Shown in pieces: positions 1 through 64,000 of a DNA stretch of 64,000 bases. The stretch spans positions 2,170,001 to 2,234,000 of the forward strand of contig NZ_AUKG01000001.1 of NCBI RefSeq assembly GCF_000424625.1, in the 5' to 3' direction. A program made the position numbers and the translations under genes. This DNA comes from Conexibacter woesei Iso977N (GTDB lineage: Bacteria; Actinomycetota; Thermoleophilia; Solirubrobacterales; Solirubrobacteraceae). Numbering within the stretch: the first letter of the stretch is position 1; the number at the start of each line of letters is the position of its first letter. The notes beneath the pieces were generated by a model that worked only from the letters and a program-made list of their open reading frames with translations, was not told the origin of the DNA and made no database searches.

Positions 1-306
1 GAGCGCGGCGTGGGCCTTGGCGAGGCGGCGCTGGGCGCGCTGGTGGCGCTCGGTGACGAGCGCGAGGACGTCGCGGGCGCCGAGGCCGTCGTCCTCCCAC
101 CAGAAGCGGTCCTGGCACCACCAGTAGGTCCGGCCGTGCGGCGCCTCGAGGACCGCGACGGCATGGGTGCGCTGCTCGCGCTGCAGTTCGGCGTGCTCGG
201 CGGGGCGCAGACCGCGCTTGGCGACGAGCTTCCCGGCCGTGAAGACGTGGCGGCGCAGGAGGATCCCGTGGCGGACGAACGCGCCGTTCTTGGCCTCGCG
301 GAGCAT
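1..306 (-). CDS. Hypothetical protein, 5' part only (runs off the left edge)
   Basis: Only the first 102 codons are in the window; the frame from ATG at 306 stays open to base 1. The product is basic at its start (RHGILLRRHVFTAGKLVAK, about residues 12-30) and has a striking Trp-rich stretch, YWWCQDRFWWEDDG, at residues 61-74, followed by a charged helix-like segment. There is no signal peptide or membrane segment. I do not recognise the family. No clear ribosome binding site precedes the ATG, so the start could differ. It diverges from the exported-protein gene that begins at 420. Confidence 0.6.
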   Translation of the reverse strand, partial: MLREAKNGAFVRHGILLRRHVFTAGKLVAKRGLRPAEHAELQREQRTHAVAVLEAPHGRTYWWCQDRFWWEDDGLGARDVLALVTERHQRAQRRLAKAHAAL

Positions 307-419
307 GCGGCGCGGGAAGGTACGGCGTGCGGCGGACGGCGTGCAACGCGGGTTGCCGCGGTCAGGCGGTTGACGTGGGGGCCTCAACGCGGGGCGGTGA
401 GCTGCCGACTCTCCTGGAC

Positions 420-1442
420 ATGTTCCCGCGCGCGTGTGTCGTCGCAGTGGTCTCGCTGGCCGTCGGGGTTCCGGCGGCGCAGGGCAAGATGTTCGTGTCG
501 TCGTCGGTCGGCGCGGATGGGGCCGGGCACGTCGAGGGCTACGCGGTGGACCTGTCGCTGGCGACGCCGGCGACGATCAACGACAACTTGACGCTGGACG
601 TGCAGCGCGGTGGCGTGTCGGCGGGGAGCGCGTCGGGCGTGGGCTACGCGGCGCTGCCGTCGCTGGCGCTGGTGGCCGGCGACGTGGTGACGCTGACCGA
701 TGTGGATACGACCGAGGGCCACTCGTTCGCCTACACGGGCGCGCCGGCGCTGGCGCTGGACGGGCTGTGCGGCGGGAAGTTCACGGGTGTGCGCGACGAG
801 GGCGCATCGGTGAGCGTGAGCGCTGGGTCTTCCGGTGGCGGCGCGGTGGCGGGTGCGGTCGTCGCGTCCGGGCCGGGGACGTCGTTCGCGGGTGGGTTCA
901 CGACGCCGCTGAGCGGTGGGTGGACGCTGAAGGCGTCGCAGACGGTCGCGGCGGACCCGGCGTTCACGGTGTTCGCCGACGTGTCGGCGGCCGTGACGGA
1001 CTGCCCGCCGGCGGTGGTCGCGCCTGCTGCGCCGGCTCCGGTCGTGACGCCTGCGCCTGCGCCGGCTCCGGCGCCCGCGGCTCCGGCTCCTGCGCCTGCG
1101 GTGGCGCGCGACCTCGTCGCGCCGACCGGCACGTTGAAGCTGAAGACGCTCAACGCCTACCGCGCGCTGCTCGGCGGGACGTTCGCCGACGCGGTGACGA
1201 CGACCGAGCCGGGGACCGTCGCGCAGACGCTCTACGCCGGGAGGGTCGTGGTCGCGACCGGCAGGGCGAAGCTCGCGCGCGCTGGGTCCGCGAAGGTCGT
1301 GGTGAAGCTGACGAGGTCCGGGCGGTCGCACCTGCGCAGCCACAGGGCGACGCCGCTGCGGTTGGTGACGACGCTGACCGACACGTCGGGCAACGCGCGC
1401 GTCCTGACGCCCAAGCACTTCACGATCAGGCGCGGCCACTGA
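420..1442 (+). CDS. Secreted protein with Pro-Ala linker, unknown function
   Basis: The 340-residue product starts with a typical signal peptide (MFPRACVVAVVSLAVGVPA, cleavage near AQG), which is why I place the start at the ATG at 420 rather than at the in-frame upstream start. The mature part has about 180 residues of small-residue-rich, beta-type sequence with a few cysteines. It is followed by a Pro-Ala-rich linker (about residues 202-228) and a basic C-terminal domain of about 105 residues containing LVTTLTDTSGNARVLTP, like the beta-sandwich repeats common in cell-surface proteins of these bacteria. It is probably exported and wall-associated. A lipoprotein gene follows after 5 bases. 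No enzymatic motif is visible. Confidence 0.7.
   Translation: MFPRACVVAVVSLAVGVPAAQGKMFVSSSVGADGAGHVEGYAVDLSLATPATINDNLTLDVQRGGVSAGSASGVGYAALPSLALVAGDVVTLTDVDTTEGHSFAYTGAPALALDGLCGGKFTGVRDEGASVSVSAGSSGGGAVAGAVVASGPGTSFAGGFTTPLSGGWTLKASQTVAADPAFTVFADVSAAVTDCPPAVVAPAAPAPVVTPAPAPAPAPAAPAPAPAVARDLVAPTGTLKLKTLNAYRALLGGTFADAVTTTEPGTVAQTLYAGRVVVATGRAKLARAGSAKVVVKLTRSGRSHLRSHRATPLRLVTTLTDTSGNARVLTPKHFTIRRGH
1021..1100 (+). repeat. Pro-Ala-coding short repeat inside the secreted protein gene
   Basis: The units gcgcctgcg and gccggctcc recur here and code for a PAPAPAPAPAAPAPAPA-type linker between two domains of the secreted protein. Such linkers span the cell wall or separate domains; the repeat is prone to slippage. 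Confidence 0.7.
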
Positions 1443-1447
1443 GTAGC

Positions 1448-2389
1448 GTGGCGCGGGTGATCACCCGTGCCCTGATCGTCGTGCTGGCCGTCGGAGTCCT
1501 CGCGGGCTGCGGCGGCGGGTCGACGGCGGCGACGACTCCGGGCGCGGCGACCGCGACCGCTCCGGCGCGCCACGCCGCCGTGCAGCCCGCGCTCTGCGGG
1601 AGGCTGCGGGCGACGGTCGTCGGCCGCGCCGACGACCCCGCGGCGACCGAGCTGTCCGGGCTGGTCGTCAGCGCGTCGCAGCCCGGCGTGCTCTGGACCC
1701 ACAACGACTCCGGCGACCGCGCGCGCATCTTCGCGCTGCGGGCGAGCGACGGCCACGTGCTGGCGTCGCTCGACGTCCCGGGCGCGCAGGCCGTCGACTG
1801 GGAGGACATCGCGGTCGGGCCCGGCGGCGACCTGTTGTTGGGGGACATCGGCGACAACGACGCCAAGCGTCCCGACGTCGTCGTCTACCGCATTCCCGAG
1901 CCCAGGCTCGCAAGCCACCCGACGGCCACCGCGCCCGCGCAAGCGCTGACGCTCACCTACCCCGACGGGGCGCACAACGCCGAGACCCTCATCGCCGACC
2001 GGCGCACGGGTGAGCTGATCATCGTCACCAAGACGCTGAGCGGCCACTCCGCCATCTACTCGGCGAACGTCTCCGGCGGCGCTCGCCAGGTCCTGAAGCT
2101 CCGCGGCCACATCAACTTCGGCCTGGCCGGCCTCACCACCGCGGGCGACATCTCCGCGGACGGCACGACCGTCGCCATCCGCACCTACTCCGACCTCTCC
2201 ATCTGGCACCGCCGCGCCGGTACCTCGATCGCCGCCACCCTGACCGACGGCACCCGTTGCACGACGACCCTCGCCGCCGAAGGCCAAGGCGAATCCCTAG
2301 CCCTTACGACCCACGGCACATCCTTCTACACCATCCCCGAAGGCCCCTCTCCACCCCTGCGCCACTACTCCTCTACACTCCACCCCTGA
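1448..2389 (+). CDS. Lipoprotein with a beta-propeller-like esterase/phytase-type domain
   Basis: The product starts VARVITRALIVVLAVGVLAG followed by Cys, a clear lipobox (LAGC), so it should be lipid-anchored on the outer face of the membrane. The GTG at 1448 is 5 bases after the upstream stop; GTG at 1457 is also possible. The mature 290 residues have repeated beta-propeller-like blades, for example LSGLVVSASQPGVLWTHNDS, WEDIAVGPGGDLLLGDIGDN and AETLIADRRTGELIIVTK. This pattern is seen in SdiA-regulated and esterase-like-activity-of-phytase proteins. The substrate is unknown. It is probably co-transcribed with the secreted protein gene upstream; the tRNA-His gene begins 3 bases after its stop. 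Confidence 0.7.
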   Translation: MARVITRALIVVLAVGVLAGCGGGSTAATTPGAATATAPARHAAVQPALCGRLRATVVGRADDPAATELSGLVVSASQPGVLWTHNDSGDRARIFALRASDGHVLASLDVPGAQAVDWEDIAVGPGGDLLLGDIGDNDAKRPDVVVYRIPEPRLASHPTATAPAQALTLTYPDGAHNAETLIADRRTGELIIVTKTLSGHSAIYSANVSGGARQVLKLRGHINFGLAGLTTAGDISADGTTVAIRTYSDLSIWHRRAGTSIAATLTDGTRCTTTLAAEGQGESLALTTHGTSFYTIPEGPSPPLRHYSSTLHP

Positions 2390-2392
2390 CTC

Positions 2393-2466
2393 GGTGGGTG
2401 TAGCTCAGTTGGTAGAGCTCCTGGTTGTGGTCCAGGCGGTCGCGGGTTCGAGTCCCGTCACTCACC
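2393..2466 (+). tRNA. tRNA-His (anticodon GTG)
   Basis: The cloverleaf is complete. The acceptor GTGGGTG pairs with CACTCAC. The D arm is GCTC...GAGC. The anticodon stem-loop is CTGGTTGTGGTCCAG with anticodon GTG. The T arm GCGGG-TTCGAGT-CCCGT follows. The extra G at -1 (2393) opposite C73 (2466) is diagnostic for tRNA-His. CCA is not encoded. This gene is the likely anchor of the insertion hotspot described in the findings, because its 3' half recurs at 44982-45014. Confidence 0.95.
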
Positions 2467-2473
2467 CCTAGTC

Positions 2474-2499
2474 GAAAGGCTCGCACTTGCGGGCCTTTC
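2474..2499 (+). terminator. tRNA-His terminator hairpin
   Basis: GAAAGGCTCGCA (2474-2485) pairs with TGCGGGCCTTTC (2488-2499) across a 2-base loop, with a single G-T pair. It lies 8 bases after the tRNA. Its right arm is the first part of the 79-bp direct repeat. Confidence 0.75.
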
Positions 2500-2568
2500 G
2501 CATTTCCGGGAAGGCGTAAAAGCGTCATGTAGGTCTTCTCGATTTCAGGCACTAGTGCCTGAACCGCC
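2490..2568. repeat. 79-bp direct repeat, copy A (candidate attL)
   Basis: Every base from 2490 to 2568 is identical to 32614-32692, in the same orientation. It begins inside the right arm of the tRNA-His terminator and contains the 16-bp palindrome CAGGCACTAGTGCCTG (2546-2561). It is less GC-rich than its surroundings. The position at a tRNA 3' end and the perfect distant copy suggest a site-specific attachment core. Confidence 0.85.
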
Positions 2569-2623
2569 GGAAATCGCCCTCGATCGCAGCCAGCCTCCGC
2601 GCGCGATGCGATCGGCGCGGCCG

Positions 2624-2998
2624 TCAACCGAGCCGGTAGAGGGTCCGGTCCGCTGCGCATCCGACGAGCATGCTGACGTCCTGCTCTTCGATGCGGTCCT
2701 GGAGCTGGGTCATGTGATCGCGGATGCACTCGTCGGCGCTGGCCGGGGGTCTGAGGAAGGTTCGCCTCGTCGTGACCGGTGCGGTGTCGTCGAAGGACAG
2801 GCGATGGGTCGAGGCGGAGGCGTCGCCGGGCCAGCCCAGGTAGGACGACACGAGCCGGAAGCCGCGAAGCTCGGGAACGCGGGTGTCGACGACGACGCAG
2901 AACGCGCCGACGCCGACCGTGGTCAGGTAGGTCGTCGACGGCGTCGGCGCTCCGTCGACGTGGATCGCGAGGTCGAGCTCGAAGCGTTCCGGGTACAT
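2624..2998 (-). CDS. Hypothetical protein, 124 residues
   Basis: The ATG at 2998 opens a frame coding for a soluble protein with alternating beta-type segments (FELDLAIHVDGAPTPSTTYL, VGVGAFCVVVDTRVPEL) and an acidic helical end (DHMTQLQDRIEEQDVSMLVG). No known motif is recognised. It is the first gene inside the island boundary repeat and is divergent from the crotonase gene; the shared intergenic region has one TetR-type operator at 3018-3035. That arrangement suggests co-regulation with the catabolic genes. Confidence 0.6.
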   Translation of the reverse strand: MYPERFELDLAIHVDGAPTPSTTYLTTVGVGAFCVVVDTRVPELRGFRLVSSYLGWPGDASASTHRLSFDDTAPVTTRRTFLRPPASADECIRDHMTQLQDRIEEQDVSMLVGCAADRTLYRLG

Positions 2999-3017
2999 GC
3001 GCGAGCCAAGTAAAACA

Positions 3018-3035
3018 GAACCTTGGTTCGTGTTC
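3018..3035. promoter_or_regulatory. Putative TetR-regulon operator 1
   Basis: The 18-mer GAACCTTGGTTCGTGTTC matches the recurring GAAC-N5-TTCGTGTTC pattern also found at 7053, 14430, 19222 and 21655. It lies between the divergent hypothetical gene (start 2998) and the crotonase gene (start 3070), a natural place for control of both. Confidence 0.6.
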
Positions 3036-3069
3036 TAATATGCCCTTCAGGCGAACCAGGAGGAGACCC

Positions 3070-3870
3070 GTGGGGACCATCGTCACCGAGCGGCTGGGCG
3101 ACGTCGCGCGCATCGCGCTCGACCGGCCCGAGCAGCTCAACAGCCTCGACCTGCCGCTGCGCCAGGCGCTGCTCGAAGCGCTCCGTGCGGCAGCCGGCGA
3201 CGACACCGTGCGGGCGGTGATCCTGACGGGCACCGGCCGCGCCTTCTGCAGCGGGCAGGACCTCGGCGCGGCGGAGGAGCTCGTCGACGCGGGGGCCACG
3301 GTGGCCGAGTCCTACAACCCGATCGCGCGCTGCCTGCGGGAGATGGACAAGCCGGTCGTCGCGGCCGTCAACGGGCTCGCCGTCGGCGCCGGCATGGGCC
3401 TCGCGCTGTGCTGCGACGAGATCGTGATGAGCGAGAAGGCGTTCTTCTCGTGCGCGTTCGTGCGTGTCGGCCTCGTGCCCGACACCGGGGTCACGACGGC
3501 GCTGGTCCGCACGCTCGGCCACGCCCGCGCGTTCGAGCTGGCGCGGACCGCGCGCCGGGTGGGCGCCGAGGAGGCGCTCGCGTTCGGGCTGGTCAACGAG
3601 GTGGTCGCCGCCGAGGCGCTCGACGACGCCGCGCTCGCGCGGGCCCGGGAGCTGGCGGCCGGGCCGGCGCTCGCGCTCGCCCTCACGAAGCGGCTGCTGG
3701 TCCGCGCCGCGCACGAGGGGCTGGAGGTGATGCTCGACCTCGAGGCCGAGGCCCAGGGCGTCGCCGCGACGGGCCCGGACCATGCCGAAGGCGTTGCGGC
3801 CTTCGACGCCAAGCGCCCGCCGGTCTACACCGCGCCGGGACGCCCGCCGGCGAGCCTGGCGCGCGCGTGA
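3070..3870 (+). CDS. Enoyl-CoA hydratase/isomerase (crotonase family, PaaG-like)
   Basis: The 266-residue protein has normal crotonase length. It has the oxyanion-hole segment AFCSGQDLGAAEE (about residues 59-71), the second conserved block AAVNGLAVGAGMGLALCCDE, and GLVPDTG. The SGQDL and PD-x-G features resemble PaaG-type ring-CoA isomerases more than classical hydratases, so a role on an aromatic- or ring-derived CoA ester is plausible. The GTG at 3070 follows a good AGGAGG site (about 3059-3064) at the right distance; the ATG at 3040 has none. It overlaps the next SDR gene by one base and heads a four-gene operon. Confidence 0.85.
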   Translation: MGTIVTERLGDVARIALDRPEQLNSLDLPLRQALLEALRAAAGDDTVRAVILTGTGRAFCSGQDLGAAEELVDAGATVAESYNPIARCLREMDKPVVAAVNGLAVGAGMGLALCCDEIVMSEKAFFSCAFVRVGLVPDTGVTTALVRTLGHARAFELARTARRVGAEEALAFGLVNEVVAAEALDDAALARARELAAGPALALALTKRLLVRAAHEGLEVMLDLEAEAQGVAATGPDHAEGVAAFDAKRPPVYTAPGRPPASLARA

Positions 3871-4661
3871 TGGTCGCCGAGCGCACGGTGGTCGTCACCG
3901 GAGCGGCGGGAGGGATCGGTCGTGCGTTGGCGCTCCGGTGCGCGGAGGCCGGCGCGCGCGTCGCGCTCACCGACGTCCGGGCCGACGACCTGGCGGCGGT
4001 CGCCGCCGAGCTCGGCGGCGGCGTGTTCGCCGCCGCGTGCGATCTCCGCGACCCCGACGCGCTGCCCGGCTTCCTGGCCGACGCCGCCGACCATCTCGGC
4101 CCAATCGACGTCTTCGTCGCCAACGCGGGCGTCGCCGTCGGCGGCGACCCGATCGACACGCCCGCCGGCGTCTGGGACCTCGCGCTCGACGTCAACCTGC
4201 GCCAGCACGTCGCCGCGGCGCAGGCCCTCCTGCCCGGATGGCTCGAGCGCGGCGAGGGCTGGTTCGTGTCGGTCGCCTCCGCCGCCGGCGTGCTGACGCA
4301 GGTCGGCTCGGCGCCCTACGCGGTGAGCAAGCACGCGGCCGTCGCGTTCGCCGAGTGGCTGTCGGTGACCTACGGCGATCGCGGGGTCCACGTGAGGTGC
4401 GTGTGCCCGATGGGCGTCGCGACCGACATGCTCGAGCCCGGTCGCCCCGGGGCGCTCGACGACCTCGGCGCGCGCATCGTCAAGGACGCCGGGGAGGTGC
4501 TCGCGCCCGACGAGGTGGCCGCCGCGATCCTCGACGGGCTGGCCAGCGACGCGTTCCTGATCCTCCCGCATCCCGAGGTGCTCACCTTCATGCAGCGCAA
4601 GGCCACCAACTACGACCGCTGGCTGGCCGGCATGCGCCGCCTGCAGGGGCAGGTCGCATGA
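3870..4661 (+). CDS. Short-chain dehydrogenase/reductase
   Basis: This is a classical SDR of 263 residues. It has the NAD(P) motif TGAAGGIG near residue 10, the NAG motif (VANAGVAVGG), a catalytic Ser in VSVASAAG and the catalytic pair YAVSK. The start codon ATG shares its A with the TGA of the crotonase gene. The C-terminal part (FMQRKATNYDRWLAGMRRL) resembles SDRs acting on lipid- or CoA-like substrates. The role fits oxidation of a hydroxyl group in a beta-oxidation-like degradation. The next gene overlaps by ATGA. Confidence 0.85.
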   Translation: MVAERTVVVTGAAGGIGRALALRCAEAGARVALTDVRADDLAAVAAELGGGVFAAACDLRDPDALPGFLADAADHLGPIDVFVANAGVAVGGDPIDTPAGVWDLALDVNLRQHVAAAQALLPGWLERGEGWFVSVASAAGVLTQVGSAPYAVSKHAAVAFAEWLSVTYGDRGVHVRCVCPMGVATDMLEPGRPGALDDLGARIVKDAGEVLAPDEVAAAILDGLASDAFLILPHPEVLTFMQRKATNYDRWLAGMRRLQGQVA

Positions 4662-5185
4662 GCGCCGCTGCGGCGCCGCGCCGCATCGTCACGGGCCACG
4701 ACGACCGAGGCCGCTCGGTCGTCCTCTCCGACGGCCCGGCGCCCGTGTCGCGCACCGTCACCGACGACGGCACGGCCTTCCACGAGATCTGGAGCACGGC
4801 CGGCGCGCCGGCGCCGATCCCCGCGGCCGAGGAGCGCGACCCGACGCAGCGGCCGCTGCGCGTGCCGCCCGAGCCCGAGGGCACGGTGATCCGCGTGGTG
4901 GACATCCCGGCCGGGGGACGGTCGCCGATGCACCGGACCGAGTCGGTGGACTACGGCGTCGTCCTGGACGGCGAGCTGCACCTCGTCCTCGACGACGGCA
5001 GCGCGACCGCCCTGGCGCCCGGCGACATCGTGGTCCAGCGCGGCACCGACCACGCCTGGGAGAACCGCTCCGGCGGCCCGGCGCGCATGGCCTTCATCTT
5101 GGTCGACGGCCGCTTCGCCGACAGCCTGAAGACGAGGCTGGCCGAGGCCGTCGCGCTCTACGACCACGAGGTCGGACCCGCATGA
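4658..5185 (+). CDS. Cupin-domain protein
   Basis: The 175-residue protein has one C-terminal cupin barrel: motif 1 is HRTESVDYGVVLDGELHL (about residues 89-106) and motif 2 is PGDIVVQRGTDHAWEN (about 117-132). His, Glu and His sit where a metal is bound in this fold. Proteins of this kind occur beside SDR genes in catabolic operons and may be isomerases, dioxygenases or small-molecule sensors; I cannot choose between these. Start and stop overlap both neighbours (ATGA), so translation is coupled. Confidence 0.8.
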   Translation: MSAAAAPRRIVTGHDDRGRSVVLSDGPAPVSRTVTDDGTAFHEIWSTAGAPAPIPAAEERDPTQRPLRVPPEPEGTVIRVVDIPAGGRSPMHRTESVDYGVVLDGELHLVLDDGSATALAPGDIVVQRGTDHAWENRSGGPARMAFILVDGRFADSLKTRLAEAVALYDHEVGPA

Positions 5186-5928
5186 GCGGCGCCTGCGGCG
5201 GCCGCGTGGTCCTGGTGACCGGCGCCGGCGGCGGGATCGGCTCGGCGACCGTCGCGGCGCTGCGCGCGGCGGGCGCCGACGTGGTCGGCGCCGACATCGC
5301 CGGCGACTGCGACGTGCGCCTCGACGTCACCGACCCGCTGTCGTGGCAGGAGGCGGTCGAGGCGGCGCTGGCGCGGGGCGGCCGGATCGACGGGCTCGTC
5401 AACGCCGCGGGCGTCACGCACCGCGCGCGCATCGACGACGTCGCGATCGAGGACTTCAACAAGACGCTCGCGGTCAACCTCACGGGGCCGCTGCTCGGCA
5501 TCCAGTCCTGCCTGCCGCACATGGGCGACGGCGGCTCGATCGTCAACGTCTGCTCGCTGGCAGCGCTCACCGGTCACTTCCCGGTGGCCTACACGTCGAG
5601 CAAGTGGGCGCTGCGCGGGCTCTCGCGCGTGGCCAGCATGGAGCTGGGCGAGCGCGGCATCCGCGTCAACGCGGTCTTCCCCGGCTACATCGAGACGGCG
5701 ATGACGGCATCGGCGGCGCCCGCGTTCCTCGGCGCGAGCATCGACGCCGCGCCCCTGGGACGCGCCGGCCGGCCGCAAGAGGTCGCGGAGCTGATCGCGT
5801 TCCTGGTCTCACCGGCGTCGTCGTACATCAGCGGCGCGGAGATCACGGTCGACGGCGGCACCGCCGCCCACGGCGGGGCCAAGCTGCTGTCCGACGCGGT
5901 CAGGCCACCCGCAGCGCAGCCTGGATGA
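5182..5928 (+). CDS. Short-chain dehydrogenase/reductase
   Basis: This is a 248-residue classical SDR with TGAGGGIG (about residues 13-20), NAAG (LVNAAGVTHRAR), a catalytic Ser in NVCSLAALTG and YTSSK. The C-terminal signature SSYISGAEITVDGG is typical of the beta-ketoacyl reductase-like group. It has an unusually short segment between the Rossmann motif and the first Asp (CDVRLDVTD), as in SDRs that use NAD. It is the last gene of the 3070-5928 operon and its end overlaps the convergent hydrolase gene by 29 bases. Confidence 0.85.
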   Translation: MSGACGGRVVLVTGAGGGIGSATVAALRAAGADVVGADIAGDCDVRLDVTDPLSWQEAVEAALARGGRIDGLVNAAGVTHRARIDDVAIEDFNKTLAVNLTGPLLGIQSCLPHMGDGGSIVNVCSLAALTGHFPVAYTSSKWALRGLSRVASMELGERGIRVNAVFPGYIETAMTASAAPAFLGASIDAAPLGRAGRPQEVAELIAFLVSPASSYISGAEITVDGGTAAHGGAKLLSDAVRPPAAQPG

Positions 5929-6565
5929 TCGTGTCGGGCGCCTCCCACGGCACCTGATGGGCCGCCGTCTCGACGACGGTCGTCCGCGCGCCGAACCGCT
6001 CGCCGAGCTCTGTCATGAGCGGCGGCCCGACCAGCCGGTCGCGCGCGCCGCAGACGACCTCGACGCCGGCGACCGGTCCGTCCGGCGCGGCGAACGCCGC
6101 GCACGCGCGAAGGTGCGGCTCCAGCGCGTCGCGGTGGCGCAGCACCATGCGCTCCATCCGCTCGGCGACCGCGGCGCTGCCGGGCTCCTCGGCGACCGCG
6201 CGCCGGCCACCGGCGGCGGCGACGGCGAACTGCGTCGCGAGGGCCTCGGCGCCGCCTTCGCGCAGGGTCGCCCAGGTCGCGTCGTGGACCGGGAGCATCG
6301 TGCCGCAGGACACGACGACCCAGCCCGCGGCCGGCGTCGACCCTTGCGCGGCGAGCAGCGCGGCGACCGCGCCGCCGAGCGAGTGACCGACGACGACGTC
6401 GCCCGCCTGCACCTGGCGCGCGACGTCGGCGACCAGCGGCCCGAGCTCGCCGGTCGGCGCCAGCTCGACGACCAGCGTCGGCACCGGGCTCAGCGCGACG
6501 ACGTCGGCCCACAGCTCGGCGTCCTCAGCCGCGCCGCAGACCAACACCATGCGGTTGGCGCTCAC
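5900..6565 (-). CDS. Alpha/beta-fold hydrolase
   Basis: The 221-residue protein has the nucleophile elbow GHSLGG (VVGHSLGGAVAALLA), an acidic residue in VVCGARDRLVGPP and a late His (AAHQVPWEAPD), so the Ser-Asp-His triad looks complete. The GTG at 6565 overlaps the upstream stop as GTGA; an ATG at 6550 is the alternative. It is probably an esterase or a carbon-carbon bond hydrolase of the same degradation route. It is co-transcribed with the SnoaL-like gene upstream from the divergent operator region near 7060. Confidence 0.8.
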   Translation of the reverse strand: MSANRMVLVCGAAEDAELWADVVALSPVPTLVVELAPTGELGPLVADVARQVQAGDVVVGHSLGGAVAALLAAQGSTPAAGWVVVSCGTMLPVHDATWATLREGGAEALATQFAVAAAGGRRAVAEEPGSAAVAERMERMVLRHRDALEPHLRACAAFAAPDGPVAGVEVVCGARDRLVGPPLMTELGERFGARTTVVETAAHQVPWEAPDTIIQAALRVA

Positions 6566-7023
6566 GACAGCGCCGGCTCGTGGTGCGCGCTGCGGACCGC
6601 GCCGTGGGCGGAGTAGCCGCGCTCCGCGTAGGGGAAGCCGTCGAGCTCTGCGTCGGACGGCTCCTGGCGGTAGTAGGAGCGGATCTCCGCGATGCCCCCG
6701 TCGCGCAGCACGAACCACTCCGCGCCACGCGTCACCACGCGCTCGCTCGCGCCCGGCGGCAGCCAGAACATGCTCCACTCGATGACGGCCTCCTCGTCCT
6801 GGACGATGCCGTGGTCGACGACCCAGACCGGTGAGATGTTCCCGTGCACCTTGCGCCAGTAGCGGCCGAGGTGCTCGCCGCCGCGCACGGGCGTGGAGCC
6901 GAGGTTGGGCGCGAGGAAGTAGTGGACGACGTCGGCGGTCGTGGTCGCCGTCACGCCCTCGGCGTCGCCGCGGCTGCAGGCGTCGTAGTAGCGCGCGATG
7001 AGCGCGAGATGGTCCGCGGGCAC
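6562..7023 (-). CDS. SnoaL-like / nuclear transport factor 2 fold protein
   Basis: The 153-residue protein has the SnoaL signature of an N-terminal helix with YYDACSRGD, then VTATTTADVVHYFLAP, WVVDHGIVQDEEAVIEWSM and TRGAEWFVLRDGGIAEIRS. Such proteins act as small isomerases, hydratases or lyases in a cone-shaped pocket. The GTG start at 7023 has a GGAGGA site 5 bases upstream. It is divergent from the 3-hydroxyacyl-CoA dehydrogenase gene with an operator in the 105-base gap. Confidence 0.8.
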   Translation of the reverse strand: MPADHLALIARYYDACSRGDAEGVTATTTADVVHYFLAPNLGSTPVRGGEHLGRYWRKVHGNISPVWVVDHGIVQDEEAVIEWSMFWLPPGASERVVTRGAEWFVLRDGGIAEIRSYYRQEPSDAELDGFPYAERGYSAHGAVRSAHHEPALS

Positions 7024-7052
7024 GGCTCCTCCGGGTCTGGGAGATTGAAAAC

Positions 7053-7070
7053 GAACAGCAATTCGTGTTC
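7053..7070. promoter_or_regulatory. Putative TetR-regulon operator 2
   Basis: GAACAGCAATTCGTGTTC is an imperfect inverted repeat of the GAAC-N5-TTCGTGTTC type. It lies between the divergent SnoaL-like gene (start 7023) and dehydrogenase gene (start 7129). Confidence 0.65.
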
Positions 7071-7128
7071 TAATACTACGGCGGCGCTCCCGCCGTGTCG
7101 ACCACGCAACCGAGGCTGGAAGAGGCGC

Positions 7129-8193
7129 ATGTCCGAGACATCATCGTTCGTGGAGGGAGCCGCGCTGGCGGACGACCTCCTGGCCCCGCTGCTGCGCGAC
7201 GCCGTGGCGCTCGAGCGCGACGGCTTCGCCTCGCCCGCCGACATCGACGCGGCGATGCGGCTGGGCGCCGGGCATCCGCGCGGCCCGCTCGCGGTGCTCG
7301 GCCGGGCGGTCGAGACCGTGCCGCCGGTGGCCGCGGTGACGCCGGCTCCGCTGGGGCGCGTCGGGGTGGTCGGTGCCGGCACGATGGCCACCGGCATCGC
7401 CGAGGCGATCGCCAAGGGCGGGGGCGAGGCGGTCCTCGTCGCGCGCAGCGCAGCGGGCGCGCAGCGCAGCAAGGACGAGATCGCCGGGCGCGCGGCGCGC
7501 TCCGTCGCCCGCGGGAGGCTGACGCAGGACGCCGCCGACGAGCTGGTCGCGCGTGTGATGACCGGCACGTCGCTGGAGGCGCTGGCCGGGGTCGAGCTGG
7601 TCGTGGAGGCGGTCGTCGAGCGGCTGGAGGTCAAGCAGGAGCTGTTCGTGCAGCTCGAGCGCGCGGTCCCGGAGATCCCGCTGGCGACCAACACCTCGTC
7701 CTTCCGCGTCCGCGACGTCAGCGCGTCGATGGAGGATCCGGGGCGTGCGCTGGCGCTGCACTTCTTCAACCCGGCGGCGGCGATGAAGCTCGTCGAGGTC
7801 GTCGGCCACGAGCAGACCGACCCGCGCGGGCTCGAGCTCGGCGGCGCCTGGGCGCGCAGCATCGGCAAGCAGACCGTGACCTGCGGCGACGAATCGGGCT
7901 TCCTGGTCAACCGGTTGTTGATCCCCTACCTCAACGACGCGGCGCGCACCTGCGCGCAGCGCGGCGTCTCGCCGGCGTCGGCCGACGAGGCCGTCGTGGC
8001 CCGGCACGGTCACCCGATGGGGCCGTTCGCGCTCATGGACCTCATCGGCATCGACGTCATGGTCTTCGCGCTGGAGACCCTCCGCGACGCGTTCGGCGCG
8101 CCGCGGTACGCGCCGTGCGAGGCGCTGCGCGGGCTTGCGGCCGAGGGGCGGCTCGGCCGCAAGACCGGCGAGGGCTTCCTCCGCTACGGCTGA
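7129..8193 (+). CDS. 3-hydroxyacyl-CoA dehydrogenase with an extra N-terminal segment
   Basis: The core has the Rossmann motif VGAGTMATGIA (near residue 82), the conserved TNTSSF block and HFFNPAAAMKLVEVV, followed by the C-terminal helical domain ending LGRKTGEGFLRYG; together these identify an NAD-dependent 3-hydroxyacyl-CoA dehydrogenase. The first 60 residues are odd. They read like a piece of the C-terminal domain (RDGFASPADIDAAMRLGAGH, then RGPLAVL), which normally comes last, so the domain order looks duplicated or permuted. The ATG at 7129 follows a GGAAGAGG site. It is convergent with and overlaps the flavin monooxygenase gene by 10 bases. Confidence 0.85.
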   Translation: MSETSSFVEGAALADDLLAPLLRDAVALERDGFASPADIDAAMRLGAGHPRGPLAVLGRAVETVPPVAAVTPAPLGRVGVVGAGTMATGIAEAIAKGGGEAVLVARSAAGAQRSKDEIAGRAARSVARGRLTQDAADELVARVMTGTSLEALAGVELVVEAVVERLEVKQELFVQLERAVPEIPLATNTSSFRVRDVSASMEDPGRALALHFFNPAAAMKLVEVVGHEQTDPRGLELGGAWARSIGKQTVTCGDESGFLVNRLLIPYLNDAARTCAQRGVSPASADEAVVARHGHPMGPFALMDLIGIDVMVFALETLRDAFGAPRYAPCEALRGLAAEGRLGRKTGEGFLRYG

Positions 8194-9416
8194 GGCGTCG
8201 CCGCGGCCGGGGTCGCCGGCCGCGCCGCCTCGACCTGGTCGATCTCGGCGAGCTGGGACAGGATGTGGTCGGGCGTGGCGTCCCCGACGACCTTCTGCAG
8301 CATCGGCGTGTGGTCGTAGACGAGGTCGCGCAGGGGCCGCAGCGGACGCGGGATGCGGTGGAACGCGTAGCCGGTGAAGAACGCCTGCTGGCTGACGCGA
8401 CGGGTGTGGGGCTTGCGCCGGTCCTCGAAGGCCTGGAGCGCGCGGCGGACGGAGCCGAGGTCGTGGACGTCGATCCGCTCGAGCTCTGAGGCCAGGAAGT
8501 AGCCGTCCTCGATCGACATCCCGGCGCCGTAGGCGGCGTACGGCGACGTCGGGTGCGCGGCGTCGCCGACCAGCGTCACGCGACCCTGGGACCACTGCTT
8601 GAGCGGCCTGCGGTCGCGGATCTCCCAGCGCTGCAGGTTCTCGGCCGGCGTCGCGTCGATCATCGACCGCAGCTTCTCCGAGAAGCCGGCGGCGCGCGCC
8701 CGCGAGAACGCCATCAGGTCCTCGTCGAACGGCGCCGACGGGTCGCAGGCCTCGAGGACCCACCACTCGTAGCCCCACTGGCCGTCGTGGAGGATCGGCG
8801 TGTAGCTGGCCTGCGTGTTGCGGTTGTGGGCGATCACCGAGTCCGGTGGCCGCTGCGGATCGTCGACGTAGAGGTAGCCCCCGACGAGGTGCAGGTGCTG
8901 ATGGCGGATCGGCTGGTCGCCCCACAGCTGGCGTCGGACGGCCGAGCGCAGGCCGTCGCCGCCGACGAGCACGTCGGCCTCCACCGGCTCGCGGTCGGCG
9001 AGATGGACGACAACTCGATCGCCGTGGTCCTCGAAGCGCGTCATCTCGTGGCCGAGCTTGAGGACGCCCGGGGGGAGCGCGTCGAGCATGCGCTTGTACA
9101 ACCCCCAGCGCAAGAGGCCGATGAAGCCGCCGCCGTACTCCGTGACGACCTCGTCGGGCAGGCGCACGGTGGCGCGCAGGTGCCCGTCGGCGCGCCGGAA
9201 CGTCGTCAGCGCCGGCGCCCCCAGGTCGGTGGTGTCGACGCCGATGAGCCCGAGGACCTTCTGCGGCGGCGGCCACAGGTTGAGGATGTTGCCCGCGGGC
9301 TTGACCTCGGGGTAGCGCTCGTAGATCGACACCTCGAAGCCGGCGCGGTGCGCGGCCAGCGCGGTGGACATGCCGCCCGGTCCGGCGCCGATGATGGCGA
9401 TGCGGCCCTTGCTCAT
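8184..9416 (-). CDS. FAD-dependent monooxygenase (aromatic hydroxylase type)
   Basis: The 410-residue protein has GAGPGG (residues 9-14) for FAD, the DG motif VGGDGLRSAVR and the GD motif VTLVGDAAHPTSPYAA. This is the class A flavoprotein hydroxylase set. Proteins of this type use NAD(P)H and O2 to hydroxylate a ring, sometimes with decarboxylation. The ATG at 9416 has an AGGAGG site upstream and overlaps the amidohydrolase stop (ATGA). It is the last gene of the long leftward operon starting at the binding-protein gene (14376). Confidence 0.85.
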   Translation of the reverse strand: MSKGRIAIIGAGPGGMSTALAAHRAGFEVSIYERYPEVKPAGNILNLWPPPQKVLGLIGVDTTDLGAPALTTFRRADGHLRATVRLPDEVVTEYGGGFIGLLRWGLYKRMLDALPPGVLKLGHEMTRFEDHGDRVVVHLADREPVEADVLVGGDGLRSAVRRQLWGDQPIRHQHLHLVGGYLYVDDPQRPPDSVIAHNRNTQASYTPILHDGQWGYEWWVLEACDPSAPFDEDLMAFSRARAAGFSEKLRSMIDATPAENLQRWEIRDRRPLKQWSQGRVTLVGDAAHPTSPYAAYGAGMSIEDGYFLASELERIDVHDLGSVRRALQAFEDRRKPHTRRVSQQAFFTGYAFHRIPRPLRPLRDLVYDHTPMLQKVVGDATPDHILSQLAEIDQVEAARPATPAAATPQP

Positions 9417-10369
9417 CGTGTTGCCTCCTGGTCGTTCGACTGCAGCGCCGCGACGAGACGCGGCACGAGCCTCGCGGCGTTGCCGGCGTCGACCTGCGCG
9501 CGGCCGGTGCCGAGGAAGGCCAGCTCGGGTGCCGGGTCGCGGCCCTCGGGCGGCAGCGCGGCGTACGGGTAGTCGGTGCCGAACACGACATGGTCGAGGC
9601 CGGTGACGTCCAGCGTCGTCTTGACGGCGAGCTCGTGGTTGGAGAGCCCGGTGTCGTAGTACTGGCGGCGCAGGTACTCGAGCGCACCCGCCGGGGCGGC
9701 GGTGGCCAGGCCGGCCTCGCGGTCGGCCAGCGACGCCAGCCGGTGGGCGAGGAAGGGCGCGGTGCCGCCGAGGTGGGCGAACTGCATCTTGATGTCCGGG
9801 CAGCGCTCGAACGTCCCGCTGTAGATCAGGCTCGCGATCGCGCGCGTCGTCTCGAACGGGAACTCGTAGAGCCACACCGGGTGCGGCGCGGGCGGGGCGT
9901 AGGGCGGCAGCGCGGGGTGGACGAAGACATAGGCCTTGCGTCGGTGCAGCTCGTCGAACAGCGTGTCCCACGCGGGGTCGCCGAGGTAGGTGCCGGCCAC
10001 GTGGGAGGGCAGCCAGACGCCGTCCATGCCCAGGACGTCGAGCGCGTGGGCCAGCTCGGCCAGCGCCGCGCCGACGTCGGGCAACGGCAGCGTCGCCAGC
10101 GCGGCGAAGCGCGCGGGCGCGTCGCGGGCGATGCCGGCGAGCACCTCGTTGACGGTGCGGGCCAGGTCGTCGGCGCGGCCCTGGTCGCCGAAGAACACGC
10201 CGGGCGGGCCGGGGGAGATGACCGCGGCGTCGATGCCGTGGCGCTCCATCGTCGCGGTCAGGCCCTCGACCGTCGCGGGCGGCAGCGGCGGCAGCGAGCC
10301 GTCGGGCAGCCGCAGGCCCTCGAGGTACTCCGGCGGCGTGACGTGGGCGTGGAGGTCGATGCGCGTCAT
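9413..10369 (-). CDS. Amidohydrolase family 2 protein (ACMSD-like decarboxylase/hydrolase)
   Basis: The 318-residue protein has the metal motif DLHAH at residues 4-8, later His in VFVHPALPP and FAHLGG, and the catalytic Asp in FGTDYPYAALPPEG. This layout is that of the ACMSD family, which includes metal-dependent non-oxidative decarboxylases of aromatic acids and hydratases of ring-cleavage products. The ATG at 10369 overlaps the preceding stop as ATGA and gives a protein starting right before the metal motif, as usual; an in-frame start 12 bases upstream is less likely. Confidence 0.85.
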   Translation of the reverse strand: MTRIDLHAHVTPPEYLEGLRLPDGSLPPLPPATVEGLTATMERHGIDAAVISPGPPGVFFGDQGRADDLARTVNEVLAGIARDAPARFAALATLPLPDVGAALAELAHALDVLGMDGVWLPSHVAGTYLGDPAWDTLFDELHRRKAYVFVHPALPPYAPPAPHPVWLYEFPFETTRAIASLIYSGTFERCPDIKMQFAHLGGTAPFLAHRLASLADREAGLATAAPAGALEYLRRQYYDTGLSNHELAVKTTLDVTGLDHVVFGTDYPYAALPPEGRDPAPELAFLGTGRAQVDAGNAARLVPRLVAALQSNDQEATR

Positions 10370-11328
10370 GCCGCCACGCACCGGTTGCGCTGGGTGCCGA
10401 GGCCGGTGATCGACCCTTCCATGACGTCGCCGGGCACGAGCCAGCGGTTGTCGTGGTGGCCCGCGTTGCCGGCAGGAGAGCCCGTCAGCAGCAGGTCCCC
10501 GGCCTGGAGCGTCACGACCGTCGAGGCATAGGCGATGAGCCGCTCCACGCCGTAGATGATGTCGTCGACCCCTTCATCTTGCATCGTCTCGCCGTTGACC
10601 TTCAACTCGATGCGCAGCGCCCGGTAGTCCGGGACGAGCTCGCGCGGCACGATGTAGGGGCCGGTGGGGAAGAACGTCGGGCGGTTCTTGGTCATCAGGA
10701 AGTCGGTCATCGGGAACCCGGGCCGCTGCATGACGTCGCGCGTGCTGATGTCGTTGCTGATCGTGTAGCCCGCGACGTGCTCCATCGCCTGCTCCTCCGG
10801 GATGTCCCGGCCGCCGCGGCTCAGGACCACGGCCAGCTCGAGCTCCCAGTCGTGCCGCACGCCCGGGCCGCGCAGGACGACGTCGTCGGTCGCGCCGGTC
10901 AGCGCGCTCGGCAGCCCGGCGAACATGTACGGCTCCTCGGTGGTGGCGCGCCGCGCGGAGATGTCCTCGGCCTCGGCACGCACGTCGGCCTCGGGCCGCT
11001 CGTCGCCGCCTTGGCGCAGGAAGCTGTAGGCGATCTGGCGCACGTGCTTGAAGTAGTTCGCGCCCGCGCAGAGGATCTGACCGGCCGGCGAGACCGGCGG
11101 CAGCGGTCGCAGCTCGGCGTACGCCGAGATCGGGCCGACCGGATCGGCGGCCAGGTCTCGGAGGCGCGGCAGGCTCGCGTCCCAGTCGCGCAGCAGCGCG
11201 AGCGTGGTCACGTCGTCGCCGAACGCGGCCCGCAGGTCGAGCACGCGTTCGGCGCCGCCGAGGACGAGGCCCGGGAACGGCGCGCCGTCGCCGCCGGAGA
11301 ACGTGCCGAGGCCGAACGGCTCGGTCAT
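10366..11328 (-). CDS. Fumarylacetoacetate hydrolase family protein
   Basis: The 320-residue protein has the FAH fold in its C-terminal 220 residues. Visible blocks are ILCAGANYFKHVRQ, the metal-binding ELELAVVLSRGGRDIPEEQ, GYTISNDISTRD and the end GDLLLTGSPAGNAG. Members cleave or isomerise 2-oxo acid products of ring-cleavage pathways, such as fumarylpyruvate or 2-hydroxyhepta-2,4-diene-1,7-dioate. It is in the middle of the leftward operon and is coupled on both sides by 4-base overlaps. It is the first of two FAH-type genes in this operon. Confidence 0.85.
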   Translation of the reverse strand: MTEPFGLGTFSGGDGAPFPGLVLGGAERVLDLRAAFGDDVTTLALLRDWDASLPRLRDLAADPVGPISAYAELRPLPPVSPAGQILCAGANYFKHVRQIAYSFLRQGGDERPEADVRAEAEDISARRATTEEPYMFAGLPSALTGATDDVVLRGPGVRHDWELELAVVLSRGGRDIPEEQAMEHVAGYTISNDISTRDVMQRPGFPMTDFLMTKNRPTFFPTGPYIVPRELVPDYRALRIELKVNGETMQDEGVDDIIYGVERLIAYASTVVTLQAGDLLLTGSPAGNAGHHDNRWLVPGDVMEGSITGLGTQRNRCVAA

Positions 11329-12125
11329 GCCGCGACCTCGAGACCGAAGATCGCCACGGCGCGGCACCAGCCGGCGCTGGCGCCCTTGATCTTGACCGGG
11401 AAGCAGGCGACGTAGAACCCGCGCGCCGGCAGCTCGCCGAGGTTGGCCAGCTTCTCGATCTGGAAGTACTCGTGGTCGATGCCGACCCGGTGAGCCTCCC
11501 AGAGCAGCGACGCGTCGCCCGTCTCCTGGAAGTCGCGCGCCATGTAGGGGTTGCCGCGATCCAGGCCGGGCGCGTCGGTCCCGATGACCTTGATGCCCTG
11601 GCCGATGAGCCAGCGCGTGGCCTCGGCGCCCAGGCCGGGGTAGTCGTCCCAGTAGTCCCTGGTGCCGAAGCGCTCGTCGTGACCGAACCACAGGCAGACG
11701 ATGTCACCCGGTGCCAGCGGCGCGCCGGTGCGCTGCACCGCGGCCGCCAGCTCGTCGACCTCGATGCGGTCGCCGGGCGCGTGGCCGCGGAGGTCGACGA
11801 CGACGCCGGGGGCGAAGAAGTGCTCGAGCTCGAGCTGGTCGATCGTCCGCGCGGGCTTGCCCTCGCTCGTCGGGTAGTAGTGCCACGGGGCGTCGACGTG
11901 CGTGCCGGCGTGCGCGGTCAGCTGCAGCTTCTCGGCGCCGATCGCGAACCCGCCGGGCATGTCCTTCTCGGTCGCGCCACCGAACATCATCCCGAACTCG
12001 GGGCGGGTCTCCTCATGGCTCTGGTACTCGATCGAGGCGGCCAGGATCGCGCCCATCCCGCCGTTGAGCTCGCCGGGCAGCGGCTCCTGGATCGGCACGT
12101 TGAGGTCGACGAAGCGCAGGCTCAC
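11325..12125 (-). CDS. Cyclase / kynurenine formamidase-like metal-dependent hydrolase
   Basis: The 266-residue protein carries the family signature HAGTHVDAPWHYYP (about residues 70-83), in which His, Asp and His bind metal, and later IVCLWFGHDERFG. The family includes bacterial kynurenine formamidase, isatin hydrolase and polyketide cyclases. In this operon it may open an N-acyl, lactone or cyclic intermediate. The GTG start at 12125 overlaps the stop of the FAH gene upstream (GTGA). Confidence 0.8.
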   Translation of the reverse strand: MSLRFVDLNVPIQEPLPGELNGGMGAILAASIEYQSHEETRPEFGMMFGGATEKDMPGGFAIGAEKLQLTAHAGTHVDAPWHYYPTSEGKPARTIDQLELEHFFAPGVVVDLRGHAPGDRIEVDELAAAVQRTGAPLAPGDIVCLWFGHDERFGTRDYWDDYPGLGAEATRWLIGQGIKVIGTDAPGLDRGNPYMARDFQETGDASLLWEAHRVGIDHEYFQIEKLANLGELPARGFYVACFPVKIKGASAGWCRAVAIFGLEVAA

Positions 12126-13090
12126 GAGCGTGCCTCCGCCGTCGCGGCCGACCGCGTGGTGCGCGCCGGCGGGAACTCCAGCGGCGCGACGGTCTGGGCG
12201 ACCACGGTGTTGGTCAGCGTGCCGATCCCGGCGACGTCGAGCGTGACGACGTCGCCCGGTTGCAGCGGCGGCGGCTCGAGCGCCTGCGCGTGGCCCCACA
12301 GCTCGTAGAGGCAGCCGCCGCCGCAGGTGCCGCTGCCGATGACGTCACCGACCGCGACGCTCGCGCCCATCGAGGCGAAGGCGACGAGCTCCTCGAAGCT
12401 CCACGCCATGCTCGCCAGCGTGTCGCCACCGAGCTCGGCGCCGTTGATGGTGGCCTTCATCGCGAGGTCGAGCCGGTCGCCGTCGCGGTAGGGCTCCAGC
12501 TCGTCGGGCGTGACGATCCAGGGGCCCAGGGTGTTGGCGAAGTCCTTGGCCTTGCAGAAGCCGAACGGCAGCCGCAGCTCGCGTGCGGCGAGGTCGCGCG
12601 AGGACCAGTCGTTCCAGATCGTGTAGCCGGCGATGTGGGCAGCGGCGTCGCCGGGCGCGACGTCGCGGCCCGCCCGGCCGATGATCGCCGCGACCTCCAG
12701 CTCGAGGTCGAGCTGGACGGAGCCGGGCGGCGCCGCGATCTCGGCGTCCGGGCCGCTGACCTCCGTCGGGTTGGAGAAGTAACAGAACGGCCGCTCGTAC
12801 CAGATCGGGAACACCTCGGCCTCGGGGCCGCCGGTGACCTTTACCGCGCCGGCGACGTGGGCCTCGAAGACCGAGAAGTCGCGCATCGACGGCGGCTGGA
12901 CGGGTGCCAGCAGCCGCACCTCGTCGAGCGCGAGCTCCGTGGTCGCGCGAGCGGCGAGCCGCTCGCGCTCCGCCGGCTCGGCGCCCAGCAGGTCAAGGAC
13001 CCCAACTTCCTCAGGCAGCGGCCGGACGGCTCCGTCGGCGACGATCGCCGCGCGGGCGGCCCCGTCGAGATCGATGCGTGCGATGCGCAT
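12122..13090 (-). CDS. Fumarylacetoacetate hydrolase family protein (second copy)
   Basis: The 322-residue protein is another FAH-fold enzyme. The signs are FSVFEAHVAGAVKVTGGPEA, WYERPFCYFSNPTEVSGPDA, the metal site DLELEVAAIIGRAGRDV and AGYTIWNDWSSRDLA. It differs clearly from the 10366-11328 copy and has the FCYFSNP segment typical of the larger group that includes true fumarylacetoacetases. Two FAH enzymes in one operon suggest two successive 2-oxo/enol acid steps, or isomerase plus hydrolase. It starts only 2 bases after the binding-protein stop. Confidence 0.85.
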   Translation of the reverse strand: MRIARIDLDGAARAAIVADGAVRPLPEEVGVLDLLGAEPAERERLAARATTELALDEVRLLAPVQPPSMRDFSVFEAHVAGAVKVTGGPEAEVFPIWYERPFCYFSNPTEVSGPDAEIAAPPGSVQLDLELEVAAIIGRAGRDVAPGDAAAHIAGYTIWNDWSSRDLAARELRLPFGFCKAKDFANTLGPWIVTPDELEPYRDGDRLDLAMKATINGAELGGDTLASMAWSFEELVAFASMGASVAVGDVIGSGTCGGGCLYELWGHAQALEPPPLQPGDVVTLDVAGIGTLTNTVVAQTVAPLEFPPARTTRSAATAEARS

Positions 13091-13092
13091 GG

Positions 13093-14376
13093 CTACTGCC
13101 CCTTGCTGGTCGTGGTGAAGAACGCGTCGAGGTCCTTCGCGGGAAGGAAGTCGTCGGGGTGCCCGGAGACCGTGCCCGGCGTCTGCAGCGTCCAGCTGCT
13201 GTCGGCCCAGTCGCCCAGGTTGGCGTCGGTGACCAGCGGCGTCTCGCCGACGATCGTGTTGAGCTTCACGCCGTCGCCGGCGAGCATCCGCCCGATGATC
13301 TCGGCCGTCGCGCGGCCGGCGGAGACGGGGGTCAGCGACGACGACGCGGCGTCATAGGACGCGTCGTTGGCCCGCCAATATCCGAGGAAGCCCTTGTCCA
13401 GGCCGATCTCCGCCGCCGGCGGAACCGGGCGACCCACCTGCTTGAACGCCTGGAGGACACCGGAGCTCTCGCCCGGCATCGCGGTGAGGCCATCAAGCTT
13501 CTGCGGGTGGGTGCCCAGCCACTTGAGCATCTCGGACTTCGCCTGGGCCTCGGAGAAGGCGCCGAACACCTCGCCGGCGTTCTTCATCTGAGGGCAGCCG
13601 GCCAGGACGCGCTTCCACGCCGTGGCGATCTGGCTGTCGATCGACGCGGTCGCCAGCGCGCGGACCAGCACCACGTTGCCCTTGCCGCCCAGCACCTTGG
13701 TGAGGTAGGAGGCCGTCTGCCCGGCCGCGAGGTAGTTGTTGCTGTCGACGTTGACCGCACCGTCGACGGGCACGGGGGACAGGAGCGTGACGGTCGGGAT
13801 GCCCTGCGCCGCGGCCTTCTGCACGGGTCCGTCGAAGGAGTCCGGCGAGGGCGTCTCGAGCAGGATGACGTCGGGCTTGGTCTGGACGAGCGCGTTGTAC
13901 TGCTGCAGCTGCTGGGCGATGTCGAGGTTGCTGCCGGTCGTGCGGACGTCGACCTGACCGACGCCCTTGGTCGTCTTGAGCTGCTGCTTGAGCTGAGCGA
14001 CGGTCTGGACCTGGAAGTCGCTGACGAGCTGACCCCAGGAGACGGCGACGTGGAACGGGCCGGAGCCGTTGGGCTTCCAGGTGGCCCAGCGGCTCTTGAC
14101 GACCTTGACGGTCGAGCCCTGGTAGTCGGCGTAGCCGCCGAGCGCCGCCTGCTGCGCCTTCGGCAGCGTCGCGATCACGCCGTCCGGATCGGCCGGCGTC
14201 TTGGCGGCGAACGATCCGCAGCCCGACGCGGGCGGGGTGAAGTTGGCGGCGAACGCCGGCACCTTCGCTCCCGTCGCGCCCGATCCCCCTCCGCCGCCGG
14301 TGCTGCTGCTCGCGCCGCAGCCGGCAGCCAAAGCCGCCGACGCCGCGAGCGTCACGGTCCAACCCAAGACCCTCAT
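13093..14376 (-). CDS. ABC transporter substrate-binding lipoprotein (ribose-type)
   Basis: The 427-residue protein has a signal peptide with lipobox LAAGC (Cys at residue 20), then a Gly/Ser linker, then a type I periplasmic-binding fold with FHVAVSWGQLVSDFQVQTV, KPDVILLETPSPDSFDGPV and VDSNNYLAAGQTASYL. It should bind the imported substrate outside the cell for the permeases and ATPase encoded at 15692-19069. It is unusual that this gene heads the degradation operon rather than lying with its transporter; the TetR gene separates them. A TetR-type operator lies 54 bases upstream. Confidence 0.85.
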   Translation of the reverse strand: MRVLGWTVTLAASAALAAGCGASSSTGGGGGSGATGAKVPAFAANFTPPASGCGSFAAKTPADPDGVIATLPKAQQAALGGYADYQGSTVKVVKSRWATWKPNGSGPFHVAVSWGQLVSDFQVQTVAQLKQQLKTTKGVGQVDVRTTGSNLDIAQQLQQYNALVQTKPDVILLETPSPDSFDGPVQKAAAQGIPTVTLLSPVPVDGAVNVDSNNYLAAGQTASYLTKVLGGKGNVVLVRALATASIDSQIATAWKRVLAGCPQMKNAGEVFGAFSEAQAKSEMLKWLGTHPQKLDGLTAMPGESSGVLQAFKQVGRPVPPAAEIGLDKGFLGYWRANDASYDAASSSLTPVSAGRATAEIIGRMLAGDGVKLNTIVGETPLVTDANLGDWADSSWTLQTPGTVSGHPDDFLPAKDLDAFFTTTSKGQ

Positions 14377-14429
14377 CGCTCTCCTCCAGCTTCGTTGCGT
14401 GGGGTCGAGCGTAGATCTCCACAGAACCC

Positions 14430-14447
14430 GAAGTCAAGTTCGTGTTC
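14430..14447. promoter_or_regulatory. Putative TetR-regulon operator 3 (autoregulatory)
   Basis: GAAGTCAAGTTCGTGTTC matches the right half-site exactly and the left half partly. It overlaps a second variant, AACCCGAAGTCAAGTTC (14424-14440). It sits between the divergent binding-protein gene and the TetR gene, as expected for a self-regulating repressor. Confidence 0.65.
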
Positions 14448-14490
14448 GTATTTTTCCCGAAGTGTCGTTCTGCTTCGGTACTCTCGGCGC

Positions 14491-15219
14491 ATGGCACGGT
14501 CCGCCCAAGGCGCTTCCACCGACAGCGCGCTTCGCCCACCGCAGCAGAACCGCAGTCGCGCATCGCTCGACCGGGTGCTCCAGGCTGGGCAGGAGCTGTT
14601 GGTGGAGAAGGGCTTCGACGGCTTCACCGTCCAGGAGGTGAGCAAGCGCGCCAAGGTGTCGATCGGCTCGATCTACGCACGCGCCCCCAACAAGGACGCG
14701 CTCGTCTTCGCGGTCTACGACCACGCGGTCGCGGAGCTGCGCGACGAGCGCCAGGCCTTCGACGACCCGACGCGGTGGGAGGGCCTGACCTTCGACGCCC
14801 TCGTGCGCGGCGCAGTGCGCGAGTGCGCCGAGACGATGTTCCGCCACGAGGACGTGCTGCGGATCATCATGACCCGGGCGGCGATCGACCAAGGCGTGCG
14901 CGAACGCGGCGCCCAGCAGATCTACGACGTCGCGCGCCAGTGGGAAGAGGTCGTCCTCGCGCGCCGCGAGGAGATCGCGCACGCCGATCCCGAGCTCGCC
15001 GTCGAGATCGCGTTCCGCATGTTCTACGCCACGCTGGTCCGCCGGATCTCGTTCGGCCCGGACTTCGGCGCCTACAAGCAGATCGACGGCGACGAGACGC
15101 TCATCGAGGAGATGGGCGCAGCGGTGACCGCCTACCTGACCACCGCGAGCGCGGTGGTGGCCAAGCCCAAGCGCGCGCCGGCGCGCAAGCCGGCCCGACG
15201 CCGCGCCAGGGCGGCGTAG
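14491..15219 (+). CDS. TetR-family transcriptional regulator
   Basis: The 242-residue protein has an N-terminal helix-turn-helix (VLQAGQELLVEKGFDGFTVQ then VSKRAKVSIGSIYARAPNKD, about residues 28-72). This is the TetR DNA-binding fold. A helical ligand domain follows, and then a basic Lys/Arg/Ala tail (KPKRAPARKPARRRARAA). It is the only regulator in the centre of the island, and a common 18-bp operator precedes its own gene and most surrounding units. It is therefore the likely repressor of the degradation genes and probably senses a CoA ester or aromatic ligand (inference). Confidence 0.85.
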   Translation: MARSAQGASTDSALRPPQQNRSRASLDRVLQAGQELLVEKGFDGFTVQEVSKRAKVSIGSIYARAPNKDALVFAVYDHAVAELRDERQAFDDPTRWEGLTFDALVRGAVRECAETMFRHEDVLRIIMTRAAIDQGVRERGAQQIYDVARQWEEVVLARREEIAHADPELAVEIAFRMFYATLVRRISFGPDFGAYKQIDGDETLIEEMGAAVTAYLTTASAVVAKPKRAPARKPARRRARAA

Positions 15220-15225
15220 CGGTGA

Positions 15226-15254
15226 TCCTGCGGCCGCCGCTGACGGCCGCAGGA
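15226..15254. terminator. Bidirectional terminator hairpin
   Basis: TCCTGCGGCCG (15226-15236) and CGGCCGCAGGA (15244-15254) form a perfect 11-bp stem with a 7-base loop. It lies between the convergent TetR gene (stop 15219) and the small secreted protein gene (stop 15265). Confidence 0.75.
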
Positions 15255-15264
15255 CCCCCGAGCA

Positions 15265-15657
15265 TCAGACCTTGATGCTGCCCTTGTAGACGAACTTGGC
15301 CGTCGAGAGCTTCCCGGCGAAGGTGCCGCTGCCCTTGGCGCCCTTGAACTTGCCGGTGCCGCCGGAGACCTTCCAGGTGCCCTTGGCGTCGTCGGAGGCG
15401 CCGGTGGTGCCGTGGCCGGTGAGCCTGAACGTCCCGCCCTTGCACTTCCAGACCTGCTGGGTGTCGGGGATGACGAGCTTGCCGGTCATCGTGCACCTGC
15501 CGAGGACCGGGTCGGTGATCCTGGCCGAGAGCTTGACGCCGACCTGCTTGCCGACGGACCTCGCGTTCATCTTGTAGGTCTTGGCCTCGGCGACGCCGGT
15601 CAGCGCGAGGCTGGCGACGGCCGCGAGCGCGAGGGTGGTGCGGATCCTGCGAGTCAT
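15265..15657 (-). CDS. Small secreted beta-rich protein
   Basis: The 130-residue product has a signal peptide (TTLALAAVASLALTGVAEA) and a mature part rich in Lys, Gly and Thr with beta-type repeats: GKLVIPDTQQVWKCKGG, FRLTGHGTTGAS, GTWKVSGGTGKFKGAKGSG. It has two Cys that could form a disulfide. Such proteins with a lipocalin-like allene-oxide-cyclase barrel pattern are common in these actinobacteria. It lies 34 bases from the transporter permease stop, on the same strand downstream of a different start; its role is unknown. Confidence 0.7.
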   Translation of the reverse strand: MTRRIRTTLALAAVASLALTGVAEAKTYKMNARSVGKQVGVKLSARITDPVLGRCTMTGKLVIPDTQQVWKCKGGTFRLTGHGTTGASDDAKGTWKVSGGTGKFKGAKGSGTFAGKLSTAKFVYKGSIKV

Positions 15658-15691
15658 GGGGCTCCTCCTGTAAGGGACATGCGTGTGCGCT

Positions 15692-16654
15692 TCAGACGCG
15701 GTCCTGCAGTCGCCGGTCGCGGCCGTAGCCCGCGACGACGAGGAGGATCAGCACGCCGAAGATGATCTGCTGGTCGGCGGGCTGGAGGCCGCGACCGACG
15801 AGCACGGTGGTGAGGACGGTGAGGATCAGCGCGCCCACGACCGTGTGGGTGTAGTCGCCGCGGGCACCCATGAAGGTCGTCCCTCCGACGATCACAGCGG
15901 TGAGCGCGCTGAAGAGATAGGGATCGCCGAGCGTCTGGTCGGCGCCGGCGAAGCCCGCCAGCAGGGCGCCGACCAGGGCCGAGCACACGGCGCTCGTGGC
16001 GAACACGCAGATCCAGACCTTCTTGGTGTTGATGCGCGCCAGACCGGCGGCGCGCGGGTTCGCGCCCGTGGCGAAGAACCGGCGACCGGCGACCGTGCGG
16101 TGCAGGACGACGGCGACGACGATCGCCAGGACGCCCCAGATGACGACGACGGGCGGGACGGCGATGCCGAACGTCGTGCCCGACGCGGAGGTCAGGTCGG
16201 TCAGGAACGGCGGCGCCTGGCCGTTGAGCTTGCCCTGGGTCCAGGCGACCGTCGCCCCGGAGGCCATCGAGCCGATGCCCAGCGAGACGACCAGCGGCTG
16301 GATGCGCCAGCGGTGGCAGATCCAGCCGGTGGCGGCACCGAGGATCGCGGCGATCGCCACCACCACGGCGATGGCTCCCGCGCCGGAGACACCCTCGGTG
16401 CCGTAGAGCTGGCTGGTCAGGATCGCGCCCATGACGATGTGACCCGGGACCGAGAGGTCCAGGCCGCCGAGGATCAGCACGAGCGTCTGGCCCAGCGCCG
16501 CCAGGCCCAGCAGCGACGCCAGGACGAGCATCGAGGTCAGCGACGTCCTGGCGCTGAAGCCGGCGATGGTCGCCGACCCGTAGACGAACAGCGCGACGAG
16601 GGCGACGAGCTGGAAGACCGGCGCGCGGCGCTGCAGCGAGATGATGGTGGTCAT
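15692..16654 (-). CDS. ABC transporter permease (ribose/xylose type)
   Basis: The 320-residue integral membrane protein has about eight to ten hydrophobic segments. It carries the BPD_transp_2 signatures LGQTLVLILGGLDLSVPGHI and ALTAVIVGGTTFMGARGD, which place it with RbsC/XylH. It pairs with the permease gene just upstream to form a heterodimeric channel. The ATG at 16654 overlaps the stop of that gene (ATGA). It is the last gene of the leftward transporter operon. Confidence 0.85.
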   Translation of the reverse strand: MTTIISLQRRAPVFQLVALVALFVYGSATIAGFSARTSLTSMLVLASLLGLAALGQTLVLILGGLDLSVPGHIVMGAILTSQLYGTEGVSGAGAIAVVVAIAAILGAATGWICHRWRIQPLVVSLGIGSMASGATVAWTQGKLNGQAPPFLTDLTSASGTTFGIAVPPVVVIWGVLAIVVAVVLHRTVAGRRFFATGANPRAAGLARINTKKVWICVFATSAVCSALVGALLAGFAGADQTLGDPYLFSALTAVIVGGTTFMGARGDYTHTVVGALILTVLTTVLVGRGLQPADQQIIFGVLILLVVAGYGRDRRLQDRV

Positions 16655-17610
16655 GCCTGAGCGCTCCGGGGCTTGAGGGTGAGCATCTGCGCGCCGACGA
16701 CCACGCCGGTCACCAGCAGCGCGCCGTAGACGAAGGTCAGCCAGGACGACGACACGCCGACCGCGCCGAGCAGCGTCTGCATGAGGTAGATGCAGCACGC
16801 GCCCAGCAAGGACGGGATCAGCCCGCCGCGCCCGCCGCCGAGCTGGGTGCCGCCCAATGCGACGGCGGCCAGCGCGATCAGCGTGTACTGCGAGTAGCCG
16901 GTGGCCTGGGTCGATTGGACGAGCGCGGTGAGCGCGACGCCGGCCACCGCGGCGAAGCACCCGCCGAGCGCGTAGGCGGCGATGCGCGTTCGCGTGACGT
17001 CGACACCTGCGGAGAAGGCGGTCGCGTCGTTGCCGCCCACGGCGTACAGGTTGCGGTGGAACGCGGTTCGCGACAGCGCGAACCAGATGGCCAGCGGGAT
17101 CGCCAGCAGGATCAGCGCGCCGGGGATCGGGCCGACCTTGTCGGCGAAGTCGGCGGTCCAGTTGGCGGCCGGGGTGGAGGCGTTGGCGGGCGCGATCTTG
17201 GCGATCACGCCGGCCAGCACGAAGAACGTGCACAGCGTCGCGATGACCGGCTGGTAGCGCAGCAGCGTGACGAGCACGCCGTTGAGCGCTCCGACCACCA
17301 AGCCCATGACCATCAACAACGGCAGATCGACCCACACGCTGCCGGGCAGCAGCCATTTGACGAGCACGACGTTGGCCAGCACCGCGATCGGGCCGACCGA
17401 GATGTCGAGACCGCCACCGCCGGACACGATCGACGGGGTGGAGGCCATGGCGACGATCGCGAACGGCACCAGGGTCGCCAGCTCGGTGGGCCAGTTGCCG
17501 GGCTTGCCGAAGGCCGGCTCGGCGAGGATGTTGGCGACGAGGAGGACGAGCGCGAGCCCGGCCGCGAAGACGAACGGGCGCGTGCGCAGCAGCTCTCGGA
17601 GATCAGGCAT
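16651..17610 (-). CDS. ABC transporter permease (ribose/xylose type)
   Basis: The 319-residue integral membrane protein has the same family features: SIVSGGGGLDISVGPIAVLA near the N-terminal third and ALAAVALGGTQLGGGRGGLI near the end. It is a paralogue of the following permease, so the channel is probably a heterodimer. Its start overlaps the end of the ATPase gene by 8 bases. Confidence 0.85.
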   Translation of the reverse strand: MPDLRELLRTRPFVFAAGLALVLLVANILAEPAFGKPGNWPTELATLVPFAIVAMASTPSIVSGGGGLDISVGPIAVLANVVLVKWLLPGSVWVDLPLLMVMGLVVGALNGVLVTLLRYQPVIATLCTFFVLAGVIAKIAPANASTPAANWTADFADKVGPIPGALILLAIPLAIWFALSRTAFHRNLYAVGGNDATAFSAGVDVTRTRIAAYALGGCFAAVAGVALTALVQSTQATGYSQYTLIALAAVALGGTQLGGGRGGLIPSLLGACCIYLMQTLLGAVGVSSSWLTFVYGALLVTGVVVGAQMLTLKPRSAQA

Positions 17611-19069
17611 CGACGGCCTCGCCGAAGAAGGCGGCCACGAGCGCCTGGCGGGTGAGGGCGGCGCGCGGCAGCTCGGCCGCGACCTTCCCTTCGCGGAAGA
17701 CGACCACCCGGTCCATCAGCTCGACGTGCTCGTCGACCTCGGTCGACAGCATCACGATCGCCATGCCGCCGGCGGCCAGGTCGAGCAGCAGGTCGTACAG
17801 GTCGCGCTTGGCGTTGATGTCCACGCCGCGCGTCGGGTCGTTGAGCAGCAGGACCTCGGGCTCGGTGGCCAGCCAGCGGGCCATGACGACCTTCTGCTGG
17901 TTGCCGCCCGAGAGCGTGGTGATCGCGTCTTCAGGATCGCCGAGCTTGATCCGCAGGCGGTCGACGTACTCGCTCAGGCGCGCTCGCGTGCGCGCGGGCG
18001 AGAGCAGCCCGCGGCGCGCGTCCCGGCCGAGGGTGACGATGCCGAAGTTCTCGCGGATCGACTTGGACTCGAACAGCGACTCGGCGCGGCGCTCGCGCGG
18101 GACGTAGGCGGCGCGCGCGCCGGCGCTCGCCGCGAGCGCGCGCAGGAACGCGTCCTGGCCGTGGCCTTCGAGGCCGGCCAACCCGACGAGCTCGCCGGCG
18201 CGCAGCGTGAAGCCCTCCACCTCCAGGACCACGGGGCCGGGCGCCACGTGCGTGCGCTCGGCCGCCTCGGCGGCCAGGTGATCGGCGCCGGTCATCAGCC
18301 GCACGAGCTCGCTCGCCGTGGCCTCGTGGCGCTGCAACGTGGCGACGGTGTCGCCGGAGCGCATCACCGTGCAGCGGTCGCCGATGTCGGCGATCTCGTC
18401 CATGCGATGAGAGATGAAGATCACCGACGTCCCGGCCGCGGTGCGCTCGCGCAACAGGGCGAAGAGCCGGTTGCGCGTCTCGATGTCCAGCGCCGAGGTC
18501 GCCTCGTCGAGGATCAAGACGCGCGGCTCGCGGACCAGGGCGCGCGCCAGGCAGCACGCCTGCCGCTCGCTGAGCGTGAGGTGCTCGACCGGGCGGTCGA
18601 GGTCGGGCGCGGTGCCCAGCAGCCGCTCGAGGATCGCGCCGGCGCGCGCACGCTTCTCGTCGATCGCCACCGCCGTGCGCAGCACCCCGTCGACGCCCAT
18701 CCACACGTTCTCGAGCACCGACCGCGGCTCGACGACGAGCACCTCCTGGAAGACCGTCGCGATGCCGGCCCGCGCCGCCTGCGCGGGGGAGGTGAGCTTC
18801 GCCGCGTCGCTGTCGGGCAGGTCGAGCTGCCCGCTGTCGGGGCGGTGGATCCCGGAGAGGATCTTCACCAGCGTCGACTTGCCCGAGCCGTTCTCCCCGA
18901 CGATGCAGTGCACCTCGCCGGCGCGCAGCTCGAACGAGCACGATCGCAGGGCCTTCGTGGCCCCGAAGGACTTGGCCAGGTTGTCGGCTCGCAGCGCGAC
19001 GGGGCGCTCGGTTCCTGTCCCGAGCGTGGGATCCGTCGCGCTGGCCGGGCGCACTCCGCTCACCAGCAT
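17603..19069 (-). CDS. ABC transporter ATPase, two nucleotide-binding domains (sugar type)
   Basis: The 488-residue protein has the tandem layout of RbsA-type ATPases. Domain 1 has Walker A GENGSGKST, a signature reading LSERQACCLARAL in place of LSGGQ, and Walker B LILDEATSALD. Domain 2 has a degenerate Walker A (as usual in the family), a normal LSGGNQQKVVMARWL and Walker B LLLNDPTRGVD, where DE is replaced by ND. These changes may make the two sites unequal. It powers the two permeases downstream. A variant operator (19101-19117) lies just upstream of its start. Confidence 0.9.
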   Translation of the reverse strand: MLVSGVRPASATDPTLGTGTERPVALRADNLAKSFGATKALRSCSFELRAGEVHCIVGENGSGKSTLVKILSGIHRPDSGQLDLPDSDAAKLTSPAQAARAGIATVFQEVLVVEPRSVLENVWMGVDGVLRTAVAIDEKRARAGAILERLLGTAPDLDRPVEHLTLSERQACCLARALVREPRVLILDEATSALDIETRNRLFALLRERTAAGTSVIFISHRMDEIADIGDRCTVMRSGDTVATLQRHEATASELVRLMTGADHLAAEAAERTHVAPGPVVLEVEGFTLRAGELVGLAGLEGHGQDAFLRALAASAGARAAYVPRERRAESLFESKSIRENFGIVTLGRDARRGLLSPARTRARLSEYVDRLRIKLGDPEDAITTLSGGNQQKVVMARWLATEPEVLLLNDPTRGVDINAKRDLYDLLLDLAAGGMAIVMLSTEVDEHVELMDRVVVFREGKVAAELPRAALTRQALVAAFFGEAVDA

Positions 19070-19100
19070 CAGCTCTCCTCTCCTACGAACCGCCGCGGTG

Positions 19101-19117
19101 GACCCGAAGGCGCGTTC
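19101..19117. promoter_or_regulatory. Putative TetR-regulon operator, transporter side
   Basis: GACCCGAAGGCGCGTTC followed by TAA resembles the site at 19161-19178 (AACCCGAATCGTCGTTC) in 12 of 17 positions. It lies 32 bases upstream of the transporter ATPase start on the minus strand. Confidence 0.45.
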
Positions 19118-19160
19118 TAATTCGGCATGTGTACCGGAGTCGTGCGGGTGAAGTCAAGGC

Positions 19161-19178
19161 AAACCCGAATCGTCGTTC
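19161..19178. promoter_or_regulatory. Putative TetR-regulon operator 4a
   Basis: Read on the minus strand the site is GAACGACGATTCGGGTTT, sharing GAACGAC and TTCG-GTT with operator 4b. It overlaps the upstream side of the dioxygenase promoter. Confidence 0.5.
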
Positions 19179-19184
19179 TAACCC

Positions 19185-19214
19185 TTGACAGCGACGGTTC
19201 GTTCGGCCTAGTCT
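19185..19214 (+). promoter_or_regulatory. Sigma-70-type promoter of the dioxygenase operon
   Basis: A consensus -35 box TTGACA (19185-19190) is followed after 18 bases by TAGTCT (19209-19214) as the -10 box. Operators lie on both sides of it, at 19161-19178 and 19222-19239, an arrangement suited to repression. Confidence 0.6.
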
Positions 19215-19221
19215 CGAATTA

Positions 19222-19239
19222 GAACGACGGTTCGTGTTA
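19222..19239. promoter_or_regulatory. Putative TetR-regulon operator 4b
   Basis: GAACGACGGTTCGTGTTA matches the GAAC-N5-TTCGTGTT core. It lies just after the -10 box and 20 bases before the dioxygenase start codon, where a bound repressor would block transcription. Confidence 0.6.
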
Positions 19240-19259
19240 CTTCAGGAGGAGAGACCTAG

Positions 19260-20270
19260 ATGTCCGAAGTGCTGCTGTCCCAGCTCGCCTATGCCGAGCT
19301 CATCAGCCCCAAGCCCGAGGAGACCGTCAAGTGGATGGTCGACGTGCTGGGGCTCGAGGAGACCCATCGCGAGGGTCAGTCGGTCTACCTCCGCGGCTGG
19401 GCGGAGTGGCTGCACTCGAGCCTGATCGTCACCGAGGGCGCCGAGCCCGCGCTCGGGGCCACCGGCTGGCGCGCCTATGGACCCGGAGATCCTGAGATCG
19501 TCGCCAAGCGTGTCGAGGCCGCCGGCACGGGGGTGGGCTGGGTCGCGGAGCGTCCGGGTCGCGGCGCGGCCTACCAGTACCGCGCGCCGTACGGTCAGCA
19601 CCTGCACGAGGTCTTCTGGGAGGTCGAGCGCTACCAGGCACCCCCGGAGAAGGTCGACCACGGCCTGCTCAACCGACCGCAGAAGAACCCCGGCCGTGGC
19701 GCCCAGGCGCGCTACATCGACCACGTGACGATCGCGTCGCCCAAGATGGTCGAGGACATCGAGTTCTACAAGACGCTCGGCCAGCGCCACACGGCGATCA
19801 TGCATGTGGAGCCCGGCTTCAACGTGTTCGCGACGATGACGTGCAACGGCATCCGGCCGACGCACGACCTCGGCATGGTGCCGGACTTCTCGGGCGCGAC
19901 CGGGCGCGTCAACCACATCGCCTTCCGCGTCGACCAGCGCTCCGACGTCGAGCGCGCCGCCGAGGCGTTCCTGGCCGCCGACACGCCGATCGAGTTCGGC
20001 CCCGGGATCCACGGCATCGACGAGATCACCTACCTGTACGTGCGCGAGCCCGGCGGCATGCGCATCGAGATCAACGCGGGTGGGTGGGTCAACGCCGAGC
20101 CGGACTTCGAGCGCAAGGACTGGCACGTCAAGCAGGGCGGCACGACGGTGTGGCAGAACCTCGAGATGCCGCAGTCGATGATGGAGTGCTGGCCCGAGGT
20201 CCACGGCGAGCAGGCCGAAGTGGGCCGCGAGGGCTTCGAGTCGACCGACCTGTTCGTCCCCGGCAGCTAG
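19260..20270 (+). CDS. Extradiol ring-cleavage dioxygenase (vicinal oxygen chelate fold)
   Basis: The 336-residue protein has two glyoxalase/extradiol modules. The C-terminal one has the metal triad of type I extradiol dioxygenases: His in IDHVTIAS, His in VNHIAFRVD and Glu in MRIEINAGGW. The length fits catechol 2,3-dioxygenase-type enzymes that cleave a dihydroxylated ring next to the hydroxyls using Fe(II) and O2. The ATG at 19260 has an AGGAGGAG site. It is followed after 9 bases by a flavin hydroxylase gene, which could make its dihydroxy substrate. It has the strongest visible promoter in the island. Confidence 0.85.
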   Translation: MSEVLLSQLAYAELISPKPEETVKWMVDVLGLEETHREGQSVYLRGWAEWLHSSLIVTEGAEPALGATGWRAYGPGDPEIVAKRVEAAGTGVGWVAERPGRGAAYQYRAPYGQHLHEVFWEVERYQAPPEKVDHGLLNRPQKNPGRGAQARYIDHVTIASPKMVEDIEFYKTLGQRHTAIMHVEPGFNVFATMTCNGIRPTHDLGMVPDFSGATGRVNHIAFRVDQRSDVERAAEAFLAADTPIEFGPGIHGIDEITYLYVREPGGMRIEINAGGWVNAEPDFERKDWHVKQGGTTVWQNLEMPQSMMECWPEVHGEQAEVGREGFESTDLFVPGS

Positions 20271-20279
20271 CGTCTCGCC

Positions 20280-21407
20280 ATGGCTGACATCCAGAAGGCC
20301 CTTGTCGTCGGCGGCGGCGTCGGCGGCCTGACCGCGGCGATCGCGTTGCGGGGCATCGGCGTCGACGTCGACCTCGTCGAGAAGAACCCGCGCTGGGACG
20401 TCTACGGCGTGGGCATCATCCAGCCGCCCAACGCGCTGCGCGCGCTCGACGCGCTCGGGCTCGCGGAGCCGTGCGTCGCGGCCGGCCATCCGATCCTGGG
20501 TGGGCGCAACCACCTCGCCGACGGGACGGTCGTCGCCAACGACGACTACCCGTCGGTCGACCCGCGCTTCCCGCCCATGAACGGGCTGACGCGGCCCGCG
20601 CTGCACGAGATCCTGAAGGCGCGGCTGCGGGACGAGGGCGTTGCGGTGCGCGTCGGAGAGGTCGTGAGCCAGCTGACGCAGCGGGCCGACGGCGTCACGG
20701 TGGCGTTCAGCGATGGCACGACCGAGGACTACGACCTCGTCATCGGGGCGGACGGCCTGTACTCGCAGATCCGCACGATGCTGTTCGGCGACGAGCTGCG
20801 CCCGCGCTACACCGGTCAGACCGCCTGGCGTTACAACCTGCCGCGGATCGACGACCTGGACCGCATCCACGTCTACATCGGCGGGGCAGGCGGGACCGCG
20901 GGGCTGGTCCCGCTGTCGGACTCGTTGATGTACGTCTTGTACATCACCAAGTGGCCGCAGGACCGGCTGAAGATCCCGGCGGAGGAGCTGCCCGCGCTGA
21001 TGCGGCAGCGCTTGGAGATCTTCGGCGGGGAGATCGCCGAGATCCGCGACCAGATCACCGACCCGGAGGGCGTCGTCTTCCGGCCTGTCGACAACATCCT
21101 GGTGCCGCGCCCGTGGTACCGCGGCCGGGTGCTGCTGATCGGCGACGCCGCGCACGGCACGTCGCCGCACGCCGGGCAGGGCGCGGCGCAGGCTGTCGAG
21201 GACGCCCTCGTCCTGACGCAGGAGCTCGAGGGCGGCGGCGGGATCGACGCGGTCCTGGAGCGCTTCATGGAGCGGCGCTTCGAGCGCTGCAAGGCGGTCG
21301 TCGAGCTGTCGGCGTCGATCGGCGCGTGGGAGCAGAACCCCGACCCGTCGATCGACCCCAACGACATCCGGCACGAGCTCATCGCGCTCTGCGCTCAGCC
21401 GGTCTGA
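20280..21407 (+). CDS. FAD-dependent monooxygenase (salicylate hydroxylase-like)
   Basis: The 375-residue protein has GGGVGGLTAA near residue 11 for FAD, the DG motif IGADGLYSQIR and the GD motif VLLIGDAAHGTSPHAGQGAA. This is the aromatic-ring hydroxylase pattern. The conserved HAGQGAAQAVEDA block is typical of salicylate and 3-hydroxybenzoate hydroxylases. It is probably co-transcribed with the dioxygenase gene just upstream, so the pair likely hydroxylates and then opens one ring. It differs from the flavin enzyme at 8184-9416. Confidence 0.85.
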   Translation: MADIQKALVVGGGVGGLTAAIALRGIGVDVDLVEKNPRWDVYGVGIIQPPNALRALDALGLAEPCVAAGHPILGGRNHLADGTVVANDDYPSVDPRFPPMNGLTRPALHEILKARLRDEGVAVRVGEVVSQLTQRADGVTVAFSDGTTEDYDLVIGADGLYSQIRTMLFGDELRPRYTGQTAWRYNLPRIDDLDRIHVYIGGAGGTAGLVPLSDSLMYVLYITKWPQDRLKIPAEELPALMRQRLEIFGGEIAEIRDQITDPEGVVFRPVDNILVPRPWYRGRVLLIGDAAHGTSPHAGQGAAQAVEDALVLTQELEGGGGIDAVLERFMERRFERCKAVVELSASIGAWEQNPDPSIDPNDIRHELIALCAQPV

Positions 21408-21416
21408 GCGGCTCGC

Positions 21417-21444
21417 TCGCCGGCGCCTACCACGGCGCCGGCGA
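21417..21444. terminator. Terminator hairpin after the flavin monooxygenase gene
   Basis: TCGCCGGCGCC (21417-21427) and GGCGCCGGCGA (21434-21444) form a perfect 11-bp stem with loop taccac. It lies 9 bases after the monooxygenase stop and also at the end of the convergent SDR remnant. Confidence 0.7.
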
Positions 21445-21636
21445 CCGTCCGGCCGGCGTCAGCGTCAGCTCGTGGGTGCGCCCCGCGCGCCGGCGGGGGT
21501 CGCCAGCACCGACACCGCGTTGACCATCGGGTCGATCGGACCGTTCTCGGTTGTGGCGGCATCGAGGGCTGCGCGCAGTTCGGTCGGCGATCGACCCGCC
21601 CAGGTTCCGCGCTCCGACGACGACGGCATGCGACAT
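21427..21636 (-). pseudogene. Remnant of a short-chain dehydrogenase gene
   Basis: The ATG at 21636 has a GGGAGAGG ribosome site. The first residues, MSHAVVVGARNLGGSIADR, look like the Rossmann start of an SDR. The frame then loses sense. A neighbouring frame reads TELRAALDAATTENGPIDPM, like the segment before the NAG motif of SDRs, and nothing SDR-like follows. The gene is therefore deleted and frameshifted, with only the N-terminal third recognisable. It lies opposite the kinase operon and shares its operator, so it was probably once co-regulated. Confidence 0.5.
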
Positions 21637-21654
21637 GTGCCTCTCCCTTGACTA

Positions 21655-21672
21655 GAATACCAATTCGTGTTC
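21655..21672. promoter_or_regulatory. Putative TetR-regulon operator 5 (best palindrome)
   Basis: GAATACCAATTCGTGTTC, extended by CTA on the left and TAG on the right, is the most symmetric copy (21652-21675). It sits 11 bases before the ATG of the 21683 gene and 19 bases from the SDR remnant start. Confidence 0.65.
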
Positions 21673-21682
21673 TAGTCGTCGT

Positions 21683-22165
21683 ATGACGCTGGTCACGTCG
21701 CCTCCAAGGACGATCGCGCCGCCGGTCACGGCCCGCCGCTCGTCGTCTGCGCTCGTCGTCGCCGACGAGGAGTCCTGCGATCGCGCGCTCGCCGTCTTGG
21801 GCGAGGCGCTCGAGCTCACCAGCGCCCGGGTCGTGATCGCCACGATGCCGATGGCCGTGCCCGCGATGGTGTCGGCCTTCGCGCCGCTCTCCGGCATGAC
21901 GACGCACGAGCGCCTCGTCGCCGAGTCGCTGGAGCGTGCCGATCTCGCCGCGCGGGCCGCGGCGCTCAGCCTGCCCGCGGCCTGCGTCACCTACCGGACC
22001 CTGCGTCGCTGGTCGCAGGTGACCGACCTGCTCGAGGACGCGTGGCACGACGTCGTGGTCCTCGGCTGCGTGCCGCGGCGGCGACCGCTGCGCCGCATCG
22101 TCGCGGTCAGCGGGGCCTCCGAGACCGCACTGCTCTTCGCACGACCCGCCGCGACGTGGCGCTGA
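21683..22165 (+). CDS. Hypothetical protein, possibly universal-stress-like
   Basis: The 160-residue protein has a Rossmann-like alternation (SALVVADEESCDRALAVLG, ARVVIATMP, DVVVLGCVPRRRPLRR) that resembles a universal stress/adenine-binding fold, but it lacks a clear Gly-rich nucleotide loop. It starts 11 bases after operator 5, which suggests a very short leader. It overlaps the kinase gene by 10 bases and heads a five-gene operon (21683-25836). Confidence 0.6.
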   Translation: MTLVTSPPRTIAPPVTARRSSSALVVADEESCDRALAVLGEALELTSARVVIATMPMAVPAMVSAFAPLSGMTTHERLVAESLERADLAARAAALSLPAACVTYRTLRRWSQVTDLLEDAWHDVVVLGCVPRRRPLRRIVAVSGASETALLFARPAATWR

Positions 22166-23166
22166 TCCCGGACGAAGTGGAGCTGGTCTCGGCGGCGAGC
22201 GCCGGCGACGTGCTGGCCGACCTCGGCGTCGTCGCGCCCGGCACGCCGGTCAGGGCACGGGCGCTGTCGGGCGGGATCTCCAACGTCGTGCTGGCAGTCT
22301 CCTGGGACGGGGGCCGCGCGGTCCTCAAGCAGTCGCTGCCGAAGCTGCGCGTCGCCACCGAGTGGACGTTCGACCGCGGGCGGATCCGCAACGAGCGCCG
22401 CTGCATGGAGCTGCTCGGCCAGCTGCTGCCGCCGGACTCCGTGCCGTCGGTGCTCGGCCATGACGACGAGCGGTTCCTGTTCCTGATGTCGCACGCGCCC
22501 GGCGGCGGGGCCAACTGGAAGGACGAGCTGCTGGCCGGGCACGTCGACCTGCAGACGGCGGCCCGGGCCGGAGCGCTGCTCGGCACGATCCACGCGCGGA
22601 CCGCCGGCGACGCGGAGGTCGCCGAGCGGTTCGCCGACCAGACGCCGCTGCTGCAGGGCCGGGTCGATCCCTACCACCGCACCGCGGCCGCGCGGAACCC
22701 GGATCTCGCCGACGCGGTGCTCGGCGAGGTCGATCGCCTGCTGGGCACCCGCCGCGCGCTGGTCCTGGGCGACTGGTCCCCCAAGAACCTGCTCGCCTAC
22801 CCCGACCGCGTGCTCGCCCTCGACTTCGAGGTCGCGCACTGGGGCGACCCGGCCTTCGACGTCGCGTTCCTGCTCACGCACCTCGTCCTCAAGGGTGTGC
22901 GCCGGCCGCAGGACCGCCTGGTCCTGCGCGCGGCGGCGGGTGCCTTCGTCGATGCCTACATGTCGGAGGCGGGCGCCGTGGCGCCGGGCGACGCAGACGT
23001 CGTCGCCGAGCTGGGGTGCCTGCTGCTGGCACGCGTCGACGGCAAGTCGCCGGCCGAGTACCTCGCGGGCGAGATCACCACCGGCCGGGTGCGCGTCATG
23101 GCCCGCGACCTCCTGCTCGGCCGAGGACGACACCTGGATCCTGTCCTCGACCACCTCTTCTCATGA
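22156..23166 (+). CDS. APH-fold phosphotransferase (small-molecule kinase)
   Basis: The 336-residue protein has the choline/aminoglycoside kinase pattern: Lys in RAVLKQSLPKL, the catalytic loop VLGDWSPKNLL (Asp and Asn present, the usual His before it replaced) and the metal-binding LALDFEVAHWGDPAFD. The GDWSPKN and DFEVA forms resemble methylthioribose kinase-like enzymes. The gene lies between a regulated promoter and an enolase-like gene, so I infer a catabolic kinase for a hydroxy acid or sugar rather than antibiotic resistance. The GTG at 22156 overlaps the upstream gene; the next gene starts in ATGA overlap. Confidence 0.75.
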   Translation: MALIPDEVELVSAASAGDVLADLGVVAPGTPVRARALSGGISNVVLAVSWDGGRAVLKQSLPKLRVATEWTFDRGRIRNERRCMELLGQLLPPDSVPSVLGHDDERFLFLMSHAPGGGANWKDELLAGHVDLQTAARAGALLGTIHARTAGDAEVAERFADQTPLLQGRVDPYHRTAAARNPDLADAVLGEVDRLLGTRRALVLGDWSPKNLLAYPDRVLALDFEVAHWGDPAFDVAFLLTHLVLKGVRRPQDRLVLRAAAGAFVDAYMSEAGAVAPGDADVVAELGCLLLARVDGKSPAEYLAGEITTGRVRVMARDLLLGRGRHLDPVLDHLFS

Positions 23167-24461
23167 CCACCACCATCACATCTCTGCACGCCCGCGAGGT
23201 CCTCGACTCGCGCGGCCGACCCACCGTCGAAGTCGACCTGATGCTGTCGGACGCGACGAGGTCGCGGGCCAGCGTCCCGTCCGGTGCCTCCACCGGCCGC
23301 CACGAGGCGGTCGAGCGCCGCGACGGCGACCCGGATCGCTACCGCGGCCGCGGTGTCCTGGATGCCGTCGCCTCCGTCAACGGCGAGATCGCCGCCGCGC
23401 TCGCCGGGGCCGAGCCGGACCTCGCCTCCGTGGACGCGCGCCTGATCGACCTCGACGGGACCCCCGACAAGTCGCGGCTGGGCGCCAACGCGATCCTCGC
23501 GGTGTCCCTCGCCACGGCGCGGGCCGAGGCGGCGCAGGCCGGCGTCCCGCTCTGGCGCCACCTCGCGGGCGCGGCCGAGCCGGTGCTCCCGATGCCGATG
23601 GTGAACATCATCAGCGGCGGCCTGCACGCCGGGCGCCAGCTCGACTTCCAGGACTTCCTGATCATGCCGGTCGGCGCCGGCAGCTACCGCGAGGCGCTGC
23701 GCTGGATCGTCGAGGTGTACGAGTCGACCGCCGACGTCCTGCGCGAGCGCGGGCTGACGGCGCTCAAGGCCGACGAGGGCGGGTTCGGCCCGCCGCTGGC
23801 GTCGCACGCCGCGGCGCTGGAGCTGCTCGACACCGCGGTGCAGCGCGCGGGCCTGCGGCTCGGCGACGACGTGGCCTACGCGCTCGACATCGCCGCCACG
23901 CACTTCTATGACGCGAGCACCGGCCGCTACGTGCTGGCCTCCGAGGACCGGACGTGCACGCCCGACGAGCTCGCCGCGCTGATCGGCGACCTCGCCGCCC
24001 GCCATCCGATCCTCTCGGTCGAGGACGCGCTGGCCGAGGACGACTGGGACGGCTGGACCGCGTTGACCGAGGCGCTCGGCCCGCGGATGCAGGTCGTCGG
24101 CGACGACTTCTTCACCACCAACATCGAGCGGCTCGAGCGCGGGATCGAGACCGGCGCGGCCAACGCGGTGCTGGTCAAGATGAACCAGATCGGCACGATC
24201 ACCGAGACGCTGGCGGTCGTCGAGCGCGCCAAGCGGGCGGGCTACCGCACGGTGATCTCCGCGCGGTCGGGGGAGACCGAGGACCCGGGGCTCGCCGACC
24301 TCGCCGTCGGCACGGCCGGCGGCCAGATCAAGGTCGGCTCGGTCGCGCAGTCCGAGCGCCTGGCCAAGTACAACCAGCTGCTGCGGATCGAGGAGGCGCT
24401 CGGCGGCGACGACGCGCCCTACGCAGGCCGCGAGGCGCTGGCGCTGGAGACGGTGGCATGA
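23163..24461 (+). CDS. Enolase-like protein with an altered active site
   Basis: At 432 residues it is a full-length enolase homologue with SGASTGRHEA, ADEGGFGPP, LSVEDALAEDDWDGW, VGDDFFTTN, VLVKMNQIGTITETL and GGQIKVGSVAQSERLAKYNQ. Two changes matter. The loop that reads SHRSGETED in normal enolases reads SARSGETED here, with Ala at residue 367 in place of the substrate-site His. The NGG-x-HADN block reads SGGLHAGRQ. The catalytic Glu in DEGGF and the Lys in VKMNQIG are kept. It may therefore dehydrate a related phospho-hydroxy acid rather than 2-phosphoglycerate. It is translationally coupled to the kinase and dehydrogenase genes. Confidence 0.85.
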   Translation: MTTTITSLHAREVLDSRGRPTVEVDLMLSDATRSRASVPSGASTGRHEAVERRDGDPDRYRGRGVLDAVASVNGEIAAALAGAEPDLASVDARLIDLDGTPDKSRLGANAILAVSLATARAEAAQAGVPLWRHLAGAAEPVLPMPMVNIISGGLHAGRQLDFQDFLIMPVGAGSYREALRWIVEVYESTADVLRERGLTALKADEGGFGPPLASHAAALELLDTAVQRAGLRLGDDVAYALDIAATHFYDASTGRYVLASEDRTCTPDELAALIGDLAARHPILSVEDALAEDDWDGWTALTEALGPRMQVVGDDFFTTNIERLERGIETGAANAVLVKMNQIGTITETLAVVERAKRAGYRTVISARSGETEDPGLADLAVGTAGGQIKVGSVAQSERLAKYNQLLRIEEALGGDDAPYAGREALALETVA

Positions 24462-25423
24462 AGGTCCTGATCACCGACATCACGTGGGCCGACACCGCGA
24501 TCGAGGACGAGGTGTTCGCGCGCGTCGGCGCCGAGACGGTCCTGGCCAAGACCGGTGAGGAAGACGAGCTGGTGGAGCTCGTGCGCGACGCCGACGCGAT
24601 CCTCACCTGCTTCGCGCACGTCACCCCGCGCGTCATCGCCGCGAGCAACCGCCTGCGCGTCATCGGCCGCTATGGCGTCGGGACCGACAACATCGCCGTC
24701 GAGGCAGCGACGCGACGAGGGCTGCCGGTGACCAACGTCCCCGTCTACTGCACCGACGAGGTCGCCGAGCACGTGCTGGGCATGCTGCTCGCGCTCGTTC
24801 GCGGCTTCGCGCTCTACGACCGCGCGGTCCGCGTCGGCGACTGGTCGCTCGGCGTCGGCCTGCCGACCCGGCGCGTCGCCGGCTCGACGCTGGGCGTCGT
24901 CGGTTTTGGCGCGATCGGTCAGACGGTCGCCCGCAAGGCCCAGGGGCTCGACATGGAGGTCATCGCCCACGACGCCGACGAGGTCCGCGTGCGCGCGGCC
25001 GGCGTCGAGCCCGTCGCGCTCGGCGAGCTGGCGCGGCGCGCCGACGCGGTCTCGGTCCACGTGCCGCTGCTCGACGGCACGCGCCATCTGGTCGACGCGG
25101 AGTTCCTGAAGGCCATGAAGCCGACCGCGTACCTGCTCAACGCAGCGCGCGGCGCCATCGTGGACCTCGACGCGCTCGCGCAGGCGCTGGCCGACGGCAC
25201 GATCGCCGGCGCGGGGATCGACGTCTTCGAGCCCGAGCGGCTGCCGGCCGACCACCCGCTCCTGGCGCAGGACCGGCTGCTCGCCACGCCACACACCGCG
25301 TTCTACTCCGAGGAGTCGATGCGCGACCTCGCGCGCCAGGCAGCCGAGAACGTCGCCGCGGTGCTCGCGGGCGAGCAGCCCGCGGCCGTCGTCAACCGCG
25401 ACGCGCTCGCCTCGGTCGGCTGA
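24458..25423 (+). CDS. D-isomer-specific 2-hydroxyacid dehydrogenase
   Basis: The 321-residue protein has the NAD motif GVVGFGAIGQTVA (about residues 148-160), the catalytic Arg in LLNAARGAIVDLDAL, a Glu in GIDVFEPERLP and a His in ATPHTAFYSEES, all in the standard order. It belongs to the phosphoglycerate dehydrogenase/hydroxypyruvate reductase group. It interconverts a 2-oxo and a 2-hydroxy acid; with the kinase and enolase-like genes it could feed a hydroxy acid to a phosphorylation-dehydration route. It overlaps the enolase-like gene by ATGA and shares one base with the next gene. Confidence 0.85.
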   Translation: MKVLITDITWADTAIEDEVFARVGAETVLAKTGEEDELVELVRDADAILTCFAHVTPRVIAASNRLRVIGRYGVGTDNIAVEAATRRGLPVTNVPVYCTDEVAEHVLGMLLALVRGFALYDRAVRVGDWSLGVGLPTRRVAGSTLGVVGFGAIGQTVARKAQGLDMEVIAHDADEVRVRAAGVEPVALGELARRADAVSVHVPLLDGTRHLVDAEFLKAMKPTAYLLNAARGAIVDLDALAQALADGTIAGAGIDVFEPERLPADHPLLAQDRLLATPHTAFYSEESMRDLARQAAENVAAVLAGEQPAAVVNRDALASVG

Positions 25424-25836
25424 TGCGCTTCGACCATGTTGGGGTGGTCGTCGAAGACCTGGAGTCGGCGTGCGCCTTCGCCCGCGACGTGCTCGGGCTG
25501 GGCGCGCCGGCGACCGAGGTCCGCGTCGACGACTTCGGGCTGACCGCCGCGTTCTTTGCCCTCGGCGCCGGCCGGCTGGAGCTCGTGCGCTTCGACGAGG
25601 CCGGCGAGCGGTTGCCGGCCGGCCAGGCGGTCCGGCTCGATCACGTCGCGGTCGAGGTCGACGACCTCGACGCGACGGCCGCGCGCCTGCGCGCGCAGGG
25701 CGTGCGCTTCCAGGAGCCGGTCCGGCCGGTGGAGGTCGCCGAGCCGGTCGTGATGCGCGGGCGGCGTCATCTCTGGACGGTCCCCGAGACCTCCGGCGGC
25801 TTCATGTTGCAGTTGACGGAGGGGCAGGCGCCGTGA
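25423..25836 (+). CDS. VOC-family (glyoxalase-like) protein
   Basis: The 137-residue protein has two beta-alpha-beta3 modules, beginning MRFDHVGVVVEDLESACAF and VRLDHVAVEVDDLDATAARL. His in FDHVG, Glu in RLELVRF and His in LDHVA stand where the metal ligands of glyoxalase I or methylmalonyl-CoA epimerase lie. An epimerase, lyase or isomerase role on a product of this operon is plausible. It is the last gene of the operon; its end overlaps the convergent reductase gene by 35 bases. Confidence 0.75.
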   Translation: MRFDHVGVVVEDLESACAFARDVLGLGAPATEVRVDDFGLTAAFFALGAGRLELVRFDEAGERLPAGQAVRLDHVAVEVDDLDATAARLRAQGVRFQEPVRPVEVAEPVVMRGRRHLWTVPETSGGFMLQLTEGQAP

Positions 25837-27058
25837 GGGCCAGCAGCTCGCGCAGGTCGGTGGCGTCGTCGGCCACGTCCTCGGGGCGCGGCGAGAATCC
25901 GGCCGCCAGGAGCTTGCGCGCGGCGAGGTGGTCGCGCGGGCGGTTGATCGACTCGACCGCGACGAGGCGCTCACCGCAGTAGCAGAAGACGGAGTGGCCG
26001 TCGGCGTCCGGATCGCCGCGCAGGACGGTCCGGTCGTGGCCGTCGAGGAGGCCGGCGATCTGGAGCTTGGCGTCGTGCTGGTCGGTCCAGAACCAGGGGA
26101 CGGCGTCGTAGGGGGCGGCCTCGCCGGTGATCGCGGCGGCGACGGCGCGCGCCTGGTCGGTGGAGTTCTGCACCGACTCGAGGCGGACGCGCCGCCCGGA
26201 CGGCAGCGGGAAACGGCAGCAGTCGCCGATCGCCCAGATGTGCGGGTCCTCGGTGCGCAGGGTGGGGTCGACGAGCACGCCGTCGGCGACGGCCAGCCCG
26301 GCCTGCTCGGCCAGCTCGGTCGCCGGCGTGACGCCGACGCCGACGACCACGAGGTCGGCCGGGATCCGCTCGCCGCCGGCGAGGACGACCCCGGTCGCGC
26401 GGCCGTGGCCGTCGCCGGCGATGCGCTCGATCGCCGCGCCGGTCCGGATCGACGCGCCCGCGCGCTCGTGGCGGCCGACGAGGTGGGCGGCCGACGCGGC
26501 CGACAGCGCGCGGCCCATCACCCGAGGCGCGACCTCGAGCACCGTGACCTCGGCGCCGTGCCTGCGTGCGCCGGCGGCGACCTCCAGGCCGATGAAGCCG
26601 GCGCCGATGACCACGACCCGCGTGTCCGCGGTGATGCGGTCGCGGATGGTGACGGCGTCGGCGAGCGTGCGCAGCGCCAGGACGCCGTCGCGCTCGGCGC
26701 CCGGCAGGGGCAGCGGTCGCGGGCGCGCGCCGGTGGCCAGGACGAGGTCGGCGTAGGCGAGCGCCTCGCCGGAGGCCAGCGTCACCGCGCGCCGATCCCG
26801 GTCGACCCCTACAACCTGCTCTCCGGAGCGCAGCGCGATGGCGTGCTTGGCGAAGAACGCCTCGGGGCGCAGCGCCGTCGTCTCGGGTGCGCCGGTGCCG
26901 GCGAGCACCTCCTTGGACAGCGGCGGGCGCTGGTAGGGGAGGCCGGGCTCGTCGCCGATCAGCGTCACCGGTCCGTCGTGGCCGCGCTGGCGCAGCGACG
27001 CGGCGACCTGGAAGCCGGCCTGGCCGGCGCCCACGACGACGACCGGGCCCGTTGTCAT
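25802..27058 (-). CDS. NAD(P)H-dependent ferredoxin reductase (FAD)
   Basis: The 418-residue protein has two dinucleotide motifs, VVVGAGQAGFQVAASLR near residue 7 and VVVIGAGFIGLEVAAGARR near residue 148. It also has PPLSKEVLAG, the ATGARPR block and the FAD-binding DPHIWAIGDCCRF. This is the putidaredoxin/rubredoxin reductase family with its C-terminal extension (WFWTDQHDAKLQIAG). It passes electrons from NAD(P)H to the ferredoxin encoded just upstream, which in turn serves the P450. All three genes overlap by 1-4 bases. Confidence 0.9.
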   Translation of the reverse strand: MTTGPVVVVGAGQAGFQVAASLRQRGHDGPVTLIGDEPGLPYQRPPLSKEVLAGTGAPETTALRPEAFFAKHAIALRSGEQVVGVDRDRRAVTLASGEALAYADLVLATGARPRPLPLPGAERDGVLALRTLADAVTIRDRITADTRVVVIGAGFIGLEVAAGARRHGAEVTVLEVAPRVMGRALSAASAAHLVGRHERAGASIRTGAAIERIAGDGHGRATGVVLAGGERIPADLVVVGVGVTPATELAEQAGLAVADGVLVDPTLRTEDPHIWAIGDCCRFPLPSGRRVRLESVQNSTDQARAVAAAITGEAAPYDAVPWFWTDQHDAKLQIAGLLDGHDRTVLRGDPDADGHSVFCYCGERLVAVESINRPRDHLAARKLLAAGFSPRPEDVADDATDLRELLALTAPAPPSTAT

Positions 27059-27378
27059 TCCTGCGCCTCGGGCAGGCGTACGACAAGGCCGTCGAGGTCG
27101 TCGCCGACGGCGACCTGGCAGCCGAGCCGGCTCGTGGCCTCGCGCGGCGAGGCGGTGTCCTCGAGCAGCTCGTCCTCGACCGCCTCCATGGCGGGAAGCC
27201 GTTGCGCCCAGGCGGGGTCGACGTAGACGTGGCAGGTCGCGCACATCGCGTTGCCGCCGCACTCGGCGACGATGCCGTCGATCCCGTTGGCGATCGCGGC
27301 GTCCTTGATCGTCGTCCCGGCCGCGACGTCGACCTCGTGCTCCTCGCCGCCGGGCTCGATGTAGGTGATGGTCGGCAT
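27055..27378 (-). CDS. [2Fe-2S] ferredoxin (putidaredoxin type)
   Basis: The 107-residue protein has the Cys spacing of P450-type plant/adrenodoxin ferredoxins: CGGNAMCATC gives C-x5-C-x2-C, and the fourth Cys follows in RLGCQVAV. It carries electrons from the reductase encoded downstream to the P450 encoded upstream. The ATG at 27378 shares its A with the TGA stop of the P450 gene. Confidence 0.9.
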   Translation of the reverse strand: MPTITYIEPGGEEHEVDVAAGTTIKDAAIANGIDGIVAECGGNAMCATCHVYVDPAWAQRLPAMEAVEDELLEDTASPREATSRLGCQVAVGDDLDGLVVRLPEAQE

Positions 27379-28586
27379 CAGGCGGCCTCGACGCGGAGCG
27401 GGAGGCGGTCGAAGCCGCGCAGCGAGTTGTTGAGCTCGCGGACCGGCTCGCCGTCGAGCGTGAGCGTCGCGCAGCGCTCGGCCAGCACGGAGAGCACGCA
27501 CTCGCCTTCGAGGCGCGCGAGCATCTGGCCGACGCACGCGTGGATGCCGGCCCCGAAGCCGACGTGCCCGGCAGCTGTGCGGGTGATGTTGTAGCGGTCG
27601 GCGTCCTCGCCCCAGCGGCGGGGGTCGCGGTTGGCCGCGGCCAGGAAGAGCAGGACCTTGTCACCGTCCTTGACCGTGACGTCGCCGAGCGCGACGTCGC
27701 GGGTGGCCGTCCGGAAGAACGTCTGCACCGGCGACTCCAGGCGGATGGCCTCCTCGAACGCGGCGCGCGCCAACGACGGGTCGGCACGCAGGGCGGCCCA
27801 CTGCTCGGGATGGGTGGCCAGGCAGAAGAGCGTGTTGCCCAGGCCGTTGACGGTGGTGTCGACGCCGGCCGAGAGGAACGAGCGGACGATCATGCCGGCC
27901 TCGTCGTCGCTGTAGCCGGCCTCGGCGGCGAGCTGGTGGACGCGCTCGCCCAGCCCGCCGGGCCGCAGCGCCTCGCGCCGCGTGTGGGCCATGATCCACT
28001 CCGCCGTGCCGGCGGCCTGCTCGGCTGCGCGGCGGAAGCGCTCGTTGTGCGGGCCGAAGGCGTTGAAGACCAGGCCGCCGTAGAGGATCAGCTGCCGGCG
28101 CTCCGGGCCCTCCTCCAGGCCGAGCTGGTCGGGGAAGACCTTGAGCGGGTAGGGCTCGGCGAGGTCGGTCATCGCGTCGAAGCGACCGCGCTCGATCAGC
28201 GGGTCGATCATCGTCTCGGCGACGGAGCGGAACGTCTCGCGCATCGCCTTGACCGCCTTCGGGCCGAGGACCTTGGTGATGACGCCGCGCGCCTTGGTGT
28301 GGTCGGGCGGGTCGGCTTCGAGCAGCAGGCTCGGCGGGCGGAACGGCTTCTCGCGCGAGAAGTCCTGGATGCCGACGCCGCGGCCGGAGCAGAACGTCGC
28401 CGCATCGCGAAGGGCCGGCTCCACGTGCTCGGCACGGGTGATCGCCCAGAGGCCGTAGCGCTCGAGCCAGACCGCGTCGCCGGCGTCCCGCATCGCGTCG
28501 TACTCCGGATACGGGTTATCGAGGAACGCGTCGGAGAAGGGATCGACGTCGCTCGTCGGCACCGCGGGACCCACCGTGGCAGACAT
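27378..28586 (-). CDS. Cytochrome P450
   Basis: The 402-residue protein has the I-helix FLSAGVDTTVNGLG, the ExxR helix FEEAIRLESPVQ and the haem loop GFGAGIHACVGQMLARLEG, so a heme-thiolate monooxygenase is clear. It lies in a three-gene class I electron-transfer operon with ferredoxin and reductase. In an aromatic-degradation island an O-demethylase or ring-hydroxylating role is likely, but the substrate is not visible. I chose ATG at 28586 because an in-frame ATG at 28646 would overlap the regulatory palindrome shared with the LysR gene. Confidence 0.9.
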   Translation of the reverse strand: MSATVGPAVPTSDVDPFSDAFLDNPYPEYDAMRDAGDAVWLERYGLWAITRAEHVEPALRDAATFCSGRGVGIQDFSREKPFRPPSLLLEADPPDHTKARGVITKVLGPKAVKAMRETFRSVAETMIDPLIERGRFDAMTDLAEPYPLKVFPDQLGLEEGPERRQLILYGGLVFNAFGPHNERFRRAAEQAAGTAEWIMAHTRREALRPGGLGERVHQLAAEAGYSDDEAGMIVRSFLSAGVDTTVNGLGNTLFCLATHPEQWAALRADPSLARAAFEEAIRLESPVQTFFRTATRDVALGDVTVKDGDKVLLFLAAANRDPRRWGEDADRYNITRTAAGHVGFGAGIHACVGQMLARLEGECVLSVLAERCATLTLDGEPVRELNNSLRGFDRLPLRVEAA

Positions 28587-28643
28587 GGTGCGAGTGTCTT
28601 CCGGCCGAGGGGTGCCCGTAAAGCAGGACTTGCTTGCGAAGTC

Positions 28644-28660
28644 CATGAGCGATGCTCATG
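28644..28660. promoter_or_regulatory. Palindrome between P450 and LysR genes
   Basis: CATGAGC-GAT-GCTCATG is a perfect 7-bp inverted repeat in the short divergent region between the P450 operon and the LysR gene. LysR regulators commonly bind such a site to control the divergent operon and themselves. Confidence 0.5.
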
Positions 28661-28671
28661 ATGTCTGGGGC

Positions 28672-29619
28672 GTGTTGAACCTCCGTCAGCTCGAGTGCTT
28701 CGTGACCGCGGCCGACGCCGGGACGATGACGGCGGCGGCAACCAGGTTGTACGTGTCGCAGTCGGCGATCTCGCTGGCCGTCGGCCAGCTCGAGCGCTCG
28801 CTCGGGACGCAGCTCTTCATCCGCGAGAAGGCGCGCGGGCTGCGGCTGACCGCGGCGGGGCGGCGGTTGCTGCCGGAGGCGCGCAGCCTCCTCGCCCACG
28901 CGGAGGACGTGCGCACCGCGGGGGAGGAGGCCGGCGTCGGGCTGCGCGGGTCGCTGACCGTCGGGTGCTTCCGCACCGCCGCGCCGTTCGTGCTGCCGGA
29001 GCTGCTGGAGACCTTCGCGAGCGAGCAGCCCGACGTCGCGCTCGACTTCATCGAAGGGCCGTCGGACGAGCTGGCCGACGCGCTGCTCGAGGGCCGCTGC
29101 GAGATCGCGTTGTTGTATGACCAGGGCCTGCGGCCCGGGATCGCGACGGAGCTGGTGCGGACGATGCGCCCCTACGCGCTGATGTCGCCCGAGCACCCGC
29201 TGGCCCGGCGCGCGTCCGTCGCCGTGGCTGAGATCGCGCCCCACCCGATGATCATGCTCGACGTCCCGCCGAGCAAGGACTACTACAACGACCTCTTCCG
29301 CCTGGCGGGCGTCGAGCCGAACGTCCGGCACTACGCCTCCAGCTACGAGCTGGTCCGCGCGCTGGTCGGTCGCGATCTCGGCTGGGCGCCGCTCCTCAGC
29401 CGCCCGCAGGTGGACCGCAGCTACGAGGGGCGGCCGCTCGTGCAGGTGCCGTTCGACGACGAGCCGCTCGCCAACCAGCTCGTGCTCGCCTGGCCCGACG
29501 GCATTCGCCTGACCCGGCGCGCGCGAGCGTTCGCCGAGCTGTGCCGGCGCGTGGTCAGCGACCCTCCATCGTCGCCTGCAGCCGCTGCTCGGCCGGGCGG
29601 AAGCCCGTATCGATCGTGA
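28672..29619 (+). CDS. LysR-family transcriptional regulator
   Basis: The 315-residue protein begins VLNLRQLECFVTAADAGTMT, the standard LysR winged-helix start (helix-turn-helix about residues 18-40), and has a periplasmic-binding-like effector domain (GSLTVGCFRTAAPFVLPELL). GTG at 28672 is chosen because LysR proteins begin within a few residues of LRQLE; ATG at 28645 lies inside the palindrome. It is divergent from the P450 operon, which it probably activates in response to a substrate. Its 3' end overlaps the convergent reductase gene by 65 bases. Confidence 0.85.
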   Translation: MLNLRQLECFVTAADAGTMTAAATRLYVSQSAISLAVGQLERSLGTQLFIREKARGLRLTAAGRRLLPEARSLLAHAEDVRTAGEEAGVGLRGSLTVGCFRTAAPFVLPELLETFASEQPDVALDFIEGPSDELADALLEGRCEIALLYDQGLRPGIATELVRTMRPYALMSPEHPLARRASVAVAEIAPHPMIMLDVPPSKDYYNDLFRLAGVEPNVRHYASSYELVRALVGRDLGWAPLLSRPQVDRSYEGRPLVQVPFDDEPLANQLVLAWPDGIRLTRRARAFAELCRRVVSDPPSSPAAAARPGGSPYRS

Positions 29620-30571
29620 TGGTGCCGCCGACGGCGCGCGACACGCAGGCGCAGAGCGTCGTGGCCTCGTGCTGCTCATCGTCGGAGAGGAACACGTCGC
29701 GGTGGTCGAGATCGGTGTCGCGGTCGACGACGGTGACCGCGCAGAGGCCGCACTCACCGCGCAGGCAGTCGGCCATCACCTCCACGCCGGCGGCCTTCAG
29801 CGCCGACAGCAGCGTGCGGTCGGCGGGCACGGCGATCTCACGCTCCTCGTGGTCGCGGACGCGGGCGACGAACGGCTTGGCCGGGAAGCGCCCGGCGGTC
29901 CCGAACGTCTCGAAGCGCAGCCGGCGGGCGGGTCGGCCGGCGGCGCGCCACGCGTCCTGCGCGGCTTGGCGCAGGCCGGGCGGGCCGCAGACGTACAACT
30001 CGCCCTCGGGATGCAGGCGCGCGATCTCGCCGTCGAGGTCGACGCGCTCCCCGGCGTCGTCGGCGAAGCGCGCGTAGCGCTCGCCAAGCAGCGCGCCGAG
30101 CTCGTCGGCGAAGACGTGCTGGCCGGCGCTGCGCGCGGCGTGCAGGAGCCGGACGTCGGCGCCCGCGCCCTGCAACGCCTGGGCCATGCCGACCAGCGGC
30201 GTGATGCCGATGCCGCCGGCCAGCAGCAGGTAGCCCGGGCGGCCGTGGGTCAGCTCGAAGTGGCTGCGGGGCACGGAGATGTCGACCGCGTCCCCAGGCT
30301 GCAGCGTGTGGATCCACGCCGAGCCGCCACGGCCGTCGGGCAGGCGCTTGACCGCGATCCGGTAAGCGCCCTCATGCGGTCGCTCACCGATCAACGAGTA
30401 GGAGCGCAGGTCAGGCAAGCCGTCGAGCACCACCGCGACGTCGAGGTGGCTGCCGAGGGGATAGGGCTCGGCGCCCGCCTCGGGGACGAGCTCCAGCAGC
30501 CGGACGTCGTCGGCCAGCTCCTGGATCGCGCGCACGCGCGCGGGCCCGAAATGCCCGGGGGCGCCGATCAT
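29555..30571 (-). CDS. Flavin/2Fe-2S oxidoreductase (VanB-like) for a Rieske oxygenase
   Basis: The 338-residue protein has the order flavin-NAD-2Fe2S found in phthalate dioxygenase reductase/VanB proteins. RSYSLIGERP binds flavin, LLLAGGIGITPLVGMAQAL and YVCGPPGL bind NAD, and DCLRGECGLCAVTV with a later Cys (TTLCACVSR) gives the C-terminal plant-type cluster. It should supply electrons to the Rieske oxygenase encoded just upstream. The start ATG shares a base with that gene's stop. Confidence 0.9.
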   Translation of the reverse strand: MIGAPGHFGPARVRAIQELADDVRLLELVPEAGAEPYPLGSHLDVAVVLDGLPDLRSYSLIGERPHEGAYRIAVKRLPDGRGGSAWIHTLQPGDAVDISVPRSHFELTHGRPGYLLLAGGIGITPLVGMAQALQGAGADVRLLHAARSAGQHVFADELGALLGERYARFADDAGERVDLDGEIARLHPEGELYVCGPPGLRQAAQDAWRAAGRPARRLRFETFGTAGRFPAKPFVARVRDHEEREIAVPADRTLLSALKAAGVEVMADCLRGECGLCAVTVVDRDTDLDHRDVFLSDDEQHEATTLCACVSRAVGGTITIDTGFRPAEQRLQATMEGR

Positions 30572-31764
30572 CAGACGCCGAGCCGCTCGGCGTCGGCCGC
30601 GGTCGCCTCCACGCGCGCGCTCCGCGCGCCGCCGGCGGTGTGCTGCGCCGCGGCGGCCGCGGACGCCCGGTAGCGCGGGTCGTCGCTCTCGGCCGCGATC
30701 ATCGTGTCGATGAGGCGCCGCGCCCACATCGCCCCGCCGTCGATGTTCAAGTTGTAGAACTGCTTGCCGGGGTGGGCGTCGATCGCCTCCTGCTGGGCCT
30801 TGAGGACCACCTCGTCCTCGCCGAACACGCCCGTCACGCCCTCGCGCAGGAGGTGCGTGATGCGCTGCTCGCCGATGTTGTAGTTGCGGCAGAAGGACCA
30901 GAAGTAGTGGCAGGTCCTGTCGGTCTCCGGGGTCATCGTGTTGAGCACGTAGCCGTTGACGCCCTGGGACCGGTCGCCCTCCGGCGCGCCGGTGCCGGTG
31001 GGCGCGACGCCGACGTCGATGGCGACCGTCGACGGGGCCTGGAAGTGGATGATCTGCCAGCGGTCGACGCGCTCGGTCGGCCGGCCGCGCTTCCACTCCA
31101 GCTGCATGCGCCAGAACGGCGGCGGCTCGACGTCGGTCATCCAGCGGCTGACGGTCGCGAAGTCGGGACCGTGCGTGACCTCGAACGGCACCTCGGCGAT
31201 CGAGCGCTGGCCGATGCTCGAGCCGTGCACGAACGTCTCGTGAGTCAGGTCCATCAGGTTGTCGACGACGAGCTTGTAGCCGCACTCCGCATGGATCAGC
31301 CGGCCGTCGCCGGCCCACTCCGGGTCGTCGTTCCAGTGCAGGTCCGGGATCAGCTCGGGGTCGGCGGACGCGGGGTCGCCGGTCCAGACCCAGACGAAGC
31401 GGTGGCGCTCGACGGCCGGATAGCTGCGCACGCGCGCGCCCGGGTTGATCGTCTTCTGCGAGGGCATGAACGTGCAGCGCCCGTCGCCGTCGTAGGCGAT
31501 GCCGTGGTAGCCGCAGACGACGTCGTCGCCGTCGAGGCGGCCCTCCGACAGCGGCATCAGCCGGTGCCAGCAGGCGTTCTCCAGCGCGACGGGGGAGCCG
31601 TCGGTGCGCCGGAACATGGCGAGCGACCTCCCGCAGATCGTGCGGGCCAGCAGCTCGTGCCTGAGCTCGACGTCGTAGGCGGCCGCGTACCAGGCGTTGC
31701 GCGGGTAGTCGGGCAGCGCGAACGTGTCGGGCGCGCGGACGGCCTCTCCTCCGGAAGCGTGCAT
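30571..31764 (-). CDS. Rieske non-haem iron oxygenase, alpha subunit (vanillate demethylase-like)
   Basis: The 397-residue protein has an N-terminal Rieske domain with Cys-x-His (NACWHRLMPLSEG) and CGYHGIAYD, and a mononuclear iron site in DNLMDLTHETFVHGS, the order of VanA-type oxygenases. These use O2 and electrons from a VanB-like partner, here encoded directly downstream, to demethylate methoxy-aromatic acids or hydroxylate related rings. A GTTGTATACAAC operator lies 7 bases upstream of the start, so the divergent-side GntR protein probably controls it. The substrate is inferred only from family. Confidence 0.85.
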   Translation of the reverse strand: MHASGGEAVRAPDTFALPDYPRNAWYAAAYDVELRHELLARTICGRSLAMFRRTDGSPVALENACWHRLMPLSEGRLDGDDVVCGYHGIAYDGDGRCTFMPSQKTINPGARVRSYPAVERHRFVWVWTGDPASADPELIPDLHWNDDPEWAGDGRLIHAECGYKLVVDNLMDLTHETFVHGSSIGQRSIAEVPFEVTHGPDFATVSRWMTDVEPPPFWRMQLEWKRGRPTERVDRWQIIHFQAPSTVAIDVGVAPTGTGAPEGDRSQGVNGYVLNTMTPETDRTCHYFWSFCRNYNIGEQRITHLLREGVTGVFGEDEVVLKAQQEAIDAHPGKQFYNLNIDGGAMWARRLIDTMIAAESDDPRYRASAAAAAQHTAGGARSARVEATAADAERLGV

Positions 31765-31770
31765 GGTGAT

Positions 31771-31782
31771 GTTGTATACAAC
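31771..31782. promoter_or_regulatory. GntR-type operator before the Rieske oxygenase gene
   Basis: GTTGTATACAAC is a perfect 12-bp palindrome ending 7 bases upstream of the oxygenase ATG. Its core TGTATACA recurs just upstream of the GntR gene at 32555-32562. Confidence 0.65.
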
Positions 31783-31815
31783 TCGGGCGCCCGGAAGGCA
31801 ACCCGCCGTGTCGCC

Positions 31816-32541
31816 TCAGTCGGCGAGGCGCAGCAGCGAGGCGCCCGGGAGCGTCGCGAGGACGTCGCGGTGCTCGAGCACGATCTCGAGGTTGCGCAGG
31901 GCCAGGTGCGCGTGCTCGCGGCCCAGGGTCTCGGCGCGCGCGCCTTCGCCGCGCTCGATCGCGCGGGCGATCTCGCGGTGCTGGTGGTGGGCGATCACGA
32001 GGATCTCACGGGATTCCGGCAGCTCGGCCTCGGCCAGCACGAACGCGTTGGGGGAGGCGAACGGCAGCGCCATCACCTGCTCCAACGACCGTTCGATCAC
32101 GGGCGACCCCGCGAGGGCGATCAACTCCTGGTGGAAGCGCTCGTTGAGCTCCAGGTACCGCTCGAACGTGGCGAAGCCGCGCGCGTGCACCACGCCGTCC
32201 AGCTCCCCGTTGATCGCGTCGAGCACCGCGACGTCCACGTCCCGGCGCTCCGCCGCCTTGCGCGCGAGCGTCCCTTCGAGCACGCCGCGCAGCTCGATCG
32301 CGTCGGTGACGTCGTCCCGCGTGAACGCCCGGACCGCGTAGCCGCCGCTCGGCAACAGCTCCAGCAGCCCCTCGTAGGCCAGCGCCGACAGCGCGTCGCG
32401 CAGCGGCGTGCGCGACACGTCGAGCCGGTCGACGAGCGCGAGCTCCGCCATCCGCGTCCCGGGCGCGAACGCGCCGTCGAGCAGCAGCTGCCGGAGCCGC
32501 AGCAGCGCGCGCGTGGATTGAGAGGTGCGACGATCGGCCAT
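31816..32541 (-). CDS. GntR-family regulator (FCD subgroup, VanR-like)
   Basis: The 241-residue protein has a winged helix at residues 8-70 (MAELALVDRLDVSRTPLRDA, ALAYEGLLELLPSGGYAV) and a helical FCD ligand domain with the acidic and His metal positions (AIELRGVLEGTLA, NERFHQELI, HHQHREIARAI). Such proteins repress catabolic genes until a carboxylic acid ligand binds. Matching TGTATACA sites before this gene and before the Rieske oxygenase gene support autoregulation and control of the oxygenase pair. It is the last gene inside the island's right boundary repeat. Confidence 0.85.
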   Translation of the reverse strand: MADRRTSQSTRALLRLRQLLLDGAFAPGTRMAELALVDRLDVSRTPLRDALSALAYEGLLELLPSGGYAVRAFTRDDVTDAIELRGVLEGTLARKAAERRDVDVAVLDAINGELDGVVHARGFATFERYLELNERFHQELIALAGSPVIERSLEQVMALPFASPNAFVLAEAELPESREILVIAHHQHREIARAIERGEGARAETLGREHAHLALRNLEIVLEHRDVLATLPGASLLRLAD

Positions 32542-32554
32542 TGGATCCGCACCA

Positions 32555-32562
32555 TGTATACA
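32555..32562. promoter_or_regulatory. GntR-type operator before the GntR gene
   Basis: TGTATACA lies 14 bases upstream of the regulator's ATG and matches the core of the longer palindrome at 31771-31782. Confidence 0.5.
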
Positions 32563-32613
32563 GCGTGGGGAGGACCGCATGTGGACCCCCAGCTCGGGGA
32601 GCGCGTCGGCAAT

Positions 32614-32692
32614 CGGGCCTTTCGCATTTCCGGGAAGGCGTAAAAGCGTCATGTAGGTCTTCTCGATTTCAGGCACTAGTGCCTGAACCGCC
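32614..32692. repeat. 79-bp direct repeat, copy B (candidate attR)
   Basis: Identical over 79 bases to 2490-2568. To its left the sequence differs from the tRNA terminator. To its right the bases up to about 32725 resemble the diverged copy at 35850-35932. Right next to it a truncated ATPase gene begins, as if the insertion had cut it. Confidence 0.85.
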
Positions 32693-33029
32693 CTGGATCG
32701 TGGCCGAACTGCGGTTATCCGTGCCGGCGAGGTTCTCGAAGAACGTGCCGAGATCCGTGCCGTCCAGGTCCCCGATTTCCACCTGATCGGCCACACCTGA
32801 GAAGGGGGCCTGGTTGCTCGGACCTCGCCGCCCGTCCAACGTGTTGTGTAGGCCGCGGCTCACCGAGTGACCGCCACCGGGCGCGCAACTCATACAACAA
32901 CCGCAGGGCGGTCGACTTGCCTGCGTTGTTGATCCCGACAAAACCGATCACCCCGTCACGGACGCGGATCCGCGCCGGGCGTTCGTCGGTGAAGCAGCGG
33001 TAGTTCTTGATCTCCAGCTCGACGTCCAC
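32693..33029 (-). pseudogene. Truncated and frameshifted AAA ATPase (SMC/OLD-like) fragment
   Basis: From the GTG at 33029 the protein reads VDVELEIKNYRCFTDERPAR and then GINNAGKST, the Walker A loop, followed by ALRLLYEL. This is the N-terminus of an AAA-type ATPase of the SMC/RecF/OLD kind. The frame then fails near 32880; a second frame continues with ADQVEIGDLDGTDLGTFFEN, and the gene ends at the boundary repeat. It is therefore broken twice. Such ATPases often belong to defence or repair systems; the rest of the gene is not in the window. Confidence 0.65.
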
Positions 33030-33174
33030 GCAGGAATCCTAACCGTCGGTCCCGGACAACCCGACCCCGACGAACCACGGTCCTCCAGGTCGGAGCTGCA
33101 GTGGAAGGCGCCAGGGCGTCCGTTCGCCATCCGCGGCGGGCGCATGACCGCCGCGGATGCCTAGCCTGCAGCGT

Positions 33175-34668
33175 ATGAGCGTCGCCGCCCCGCCGCTGTT
33201 CGCCTTCGACAACACGTTCGTCGAGGAGCTCGAGGGTCTGTACGTGCCCTGGCAGGGCGCGCCCGCGCCCGCGCCGCGCCTGCTGGCGCTGAACGTGGAG
33301 CTCGCCGCCGAGCTGGGCGCCGACCCCGACGCGCTGCGCAGCCCCGAGGGTCTCGCGGTGCTGGCCGGCAGCAAGGCGCCCCAAGGCGCGCAGCCGGTTG
33401 CGATGGCGTACTCCGGCCATCAGTTCGGCGGGTTGTCGCCGCGTCTCGGCGATGGCCGCGCGCTGCTGCTGGGCGAGGTGCTCGACCGCGCCGGACGCCG
33501 GCGCGACCTGCACCTCAAGGGCTCCGGACGCACGCCGTTCGCCCGCGGCGGCGACGGCAGGGCGGCCGTCGGGCCGATGCTGCGCGAGCACCTCGTCGGC
33601 GAGGCGATGCACGCGCTCGGGATCCCGACGACGCGCGCGCTCGCGGTCGTGGCCACGGGGGAGGACGTGGCGCGCGAAACGCTGCTGCCCGGCGCGGTGT
33701 TGACCCGCGTCGCCGCCAGCCACCTGCGCGTCGGGACCTTCCAGTACGCCGCCCTGCTGCGCAACGAGGCGCTGCTGCGCCGCCTGGCCGACTACGCCAT
33801 CGCCCGCCACCACCCGGCGGCGGCCGCGGCCGACAACCCCTACATCTCGTTCCTCGAAGCCGTCGTCGCGGTCCAGGCGGAGCTCGTCGCGCGGTGGATG
33901 CTCGTCGGCTTCGTGCACGGCGTGATGAACACCGACAACATGACGATCTCGGGCGAGACGATCGACTACGGCCCGTGCGCGTTCATGGAGGCCTACGACC
34001 CGGCGACCGTGTTCAGCTCGATCGACCACGGCGGCCGCTACGCCTACGGCCAGCAGCCCGCGATCGCCCAGTGGAACCTCGCGCGGCTGGCCGAGACGCT
34101 GCTGCCGCTGATCGGCCCTGACGCGCAGGCGGCCGCCGCGCAGGCCATGGCGGTGCTCGAGGGCTTCTGGCCGATCTTCGACGCGGCCTGGCTGGACGGC
34201 ATGCGCACCAAGCTCGGGCTGTCGCCCGACGGGGCCGACGACGAGCTCGACGGTGCGCTGATCGCCGATCTGCTCGAGCTCCTGCACACCCAGGGCGTCG
34301 ACTTCACCACGTTCTTCCGCGACGCCGCCGCGACGCTGCGCGGCGACCCGGCGCGCGACGCCCGCGGGCTTTTCACCGACCTCGCGGCCTGGGACGGCTG
34401 GCTCGCGCGCTGGCGCGAGTGCCTCGGCGCGGCGGCCGGCGCCGACATGTCCGCCACCGCGGAGGCGATGGACCGGATCAACCCGGTGTACATCCCGCGC
34501 AACCACGCGGTGGAGGACGCGCTGGCCGCGGCGACGGCCGGCGACCTCGCGAACTACGAGCGGCTCCTCGACGCGGTCACGCGCCCCTTCGAGGAGCGCG
34601 ACGGCCTCACCGACCTCGCCACGCCCGGCCCGGCGAGCGACACCTACATCACGTACTGCGGCACCTAG
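33175..34668 (+). CDS. selO: SelO/YdiU-family protein adenylyltransferase (pseudokinase fold)
   Basis: The 497-residue protein has the full SelO pattern: [56 protein letters not shown] and the inverted kinase active site [20 protein letters not shown], with DYGPCAFM after it. SelO transfers AMP from ATP to Ser/Thr/Tyr of target proteins during redox stress. It ends in TYCGT, a Cys near the C-terminus where some homologues have selenocysteine. ATG at 33175 is chosen because the protein then starts a few residues before the conserved FDNTF; another in-frame start lies 18 bases upstream. Confidence 0.9.
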
Positions 34669-34708
34669 CCGGCACGCCGCGCGCCGGGATGAACCAGCGC
34701 TGAGCGAC

Positions 34709-34957
34709 ATGATGTCCTTGCTCGCGACGGTGGCGGAGGTCGTCGAGCAGCGCACCGACGGCGAGGTCGCGGTGTTGGAGCGGGAGGGATCCGCCGCGTT
34801 CTCGGCCGAGGAGCGTGGCGCGCTGATCACGCTGCTGCGGCGCGCCACCGACGTCCTCGTCGCCCAGACGGGCGGCCGCTCAGTGGCAGCAGTCCGCAGG
34901 GCCGGCTGCCACCTTGGCGCTCCCGAGGTCGTCGTCGTGGCCGGCGGCGATGCGTGA
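34709..34957 (+). CDS. Possible small protein, MarR-tail-like
   Basis: The 82-residue frame includes GEVAVLEREGSAAFSAEERG and ALITLLRRATDVLVAQT, which recall the C-terminal helix of MarR proteins. The last 78 bases overlap the convergent DUF899 gene, and no ribosome site is clear. It may be a remnant of a regulator or not a gene at all. Confidence 0.25.
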   Translation: MMSLLATVAEVVEQRTDGEVAVLEREGSAAFSAEERGALITLLRRATDVLVAQTGGRSVAAVRRAGCHLGAPEVVVVAGGDA

Positions 34958-35641
34958 CCATTGCGCCGTCGGGCGTCCATCCTGGCGCAGCTGTTGGCCG
35001 GCGCTGGCGTCGAACGGCTGCGGCCACCCGGCGGGCGAGTCCTCCCAGTGCTCCTGCCGCCCGTAGACCATCATGTCGAGGATCCCGTAGGACGATCCCA
35101 TCGGCTCGACCCCGCGCCCGGTGGTCCAGTAGGTCTCATAGACGCGGTCACCGTCGCGCAGGTAACACGCCTTCATGCCGAAGTAGCGGCCCGCGAGGAG
35201 CGCGTCGCGCGACCCGGCGGGCACGGCGTACCACGGCATCTCCCAGCCCATGAAGCGCCGGTAGCGGTCCGACGCCTCGAACGGCCCGTCGCAGAAGACG
35301 GCGAAGGTGACGTCGCGCTGGTGCAGGTAGGCCAGCTCGAGCACGTGGCCGGTGAAGAACGTGCAGCCCTCGCACTGCCCGGCGGCCGGCTGGCCGTCGT
35401 GCCACATGTGGTAGGACGCGAACAGCTGGGCGCGGCCCTCGAAGGCGTCGATCAGCCGGACCTCACCGCCCGCGCCGACCAGCGGCGTCGACGGGTCGAC
35501 CTCCGTCATCGGCAGCCGCCGCCGCGCGGCCGCGATCGCGTCGCCCTCGCGGGTGTGCGCCTTCTCGCGAGCGCGCAGCGTGTTGATGCGGTCCAGCCAC
35601 TCGCGGCGTCGGACGACCGGAGGCGTGCTTGCAGCAGTCAT
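34880..35641 (-). CDS. DUF899-family thioredoxin-like protein
   Basis: The 253-residue protein matches the DUF899 pattern: VRRREWLDRINTLRAREKAH near the start, the redox-type CEGCTFFTG motif (about residues 89-97), RYRRFMGWEMPWY and YETYWTTGRGVEPMGSSYG. Members have a thioredoxin-like fold with unknown substrate. The protein ends in ADCCH, giving extra Cys. The gene is alone, with no operon partner. Confidence 0.85.
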   Translation of the reverse strand: MTAASTPPVVRRREWLDRINTLRAREKAHTREGDAIAAARRRLPMTEVDPSTPLVGAGGEVRLIDAFEGRAQLFASYHMWHDGQPAAGQCEGCTFFTGHVLELAYLHQRDVTFAVFCDGPFEASDRYRRFMGWEMPWYAVPAGSRDALLAGRYFGMKACYLRDGDRVYETYWTTGRGVEPMGSSYGILDMMVYGRQEHWEDSPAGWPQPFDASAGQQLRQDGRPTAQWSRIAAGHDDDLGSAKVAAGPADCCH

Positions 35642-35954
35642 GGCCCTTCGACTCCGCGCACCATGAGAAGTCATCGCTGGGCCGAACTCGTTGGACGCGA
35701 CGACGGCACGATCGCGACGCGGTAGCCGGCGTCCCGCTGCCGTTGCGATGGGCTGAGCCTGTGCCGATCGCAGCACCTGCGCGGCTACTTGTAAGTCGAC
35801 TCCGGGACGCGATGTGCAGCTACCGGCCCGGTTCCGGAGCCGGTTGGAAGCGACCTGTAGGCCTACTCGAACTCAGGCACGAGTGCCCGAAACGCCGTGA
35901 ATCGTGCCAGAACCGCCGGCTTATCTGCCGGTTGTGAGGTCGTCGGCGAGCCGG
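35642..35954. other. Gene-free stretch containing a diverged boundary repeat
   Basis: No coding frame is convincing over these 313 bases. The only recognisable content is the repeat-like segment at about 35850-35932. The remaining part before the DUF899 start shows no clear promoter boxes. Confidence 0.5.
35850..35932. repeat. Diverged copy C of the boundary repeat
   Basis: Starting GCGACCTGTAGGCCTACTCG, this segment aligns with the core of copies A and B with roughly four of five bases identical, including CTCAGGCACGAGTGCC where A and B have TTTCAGGCACTAGTGCC. Past the core it still resembles copy B's right flank (ATCGTG, then GCCGG), but not copy A's flank. It may be an older attachment site or a member of an interspersed repeat family. 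Confidence 0.55.
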
Positions 35955-36752
35955 TCAGCCGGTGGGCGCCTGGCGGGCGAACGGGGCCATTCCGGCCAGT
36001 TTGCCGCCGTCGATGAGGATCGTCGCGCCGGTGATGAACGAGGACTCGTCGCCGCAGAGCCAGGCGACGACGTCGGCGACCTCGTCGGGTTGGCCGACGC
36101 GGCGCATCGGCATCGCCATCGCGGCGGCTTTGAGCCCGGCGTCGCCGGCGCGCTGGAGCTGCTCGGTGAGGATCGGGCCCGGGGCGACGGCGTTGACGCG
36201 GATGCCGCGGGCGGCGTTCTCCAGCGCGGCGACCTTGGTGAGCCCGACGATGGCGTGCTTGGTGGCGACGTAGCCGGCGAGGCCTCCGACGGCCTCGAGG
36301 CCAGCGGTCGAGCTCATGTTGACGATCGCGCCCGAGGGTCCGCCGTCGTTGTCGATCATCGCCGCGATCTCGTGCTGGAGGCACAGGAACGTGCCGCGCA
36401 GGTTGATCGCGTAGGCGCTGTCGAAGTCCTCGAGGGCGACGTCCTGCAGCGGCGTCGGCGGATGGCCGCCGCCGGCCGCGTTGTTGAAGGCGATGTCGAG
36501 GCGGCCGAAGGCGGCCACCGTGTCGGCGACCAGGCCGGCGACCGCGGCGGGATCGCCGATGTCGGTCGGCAGAGCCAAGGCGGTGCCGCCGGCATCGGCG
36601 ATCTCGGCCGCGAGGGCCTCGAGGCGGTCGGCATCGCGTGCGGCGAGGACGACGCGCGCACCGGCGCTCGCGAGCGTTCGCGCGGTCGCGGCGCCGATGC
36701 CGCGGCTGGCGCCGGTCACGATCGCGACGCGGCCATCAAGTGAGGTGGGCAT
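35955..36752 (-). CDS. Short-chain dehydrogenase/reductase
   Basis: The 265-residue classical SDR has [12 protein letters not shown] (residues 13-24), the NNAAG variant of the NAG motif, a catalytic Ser in [17 protein letters not shown] and the end [12 protein letters not shown]. It resembles glucose 1-dehydrogenase/3-oxoacyl reductase types with broad substrates. It overlaps the end of a membrane-protein gene by 17 bases, and a MarR gene is divergent from that pair, so all three may form one redox- or stress-linked unit. Confidence 0.85.
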
Positions 36753-37347
36753 GTGCGGGGTCCTTGGTTGTTGGGGTGGTTGCGGGGAGGAGGGCGGCGG
36801 CCAGGACCAGCCAGATCAGCCCGCCGAAGCGGGCGATGGGGAGCAGGAACGCGGCGCCGTGGAAGAGGAGGGCCAGGGTCGAGAGCTCGGCGACGAGCGC
36901 CAGCGCGACGCCGGCGAGCGCGAGCGGGCGCGGCAGCAGCCGGCCGATCGCCGCCGGGACGGCCAGCCCGGCCACGAGCAGGCCGAGGAAGACGACGTGC
37001 CCCGGGCCGCCGGTGGCGAACGCGAGGTCAGCGAGGGCCCGGACGACCCCCGGGTCGTCCCGCACGCCCGGCTGGGAAAGGACCCATTGGACCAAGGCGC
37101 TGAGCACGAGCAGACCGCTGGCCAGGATCCCGCCGGTCGAGGCGATCAGCACGCCCGGCACTCGTGCGAAGCCCAGGAAGCGCACGCGGCTGGACAGCGA
37201 GGCGGCGAGGATCGCCAGCGGGACGGCGGAGGCGAACTGCAGCGTCGCGGCGACGCGCACGGTCGTGCTGTGGCCGGCGAAGAACGCCAGGACGTCGTGG
37301 GCGGGGTCGTAGGGCGAGGGGAACGGCCCGCCGCCGGCGGCGCCCAC
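36736..37347 (-). CDS. Integral membrane protein, unknown function
   Basis: From GTG at 37347 the 203-residue product has about five hydrophobic helices (for example [39 protein letters not shown]). Upstream the frame stays open for roughly 90 bases and codes for another perfect helix ([18 protein letters not shown]), but there is no ATG, GTG or TTG there. The true start may be a rare codon, or a base may be wrong or lost. It is probably co-transcribed with the SDR downstream under the MarR-type palindrome at 37458. Confidence 0.6.
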
Positions 37348-37457
37348 GATCAGGCAGGCGGCGAACAGGCCGCAGGCGATCAGGGCGAGGGGGAGCAGCG
37401 GCGGGCCGACGTGGTGGGGAGGAAGAGGAGGGCCACGCGAACGACAATAGATGAGAC

Positions 37458-37472
37458 TTGTAACGATTACAA
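37458..37472. promoter_or_regulatory. MarR-type palindromic operator
   Basis: TTGTAA-CGA-TTACAA is a perfect 6-bp inverted repeat in the AT-rich divergent region between the MarR gene and the membrane protein/SDR pair. MarR proteins typically bind such TTG-type palindromes in front of their own gene. Confidence 0.65.
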
Positions 37473-37508
37473 ATTGTATTGAATGCGACCGGCCGTTATT
37501 CTCGCGCC

Positions 37509-37991
37509 GTGCCTTCCTCGCCTGCGCCTGTCCAGCCCGGAGTGGCCTTCCTGTTGGCTCAGCTCGGGGCGCACGCGGCCGCCGCGTTCGCCGAGCGGAT
37601 CGCGCCGCTGGACGTCACGCCGCCGCAGGCCGGCGTCCTGCGCCTGCTGGCGGGGTCGCCCGGCCTGAGCCAGCGCGCGCTGGCGGACGCGCTGGGCATG
37701 CACGCGACGCGCCTGGTCGCGCTGATCGACGACCTCGAGCACCGCGCCCTCGTCGCCCGCACCCGCGACCCCGCCGACCGCCGCAACTACGCCCTCGCGC
37801 TCACCGCGACGGGCACCGCCAAGCTGGCCGACCTGGCGGTCGTCGCCCGCGAGCACGAGCAGGCGATCACCGCTGGGCTGAGCGCCGCTGAGCGGCGCGA
37901 GCTGGCCGTGACGCTGCGGCGGCTCGCCGACGCGCAGGGGCTCACCCCGGGGGTCCATCCGGGCTTCGGGCGGGCCCCGCGCCGTCCCTGA
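37509..37991 (+). CDS. MarR-family transcriptional regulator
   Basis: The 160-residue protein has the MarR winged helix: ITPLDVTP-like entry (IAPLDVTPPQAGVLRLLAG), recognition helix LSQRALADALGMHATRLVAL and wing ARTRDPADRRNYALALT. The Asp-Arg-Arg of the wing is conserved. GTG at 37509 is chosen; a TTG at 37479 is the upstream option. It should repress the divergent membrane-protein/SDR genes by binding the palindrome at 37458-37472 and respond to a small molecule. Confidence 0.85.
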   Translation: MPSSPAPVQPGVAFLLAQLGAHAAAAFAERIAPLDVTPPQAGVLRLLAGSPGLSQRALADALGMHATRLVALIDDLEHRALVARTRDPADRRNYALALTATGTAKLADLAVVAREHEQAITAGLSAAERRELAVTLRRLADAQGLTPGVHPGFGRAPRRP

Positions 37992-38254
37992 CGGTTGGAA
38001 GACGTTCGAAGGTACCCGGGTGCGGCGGTGCGCGCAGGCGACGAACCTCTCGCCGATGGCAGCCGAACCAGCACAGCTCCTTCGAGGAACGGGCGAGAGC
38101 GCGTCGCGATCGCCCCTGCTGCCGCAGCGGCGTTGCGGAGCCAGGAGACGCCCGAGTACGCGCGCAGCATCGAGCGTCACGCGTCCTGGGACCGCTACCG
38201 GCCGGGCGACTACGAGACGCGGCGAGATCCGGGAGAGCTTCGACGCACCCTGGC

Positions 38255-38431
38255 GACATCGTCGCCCAGGAGCACTGGTGCTCCAGCGGTTTCCAGGGCA
38301 CGGATCTCGATCAGCTCCTCAAGCTCCACGGGATCCGCCACCTGATCGTCATCGGCCTGCTGGCCAACACCTGCGTCGAGGCGACCGTCCGCTTCGCCAC
38401 CGGTCGGCCGGTCGACGAACCGCGACGCTGA
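38255..38431 (+). pseudogene. Isochorismatase-like cysteine hydrolase remnant
   Basis: This frame has no start codon but reads DIVAQEHWCSSGFQGTDLDQ and then HGIRHLIVIGLLANTCVEAT, the catalytic region of isochorismatase-like hydrolases (active Cys in NTC). It stops at 38431 shortly after (RFATGRPVDEPRR), where a functional enzyme would need about 30 more residues. The N-terminal half is missing or scrambled in the preceding 250 bases. The rest of the gap 37992-38254 holds nothing I can assign. Confidence 0.65.
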
Positions 38432-38435
38432 GTTG

Positions 38436-39347
38436 CTAGCGGTTCGGGAGGTCCAGCGTCTCCTGCTCGGGCACGCCTTCGCGGAGCTGGTGCTCGCGCT
38501 CGATCTCGGCGTTGAGCTCGGCTCCGAAGAGCAGTGCGACGTTCGTCAGCCAGAGCCAGACGACGAGGACGATCGCGCCCGCGAACGCCCCGTAGACGGC
38601 GCCGACGTTGGCGACCTTGCTGAGGTAGGTCGAGAACCCGGCCGAGGCGACGAGCCACAGCGCGACGCCGGCGATCGCGCCGGGGGTGACCCAGCGGAAC
38701 GAGCGCTGGTGGACGTCGGGGGTCACGTAGTAGATGTAGGAGAACACGAGCATCGCGATCGTGACGGCCCCCGGCCAGCGGGCGATGTTCCAGATGTCCA
38801 CGACGGTCGACCCGAGCCCGAGGAAGCCGAGCAGGTCCTCGGCGAGCCCGCCGCCGACGAACACCAGGACGAGGCTGACGAGGATCAGAGCCATCAACAC
38901 GACCGTGCTGACGACGTCGACCGCCTTGCGCGTGAGGAAGCGCCGCCCGGCGTCGGCCTCGAAGACGACGTTCAGCGCGCGGCGCGCGGCCTCAAGCGCC
39001 CCGGTGGTCCCGTAGAGCGTGACCACGACGCTGATCGCCAACGTGGTCGCGGCCGTGCCCTTCTGCTGCAGAGCGGCGCGCAGCGAGCTGTCGAGCGGGA
39101 CCAGCGCCGACGGCGGGACGACGTCGCGCAGGTAGCCGAGGATCGCGTCGTAGGTCGCCGGGTACTGGCCGACCAGGCCGAGGATCGAGACGGCGAGCAG
39201 CAGCGCGGGGAACAGCGACATCAGCGCGTAGTAGGTCAGCGCCGCCGCGTGGTGGGTCATCTGGTCGTCGTAGAACGCCCGCCCCGTGCGCAGCAGGACG
39301 TGTGGCGCCGCACGCAGCGTGCGGCGTGCGCTCTTCTGGCGGGGCAT
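38436..39347 (-). CDS. YihY/virulence factor BrkB family membrane protein
   Basis: The 303-residue protein has six hydrophobic helices and the family start HHAAALTYYALMSLFPALLL. Later blocks are FSYIYYVTPDVHQRSFRWVT and GSFAGAIVLVVWLWLT-like (YGAFAGAIVLVVWLWLTNVA), ending GAELNAEIER. This family was once called ribonuclease BN; its true role is probably transport or envelope-related. ATG at 39347 follows a GGAG site. Confidence 0.9.
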   Translation of the reverse strand: MPRQKSARRTLRAAPHVLLRTGRAFYDDQMTHHAAALTYYALMSLFPALLLAVSILGLVGQYPATYDAILGYLRDVVPPSALVPLDSSLRAALQQKGTAATTLAISVVVTLYGTTGALEAARRALNVVFEADAGRRFLTRKAVDVVSTVVLMALILVSLVLVFVGGGLAEDLLGFLGLGSTVVDIWNIARWPGAVTIAMLVFSYIYYVTPDVHQRSFRWVTPGAIAGVALWLVASAGFSTYLSKVANVGAVYGAFAGAIVLVVWLWLTNVALLFGAELNAEIEREHQLREGVPEQETLDLPNR

Positions 39348-39401
39348 CGGGGCCCTCCAGGTACCCGCCTGCCCGGAACACGTACGCACGAGGCGCCGCG
39401 C

Positions 39402-40133
39402 TCAGAGGACCAGCGGCAGCAGGGCGGCGGCGCAACCGGCGGCGACGGCGCCGAGCACCGCGGCGCGGTGCGTGCGCTCGGTGAGGCGGGCGAAGCCGCC
39501 ACGACCGACGGCGTGCCCGGCTGCGGCGGGTGGTGTGAGCGCGACGGCCAGCAGCAGCCCGGTCGCGCCACCCGAGACCGCCAGCGTCGCGGCGATCGCG
39601 CACGTCCCCACCACCAGGAAGCTCGCGCCGATGCCGTCGCGAAGCGCGTCCCCGCGGCAGCCCGCGCCGGTCACCATGACGCCGAGCACGGGACCGAAGA
39701 CCCCGGTCAGCGCGGCCGAGAAGCCGGCCACGATCCCGCCGCCGGCCAGCACGCCCGGCGCCAGCCGGTGCGGGGCGGCGACGAGCGCGGCGCCGGAGAT
39801 CAGCAGCGCGATCGCCAGCGCCACCGCCACCGCGCGGTGGTCGAGCCGGCCGGCGACGAGCGCGCCGAGCGCGGCACCCGGCACCGCGGAGGCCAGCAGC
39901 GGCCACAACCGGCGAACGGGCAGCTGCGGCCGGCGTCGCTCGGCGCCCAGCTGCAGCCCGTTGACGACCATGCCGACGCCGACGCCGACGGCGGCGACGA
40001 CCGCGCGCGCGGGTGTCGTCAGCGCCAGCAGCAGCGGCATCAGCAACGGCCCCGATCCGAACCCGACGGTGGCGTGCAGAGCGCAGGCCGCGAAGGTCAG
40101 GGCCACGAGTGCGAGAACGTCCGGCAGCGACAT
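39402..40133 (-). CDS. TSUP-family (TauE/SafE) membrane transporter
   Basis: The 243-residue integral membrane protein has the TSUP N-terminal loop ATVGFGSGPLLMPLLLAL and a second GFSAALTGVFGPVLGVMVTG half-repeat. The two-fold pseudo-symmetry and seven to eight helices match sulfite/organosulfonate exporters. Its substrate cannot be named. It is a stand-alone gene between the YihY-like and small membrane-protein genes. Confidence 0.85.
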   Translation of the reverse strand: MSLPDVLALVALTFAACALHATVGFGSGPLLMPLLLALTTPARAVVAAVGVGVGMVVNGLQLGAERRRPQLPVRRLWPLLASAVPGAALGALVAGRLDHRAVAVALAIALLISGAALVAAPHRLAPGVLAGGGIVAGFSAALTGVFGPVLGVMVTGAGCRGDALRDGIGASFLVVGTCAIAATLAVSGGATGLLLAVALTPPAAAGHAVGRGGFARLTERTHRAAVLGAVAAGCAAALLPLVL

Positions 40134-40250
40134 CCTCCGGGGTACGCGCCCCGGTGCTCGCGCAGTGCTCTCGGCGTCCGACCGGGCGCACCGCCGTGCA
40201 GGCGTGCGCCGGCTCCAGCTCCGTGGCTCACAGACGTTCGGCCGGCGTCG

Positions 40251-40454
40251 TCACCTGCCGCCGCGGGAGTCGAACGCGCCCTCGTTCTCGTCGGCATGGC
40301 TGGACATGCGCGATGTGCCCTCGCCGACGCCGGGTGAGCCCGCGTGATCGCTGCCCCGTGGGTGCTGGCCGATGCCGCTGCCCCGGCGGGTGAAGATCCC
40401 ATAGGTGGCCCCGACCAAGGTGAGGACCACGACGACGAGCACGACGATGACCAT
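40251..40454 (-). CDS. Small single-helix membrane protein
   Basis: The 67-residue product starts MVIVVLVVVVLTLVGATYGI, one membrane helix, and continues with a hydrophilic Gly/Ser/His-rich tail. A GGGGAG ribosome site lies 8 bases before the ATG at 40454; starts at 40487 and 40511 are possible. Similar one-helix proteins with polar tails are common in actinomycetes. Its function is unknown. It is divergent from the DoxX-like gene. Confidence 0.5.
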   Translation of the reverse strand: MVIVVLVVVVLTLVGATYGIFTRRGSGIGQHPRGSDHAGSPGVGEGTSRMSSHADENEGAFDSRGGR

Positions 40455-40589
40455 GGACGCGGGCTCCCCGTTCCGCCGCCGGAACATCGCCCGATCGCGA
40501 AAGATGTACATGTTGGCGCGCCCACGAGCGCTCGCGGGCCGATGCGCCGGTTTGTGAGCCGATCGGCCGGCGGGCGCGCAGGAAGATGT

Positions 40590-41294
40590 ATGCCTTTCGC
40601 TTACGCCCGTCTGCTGCACGTCGAGAACGTCATCCACCATCACTTGGTGCGCCACAGCGTGACGGCGCTGCGGATCGCGGTCGGCGCGGTCTTCCTCGGG
40701 TTCGGGGTGTTGAAGTACTTCCCGGGTGTGAGCCCGGCGCAGGACCTGACCGAGGCGACCACGCACATCCTGTTCCTGGGGCTCGTGCCCGGCGACGTCG
40801 CGATCGTCGTGGTCGCCACGATGGAGTGCTTCATCGGGATCTGCCTGCTGGCCAATCGCGGGATGCGCGCCGCGGTCTGGGTGCTGGCCGGCGAGTTCGT
40901 CGGGATCCTCTCGCCGCTGGTGCTGCTGCCGGGGCGCCTGTTCGCCGGGCCGCACCACGCGCCGACGCTCGAGGGCCAGTACGTGCTCAAGGACCTGATC
41001 CTGATCACGGCGGGCATGGTGATCGCCGCCGCGAGCTTCCGCGGCGGGCGGCTGGTCCGCGGCGACCTGCCGCCCACCGTCGCCGCCCAGGCCCCGGACA
41101 TGGCCGAGCCCGGCGCGCGCCTGCGGTTCGTCCTGGCCGGGATGAGCGACGACGCCGAGGTGACCGCGCTCTGCTCCGACCACGGCGTCGCCGAGACCGA
41201 CTACTACCGCTGGCGCACGCTCGTGCTGGACGGCGCCGCCGACGCCCTGGCCGACGACGCCGTCCAGCAGCGCGAGGTCGCCGCCGCGCGCTGA
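40590..41294 (+). CDS. DoxX-like membrane protein fused to a transposase-type helix-turn-helix
   Basis: Residues 20-155 hold four helices of DoxX/DUF417 type (TALRIAVGAVFLGFGVLKYF, VVVATMECFIGICLLA, GQYVLKDLILITAGMVIAAA). Residues 185-234 are unlike any DoxX protein: DAEVTALCSDHGVAETDYYR followed by WRTLVLDGAADAL matches the helix-turn-helix of IS3/IS911-type OrfA proteins. The frame is continuous. It could be a membrane-bound DNA-binding protein or a fusion product of an old insertion. ATG at 40590 has an AGGAAG site. Confidence 0.7.
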   Translation: MPFAYARLLHVENVIHHHLVRHSVTALRIAVGAVFLGFGVLKYFPGVSPAQDLTEATTHILFLGLVPGDVAIVVVATMECFIGICLLANRGMRAAVWVLAGEFVGILSPLVLLPGRLFAGPHHAPTLEGQYVLKDLILITAGMVIAAASFRGGRLVRGDLPPTVAAQAPDMAEPGARLRFVLAGMSDDAEVTALCSDHGVAETDYYRWRTLVLDGAADALADDAVQQREVAAAR

Positions 41295-41307
41295 CGTCCG
41301 CGCGGGC

Positions 41308-41493
41308 TCAGCCGCCGTGAGGCGCGAGCGGATGGATGGCCGGCGCCCCGTCGAACGCGTAGACGAACAGCTCGTAGCCGGTGCAGCCCTCCTCGGCGCG
41401 GGTGGGCTCGACGAGCGCGGTCAGCGCGTCACCGAGCACCTGCTCGGAACCCGGCTTGGCCTTCAAGACGGCGACGACGTTCAAGTCCGACAT
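41308..41493 (-). CDS. Short antibiotic-biosynthesis-monooxygenase (ABM) domain protein, probably truncated
   Basis: The 61-residue product begins MSDLNVVAVLKAKPGSEQVL and has EEGCTGYELFV, the first two-thirds of an ABM ferredoxin-like domain. Normal members run about 95 residues; here the final strand and helix (the usual E-x-W block) are absent, and the end APAIHPLAPHGG looks like read-through into random sequence. It may no longer be functional. Confidence 0.55.
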   Translation of the reverse strand: MSDLNVVAVLKAKPGSEQVLGDALTALVEPTRAEEGCTGYELFVYAFDGAPAIHPLAPHGG

Positions 41494-41737
41494 GTTGCTG
41501 CTCCTCGATCGCGAGTTGAGGGCGGACTCTAGGGGCCGGGCGTCGACGTCGTCCGGCGAGCGTCAGTTGGCGCGCGAGCCTGCGCTGGTTCTCGGTGCTC
41601 TGCCCGGGAGCTCGCCGCGAGGGCTCCGTGTGCCTGTCTGGTGTGAAGCGTTCCGCAAGCTTGGGACCCTGCCCTTCGAGCGTGGACGATCCCATTGGCT
41701 TGACAACGCTCAGCGGGCGGCGGTCAATGTTCGCACC

Positions 41738-42277
41738 ATGTCCGATGACATCTGCGGGCTGCGTGGCTTCGCGTCGGGTCTGGCCGCCGCAGCGTTGCTG
41801 GCGTTGATGCTGACGTGCGCCTCGGCTCGGGCGGCGAACGTCGCGGTGTGTGCCGGCACCGAGTCGGTGGACTACACACCGGCGCTGAAGCTCGCCACCC
41901 AGAGCGGGACGATCGCCAACAGCGATGCGTTCACCTGCACCTCGAACGACCCGGGCGCCGCCTCGGGCACGACCGCCAACGCGTTCCCGGCGTCCTACAG
42001 CTGCCTCGGACCGCTCGGCGAGATCGGCGACGAGGGCCAGCAGACGATCGCCTGGGCCGACGCCACCACGAGCGTCATCGACGCCGCGTTGTTCACCGAC
42101 AACGCCGTCGGCGGTCAGTACACCTTCATCACGACCGGCACGGTCACCGCCGGCAAGTTCGCCGGGGCCACGGCGACCGAGACGGTGGTCCTTCCCACGC
42201 TCTCGGCGCTGCAGTGCCTGACGACCGGGATCGGCCACGTGTCCGGCCCGCTGACGATGACGATCGCCGGCGCGTGA
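41738..42277 (+). CDS. Secreted protein of unknown function, tandem copy 1
   Basis: The 179-residue product has a signal peptide (LAAAALLALMLTCASARA) and a mature part with CAGTESVDYTPALKLATQSG and six Cys-type positions spread through beta-rich sequence, ending CLTTGIGHVSGPLTMTIAGA. The following gene codes for a paralogue with the same layout (CAGTQTNTYTPGLRLLQP...CLTSAGLTEQQGPYTLVFAGV). Both may be enzyme inhibitors or surface proteins; no catalytic motif is visible. The ATG at 41738 is chosen because it opens the signal peptide. Confidence 0.7.
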   Translation: MSDDICGLRGFASGLAAAALLALMLTCASARAANVAVCAGTESVDYTPALKLATQSGTIANSDAFTCTSNDPGAASGTTANAFPASYSCLGPLGEIGDEGQQTIAWADATTSVIDAALFTDNAVGGQYTFITTGTVTAGKFAGATATETVVLPTLSALQCLTTGIGHVSGPLTMTIAGA

Positions 42278-42813
42278 GGCGTCCCGTCGCGCGCACGCTT
42301 CTGCTCGCCGGCGTGGCCGCGGTCCTCATCGCCGCAGCCGGCGCCTCGGGGGCGCAGGGCGCCGAGCAGCTGACCTGCGCCGGCACGCAGACCAACACCT
42401 ACACCCCGGGCCTGCGGCTGCTCCAGCCGCGAGCGGTCACCGCCGGCGTCGACATCGCGCTCGGCCCATGCCTCTCGGCCACCGACCCGACCGTCACTTC
42501 CGGCTCGGTCAGCGGCATCTTCCCTGCCAGCCTGTCGTGCACCGCACTGCTGGGCCAGTCCTTCCCGACCCAGCTCACCTCGACGTTCACCTGGAGCAAC
42601 GGCCACACCAGCACCTTCACCTACCGCGCCGACACCGAGTACGTCGCCGGAACCCTGGTGGTCACCAGCGTCGGCTCGATCGTCGCGGGCGAGTTCACCG
42701 GCGCCTCGGCCACGACGATCGCCGTCACCACCGCCCTGCCGACCGCGTGCTTGACGAGCGCCGGGCTGACCGAGCAGCAGGGTCCGTACACCTTGGTCTT
42801 CGCGGGCGTGTGA
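42274..42813 (+). CDS. Secreted protein of unknown function, tandem copy 2
   Basis: The 179-residue product starts at GTG 42274 in a GTGA overlap with the previous gene and has the signal peptide TLLLAGVAAVLIAAAGASGA. It aligns end to end with the previous protein: the CAGT-Q/E-x-N/V-x-YTP start, a central FPASLSC (FPASYSC in copy 1), a TGTVTAGKFAGATAT/VGSIVAGEFTGASAT block and the CLT-x-GP-T end. It has exactly the same length as copy 1. The two genes are a tandem duplication that has diverged a good deal. Confidence 0.7.
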   Translation: MRRPVARTLLLAGVAAVLIAAAGASGAQGAEQLTCAGTQTNTYTPGLRLLQPRAVTAGVDIALGPCLSATDPTVTSGSVSGIFPASLSCTALLGQSFPTQLTSTFTWSNGHTSTFTYRADTEYVAGTLVVTSVGSIVAGEFTGASATTIAVTTALPTACLTSAGLTEQQGPYTLVFAGV

Positions 42814-42946
42814 CTTGCCTGACGAACTTGCACGAAGAAGTTGTTAGATCAGCAATATGGAGCTTTGGGCATGTGTCCGCGCTCCGGTCGCTGACTGCGC
42901 CAGGTTCGTTGCTCGCGCGGTCGTTGTCAGGGTAGGGTCCCGACGC

Positions 42947-43606
42947 ATGGTGGACCAGGCTGTGGGGGGAAGCGGCGTCGAGGGCTTGACGCCGACGGGC
43001 CGCGTGCCCGTCGAGCATCGGTTCTTCGGCTTGGACCGGCGCTCGCTGCTGCCGGGCCTGGTCGTGATCGGGCTGTTCGTGTTGTGGACCGTCGTCGTTC
43101 CTGCGGTCGACAACCTGTTGTCCTACAGCCAGGAGACCAGGGCGGGCGACGTGTTCGTGCTGGACAAGGGGCTGACGATGGACGCCCAAGCGGGATGGGG
43201 CGTGGACTCCGGGTTGCTGACGACCGACAAGACGCAGAGCGGAACGCCCGGCGAGACGGTGGTCCTGGCCAAGGGCGGCTCCTCGTTCGTGGTCGAGCCC
43301 GGTCCGTTCCGCGGCAGCGCAGAGCGGTTGCTGAGTCAGATCAAGAAGGTGGACACAGCGTTGGAGGGTGACAAGGCCTATCACGTGGCCGGCACGGTCC
43401 AGAGCTTCCACACCACCGACGGCCACCGCGGCGTCGCGCAGGCCTACACGACGGTCCAGGGAGCAGGGGTCGTCGCCGCGCTGGTCTACGGCAACACCGG
43501 GGTGAAGATCACGCTCACCGGTCCTACGGCCACCATCCAGGACCAGGCCGACGAGGTCGAGAAGATGATCGACAGCATCCACTACGACCCCAGGGCGGCC
43601 CGATGA
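42947..43606 (+). CDS. Membrane-anchored protein of unknown function
   Basis: The 219-residue protein has one membrane helix (LLPGLVVIGLFVLWTVVVPA, residues 34-53) and an outer domain of about 165 residues with TVVLAKGGSSFVVEPGPFRG and VQAYTTVQGAGVVAALVYGN-type strands. The pattern suggests a small extracytoplasmic beta-rich fold. It overlaps the PrsW gene by ATGA, so the two are co-translated and may work together. Confidence 0.65.
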   Translation: MVDQAVGGSGVEGLTPTGRVPVEHRFFGLDRRSLLPGLVVIGLFVLWTVVVPAVDNLLSYSQETRAGDVFVLDKGLTMDAQAGWGVDSGLLTTDKTQSGTPGETVVLAKGGSSFVVEPGPFRGSAERLLSQIKKVDTALEGDKAYHVAGTVQSFHTTDGHRGVAQAYTTVQGAGVVAALVYGNTGVKITLTGPTATIQDQADEVEKMIDSIHYDPRAAR

Positions 43607-44820
43607 GCACCGCGCAGACCGCCGCCTCGCCCGAGACGCTCGTCGAGCGCCGGCGCGAAGTGCTCGAGCTGACCGGCTGGGGACTGCCGTTCCGGCTGCG
43701 CCAGCCTCACAACCTGTGCTTCTGGGTCTACATCGTGTTCTTCGTGCTCGGCGCGGTGCACCTGATCGAGTACTTCTCCGGCGGCGCGAGCGTCGTGGGC
43801 ACCGGTTTGGGCGCCGGCGCGACGGCCACCGCGCTCTACGGGCTGGTGTTCCTCGCGATCCTGCGGCGCGGCGACCACTACGAGCGCCAGCCGCGCAACC
43901 TCGTGCTGACGGCCTTTCTGTGGGGTGCCGTACCCGCGACGTTCCTCTTCGCGCTGACGGTCAACACCGCGCTGCTGGACATCTACCCCAAGCTCTTCGG
44001 CCAGGCCTTCGGCGTGGACTGGGGCGCGGCGTTGACCGCCCCGTTCACCGAGGAGACCTCCAAGGCCGCCGGGTTCGTCCTGCTCCTCGGGCTCGCGCCG
44101 CGGCTCATCCGCACCCCTTATGACGGGGTGTTCATCGGCGCCTTCATCGGATTGGGCTTCCAGCTCTTCGAAGATGTGCTGTATGACTACAACAGCGCCA
44201 TCGCGGGGTTCGCCGACAACCAGGTGGGCGCGGCCCTGGGCACCTTCGCCCTGCGCGCCGGCTCGGGCATCTTCTCCCACACGCTCTACAGCGCCCTGTT
44301 CTGCTGCGGCTTGATCTACGCGATCGGGACCCCGATCCAGCCCCGCCGGCTCGGACTGGGCATCGGCCTGATCGTTCTGGCCATGCTCACCCACGGCACC
44401 TGGGACGCGATCGCCGCCATCGGCGGCACCGCGGCGATCGGCCTTTTCGGGGTGCTGCTCTTCTCGGTCTTCGCGCTGATCATGTTGTTCGTGATGATGC
44501 ACAAGACCGTCGGCCAAGAGCGCGAGTTCCTGCGCGCGATCCTGCAGCCCGAGGTCGCCAACGGCACCCTCACCCAGGCCGAGCTCGACGCCGTGTGCGC
44601 GCCGCGCAAGCAGCGCAAGCGCTTCATCCGGGCCGGCAAGGGCCACAGGACCCACCACCACACCAAGCACGTCCTGCGTGCGACGCTCGACCTCGCCCAC
44701 GAGATCGCCATGGCCGGTGGCACCGACAGCCCCGGCGTCCTCCACGAGCGCGCCGAGATCGCCCGAGTCCGGCTCGCCCCGCGGGCCGGGTCGCCGATGA
44801 CGGCCGCCTCAGCCGGCTAG
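43603..44820 (+). CDS. PrsW-family intramembrane metalloprotease-like protein
   Basis: The 405-residue integral membrane protein has the conserved PrsW motifs on helices: APFTEETSKAAG, GLGFQLFEDVLYDY, SHTLYSALFCCG and LTHGTWDAIAA. PrsW proteases cleave membrane-bound anti-sigma factors, and the single-helix protein encoded just upstream in an overlapping frame is a possible substrate or partner (inference). The last 90 residues are a soluble, basic, His-rich tail (GHRTHHHTKHVLRATLDLA), which is longer than usual. Confidence 0.85.
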   Translation: MSTAQTAASPETLVERRREVLELTGWGLPFRLRQPHNLCFWVYIVFFVLGAVHLIEYFSGGASVVGTGLGAGATATALYGLVFLAILRRGDHYERQPRNLVLTAFLWGAVPATFLFALTVNTALLDIYPKLFGQAFGVDWGAALTAPFTEETSKAAGFVLLLGLAPRLIRTPYDGVFIGAFIGLGFQLFEDVLYDYNSAIAGFADNQVGAALGTFALRAGSGIFSHTLYSALFCCGLIYAIGTPIQPRRLGLGIGLIVLAMLTHGTWDAIAAIGGTAAIGLFGVLLFSVFALIMLFVMMHKTVGQEREFLRAILQPEVANGTLTQAELDAVCAPRKQRKRFIRAGKGHRTHHHTKHVLRATLDLAHEIAMAGGTDSPGVLHERAEIARVRLAPRAGSPMTAASAG

Positions 44821-44855
44821 CCGTCGACCCCGGCTCGGATCGGTGCGTTCCTCGC

Positions 44856-44975
44856 GCCGGGTGGCGGGCATCGCGGCGTCATGGACCGGGGCCCGAAGTT
44901 GGGGAACGGCGCGAGGTGGTCCTTGGCGTCGGTCGCGGCGACGGCGATGACGTTGCTCTTGGGGTAGGTGGGGCG
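44856..44975 (-). pseudogene. Subtilase (S8 protease) fragment
   Basis: On the minus strand this stretch reads RPTYPKSNVIAVAATDAKDH and then LAPFPNFGPRSM, the block just before the active-site Ser region of subtilisin-like proteases. No start, catalytic Asp, His or Ser region surrounds it. It is a leftover of a larger gene, cut where the tRNA-His remnant begins. Confidence 0.55.
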
Positions 44976-44981
44976 CATGGC

Positions 44982-45014
44982 GTCGCGGGTTCGAGTCACG
45001 TCACTCACCCCTAG
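44982..45014 (+). repeat. tRNA-His 3'-end remnant (fossil att site)
   Basis: These 33 bases match 2439-2471, the T arm and 3' acceptor strand of the intact tRNA-His plus five flanking bases, with one mismatch (C to A in the T stem). There is no D arm, anticodon or 5' acceptor strand. This is what an element integrating at the tRNA 3' end leaves behind. Confidence 0.8.
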
Positions 45015-45016
45015 CC

Positions 45017-45042
45017 GAAAAGCCCGCGTTTGCGGGCCTTTC
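45017..45042 (+). terminator. Duplicated tRNA-His terminator
   Basis: GAAAAGCCCGC (45017-45027) pairs with GCGGGCCTTTC (45032-45042) with one mismatch. It corresponds to the terminator after the intact tRNA-His at 2474-2499. It may still stop transcription coming from the PrsW gene. Confidence 0.65.
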
Positions 45043-45069
45043 GCGTTTCCGGGATCGGCTCAGAGCTGA

Positions 45070-46839
45070 TCACCCGCAGTCGCTCGTCACCGCCCCGTGG
45101 CTGCCGGCGCTCCCTTCGCCCATCACGGCGCCGTCGGGCGGTGAGATGTAGCCGGAGCTGCCCTTCAGGCGCTTGAGGTGGGGGTCGAGGTAGTGCCGGC
45201 GTTGGCGGAAGATGACCGGTGGCAGGTCGGCGTTGATCAGCAGGCCCTCGCCCGCGGTCGTCCGCTGCAGCGCCTGGGAGGTCATGACGTCGACGGGGAA
45301 GCCGGGGCCGGCCTCGCCGATCAGGCGCTGGCGCTGGCCGAGGAGCTGGACGATCTCCTGCCGCGTGTGGTGATCGGTGATGGACCCCATGAAGACCTTC
45401 GCCTGCGACAGCGCCAGGATCTCGGCGGCCGCGTCGTCGCCGAAGTGGCGCCGGATCTGCGCGACCGAGTGCCACACGGTCAGGAACCGCGCGCCCGAGC
45501 CCAGCGACGTCGCGAGGATCTGCGGCAGGTCCTGGATCGGCGCGATCGACGCGGTCTCGTCGAGCGCGAACAACGCCGACGGCTTGAGCCCCTGCCCGGT
45601 GCGGTTCTCGCGCTCGCTGAGGTAGAACAACATGGAGGAGATCATCGTCACGACCAGCGGCGCCAGCATCTGCTGGTGCTCGCGCCCCGCGACGATGTAG
45701 AGCGTGTTGGGCCCGTCGAAGAGCACCTCCGGCGTCATGCCCCGCGCACGCTTCGCGGTCCGCGCGGCGGCCGGGTGGCCGTAGGCCTTCAACTGCACCG
45801 CGGCGGTCCCGATGATGCCGTCGCGCTGGCGCTCGGTGTACGCGTAGACCGCCTTCAGCCGCTCGCGCGCGTCGTCGGCGCCCGCGTCCTCGAGGATGCC
45901 GGCCGCGGTCTTGACGTCGCGGATGAGGATCCAGCGGTAGACGCCCTCGGCGGTGATGTCCGGCGTCAGCGCCGCAGCGTGGAGGTAGGGTGCGACGAGG
46001 CCCTCGGCCTCCTGGTCGAAGTAGTCCTGGTTGGGCCCCTCGCCGATCCGCCGCGCATGCCCGAGCCAGCGCGCGACGAGCAGCGCGTGCTCCCAGTCCT
46101 CGCAGCCCTGCAGGAGGTCCCAGTCGTCGCTGTCGCGGCCGAACGGGTCCCAGACCCACACGCGCCCGAGGCGGCGCCGCCGCGCGAGCGTGTGCTCGGC
46201 GACGTCGGTGCGAACAGAAGTCGTCACCACTGGGCCTTCGTGCTCCAGCAGCGATGGGATCACGAGGCCGGAGCTCTTGCCCGTCCGCGGCGCGGCGACG
46301 ACCGCCATCTGGACCGAGTCGGTGATCGCCACCAGCGAGCTGGGCCGCGCGACGTTGCCGACGATCACGCGATCCGGCGACGGCCCGTCGACGAGCAGCT
46401 CGCCGATCGTCCGGTAGCGGCCGAACTCGTGTGGCCGGCGACCGCGGAGGTGCCACCAGCGCCGGTCGGCGGCCGGCCGGCTCATCCGGATCTCGGCCGC
46501 CCGCGCGGAGGCGACGAGCAGCGCGCACTGCAACAGCAACAACAACGCGGCGGTCGTCCAGAAGCCGGTCGCGCCGGGCAGGAGCGCGCGGGTCGCCTCT
46601 GGGTATGCGCCGGCGGGGTCGCCGGAACGCAGTGCGGGATCGGCGAGCGCGCGACCGGCGTCGACCGCGCTCGGCCCGGCGACGCGACCGCCGTGGACCC
46701 ACGACGCCACCACCGGCGTGCCCCAGACGAGCACGACGAGCATCCCGATCGTCAGCAGGAACGCGGCGCCGACCGCGGCGACCGCGCGGGGGTCGGCGCG
46801 GCCGGGGGAAGAGCGGCGGGGCTGGGCGACGAGGGCCAT
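45070..46839 (-). CDS. TraG/VirD4-type conjugative coupling protein
   Basis: The 589-residue protein has two N-terminal membrane helices (about residues 18-46 and 90-112) and a cytoplasmic ATPase with Walker A VAAPRTGKSSG near residue 185 and Walker B ALFALDETASI near residue 425, plus VWDPFGRDSDDWDLL and FLTVWHSVAQIRRHFGD. This is the T4CP pattern; the protein links the relaxase-DNA complex to the secretion channel. The MobF relaxase gene lies 10 kb downstream on the other strand. No other channel genes (VirB4, VirB6) are in the window. It is preceded by a small membrane protein gene. Confidence 0.9.
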   Translation of the reverse strand: MALVAQPRRSSPGRADPRAVAAVGAAFLLTIGMLVVLVWGTPVVASWVHGGRVAGPSAVDAGRALADPALRSGDPAGAYPEATRALLPGATGFWTTAALLLLLQCALLVASARAAEIRMSRPAADRRWWHLRGRRPHEFGRYRTIGELLVDGPSPDRVIVGNVARPSSLVAITDSVQMAVVAAPRTGKSSGLVIPSLLEHEGPVVTTSVRTDVAEHTLARRRRLGRVWVWDPFGRDSDDWDLLQGCEDWEHALLVARWLGHARRIGEGPNQDYFDQEAEGLVAPYLHAAALTPDITAEGVYRWILIRDVKTAAGILEDAGADDARERLKAVYAYTERQRDGIIGTAAVQLKAYGHPAAARTAKRARGMTPEVLFDGPNTLYIVAGREHQQMLAPLVVTMISSMLFYLSERENRTGQGLKPSALFALDETASIAPIQDLPQILATSLGSGARFLTVWHSVAQIRRHFGDDAAAEILALSQAKVFMGSITDHHTRQEIVQLLGQRQRLIGEAGPGFPVDVMTSQALQRTTAGEGLLINADLPPVIFRQRRHYLDPHLKRLKGSSGYISPPDGAVMGEGSAGSHGAVTSDCG

Positions 46840-46843
46840 GGCG

Positions 46844-47158
46844 TCAGCGGTGCTTCCGGTGTCGGTGGGTGAGCCTGTGCGCGTGCTTCGCGTGGTGCGT
46901 CGCGGCGCCCGCGGTCGCGGCCGCGCGCGCGTCCTGCCCCAGCCCGTGGCTGCCGACCGCCAGCACCGCCAGGACCGCGAGCAGCGCGGCGCCGGCGACC
47001 GGCGCGTAGCGGATCCGCGTCACCGCGATCGCGGCCGCGACGACCGCGCCGAGCACGACCGCCCGGACCCCGTCGGCCGCGCCCAGCGCGGCGACCGCGG
47101 CGGCGCCCAGCGCGAGGGCGGCGAGGGTGGAGCGGGAGAGATCGGGCCGACGGGACAT
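46844..47158 (-). CDS. Small membrane protein of the conjugation module
   Basis: The 104-residue product has two to three hydrophobic segments (LAALALGAAAVAALGAADGV, AVVLGAVVAAAIAV, VAGAALLAVLAVLAVGSHGL) and a short His/Lys/Arg-rich tail (HHAKHAHRLTHRHRKHR). It ends 4 bases before the TraG start, so the two are one operon. Its small size and position suggest a helper of the coupling protein. A GTG 12 bases upstream is an alternative start. Confidence 0.6.
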   Translation of the reverse strand: MSRRPDLSRSTLAALALGAAAVAALGAADGVRAVVLGAVVAAAIAVTRIRYAPVAGAALLAVLAVLAVGSHGLGQDARAAATAGAATHHAKHAHRLTHRHRKHR

Positions 47159-47270
47159 CTGGTCAGCGACGGTACGCGCGGACGCCCGGCAGGGCCATCC
47201 GACTGCCCGATCGGGGTGATCGCGAATCCGCGTGGCGGAACCCCCGCGCACACGCATATACCTTCGCGCG

Positions 47271-48449
47271 ATGGCCACCCCCGACGTCCACGGCTTCGTC
47301 GCCCCCGGCTTCGAGCCCGTCCGTTCAGCGTTCCGCGACAACTTGATCGAGCGCGGCGAGCAGGGCGCGGCGTTTGCCGCCTACCGCGACGGCGTGCCGG
47401 TCGCCGACCTCTGGGGCGGGGCCGCCGACGACGCCGGGACGCCGTGGCGCGAGGACACGCTGCAGCTCGTCTTCTCCGGCACGAAGGGGTTCGTCGCGCT
47501 GTGCCTGCTGATGCTCGCCGACCGCGGGGTGCTCGACCTCGACGCGCCGGTCGCCGACGTCTGGCCGGAGTTCGCCGCGCACGGCAAGGACGCGGTCACG
47601 GTCGCGGAGCTGGCCTCGCACCAGGGGCGGCTCCCGCGCTTCACCACGCCGGTCGGCCCTGACGACTACACGGACGACGTCCGCCTGGCCGGCCTCCTGG
47701 CCGACCAGCCGCCGGACCCGGACCCGCGCGCCGCCGACGTCTACCACGCGTTCACCTACGGGTGGCTCTGCGGCGAGGTCGTCCGGCGCGCGGCCGGGCG
47801 CGACGTCGGGACGTTCTTCGCCGAGGAGGTCGCGGGTCCGCTCGGGCTCGACCTCTGGATCGGCCTCCCGCCCGAGCACGAGCCCCGTGTCTCGACGCTG
47901 CGCTACGCGCCCGCGCCGGGGTGGAGCGGCGGGCCCGCAGGCGACCCGGCGGCCGTCGCCGCCGACGACCTCCGCGCCGGCGTCTGGGCCAACCCGCCGG
48001 TCTTCCCGCCGGACGGCATCCCGTGGAACCGCCCGGACTGGCACCGGGCGCAGATCCCCGGCGCGGGCGCGATCGGGACCGCACGGTCGATCGCCCGCCT
48101 CTACGCCTGCCTCGCCCGCGGCGGCGAGATGGACGGCGTCCGGCTGCTCTCCGCCGCCACGCTCGCGGCCGGCACGGCCGAGCGCTCCCGCCGTCGCGAG
48201 CCGCTGCTCGACGAGCCGGTCGCCTTCGGCGTCGGCTTCCAGCGCAACACCGAGCGCGAGCCCTACGGCCCGGCCCCGGACGCGTTCGGCCACGGCGGGG
48301 CGGGCGGCTCGTGCCACTGCGCGTGGCCGTCGCGCCGCGTCGGGTTGTCCTATGCGATGAACACGCTGCGCGATGACGAGCTCGTCGACCCGCGCGCCCA
48401 GGCGCTGATGCGCGCGCTGTACGCGTGCCTGGAGGCCGATGACGGCTGA
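47271..48449 (+). CDS. Serine hydrolase, beta-lactamase/esterase (EstB-like) family
   Basis: The 392-residue protein has the penicillin-binding-type nucleophile motif S-x-x-K in FSGTKGFVALCLLML (about residue 75), a Tyr in YHAFTYGWLCGEVVRRAAG and the third motif FGHGGAGGSCHCAWP near the end. The long VSTLRYAPAPGW-type insertion matches cytosolic EstB/LpqL-like esterases rather than secreted beta-lactamases, and no signal peptide is seen. Its last 11 bases overlap the transposase-fusion gene, so they are coupled. The role in the mobile element is unknown. Confidence 0.85.
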   Translation: MATPDVHGFVAPGFEPVRSAFRDNLIERGEQGAAFAAYRDGVPVADLWGGAADDAGTPWREDTLQLVFSGTKGFVALCLLMLADRGVLDLDAPVADVWPEFAAHGKDAVTVAELASHQGRLPRFTTPVGPDDYTDDVRLAGLLADQPPDPDPRAADVYHAFTYGWLCGEVVRRAAGRDVGTFFAEEVAGPLGLDLWIGLPPEHEPRVSTLRYAPAPGWSGGPAGDPAAVAADDLRAGVWANPPVFPPDGIPWNRPDWHRAQIPGAGAIGTARSIARLYACLARGGEMDGVRLLSAATLAAGTAERSRRREPLLDEPVAFGVGFQRNTEREPYGPAPDAFGHGGAGGSCHCAWPSRRVGLSYAMNTLRDDELVDPRAQALMRALYACLEADDG

Positions 48450-51087
48450 CGCCGACAGCGCCGCCGCGGAGCTCCCGCGCGCCCTGCGGCTGCTGTCCGC
48501 GGCGCTGAGTCCCGACGACCAGCTGCTGTTCACGCAGCTCAGCCGGATGTCGGTGCGCGACCTCGAGGCGGTGAGCAAGGCCTACAAGTTCGCCGGGTAC
48601 GACGTCCCGGTCGTCACGAAGTCGGTCGGCAGCCGCCACCTGCAGCGGATCGGCGACCTCCTGCTCGACGAGCTCGGGCGCGACCTCAGCGACCTCGACC
48701 TCGCCGCGATCGTCATCGACGGCACGCCGGTCGGCGAGCACACGATGGTCTGGGCGCTCGGCGTCACGAGCGACGGCCTCAAGATCCCGCTGGGGATCGG
48801 CTCGGGCCCGACCGAGACCAAGGAGGTCGTGCGCGCGCTGCTCGACGACCTCGGCGCGCGCGGCCTGCACGCGCCCGACGCGCTGTGGCTGACCGACGGC
48901 GGCCCCGGGCTCATGAGGGCGATCGAGGAGTACACCAACGGCCTCGGCGTCAACCAGCGCTGCGTCGTCCACAACGCGCGCAAGGTGATCGAGCGCCACC
49001 TGACGGTCGCGGACCGGGTCGCGCTCGGCCGCCACCTGGTCGACGACCCCGACGAGAGCCACAGGGTCGCCGCCAAGCGCCGCGAGAAGCTGGCGGCGAT
49101 CCGGGCCGCGCAGGCGGCCGATCCGGAAGACAAGTCCCTGGTCGACGAGGAGCGCAAGCTGCTGCGCGAGATCGGCGAGGTCGGGGTGCGCGCGGGGCTG
49201 TACGCGGCCTGGGACGAGCCGGGGCTGGCGGTCGCCGAGGCGCGGCTGGTCGGCGAGGCGAAGTGGCTGGAGCAGATGGGCCATGGGTCGGCGTCGACCT
49301 CGATCAGGGGTGCGATGGAGGGGACGCTCACGCTGCAGCGGCTGGGGGTCGCCGGGGACGAGAAGCTGCGCAAGCTGATGCGCACGACCAACGTCATCGA
49401 GAGCGTCCACCAGCTCGTCAGCGTCGTCGGCGAGCGGCCCAACCGCTGGACCGACGTCGACATGCGCCGCCGCTTCGTCGTGCTGGCGATCGCACGGGCG
49501 GAGCTGGGCTGGAGGCCGCTGGCGGAGCGCGCGCGGCTGGAGCAGCTGACGCGCGCGGTCTTGCAGTCGCGCCATCCGGCGGTCGAGCTGGAGGCGGGCG
49601 GGGCGTACGGGCCGGACGTGGACCCGGACGCGCTCGTGGTCGCGCGCGCGGCGCTGGACCCGGCGGTCTACGCGGTGGGCGAGGGCGGCGAGCGGCTGGA
49701 CCAGATGGTCGGCGAGCTGGCGCAGTGGGCCGACCGCAACGGCAAGCCGCTGGTGTTCGCGCCGGGGGCGCTGGACCGGGCGCCGGACCCGGAGGCGCGG
49801 CGGCGCGTGCTGGCGGACCTGGGGTTCGCCGTGGGCGAGGGCGGCGCGCTGACCCGGGCACCGGCCGGGCCGCCGGACCATGCGGTGGCGCGCGACGCGC
49901 ACGCGGTCCGGGCGCGCGACCCGGAGTCGGCGCTGGCGCTCCTGCACGACGCAGCGGGCGGCGACGCGCGGCTCGTGGCCGTCGTCGCCGAGCGCGCGCT
50001 CGCGCACGTGCCCGACATGGTGGACTTGGGTGTCGAAGAGCTCGAGCGCGAGGCGGCCGAGGGGCTGCGCACCGCGCACCGAGACGTCGCCAGCGCACAG
50101 GAGCGGATCGCGGCGTGGTGGCGCGACGGCGGCCACGACGCGGCGGCCCGGCACATGGCGCTGCGGCCCGATGCGCTGGCCGGCGGGCGCGGGCAGGTGC
50201 TCGACGCGCGGCAGGCGGCGTGGATCGCGGGGCGCGCGGCGGTGCGGCGCGAGGAGCTGGCGCGGGCGGCCGTTCCGGAGGAGCGCCTGGAGGCGTACAG
50301 GCGCGAGAGCGCCGCGGCGCTGGCGCCGGTCGACGCGGTCGTCGGCGACCTGGACCGCGCGGCGCGAGCGGTCGCGGCGACCCACGTCCTGGACGCGCAC
50401 GCGCGCATCGAGGCGGCGACGCGGGAGGTCGAGGCGGCGCGCGGGGCGGATGGGGCGGACGCCGCTGAGCCCGTCGTCTTGGCCGCGGAGGAGACCACGC
50501 CGGTGCAGCGGCGCCGCAGCGCGCTCGGTGACCGCCGGGCCGACGCGCTGGCGCGTGGGTCCGGGGCGCTGGGCGGGCTCCTGCGCGACCTCGACGACGA
50601 CGTGGTCGTCGCGCTGCGCGACGGTGCCGGCGACCCGTGGGCGGGCTTCTCCGCGGGCGACGCGCGCAAGCTGCGCGGGCTGGAGGAGCGCGACCGCGGC
50701 GCCTTGTTGGAGGACTACACGGGCGCGCTGCGCACCCGGACCGAGCTCGACGGGCAAGCCCGCGGAGGCGACGGCGGCAAGGCGGTGCGGGCCGCGGCGG
50801 AGCGGGGCGCGCATGCGGCGGACGCGGAAGCGCAGCGGCTGTGGGAGCGGCTGGACGGCGTCGACGCCGAGGCTGCCGAGCTGCGCACCAAGCCCGGCAG
50901 CCTCGAGCGCCTGATGACCGAACGGCCCGGCGTCGCCCTGCACGATGCCGCCGGCGCCGAGGTCTCCCGCCGCGCCCTGGAGCGCGGCCCGGCGATCGAG
51001 CCCGGCGAGATCGGCGCGCTCGCCCAGGGTCGCGAGACGGCCGGGGCGGCGGTCGAGGCGGCCGCCGACCTCGGCGCCGGCCTCTAG
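48439..51087 (+). CDS. IS256/Mutator-type transposase domain fused to a ~500-residue Ala-rich domain
   Basis: The 882-residue protein has a full DDE domain in its first 365 residues: Asp94 in IVIDGTPVG, Asp153 in LWLTDGGPGL, the family motif NQRCVVHNARKVIERHL (about 172-188) and Glu321 in MRTTNVIESVHQLV. Normal IS256 transposases end near residue 400. Here about 500 more residues follow in the same frame: highly charged, Ala-rich, mainly helical, with no known domain, ending AAVEAAADLGAGL. The adjacent MobF relaxase ends AAESAVDLGGAGL. Start overlaps the esterase gene. No terminal inverted repeats typical of an insertion sequence are evident around it. Confidence 0.8.
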   Translation: MTADADSAAAELPRALRLLSAALSPDDQLLFTQLSRMSVRDLEAVSKAYKFAGYDVPVVTKSVGSRHLQRIGDLLLDELGRDLSDLDLAAIVIDGTPVGEHTMVWALGVTSDGLKIPLGIGSGPTETKEVVRALLDDLGARGLHAPDALWLTDGGPGLMRAIEEYTNGLGVNQRCVVHNARKVIERHLTVADRVALGRHLVDDPDESHRVAAKRREKLAAIRAAQAADPEDKSLVDEERKLLREIGEVGVRAGLYAAWDEPGLAVAEARLVGEAKWLEQMGHGSASTSIRGAMEGTLTLQRLGVAGDEKLRKLMRTTNVIESVHQLVSVVGERPNRWTDVDMRRRFVVLAIARAELGWRPLAERARLEQLTRAVLQSRHPAVELEAGGAYGPDVDPDALVVARAALDPAVYAVGEGGERLDQMVGELAQWADRNGKPLVFAPGALDRAPDPEARRRVLADLGFAVGEGGALTRAPAGPPDHAVARDAHAVRARDPESALALLHDAAGGDARLVAVVAERALAHVPDMVDLGVEELEREAAEGLRTAHRDVASAQERIAAWWRDGGHDAAARHMALRPDALAGGRGQVLDARQAAWIAGRAAVRREELARAAVPEERLEAYRRESAAALAPVDAVVGDLDRAARAVAATHVLDAHARIEAATREVEAARGADGADAAEPVVLAAEETTPVQRRRSALGDRRADALARGSGALGGLLRDLDDDVVVALRDGAGDPWAGFSAGDARKLRGLEERDRGALLEDYTGALRTRTELDGQARGGDGGKAVRAAAERGAHAADAEAQRLWERLDGVDAEAAELRTKPGSLERLMTERPGVALHDAAGAEVSRRALERGPAIEPGEIGALAQGRETAGAAVEAAADLGAGL

Positions 51088-51505
51088 GCCGACCTCGACC
51101 TCGTAGGGACGGGGACGCCGTCCGCCCTGGCGGCGGACGAGCGTTTGACAGACAAGACGGACGCCGTTGGCGTCAAACCCCTCCGGTGGTTGCGGTCCGT
51201 GCGGAAGGGCCGCCCGCCGAGGCAGCGCGAGCGCGGGACATCGCCGCCTGGCGATGTCCCGCGCTCGCGCTGCCTCGGCGGGCTCCGTGCGTGGGTGGTT
51301 GCGGTCGGGAAGGTCGCGGCCCGCCGCGGTGCGGGAGCCCGTTGGCGGGGGACATCCCCGACTGGGGACTGTCCCCTACCCGAGCCGGAAGGATCTAGGC
51401 GAAGGGGGTTGACCCACCGGTGAGTGACAGGGTTGGATCGGTGGGTGACGAACCGACCCGCAGTTGTACGGGTTGGTGCCGATTCGAGAAGGACGGAGGA
51501 ACGGC
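51088..51505. other. Non-coding region rich in inverted repeats
   Basis: No gene is seen in these 418 bases. They hold GTCCGCC/GGCGGAC (near 51119-51138), GTTTGAC/GTCAAAC (near 51144-51180), the 34-bp hairpin at 51212-51283, a nested GGGGACATCCCC/GGGGACTGTCCCC structure (about 51347-51375) and CCCACCG/CGGTGGG (about 51414-51446). A GGAGGA ribosome site for the next gene is at the right end. Such density suggests an origin, recombination site or transposon end. Confidence 0.6.
51212..51283. repeat. 34-bp perfect inverted repeat with 4-base loop
   Basis: Bases 51212-51245 are the exact reverse complement of 51250-51283, with loop GCCT between. The arms begin GCCCGCCGAGGCAGCGCGAG. A palindrome of this length is far beyond a normal terminator and would form a strong cruciform or hairpin. 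Confidence 0.85.
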
Positions 51506-53023
51506 ATGGGGACGATTGCCGTTCAGGAAGTCGGGGAGGCGTTGCAGTTGCGCGCCCCCGAGTTGTTGGGGTTCACCGGGACACCGGGCGGCGCGGTCGC
51601 GCTGACCGACAAGGCCGGAGCCCTGTTCGAGTTCGCGGCGGGCATGGCGGGCGGCCGGGACCTGACCCCGCGCGACGTGATGAACGTGGGCTCGGTCGCC
51701 AAGCCGTACGTGGCGGCCTGCGTGTTCGTGCTGGCCGAGATGGGGATGGTCGCGCTCGACGCGCCCGTGTCCGCCTACCTGCCGTTCGCGCTGGTCAACC
51801 CCGTGGGCGGTCCGGCCGTGACGCTGCGCCACCTGCTGACCCACACCGCCGGGTTCGCCACCGACACGTTCGACGCGTCGTGGAGCCGTGAGACGCGCTA
51901 CTACGAGCGGGAGTTGGAGGCCGGACGCACGCACGAGTACGACGGCGTGCGGTTCCGCTGGGCCGACAGGGCGGGCGAGCGCTACATCTACTCCTCGTTC
52001 GGCGTGGGGCTCGCCGGGCGGGCGGTCGCGCATGTGCTCGGCAAGCCCTTCGGGCAGTGCGTGCATGACCTGATCCTCGGCCCGCTGGGGATGCAGGAGA
52101 CGGCATGGCCGGACGGTCCCGGCTGGGACGACATCGCCGCGCGCCGGGTGCCCGGCCATCTGCGCGTCGGCCCCACCACGTTCACGGCCCCGATGGTCAC
52201 CTCCGGGAGCCCGGAGGCGTGCGAGTTGGTGACGAGCCCGGCCGATCACCTGCGGTTCCTGCGGGCGCTGTGGAACGCGGGCGAGACGGGCGACGGCGGG
52301 CGGGTGCTCAGCCGTGACAGCGTGACCGCGCTTCTGTCACCGCAGGTGAAGAACATCCTGTTCGGGCTGGACCTGGGCTGGATGGGCCACAGCGTGCAGT
52401 TCCGCAACAACGGGCAACCGGACTTCTTCTGGGGCCACGGCGGCGGCTTCCCGTTCCAGGGGTGGGCTGAGTCACGCGTGTACCCGGAACTGGGGTTCGC
52501 CGGGGCGGCGTTCGATCGCAAGTGGGAGGTCTACCGCCACATCGACCCGCCGGACGCCGTGTTCGCCGGGATCGTGCTCGACTGGGCCGCGCGCTGGATG
52601 CGCGACGGCGCGGTGCCGCCGAACCGCCTGTCGCTGGCGAACGCGTGGCCGTACGCCGTGGGGCTGATCGTGGGCGAGCGCTACGTCGGGTCGCTGGGCC
52701 TGCACATCGTCACGGACGAGGCATTGCACACGCTCGTCAAGGGGCGCGTCACCGAGGATGACGCGCGGTTCGAGGACTGGGACGAGGGCCAGTTCCGCGA
52801 GGGCGTTCACGCGATGGAGCGGACCGGGGGCGACCCTGAGCGCATCGCGGCGGTGCTGGACGACCCCGCTTCTCCGGTCGGCCGCGAGGAGATGGAGATG
52901 CTGTCGCTGGCGTGGGGCGCGGCGCGACCGACCGACATGGTGTTGGTGCGCGGCCTGGCCGACCGGTCCGGCGTCCCAGCGCAGTTGCAGCACCTCGCGC
53001 CCTACGACCGGTCCGCACGATGA
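51506..53023 (+). CDS. Serine hydrolase, beta-lactamase/transpeptidase-like family
   Basis: The 505-residue protein has S-x-x-K in NVGSVAKPYVAACVFVL (about residue 75), Tyr in RYIYSSFGVGLAGRAVA and HGG in FFWGHGGGFPFQGW. The N-terminal 380 residues form the catalytic domain; the C-terminal 125 residues (FEDWDEGQFREGVHAMERT...) are an extra helical part. No signal peptide is seen, so it is probably cytosolic. It is unrelated in detail to the esterase at 47271. ATG at 51506 has a GGAGGA site. It heads a five-gene coupled operon and overlaps the HAD gene by ATGA. Confidence 0.85.
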   Translation: MGTIAVQEVGEALQLRAPELLGFTGTPGGAVALTDKAGALFEFAAGMAGGRDLTPRDVMNVGSVAKPYVAACVFVLAEMGMVALDAPVSAYLPFALVNPVGGPAVTLRHLLTHTAGFATDTFDASWSRETRYYERELEAGRTHEYDGVRFRWADRAGERYIYSSFGVGLAGRAVAHVLGKPFGQCVHDLILGPLGMQETAWPDGPGWDDIAARRVPGHLRVGPTTFTAPMVTSGSPEACELVTSPADHLRFLRALWNAGETGDGGRVLSRDSVTALLSPQVKNILFGLDLGWMGHSVQFRNNGQPDFFWGHGGGFPFQGWAESRVYPELGFAGAAFDRKWEVYRHIDPPDAVFAGIVLDWAARWMRDGAVPPNRLSLANAWPYAVGLIVGERYVGSLGLHIVTDEALHTLVKGRVTEDDARFEDWDEGQFREGVHAMERTGGDPERIAAVLDDPASPVGREEMEMLSLAWGAARPTDMVLVRGLADRSGVPAQLQHLAPYDRSAR

Positions 53024-53652
53024 GGCCGGGCGAGCGCGGGGCGTACCTCACCGACCTTGACGGCGTGTTGGTGGATTCGGACGCATCGGCGCGGCGCGGG
53101 TGGCGGGCCTGGTGCAAGGGGCATCAGCTTCCGTACGAGCCGTTCGCGGCGCTGCACGGGTTCAGCGCCGAGGAGAAGATCCGGCGACTCGCGGCGCACC
53201 TTGACCCGGCCGTGGAGGCCGAGAAGATCACGGCGTTCGAGATCCGCGACACCGAGGGCGTCACCGCGTTCCCCGGCGCGGCGGACCTCTTGGCCCGGCC
53301 CGGCCCGCTCGCCGTGGTCACGTCGGCGCGGGTCGCGCTCGCGCAGGCGAGGCTGAGGGCGGCGGGGCTCGTGGTGCCGTCGGTGATCATCGGCGGGGAC
53401 ACGGTGGAGGAGACGAAACCGAACCCTGAGCCGTACCTGCTGGCCGCGCATCGGCTGCACGTCGAGCCGCGCGAATGCGTGGTGTTCGAGGACGCGCCAT
53501 CCGGGATCGTCTCCGCGAAGCTCGCCGGGGCGTTCGTCGTGGGCCTGCGCACGACCTACCAGGACGATGACGCGATCTTGGGCGGGGCCGATCTCGTGGT
53601 GGACGACATCGCCGCCTACTTGGCCCTGCTGGACGAGGAGGCGCGCGGATGA
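53020..53652 (+). CDS. HAD-superfamily phosphatase (beta-phosphoglucomutase/glycolaldehyde phosphatase-like)
   Basis: The 210-residue protein has motif I YLTDLDGVLVDSDASARRGW (the usual DxD nucleophile pair is DLD), motif II Thr/Ser in VVTSARVALA, Lys in ETKPNPEPYLLAA and motif III VVFEDAPSGIVSAKLAGA. A helical cap lies between residues 18 and 90. Such enzymes remove phosphate from small sugars or nucleotide by-products. It is coupled to both neighbours by ATGA overlaps. Confidence 0.85.
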   Translation: MRPGERGAYLTDLDGVLVDSDASARRGWRAWCKGHQLPYEPFAALHGFSAEEKIRRLAAHLDPAVEAEKITAFEIRDTEGVTAFPGAADLLARPGPLAVVTSARVALAQARLRAAGLVVPSVIIGGDTVEETKPNPEPYLLAAHRLHVEPRECVVFEDAPSGIVSAKLAGAFVVGLRTTYQDDDAILGGADLVVDDIAAYLALLDEEARG

Positions 53653-53942
53653 ACGCCGATGCGTTGTACGGCGCGCTGAGCACCGTGGCCGGGCTGATCG
53701 GCACCCTTGGGTGGTTGCCTCAGATCCGCCGGACAATGCGCCGGAAGGCGGTCCGGGACATCTCGCCGTCGTTCCTCGCGCAGGTGCTCGGGTCGCTAAC
53801 CCTCTACACGATCTTCGGGATCGGCAAGCGCGAGTGGTGGTTCCTGGTCGGAGTCGCGGCGCAACTCCTGTTCGTGGGGTTCATGGCGGTCCTGTGGTGG
53901 CGCTACCGCAACAACCCGGAGCCCCGCGACGAGGCGGGGTGA
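53649..53942 (+). CDS. SemiSWEET/PQ-loop membrane protein
   Basis: The 97-residue protein has three membrane helices and the PQ-loop motif GLIGTLGWLPQIRRTMRRKA, followed by DISPSFLAQVLGSLTLYTIF. Bacterial SemiSWEETs of this length form dimers that move sugars or other small solutes. The Pro-Gln pair is intact. It sits between a phosphatase and a GGDEF gene in the coupled operon. Confidence 0.85.
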   Translation: MNADALYGALSTVAGLIGTLGWLPQIRRTMRRKAVRDISPSFLAQVLGSLTLYTIFGIGKREWWFLVGVAAQLLFVGFMAVLWWRYRNNPEPRDEAG

Positions 53943-53946
53943 CGCC

Positions 53947-54588
53947 GTGCCGATCTTGATTGGCGCGGGGGTCGTGTTGGTGGGCGTCGTGGTGTGGCTG
54001 GCGGCGTGGGTGGTCCGGCTCCGTCGCCAGCTACGCGGACGCGAGCGCCAGTTCCGCGACCTGGACGAGTACGGCCGGAGGGACATGCTGACCGGGCTCG
54101 CCAACCGAGCGGAGCTGTGGCGGGAGTTGAAGAAGGCGATGCGTGCCGGTGAAGACCGGTGCGCGTACCTCTTGGACCTCGACGGGTTCAAGTGGGTGAA
54201 CGACACCATCGGTCACCCCACGGGCGACCGGGTGTTGTGCACGGTGGCGAACCGCCTCCGTGCCACCGTGGAGGCGGGCGCGCTGGTCGCCCGCCTCGGC
54301 GGGGACGAGTTCATGGTGTTGGACGTGCCGGGCGGCTGCTTCGCGGACGCGGTCGCGTCCGTGTTCGACCGGCCGGTGTCCGAGTACGACGGCGTGCCCG
54401 TGAGCTTGGGCGCGTCCGTGGGCCGCGTGTGGCTGAACGACTACCGGTCGGTCACAGGGCTCATGAGCGCGGTAGACGCCGCGCTCTACCAGGCGAAGGA
54501 CCGCACCGACCGTCACGGGGACGCACGCCGGGGGCGCGTGATCGTTCATGACGCGTTGGGCCGACACAGGGAAGGGCAGAGAGTCTGA
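53947..54588 (+). CDS. Membrane-anchored GGDEF-domain protein (diguanylate cyclase)
   Basis: The 213-residue protein has one N-terminal helix (GAGVVLVGVVVWLAAWVVRL) and a single GGDEF domain: RRDMLTGLANRAEL, LLDLDGFKWVNDTIGHPTGD, VARLGGDEFMVL and ALYQAKDRTDRHG. The active A-site GGDEF is intact, so cyclic-di-GMP or a related dinucleotide could be made; no RxxD inhibitory site is evident right before it. GTG at 53947 is the start. There is no sensor domain apart from the membrane helix. Confidence 0.85.
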   Translation: MPILIGAGVVLVGVVVWLAAWVVRLRRQLRGRERQFRDLDEYGRRDMLTGLANRAELWRELKKAMRAGEDRCAYLLDLDGFKWVNDTIGHPTGDRVLCTVANRLRATVEAGALVARLGGDEFMVLDVPGGCFADAVASVFDRPVSEYDGVPVSLGASVGRVWLNDYRSVTGLMSAVDAALYQAKDRTDRHGDARRGRVIVHDALGRHREGQRV

Positions 54589-55883
54589 TGGGGACGATCA
54601 CGACGAACCCGCTCCACGACGTCAAGGCGTTGAGCGAGCAGAGCAAGGGTGTGCGCCGCAAGGGCGTGAAGCAGACCGCGCACGAGGACCCGTACCGGTG
54701 GGAGTGCCGAACCGGCGACGCACGGAGCATCGTGCTCATGGGGTCGGGTCTGCTGGCCGATGGCTGGATCGACACGGGCACACCGCAGCACATCGTCACG
54801 GACGAGCCGACGTGGAAGGCTCACGGCGACCGCGTGACGGCCGCGCTGACGACGGCCGGAACGGACTTCACGGTGTACGTCGCGCCGTCGCGCGAGGAGG
54901 GGTTCACCTCCGGTGTCGTCGTCGGGCTGTACTACCGGGTGCCGAGCGCGGTCCCGGAGGGCGCGACCGTCGTCGGCTTCGGTGCGTGGTGGACGCTCGC
55001 CGTGGCCGGAAGCGTGGCCCGCCGCGCACGGGACGGCGAGGGCGTTCCCTGGGTGCGTGTCGGAACGTCGCTCGCGGGGCTGCTCAGCGGGACCGCCGAC
55101 CTGCGCCCGAGGCTGGATCACCCGAGCCTCGGGAAGGAGCCGGGCGACGTGGGCCTGTACCCGCCCGTGGTGTCCTACGCCGATCCGGCGTTGCTCGTTC
55201 CGGCGCTCAGCTCCGTGGGCGGGCTGGCGGCGCTGCTTCAGGTCGCCGTCGCGCTGGATGACGGGTTGTTCGGGTTGTTGAAGGACAACCGGTCCGCCAT
55301 CGCGTCGGGGTGGTGGACCTCCGGGAACGTGCCGGGGCTGCTTGCCCGAGCACTGGACAAGCTTCTCCGAGACCGCTGGGCGGACCCGACCGGAGAGCAG
55401 CCGCACCCGCCGTCGCGGGTGGGATCGCTGCTGACCGGTGACCTGGCGCGGCGGTCGGCCGTTCCGCTGGGCGTGGCCCGGTCGGTGGACCTGGCGCATG
55501 TCGTGGCGCTGGCCGTGGCTCAGGGCGTGGTGTCGCGCGGGTACGCGGCGCGGGTGTACGGGCTCATGGACTACTTCGGGATGCCGTGCACCGACCCCGC
55601 CCTGTCGCGCACGCAGAAGCCGGGCGTGATCTCAGGGGTGGTGCTCCCGGACGGCAAGGGCGGTGCGGTCGCCGGTCTGCCGACGACGATGGAGATGTTC
55701 GCGCAGGCGGGCGAGAAGCTGTTCGGGACGCCTGACGGAGACATGCCGGGGACGGACGCCGAGGACGAGCCCGAGGGTGAGCCGGGTGCAGACGCCGAGG
55801 ACGAGCCCGAGACCGAGACGGCAGCCGAGACCAAGGCCGACTCCGGGGACGAGACCGGAGCCGAGCCCGTTACCGAAACCTGA
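54588..55883 (+). CDS. Unknown protein with acidic C-terminal repeat tail
   Basis: The 431-residue protein shows no known domain. Residues 1-230 are mixed alpha/beta (VTDEPTWKAHGDRVTAALTT, FTVYVAPSREEGFTSGVVVG, PEGATVVGFGAWWTLAVAGS). A helical middle follows with LFGLLKDNRSAIASGWWTSG. The last 45 residues are almost all Asp/Glu/Thr/Ala/Pro. The start ATG shares its A with the GGDEF stop. It begins MGTI, as the serine hydrolase of this operon also does. It may act with the GGDEF protein, but this is only context. Confidence 0.65.
   Translation: MGTITTNPLHDVKALSEQSKGVRRKGVKQTAHEDPYRWECRTGDARSIVLMGSGLLADGWIDTGTPQHIVTDEPTWKAHGDRVTAALTTAGTDFTVYVAPSREEGFTSGVVVGLYYRVPSAVPEGATVVGFGAWWTLAVAGSVARRARDGEGVPWVRVGTSLAGLLSGTADLRPRLDHPSLGKEPGDVGLYPPVVSYADPALLVPALSSVGGLAALLQVAVALDDGLFGLLKDNRSAIASGWWTSGNVPGLLARALDKLLRDRWADPTGEQPHPPSRVGSLLTGDLARRSAVPLGVARSVDLAHVVALAVAQGVVSRGYAARVYGLMDYFGMPCTDPALSRTQKPGVISGVVLPDGKGGAVAGLPTTMEMFAQAGEKLFGTPDGDMPGTDAEDEPEGEPGADAEDEPETETAAETKADSGDETGAEPVTET
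55755..55811 (+). repeat. Two 21-bp direct repeats coding for DAEDEPE
   Basis: The sequence beginning GACGCCGAGGACGAGCCC occurs at 55755-55775 and again at 55791-55811, encoding the acidic tail of the unknown protein. This marks local duplication. Confidence 0.7.
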
Positions 55884-56120
55884 CACAATTTCGGCCCCCG
55901 CCCATGTGTCAGTTACGGTAACGAGTGGGGGGTCGGCCCGTGGGCCTGCCCGGGGCGCAGCCCCGGACACGTCCCGGTCCGGGGCGAACACGCCTTGTGG
56001 CGCAAGGGCTCACGGGTCGATCCTCCTTGGCGGCTGCGGGGCACGCGATGCGTGCCCCGCAGCCGCGACAGACTATACGGACGCGTTCGGAATTTGTGTT
56101 ACAGTGCGATTCGGTTCGTC
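55884..56120. promoter_or_regulatory. Candidate oriT region before the relaxase gene
   Basis: This gene-free stretch has several ordered inverted repeats: CTGACACA/TGTGTCAG (about 55880-55912), GTTAC-G-GTAAC (55912-55922), CGGGGC-GCA-GCCCCG (near 55960-55974) and a 17-bp perfect hairpin GCGGCTGCGGGGCACGC with loop GAT (56030-56066). Relaxases usually nick next to such repeats, and oriT often lies just upstream of the relaxase gene. A TATACG box near 56074 may be part of the relaxase promoter. Confidence 0.5.
56030..56066. repeat. 17-bp perfect hairpin upstream of the relaxase gene
   Basis: GCGGCTGCGGGGCACGC (56030-56046) is the exact reverse complement of 56050-56066, with loop GAT. No run of T follows, so an oriT or origin role is more likely than termination. 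Confidence 0.7.
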
Positions 56121-59100
56121 GTGCTCACGCTCCAGAAGATCGTCATCGTCAGCGGCGACCAGGACGCCGCGCACCGTGCCGCCCGCTATGTCGTCGACCG
56201 CGACGAGGCACCCGGCCAGTACGTGCCGGCGTCCTATTGGACGAGGTCCGAGCCCGGCCTGCCGGAGGGCGCCGAGCGTGCGCACACGATGTGGCTCGGC
56301 GACGCGCAGGTGCTCGGGCACTACGGCGTTGAGCGTGGGGCGGAGGTCGCCGAGGCGGACCTGGAGCGCGTGCTCGTCGGCCGTCACGCGCAGACCGGTG
56401 AGCAGCTGCGACCGGCTGGGAACCGCCGCGTGGACAAGCTCGACGAGCGGTCCCGTGAGCGCCTGGAGCGCGCCGGCTACGACAAGCGGACGGTCAAGGC
56501 GTTCGCGAACGTGGACATGACGTTCTCGGCTCCGAAGTCGGTGTCGGTGCTGTGGAGCCAGTCGTCGCCGGAGGTGCGGGCCGCGATCGAGCAGGCGATG
56601 CTCGAGAGCGCGAACGCAGCGGTCGGTCACATGACGAAGACCAAGCCGGTCGTGGACTGGGGCACGAAGCGGCCGCCGGACCAACGCCATGATGTCGCTC
56701 GGGGCTTCGGCGCGTCGAGCGCGCTGCACGTCACGGCACGGCGAGCGGCGGCCGACGCGGTGCCGGCCCCGCAGCTGCACGTGCACTCGGTCCTGTTCGG
56801 CGTCCAGCGTTCCGACGGCGAGGTCGTCGCACCGGCCTCGTCGGGGATGTTCCGCAAGGACGCGGCGCTCGAGGGCGGCGCGGTCGGTCGGCTGGTGCTT
56901 GCGGACCGGCTCGTGGCGATGGGCTTCGAGATCGAGTGGACCACCGGCCGCAAGGGGCGCTTCTTCGAGGTCGTGAGCGTGCCCGAGGCACTGCGCGCGG
57001 CGATGTCCCCGCGGACCGACGAGGTCGAGGCCGAGAAGCGCGCCTACGAGCGGCGCACCGGCGAGGAGGCGAAGGGCGGTGCGGTGCCGCGCTTGGCGAC
57101 CGACACGCGGCAGCCCAAGGACCATGACGGGACGCCGCCCGAGCTGGTCGCCGAGACGTGGCTTGCGCTCGGGCAGGAGCACGGCTTCGGGCCGATCGAG
57201 GCGGCGCTGCTTGCGCAGCCGGGCCGGGAGCGCGCCCCGTTGGCGGCCCGGCGTGCGGTCGTGCGTGAGCTCGCGCTGGCGCGCCTGGCGGCGAACGGCC
57301 CGACGGTCTCGCGCGGCACCGCGGCGGCGATCGTGTACGAGTCCGGCGCCGGCCGCATGGACTACGAGGAGGCCCACGCGCTGCTGCAGGACATGGAGGC
57401 CGCCGGGGATCTGCTGACGCTCGCCGGCGAGCAGGTCACGACCGCACGCATCCGCAGGGCCGAGGAGGACGTCGTGCGCGTCGCCGAGGACGCAGCCGGC
57501 GACGACGGCCCGGGTCTTCCGGCGGAGGCGGTCGCGGCGGGCATCGCCGAAGCGGGCGAGCGCCTGCCGGGCGACTTCACGCTCGACGATGAGCAGCGCG
57601 CAGCGGTGGCGATGCTCACCGGCCCGTCTCGGTGGACGGTCCTGACCGGGCGTGCGGGGACGGGCAAGGGCCCGACGCTGGACGCGGTCGGCGCCGCGTT
57701 CCGGACCGAGGGTTGGCAGGTCATCGCGGCGGCGGTCGACGGAACCACGGCTCAGCGTCTCGGCGAGCAGACCGGAGGCAACACCTACACCTTGGAAGGG
57801 GTGCGCGCCTCGGTCGAGGCCGGGGTCCTGCGGATCGATGACAGGACGCTGATCCTGATCGACGAGGCGAGCAAGGTCGGACTCGAGCACTGGGGCCTGA
57901 TCGCGGGGTGGATCGAGCGTCACAAGGCGCGCCTGGTCGCCGTGGGTCACGAGGGGCAGCTCGGGGCGATCGAGCTGCCGGGCATGTACGCGGAGATGCT
58001 CGTGCGCCGGGACCGCATCCCGGTCGCGGAGCTGTTCGAGATCCGCCGCCACCGCGATCCCGACGACCGCTCCAGGATCCACCCCTGGCTGCGCGACTAC
58101 CAGGTGCTCCTGGACAGGGGCGAGGCCGAAGCGGCGGTTGCGCTGCTGCGCGAGCACGACGCGATCCAGCTGCTCGACACCCGGGCCGAGGCCGTCGAGG
58201 CGATGGTCGAGGACTGGGACCGCTGGCGCCGGAAGTACGAGGCGGATGAGTCGATCCTGATCGTCCACGGGTCCAACGCGGACGTCGACCACGTCAACCG
58301 CCTGGCTCAGGCCCGGCGCCTCCAGGGGTCAACCCCGGAGCTGACCGGCAAGGGCATCCCCGCGGTCGATCGGGACTACCTCCTGTACATCGGCGACGCG
58401 GTGATCCTGCGCGAGGCGCCGTACGAGGTCCCGCGCGCGCCCGGGGCACCGCGCGAGCGTCGTGTCGAGAACGGGCAGACGGGGATCGTCGTGGATGTCG
58501 ACCACGGACGCGAGACGGCCGACGTCCGGATGCGCGACGCCGGCGGCGGGGAGCGAACGGTCCGGTTCGACCTCGGCGCGCTTCGGGACGAGCGCGAGAC
58601 GTCGGGCACGGGGCGTGTCCCGTCACTGCGCCTGGCCTACGCCAGCCACACGTACCCGGTGCAGGGCGCGTCGCTGCTCGGGACCGGCGCGCTGACCGGG
58701 CACTGGTCCCAGGGCAAGGAGGGGACCTACGTCGCCGACACCCGCGCGATCCTCGAGCACCACGCGTACGGCTCCCGGGAGGACCTTGGGCTCGACGGCA
58801 CCGACGAGGATCGCTTCGGCCGCTACGCCAGGAGGATCGGCCGGACCCAGGCCCGGAGCGCGAGCATCCGCCTGCCGCTGGACCCGACCGCGAGGATCGC
58901 CGCGCACGGTCCGGCGCGATCCGAGCCGGTGCCTCAGCGGGCGGTGCGGGAGCGGCCCGTGCAGGAGGCCGCCGCGACGGTGGAGCCCGAGGCGCAGCGT
59001 GCGGAGCGGCCGGCGGCGCGCGTCGTCACGCGCGACGACGTCAGCCCCGTGCCCGACCCGGCGCAGGAGCTGGTCGACGTCCTCGGGCCCGACCGGGCCG

Positions 59101-59870
59101 ACGCCATGGGGGTCGCCTCGCACGACCACGACGAGCGCGTGCGGCGCGCCCCCGAGCCGTGGCTGACGGCGCGCGGGCACGAGCTGGACGCCGTCCTGCG
59201 GACGCTGGACCGCGGCTCGGCCCGGGCGACGCTGCGACGCGAGCGCGACCGTGCCGCGGCGGCCGAGCTGGTGGAGGCCGCGCAGCGCGCCGCGGCGGAG
59301 CTCGACGCGCAGGCCGCCGAGCTGTCCGGGGTGCGCAACCGGGGCGAGCGCCGCGATCTCGAGGCGCGGGCCGCGACCCAGCGCGCGCTGGCCGCACGGG
59401 ACGCCGAGCGCCTGGCCGGCGTCGCCGATGCGCCCGGGACGACGGCCCCACTCGACGCCTGGCTGTCCGAGCACGGCGACCGGGTCGCCGAGTGGGTGGC
59501 CGTCCGGCGCGAGCAGGCGGTCCGCCGCGAGGTCGAGGTCGGCAACGCCGTGGAGCGCGCGGTGGTCGAGCCGCCCGCGGCGGTCGTCGACCGCGTCGGC
59601 CGGGCACCCGCGGCGGGGGCACCCGAGCAGGCCGAGTGGGAGGACCTGGTGCGCGCCACCGAGCGTGAGCGCGTCGGCCGGACGGTCGCAGCGCGCGATC
59701 AGGTCCCGCACCGCGGCCTGGACGCGCCCCAACGCGCCGCGCTCGACGCGCGCGTGGACGCGTTCCGCGAGGCCCACGGCATCGAGACCATCAACAACGC
59801 CGCGGAGGTCGCCACCGGCGTCGAGCGCGCGGCTGAGAGCGCCGTCGACCTCGGCGGTGCCGGGCTCTAG
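56121..59870 (+). CDS. MobF-family (TrwC/TraI-like) relaxase-helicase
   Basis: The 1249-residue protein has an N-terminal relaxase domain with DMTFSAPKSVSVLWSQS near residue 134 and the metal motif QLHVHSVLFG near 218. A superfamily I helicase follows, with Walker A GRAGTGKG near 509, Walker B LILIDEASKVG near 575 and a late LAYASHTYPVQGAS motif. Walker A has Gly where Ser/Thr is usual after Lys; I recall this form from actinobacterial members, but it may lower ATPase activity. The last 350 residues are charged, Ala/Arg-rich helices ending AAESAVDLGGAGL. GTG 56121 gives VLTLQKIVIVSG as the start; in-frame upstream starts would run through the hairpin. Confidence 0.9.
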   Translation: MLTLQKIVIVSGDQDAAHRAARYVVDRDEAPGQYVPASYWTRSEPGLPEGAERAHTMWLGDAQVLGHYGVERGAEVAEADLERVLVGRHAQTGEQLRPAGNRRVDKLDERSRERLERAGYDKRTVKAFANVDMTFSAPKSVSVLWSQSSPEVRAAIEQAMLESANAAVGHMTKTKPVVDWGTKRPPDQRHDVARGFGASSALHVTARRAAADAVPAPQLHVHSVLFGVQRSDGEVVAPASSGMFRKDAALEGGAVGRLVLADRLVAMGFEIEWTTGRKGRFFEVVSVPEALRAAMSPRTDEVEAEKRAYERRTGEEAKGGAVPRLATDTRQPKDHDGTPPELVAETWLALGQEHGFGPIEAALLAQPGRERAPLAARRAVVRELALARLAANGPTVSRGTAAAIVYESGAGRMDYEEAHALLQDMEAAGDLLTLAGEQVTTARIRRAEEDVVRVAEDAAGDDGPGLPAEAVAAGIAEAGERLPGDFTLDDEQRAAVAMLTGPSRWTVLTGRAGTGKGPTLDAVGAAFRTEGWQVIAAAVDGTTAQRLGEQTGGNTYTLEGVRASVEAGVLRIDDRTLILIDEASKVGLEHWGLIAGWIERHKARLVAVGHEGQLGAIELPGMYAEMLVRRDRIPVAELFEIRRHRDPDDRSRIHPWLRDYQVLLDRGEAEAAVALLREHDAIQLLDTRAEAVEAMVEDWDRWRRKYEADESILIVHGSNADVDHVNRLAQARRLQGSTPELTGKGIPAVDRDYLLYIGDAVILREAPYEVPRAPGAPRERRVENGQTGIVVDVDHGRETADVRMRDAGGGERTVRFDLGALRDERETSGTGRVPSLRLAYASHTYPVQGASLLGTGALTGHWSQGKEGTYVADTRAILEHHAYGSREDLGLDGTDEDRFGRYARRIGRTQARSASIRLPLDPTARIAAHGPARSEPVPQRAVRERPVQEAAATVEPEAQRAERPAARVVTRDDVSPVPDPAQELVDVLGPDRADAMGVASHDHDERVRRAPEPWLTARGHELDAVLRTLDRGSARATLRRERDRAAAAELVEAAQRAAAELDAQAAELSGVRNRGERRDLEARAATQRALAARDAERLAGVADAPGTTAPLDAWLSEHGDRVAEWVAVRREQAVRREVEVGNAVERAVVEPPAAVVDRVGRAPAAGAPEQAEWEDLVRATERERVGRTVAARDQVPHRGLDAPQRAALDARVDAFREAHGIETINNAAEVATGVERAAESAVDLGGAGL

Positions 59871-59883
59871 CGCGCGGCCGGGC

Positions 59884-60879
59884 TCAGCAGCCGCACGAGT
59901 CGCGCGTGACGAACGTGGGCGCCAGCCGGATCGACCGCGGCTCTCGGTCCGGGTCGTCGAGACGTTCCAGCAGCATCCTCACGGCTTCGGCCCCGATCGC
60001 GTCCGTGGGCTGGGCGATGACCGTCAGCCGGGGCTCGAACAGATCCGACCACTCGAAGTCGTCGAAGGCGACGAGCGCGATGTCGCGCGGGACGGTCATC
60101 CCGCGGTCGCGCAAGGCGTGCAGCACGCCGATCGTCATGGAGTTGTTGCCGGCGACCAGCGCGGTCGGCGGGTCCGGCTGGTCCAGGAGGCGGTTCGTTG
60201 CGTCGCGCGCGGGCTCGTGCGCGGAGGACCCGGAGGCGATCAACGCCTCGTCGATCTCCAGCCCGTTGCGCTGCATGCCCAGGCGGAACCCCCGGAGCCG
60301 CTCGTCGGTCGTGCTCAGGCCCTCCAGGCCGGCGACGAACCCGATGCGCTTGTGGCCGTGCTGGGCCAGGTGCGTGACGAGGCGCGCCGTCGGCTCCTCG
60401 TTGTCGGTCCCGACCTGGTCGAAGGGCACGGGCAGGAACCGGTCGAGCAGGACGACGGGCATGTCGTTGTCCGCGCAGAACCGCAGTGCCCCGTCGGCCG
60501 CGCCGGCCGACGGGGCGAGCAGCAGCCCGTCGACCCGGCGGTGTACGAGCTCCTGGACCATCTGGAGCTCCTTCTCGGGCTCATCGTGCGTGTCGCCGAG
60601 CAGCAGCGTGTGCCCGCGCGCGGCGGCCTCGGACTCGACTGCGCCGATGACGTCCATGAAGTACGGGTTGGACACGCCGCTGATCGCGAGGCCGATCGAC
60701 TGCGTGCGGGCGCCGGCCAGCGCGCGCGCGATCGTGTTCGGCCGGTAGCCGGTCCGGGCGATCGCGGCGTGCACGCGCTCGACGGTCTTCTCGTTGACGC
60801 GGCGCGTCCCGTTGAGGACGTGGGACACGGTCGTCGTCGAGACGCCGGCCTCTCTCGCGACGTCGGCCATCGTGGTCAT
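59884..60879 (-). CDS. LacI-family transcriptional repressor
   Basis: The 331-residue protein has the LacI helix-turn-helix MADVAREAGVSTTTVSHVLN and hinge RPNTIARALAGARTQSIGLA, then a sugar-binding-protein-like core (PYFMDVIGAVESEAAARGH, LVAGNNSMTIGVLHALRDRG, ALVAFDDFEWSDLF). ATG at 60879 gives the usual short lead into the helix-turn-helix. It is divergent from a ribose-type ABC operon, and two LacI-type palindromes fill the region between, so it should repress that operon and itself until a sugar binds. Confidence 0.9.
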   Translation of the reverse strand: MTTMADVAREAGVSTTTVSHVLNGTRRVNEKTVERVHAAIARTGYRPNTIARALAGARTQSIGLAISGVSNPYFMDVIGAVESEAAARGHTLLLGDTHDEPEKELQMVQELVHRRVDGLLLAPSAGAADGALRFCADNDMPVVLLDRFLPVPFDQVGTDNEEPTARLVTHLAQHGHKRIGFVAGLEGLSTTDERLRGFRLGMQRNGLEIDEALIASGSSAHEPARDATNRLLDQPDPPTALVAGNNSMTIGVLHALRDRGMTVPRDIALVAFDDFEWSDLFEPRLTVIAQPTDAIGAEAVRMLLERLDDPDREPRSIRLAPTFVTRDSCGC

Positions 60880-60893
60880 CGCCGCGCAGTCTA

Positions 60894-60907
60894 CGCAAGC
60901 GCTTGCG
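60894..60907. promoter_or_regulatory. LacI-type operator 1
   Basis: CGCAAGCGCTTGCG is a perfect 14-bp palindrome, 14 bases upstream of the LacI start. The same sequence recurs at 60952-60965. Confidence 0.8.
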
Positions 60908-60943
60908 AGTTCCACGTGGTCGATCCACAGCCAGAGAGGCAAC

Positions 60944-60965
60944 CGCTTGCGCGCAAGCGCTTGCG
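60944..60965. promoter_or_regulatory. LacI-type operator 2 (double palindrome)
   Basis: CGCTTGCGCGCAAGCG (60944-60959) and CGCAAGCGCTTGCG (60952-60965) overlap. The second is identical to operator 1, 58 bases away. It lies about 62 bases before the binding-protein start. Confidence 0.75.
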
Positions 60966-61027
60966 CATGTTAGGGTCGGCCTTGCCGCCCCGGGCATCCG
61001 GGGCCATCAGGGTCCACAGGAGGACAG

Positions 61028-62149
61028 ATGCAGCACGTCGTACGACCGGCCAGGCGCCGGTCAAGATTGCTGGTCACGTTCGCGGCGCTCGTGGTGGTCG
61101 CGCTCGCCGTGACCGCGTGCGGGTCGAGCAGCGACAACGCGTCGGGTGGCAGCTCGACCAACGGCTCCAACTCGGGCAGGAAGGTCAGGGCCGCCCTGAT
61201 CTTGAAGGTCTTCTCCAACCCCTACTTCGTGTCGATGCGCAACAGCGCGGAGCAGACGGCGAAGCAGCTCGGCGTCGACCTCGCCGTGTCCGCCGGCAGC
61301 AGCGACGCCGACACCGGCGCGCAGATCAAGGCGATCAACAACGCGATCGCCGCTGGTGACAAGGGCATCATCATCACCTCGAACGGCGACGCCGTGAACG
61401 CGGCGCTGCAGCGGGCGCGCACCGCCGGCCTGTACACGATCGCGCTCGACACGCTGCCCGAGCCGCCCAGCACCGTGAACCTCACCTACGCGACCGACAA
61501 CGCGAAGGCAGGCGAGCTGATCGGGAAGTGGACGGCGGCCAAGCTCGCCGGCAGGCCGGCCGACATCGCGATGCTCGACGCGGTCAACACCGCGGTCATC
61601 TCGGTCGACGTCCAGCGCGACCACGGGTTCCTCGACGGCATGGGCATCCCGGTCGGCAACGAGCACATCAACGGCAAGGAGCCCAAGAGCGGGAACTACA
61701 CCGGCGGCAAGGGCGGGACCTACAAGATCGCCTGCCAGCTGCCGACCAACGGCACGATCCCGCAGGGCAAGTCCGCGATGCAGACGTGCCTGCAGAAGGA
61801 CCCCGGCATCAACGTGGTCTACGCGGTCAACGAGCAGGCGGCGCAGGGTGCGGCGCAGGCGCTGGCCACGTCGCACAACGACGCGCTCGTGGTCGCCATC
61901 GACGGCGGCTGCGCGAACCTCCCGTTCGTCCAGAAGGGCCAGATCGACGCCACGGCGGGCCAGTTCCCCGGCAAGATGGCGTCCATGGGCGTGAGGGCGA
62001 TCCAGGAGCTGGCCAGCGGCCAGGGCAGGCCGCAGACATCACCCGGCGAGGACTTCTTCGACACCGGGGTCAAGCTGTACACCAACGATGCGCAGCCCGG
62101 CATCCCGTCGACCGACGTGGCCGCCGCCAAGTCGCAGTGCTGGGGCTGA
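61028..62149 (+). CDS. ABC transporter sugar-binding lipoprotein
   Basis: The 373-residue protein has a signal peptide with lipobox LAVTACGSSS (Cys near residue 31) and a ribose-binding-type fold: LILKVFSNPYFVSMRNSAEQ, DTGAQIKAINNAIAAGDKGI, YATDNAKAGELIGKW and VAIDGGCANLPFVQKGQID. It captures a sugar or sugar-like solute outside the cell for the permease and ATPase encoded next. It overlaps the permease gene by one base. Confidence 0.9.
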   Translation: MQHVVRPARRRSRLLVTFAALVVVALAVTACGSSSDNASGGSSTNGSNSGRKVRAALILKVFSNPYFVSMRNSAEQTAKQLGVDLAVSAGSSDADTGAQIKAINNAIAAGDKGIIITSNGDAVNAALQRARTAGLYTIALDTLPEPPSTVNLTYATDNAKAGELIGKWTAAKLAGRPADIAMLDAVNTAVISVDVQRDHGFLDGMGIPVGNEHINGKEPKSGNYTGGKGGTYKIACQLPTNGTIPQGKSAMQTCLQKDPGINVVYAVNEQAAQGAAQALATSHNDALVVAIDGGCANLPFVQKGQIDATAGQFPGKMASMGVRAIQELASGQGRPQTSPGEDFFDTGVKLYTNDAQPGIPSTDVAAAKSQCWG

Positions 62150-63198
62150 TGGGCTCCACGACCCTCCCCTCCTCGGTGGAGGGCCAGGCCGGCGAGCAGC
62201 AGCTCGCCGGCCTGGCCCGCCGGGAGGGACCGGCTGCGCGCGTGCAGCGGGTGCTGCACGCGCATCCGGCGCTCGGCCCGTTCATGGTGCTGGTCGTCTC
62301 GTGCCTCGTGTTCGGACTGCTCAACTCGCGGTTCCTGACCACGACGAACATCTCGCTGATGCTCCAGCAGGTCGCGGTGATCGCGGCGCTCGGCGTGGGG
62401 CAGACGCTGATCATCCTGACCGCGGGGATCGACCTCTCGATCGGCTACGCGATGGTGCTGTCCCTGCTCGTGATGGCCAAGGTGTCGTCCGAGCACAACG
62501 TGCCCGGGCCGCTCGCGCTGCTGCTCGGGTTCGCGGTCGCGATGGGCACCGGTGCGGTCAACGGCACGCTCATCACGCGCCTGCGCGTCCCGCCGTTCAT
62601 CGCGACGCTGGGCATGTTGTTCATCTTCCAGTCGTCGGGCTTGTTGTACGCCAACGGGCAGACGACGCAGGCGGCCGCGATGCCGTCGATCCTCAACTGG
62701 ACGGGCCGGCCGGTGTCGATCGGGCCGTTCGACCTCATCAACGGCGTGCTCGTCGTCGCGGTCCTGTACCTGGTCGTCAACTACGTGATGAACCAGACGA
62801 CGTGGGGGCGCCACGTCTACGCGGTCGGCGACGACGTCGAGGCCGCGCGGCTGGCGGGCATCCGGACCTCGCGCGTGCTGTTCAGCGTGTACGTGTTCGC
62901 GGGGCTGGTCGTCGGCGTCGCGGGCTGGATCTCGATCGGCTACGCGGGCGCGGCCGACCCCAACAACGCGGTCGACGCGAACCTCCAGAGCATCACCGCG
63001 GTGGTGATCGGCGGGACGAGCCTGTTCGGCGGGCGCGGCGGGGTGATCGGGACGCTGTTCGGCGCGTTGATCGTCGTGGCGTTCACGTCCGGGTTGACCC
63101 TGGCCAACGTCAACGACCTCTACCAGCCGATGGCCGAGGGCGTCCTGGTGATCGCCGCGGTGGCGGTCGACCAGTGGATCCGGCGGGTGAAGCCATGA
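62149..63198 (+). CDS. ABC transporter permease (ribose type)
   Basis: The 349-residue integral membrane protein has a 45-residue cytoplasmic lead and then eight to ten helices with LGVGQTLIILTAGIDLSIGY, LRVPPFIATLGMLFIFQSSG and ITAVVIGGTSLFGGRGGVIG, the RbsC family signatures. As the only permease gene of this operon it probably forms a homodimer. ATG at 62149 shares its A with the preceding stop. It is not closely similar to the two permeases at 15692-17610. Confidence 0.9.
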   Translation: MGSTTLPSSVEGQAGEQQLAGLARREGPAARVQRVLHAHPALGPFMVLVVSCLVFGLLNSRFLTTTNISLMLQQVAVIAALGVGQTLIILTAGIDLSIGYAMVLSLLVMAKVSSEHNVPGPLALLLGFAVAMGTGAVNGTLITRLRVPPFIATLGMLFIFQSSGLLYANGQTTQAAAMPSILNWTGRPVSIGPFDLINGVLVVAVLYLVVNYVMNQTTWGRHVYAVGDDVEAARLAGIRTSRVLFSVYVFAGLVVGVAGWISIGYAGAADPNNAVDANLQSITAVVIGGTSLFGGRGGVIGTLFGALIVVAFTSGLTLANVNDLYQPMAEGVLVIAAVAVDQWIRRVKP

Positions 63199-63980
63199 GC
63201 GCGTCGGCGCCGGGGCACGTGCTCGAGGCACGCGGGCTCGTCAAGACGTTCGGCCACGTGGTCGGCCTGGCCGGTGTGGACCTCGCCCTGGACCGCGGCG
63301 AGGTGCTGGCGGTCATCGGCGACAACGGCGCCGGGAAGTCGACGCTCATCAAATGCCTGACCGGCGCGCTGCAGCCCGACGCCGGGGAGATCCTGCTCGA
63401 CGGCGAGCCGGTGTCGTTCAAGAGCCCGCTCGACAGCCGGCTGGCCGGGATCGAGACTGTCTACCAGACGCTGGCGGTCTCGCCCGCGCTCGACATCGCC
63501 TCCAACATGTACCTGGGGCGTGAGCTGCGGGCGCGCGGGCCGCTCGGCCGCGTGTTCCGGAAGCTCGACACGCGCGGGATGCGCAGGGCGGCGCGCGAGC
63601 AGCTCGACCGGCTCGGCATCACGACGCTCCAGGACATCGGTCAGCGCGTCGAGACGCTGTCCGGTGGACAGCGTCAAGCGGTCGCGGTGGCGCGGGCAGC
63701 GGCGTTCGGGAGCAAGGTCATCGTGTTGGACGAGCCGACCGCGTCGCTCGGCGTGCGCGAGTCCGGCCAGGTGCTGGAGCTCGTGCGACGGCTGCGCGAC
63801 GAGGGCCTGGCCGTCATCCTGATCAGCCACAACATGCCGCACGTGTTCGAGGTCGCCGACCGCATCCAGATCCAGCGCCTCGGGCGCTGCGTGGCCGTCG
63901 TCCGGCCGGACGTCACGACGATGGAGGAAGCCGTGGCGATCATGACCGGCGCCAAGGTCGCGGAGCCCAGCCGTGGGTGA
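63195..63980 (+). CDS. ABC transporter ATPase, single domain (sugar type)
   Basis: The 261-residue protein has one complete ATP-binding domain: Walker A IGDNGAGKSTLIKCLTG near residue 42, signature LSGGQRQAVAVARAA, Walker B VIVLDEPTASLGV and the H-loop LISHNMPHVFEVADRI. It resembles the first half of RbsA/FrcA-type ATPases. The FrcA-like single-domain form works as a homodimer. It starts in ATGA overlap with the permease gene. Confidence 0.9.
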   Translation: MSASAPGHVLEARGLVKTFGHVVGLAGVDLALDRGEVLAVIGDNGAGKSTLIKCLTGALQPDAGEILLDGEPVSFKSPLDSRLAGIETVYQTLAVSPALDIASNMYLGRELRARGPLGRVFRKLDTRGMRRAAREQLDRLGITTLQDIGQRVETLSGGQRQAVAVARAAAFGSKVIVLDEPTASLGVRESGQVLELVRRLRDEGLAVILISHNMPHVFEVADRIQIQRLGRCVAVVRPDVTTMEEAVAIMTGAKVAEPSRG

Positions 63981-64000
63981 GGACGCCGTGGTGGGCGACC
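63973..64000 (+). CDS. Possible start of the next operon gene (partial)
   Basis: A GTG at 63973 overlaps the ATPase end and opens a frame reading VGEDAVVGD to the window edge. The overlap fits the coupling seen in this operon, but nine residues do not allow any assignment. Confidence 0.25.

Follow-up and report, generated by a model that had tools for sequence, protein, structure and literature searches.

Few known families of integrative conjugative elements (ICEs) are driven by DDE transposases, and the coordination of transposition with transfer is an open question. In the streptococcal TnGBS and the Mycoplasma ICEs, DDE transposases of the Mutator superfamily (p-MULT 3 and p-MULT 5) replace the phage-type integrases and proceed via circles; IS256 uses circular intermediates too, and in the p-MULT survey the IS256-type enzymes (p-MULT 1) were found in insertion sequences alone (PMC3942029). 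The structure of one IS256-family transposase, the TnpA of ISCth4, is known (PMC7780238). Relaxases, in turn, contain signals by which the T4SS recruits them (PMC5826034).

Here we describe a gene of Conexibacter woesei Iso977N, located in a 64,000-nucleotide stretch of DNA (the window), that joins an IS256-type DDE transposase domain to a long extension with relatives among MobF relaxases, a combination that suggests a direct physical link between transposition and conjugative transfer. The architecture is conserved in three genomes, in each case with intact DDE and CxxH residues and in the company of MobF genes. Our preferred explanation, to which we give somewhat less than an even chance, is that the protein may be the DDE recombinase of an ICE, with a relaxase-derived tail that would link it to the relaxosome or the T4SS.

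The fusion gene, its homologues and its DDE domain

The fusion gene (48439..51087, plus strand) starts with ATG and encodes 882 residues. Third-position GC is 0.93-1.0 and second-position GC 0.41-0.60 over the full frame, with a shift at the stop codon; since this pattern runs the full length and ends at the stop, the frame remains a coding one throughout its C-terminal half. The gene is thus one coding frame, and the ORF is real as listed in the first-pass annotation, which had also placed it correctly between a coupling protein gene and a relaxase gene and noticed its overlap with a serine hydrolase gene (PF00144, 47232..48449, plus strand). The overlap measures 11 bp (48439-48449) and leaves no space for a transposon end directly upstream of the fusion. 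Within the 5.7-Mb genome, the fusion gene alone matches Transposase_mut, and no second copy of its extension was found there.

Used as a query, the extension had no match in plasmids, viral contigs, genome contigs or 100 relatives. Over 399 genomes of the class, it located a fusion homologue of 979 residues in G125 (E 2.3e-8; contig JAFDWF010000093.1, MAG of Actinomycetota isolate SZAS-14), and a two-sequence profile run over the order located another, of 1016 residues, in G124 (E 7.7e-67). Both are single long proteins in which an IS256 domain is followed by the same extension as in the window, with identities of about 35-41%. Because they share its build, the fusion is not private to the window genome, and a frame fusion peculiar to this genome is ruled out. 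The weak matches L077 (an HD-GYP-type protein), L078 and L195 were judged to be chance. In G044 (L015), a long open frame that at first resembled a relative proved to be a 455-aa IS256-like gene standing by itself.

The N-terminal part of the fusion comprises an HTH and an RNase H-like DDE domain (48517..49590, plus strand; about residues 27-384). Alignment of 12 sequences, ordinary IS256 proteins included, places D94 (48718-48720), D153 (48895-48897) and E321 (49399-49401) in the DDE columns; these three residues and H178 are invariant, and C175 is nearly so. C175xxH178 sits within the motif NQRCVVH, and the alignment confirms the initial statement that this motif and the DDE residues are intact. 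Indeed, DDE and CxxH are retained in all three fusions despite identities of about 25-37% between their DDE domains. The structure model has a pLDDT of about 90 over most of residues 75-330 and a confident RNase H-like core, which in Foldseek matches 6xgx and 6xg8, structures of the ISCth4 transposase, best of all (E about 1e-6, TM 0.5-0.6 normalised by target). Pfam recognizes Transposase_mut alone (residues 96-185, E 8e-9), and NCBIfam gives weak IS256/IS1249 matches and nothing else.

The three proteins stay below the curated whole-protein score of 150 bits of NF033543, with 83.3 bits for the window fusion, 116.7 for G125 and 90.9 for G124. Compared with IS256 proteins, the window protein is without about 80-95 N-terminal residues. 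Its start corresponds to roughly position 73 of the IS256 model (338 positions), so that the dimerisation domain is absent, the subterminal DNA-binding domain is incomplete and the HTH is kept. Like it, the G125 protein lacks the N-terminal domains with which ISCth4 reads its subterminal repeat; the G124 protein, which begins at model position 26, retains nearly the whole IS256 N-terminus. The window fusion is not filed as an ordinary IS256 member, because it falls short both of the curated score and in the N-terminal domains. As to whether the fusion arose once or repeatedly, in a tree of DDE domains that of the window does not group with those of G125 and G124, but a single clade of the three is not rejected (AU p 0.199). 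IS256 relatives are frequent in the order.

An ordinary IS256 copy that became accidentally fused to a flanking gene and is now decaying would have a shortened N-terminus, as seen here, and IS256 copies to draw on are common in the order. The homologues already disfavour this origin, however: the same fusion occurs in two further genomes at about 35-41% identity, and the intact frame, the catalytic residues and the shared tail do not suggest decay, making an accident of this kind highly improbable.

The C-terminal extension and MobF relaxases

No model in Pfam, NCBIfam, PHROGs or PADLOC matches the fusion beyond about residue 380, and the roughly 500 C-terminal residues had at first been described as an unknown domain, with a plain structural repeat considered as one possible outcome. 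Neither description holds, for hhalign comparisons indicate that the extension is relaxase-derived.

In hhalign, the middle segment of the G125 and G124 proteins aligns colinearly with the relaxase domain of MobF (E 6.5e-16, probability 98.6), and an HMM of relaxases matches the G124 protein with E 3.3e-11, well above shuffles; the Pfam model TrwC has no match on this dead relaxase domain. The relaxase match is seen in the homologues and is not detectable in the trimmed window protein, whose middle region (about residues 385-560; 49591..50118, plus strand) is a counterpart of the domain by alignment position only. The catalytic tyrosine motif of MobF, ARY, which lies where the match has its edge and was read by eye, is changed to ARW in G124 and TRW in G125. 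In place of the first HUH histidine (ALH) stands Gln or Met (ALQ or VLM), and the HVH pair reads RVS or RIS, so that the tyrosine and all three HUH histidines are gone from both homologues. Because these catalytic residues are replaced, the nicking chemistry of the two proteins is gone as well. A low-confidence model of the middle domain (pLDDT 51, built with MobF rows) aligned with 3l57 (Z 7.3, rmsd 5.6, 152 aligned) and 8a1b (Z 7.1, rmsd 4.8, 149 aligned), both of which stand among unrelated folds in the same list, and Foldseek found nothing significant for the low-confidence model of the middle and C-terminal parts.

The three fusions have in common a helical C-terminal module (about residues 683-850 in the window protein; 50485..50988, plus strand), a homologue of the C-terminal part of the MobF relaxases found in these same elements. 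The hhalign match has E 3.3e-7 and a score of 57.5, compared to a maximum of 17.7 over 20 column shuffles, and earlier two-sequence tests also link the two. The module is followed by a tail, ...AAADLGAGL (51046..51084, plus strand), that resembles the tail of the window MobF, ...SAVDLGGAGL. The fusions end in DLGAGL, PVGIGA and DVGTGIGL, and the MobF proteins in DLGGAGL (window), DLGLEAGI (G124) and GTGVGV (L102, a locus described below). A loose tail motif, picked after the sequences had been seen, is present in 25 of 67 MobF proteins as against 59 of 536 other long ORFs, and the likeness of the tails is suggestive only.

On our preferred explanation, these similarities arose when an IS256-like transposase acquired the C-terminal body of one of its element's MobF relaxases; the relaxase chemistry of the acquired body then died in the homologues and was cut away in the window, with the helical module and the tail retained. 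Conceivably, module and tail could serve as a docking signal for the coupling protein or the T4SS, with which the recombinase, as a part of the relaxosome, would enter the recipient together with the single strand and integrate the element there; so specific a role seems to us quite unlikely.

The element and its candidate origin of transfer

The window contains a MobF relaxase-helicase gene (55995..59870, plus strand; PF08751 E 2e-41, PF13604 E 2e-36; start more likely near 56121), the product of which is 39% identical over its full length to the MobF of G125, and a single-copy gene for a TraG/VirD4-like coupling protein, or T4CP (45070..46839, minus strand; PF02534 E 8e-21). The fusion lies between the two, together with several metabolic or signalling genes. 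Beyond the window end, in window coordinates, follow genes for a sigma-like protein (70741-72084), a small conserved protein (72132-72617) and, up to 81105, a TrbL-like protein, a VirB4-like ATPase and a transglycosylase, the last three 15-21 kb downstream of MobF. The MobF/TraG pair is therefore part of a larger element with its T4SS genes outside the window. A transposase encoded alongside a relaxase, a T4CP and a T4SS is thus found in the window plus the 20 kb beyond it, and in G125 as well. No tyrosine or serine integrase occurs among the proteins scanned (36.7 to 82 kb; the ends of the element were not located). The absence of an integrase, which according to the first-pass annotation a role of the fusion in integration would explain, holds for these proteins.

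The surroundings of the other fusions are similar. In G125, the gene is flanked by a short MobF (402 aa) on one side and the full MobF on the other and adjoins a T4SS operon, with VirB4, TrbL-like and lytic genes in the neighbourhood, so that T4SS genes accompany fusion and MobF there as in the window element. In G124, it adjoins the same small conserved protein as found in the window element (about 60% identical), and MobF and short MobF genes are on the same contig at a distance of about 35 kb; no T4SS genes were detected on that contig. All three fusions thus co-occur with the same MobF subfamily, three being a small number. In L102 (JAAYBF010000173.1, a Solirubrobacterales MAG), a MobF and a short MobF gene are convergent and 40 bp apart with no fusion between them. 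The fusion is hence an optional part of this MobF element family, to which all three copies found belong.

An optional gene of this kind could also be a hitch-hiking transposase that inserts into conjugative elements, with the relaxase-derived part as a homing device to oriT DNA or the relaxosome, and so a passenger rather than an integrase. Tn7 TnsE favours conjugating DNA, and a dead relaxase domain could still bind an oriT hairpin; the window and G125 fusions have oriT or relaxase genes next to them, whereas L102 has no fusion at the corresponding place and in G124 the fusion is not adjacent to MobF. A passenger that moves is nevertheless hard to reconcile with a single copy in its own genome and with a gene around which no ends or target duplications were found and whose 11-bp overlap with the serine hydrolase gene bars an end directly upstream, and we consider it unlikely.

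The candidate oriT has three parts. The first begins 125 bp beyond the stop codon of the fusion; it consists of two perfectly paired 34-bp arms and a 4-nt loop (51212..51283) and is the sole perfect hairpin with arms of at least 18 bp in 324 kb of own sequence. Hairpins with arms of at least 24 bp number two in 2.0 Mb of other loci, and these are its counterparts in G124 and L102, each about 300 bp upstream of the MobF gene. The second is the hairpin GGGACATCCCCGACTGGGGACTGTCCC (51349..51375), which is specific to these elements in 2.33 Mb of loci: a second hairpin starting with GGGACATCCCCGnCTGGGGA comes next in all four elements, in degenerate form in L102, and is otherwise absent. The third is a hairpin with 17-bp arms upstream of MobF (56030..56066). 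Close to it lies the nic-like motif ACAGACTATACGGA (56068..56081, plus strand), of which CAGACTA is invariant upstream of MobF in the four elements; CAGACTA(G/T)A occurs just upstream of MobF in 4/4, and CAGACTATACGGA is the predicted candidate nicking site of MobF. Another copy of the motif, ACAGACAAGACGGA (51148..51161, plus strand; 3 mismatches), is weak by itself, as the window holds 9 matches with 3 mismatches against 4.7 expected. A viral-contig match to the second hairpin lies inside a portal-like gene and was dismissed as chance, and the microRNA families of Rfam that match the hairpin score below the gathering threshold and mirror nothing but the perfect stem. Such a series of hairpins and then a short motif ahead of a relaxase gene resembles an origin of transfer; in the window, the first two parts adjoin the fusion and the third adjoins MobF, and other genes, about 4.6 kb of them, separate the two places.

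That the window fusion adjoins a candidate oriT would also suit a domesticated transfer factor that does not transpose, namely a subunit of the relaxosome or a regulator whose relaxase-derived part would bind oriT hairpins as well as MobF or the T4CP and whose DDE domain would serve for nicking or simply for binding. Several observations are compatible with such a factor: the window and G125 proteins have lost their repeat-reading N-terminal domains, the relaxase residues are dead, and our searches gave no inverted repeats. However, three divergent proteins have all kept the complete DDE triad and CxxH, which speaks for catalysis, and G124 retains nearly the whole IS256 N-terminus; we consider such a factor unlikely.

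Searches around the element for terminal inverted repeats and 8-9 bp target duplications gave best pairs no better than those from random regions, and none above control level were found flanking the fusion gene. As random regions yield equally good pairs, such searches have low power in 73% GC sequence. Comparison with same-genus genomes for an empty site showed that only the BrkB gene was shared in the stretches compared. The lack of detectable ends is the main weakness of the proposal that the fusion is an ICE recombinase, and the missing repeat-reading domains of the window and G125 proteins likewise count against it, as do L102, which indicates that not every member needs the fusion, and G124, where some 35 kb separate the fusion from MobF and the contig yielded no T4SS gene.

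We nevertheless favour an ICE recombinase, since proteins of this build, with the same transfer genes next to them, recur in two further genomes, so that insertion of the element into chromosomes may be the work of the fusion. The DDE domain would then perform excision and integration of the element via circle-forming chemistry of the IS256 type, and the relaxase-derived part would tether the enzyme to the relaxosome, to oriT or to the coupling protein and might also bring it into the recipient. Of the original suggestion of a domesticated transposase with a role in transfer or integration, the conserved fusion, its co-occurrence with MobF and its catalytic residues are borne out by observation, and a role in integration remains a proposal of the strength given above.

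Comparison with known systems

ICEs driven by DDE transposases are known, and what we regard as new is this unusual enzyme within them. Searches of the open-access literature (titles and abstract openings) yielded no description of such a transposase-relaxase fusion. Compared with the transposases of TnGBS and the Mycoplasma ICEs, the present enzyme is nearest to IS256 (p-MULT 1) and carries a relaxase-derived extension of about 500 residues; ends and target duplications were not located in our searches. With ISCth4 of the IS256 family, it shares the RNase H-like fold, the DDE and CxxH residues and the HTH, but the window protein is without the dimerisation domain and much of the subterminal domain, has the long extension, is present in single copy and has no terminal repeats that we could find. 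Compared with MobF relaxases of the TrwC/TraI type, it has a homologous middle domain (in the homologues) and C-terminal module, whereas the catalytic tyrosine and HUH residues are lost, the helicase domain is absent and a DDE domain stands in front. If the proposed role is correct, the enzymes that drive ICEs extend to the IS256 branch and to the Actinomycetota, where such elements are little described.

Candidate oriT and surrounding genes

The four MobF elements (the three that bear the transposase fusion, including the one in the window, and a related one without it) have in common a cis-module, a candidate oriT, comprising a long perfect hairpin, a second hairpin (GGGACATCCCCGnCTGGGGAnTGTCCC) and a CAGACTA motif ahead of MobF. 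The window copy is in two pieces (51148-51375 and 56030-56081), with ~4.6 kb of other genes in between. The cargo between the fusion and MobF includes a GGDEF diguanylate cyclase gene (53947-54588), and the fusion gene is flanked by two beta-lactamase-fold serine hydrolase genes on the same strand (47232-48449 and 51464-53023).

MobF variants

Three related elements encode, next to the full MobF, an additional short MobF of about 400-417 aa that lacks the helicase, located at L082:8669-9874 and L102:9626-10876 (both minus strand, HUH motif intact) and at 68243-69463 of G124 contig C60; none was found in the region of the window scanned. Many MobF relaxases have a Gly-hydrophobic C-terminal tail (GLDLGL, GMDMGL, DLGLEAGI; C-termini from loci L099-L178), which by a loose motif chosen after the sequences had been seen occurs in 25/67 MobF proteins vs 59/536 other ORFs, and is possibly a transfer signal.

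Small conserved protein

A gene adjoining T4SS genes or the fusion (window coordinates 72132-72617, beyond the window end, equivalent to L092:8135-8617 on the minus strand of that locus) encodes a small protein that has no Pfam match and is ~60% identical across all three fusion-bearing elements, with the conserved pattern EGLPDR...DFS.WADG.AW.FVRGEDY.S.TE.FRY.IRRWA.
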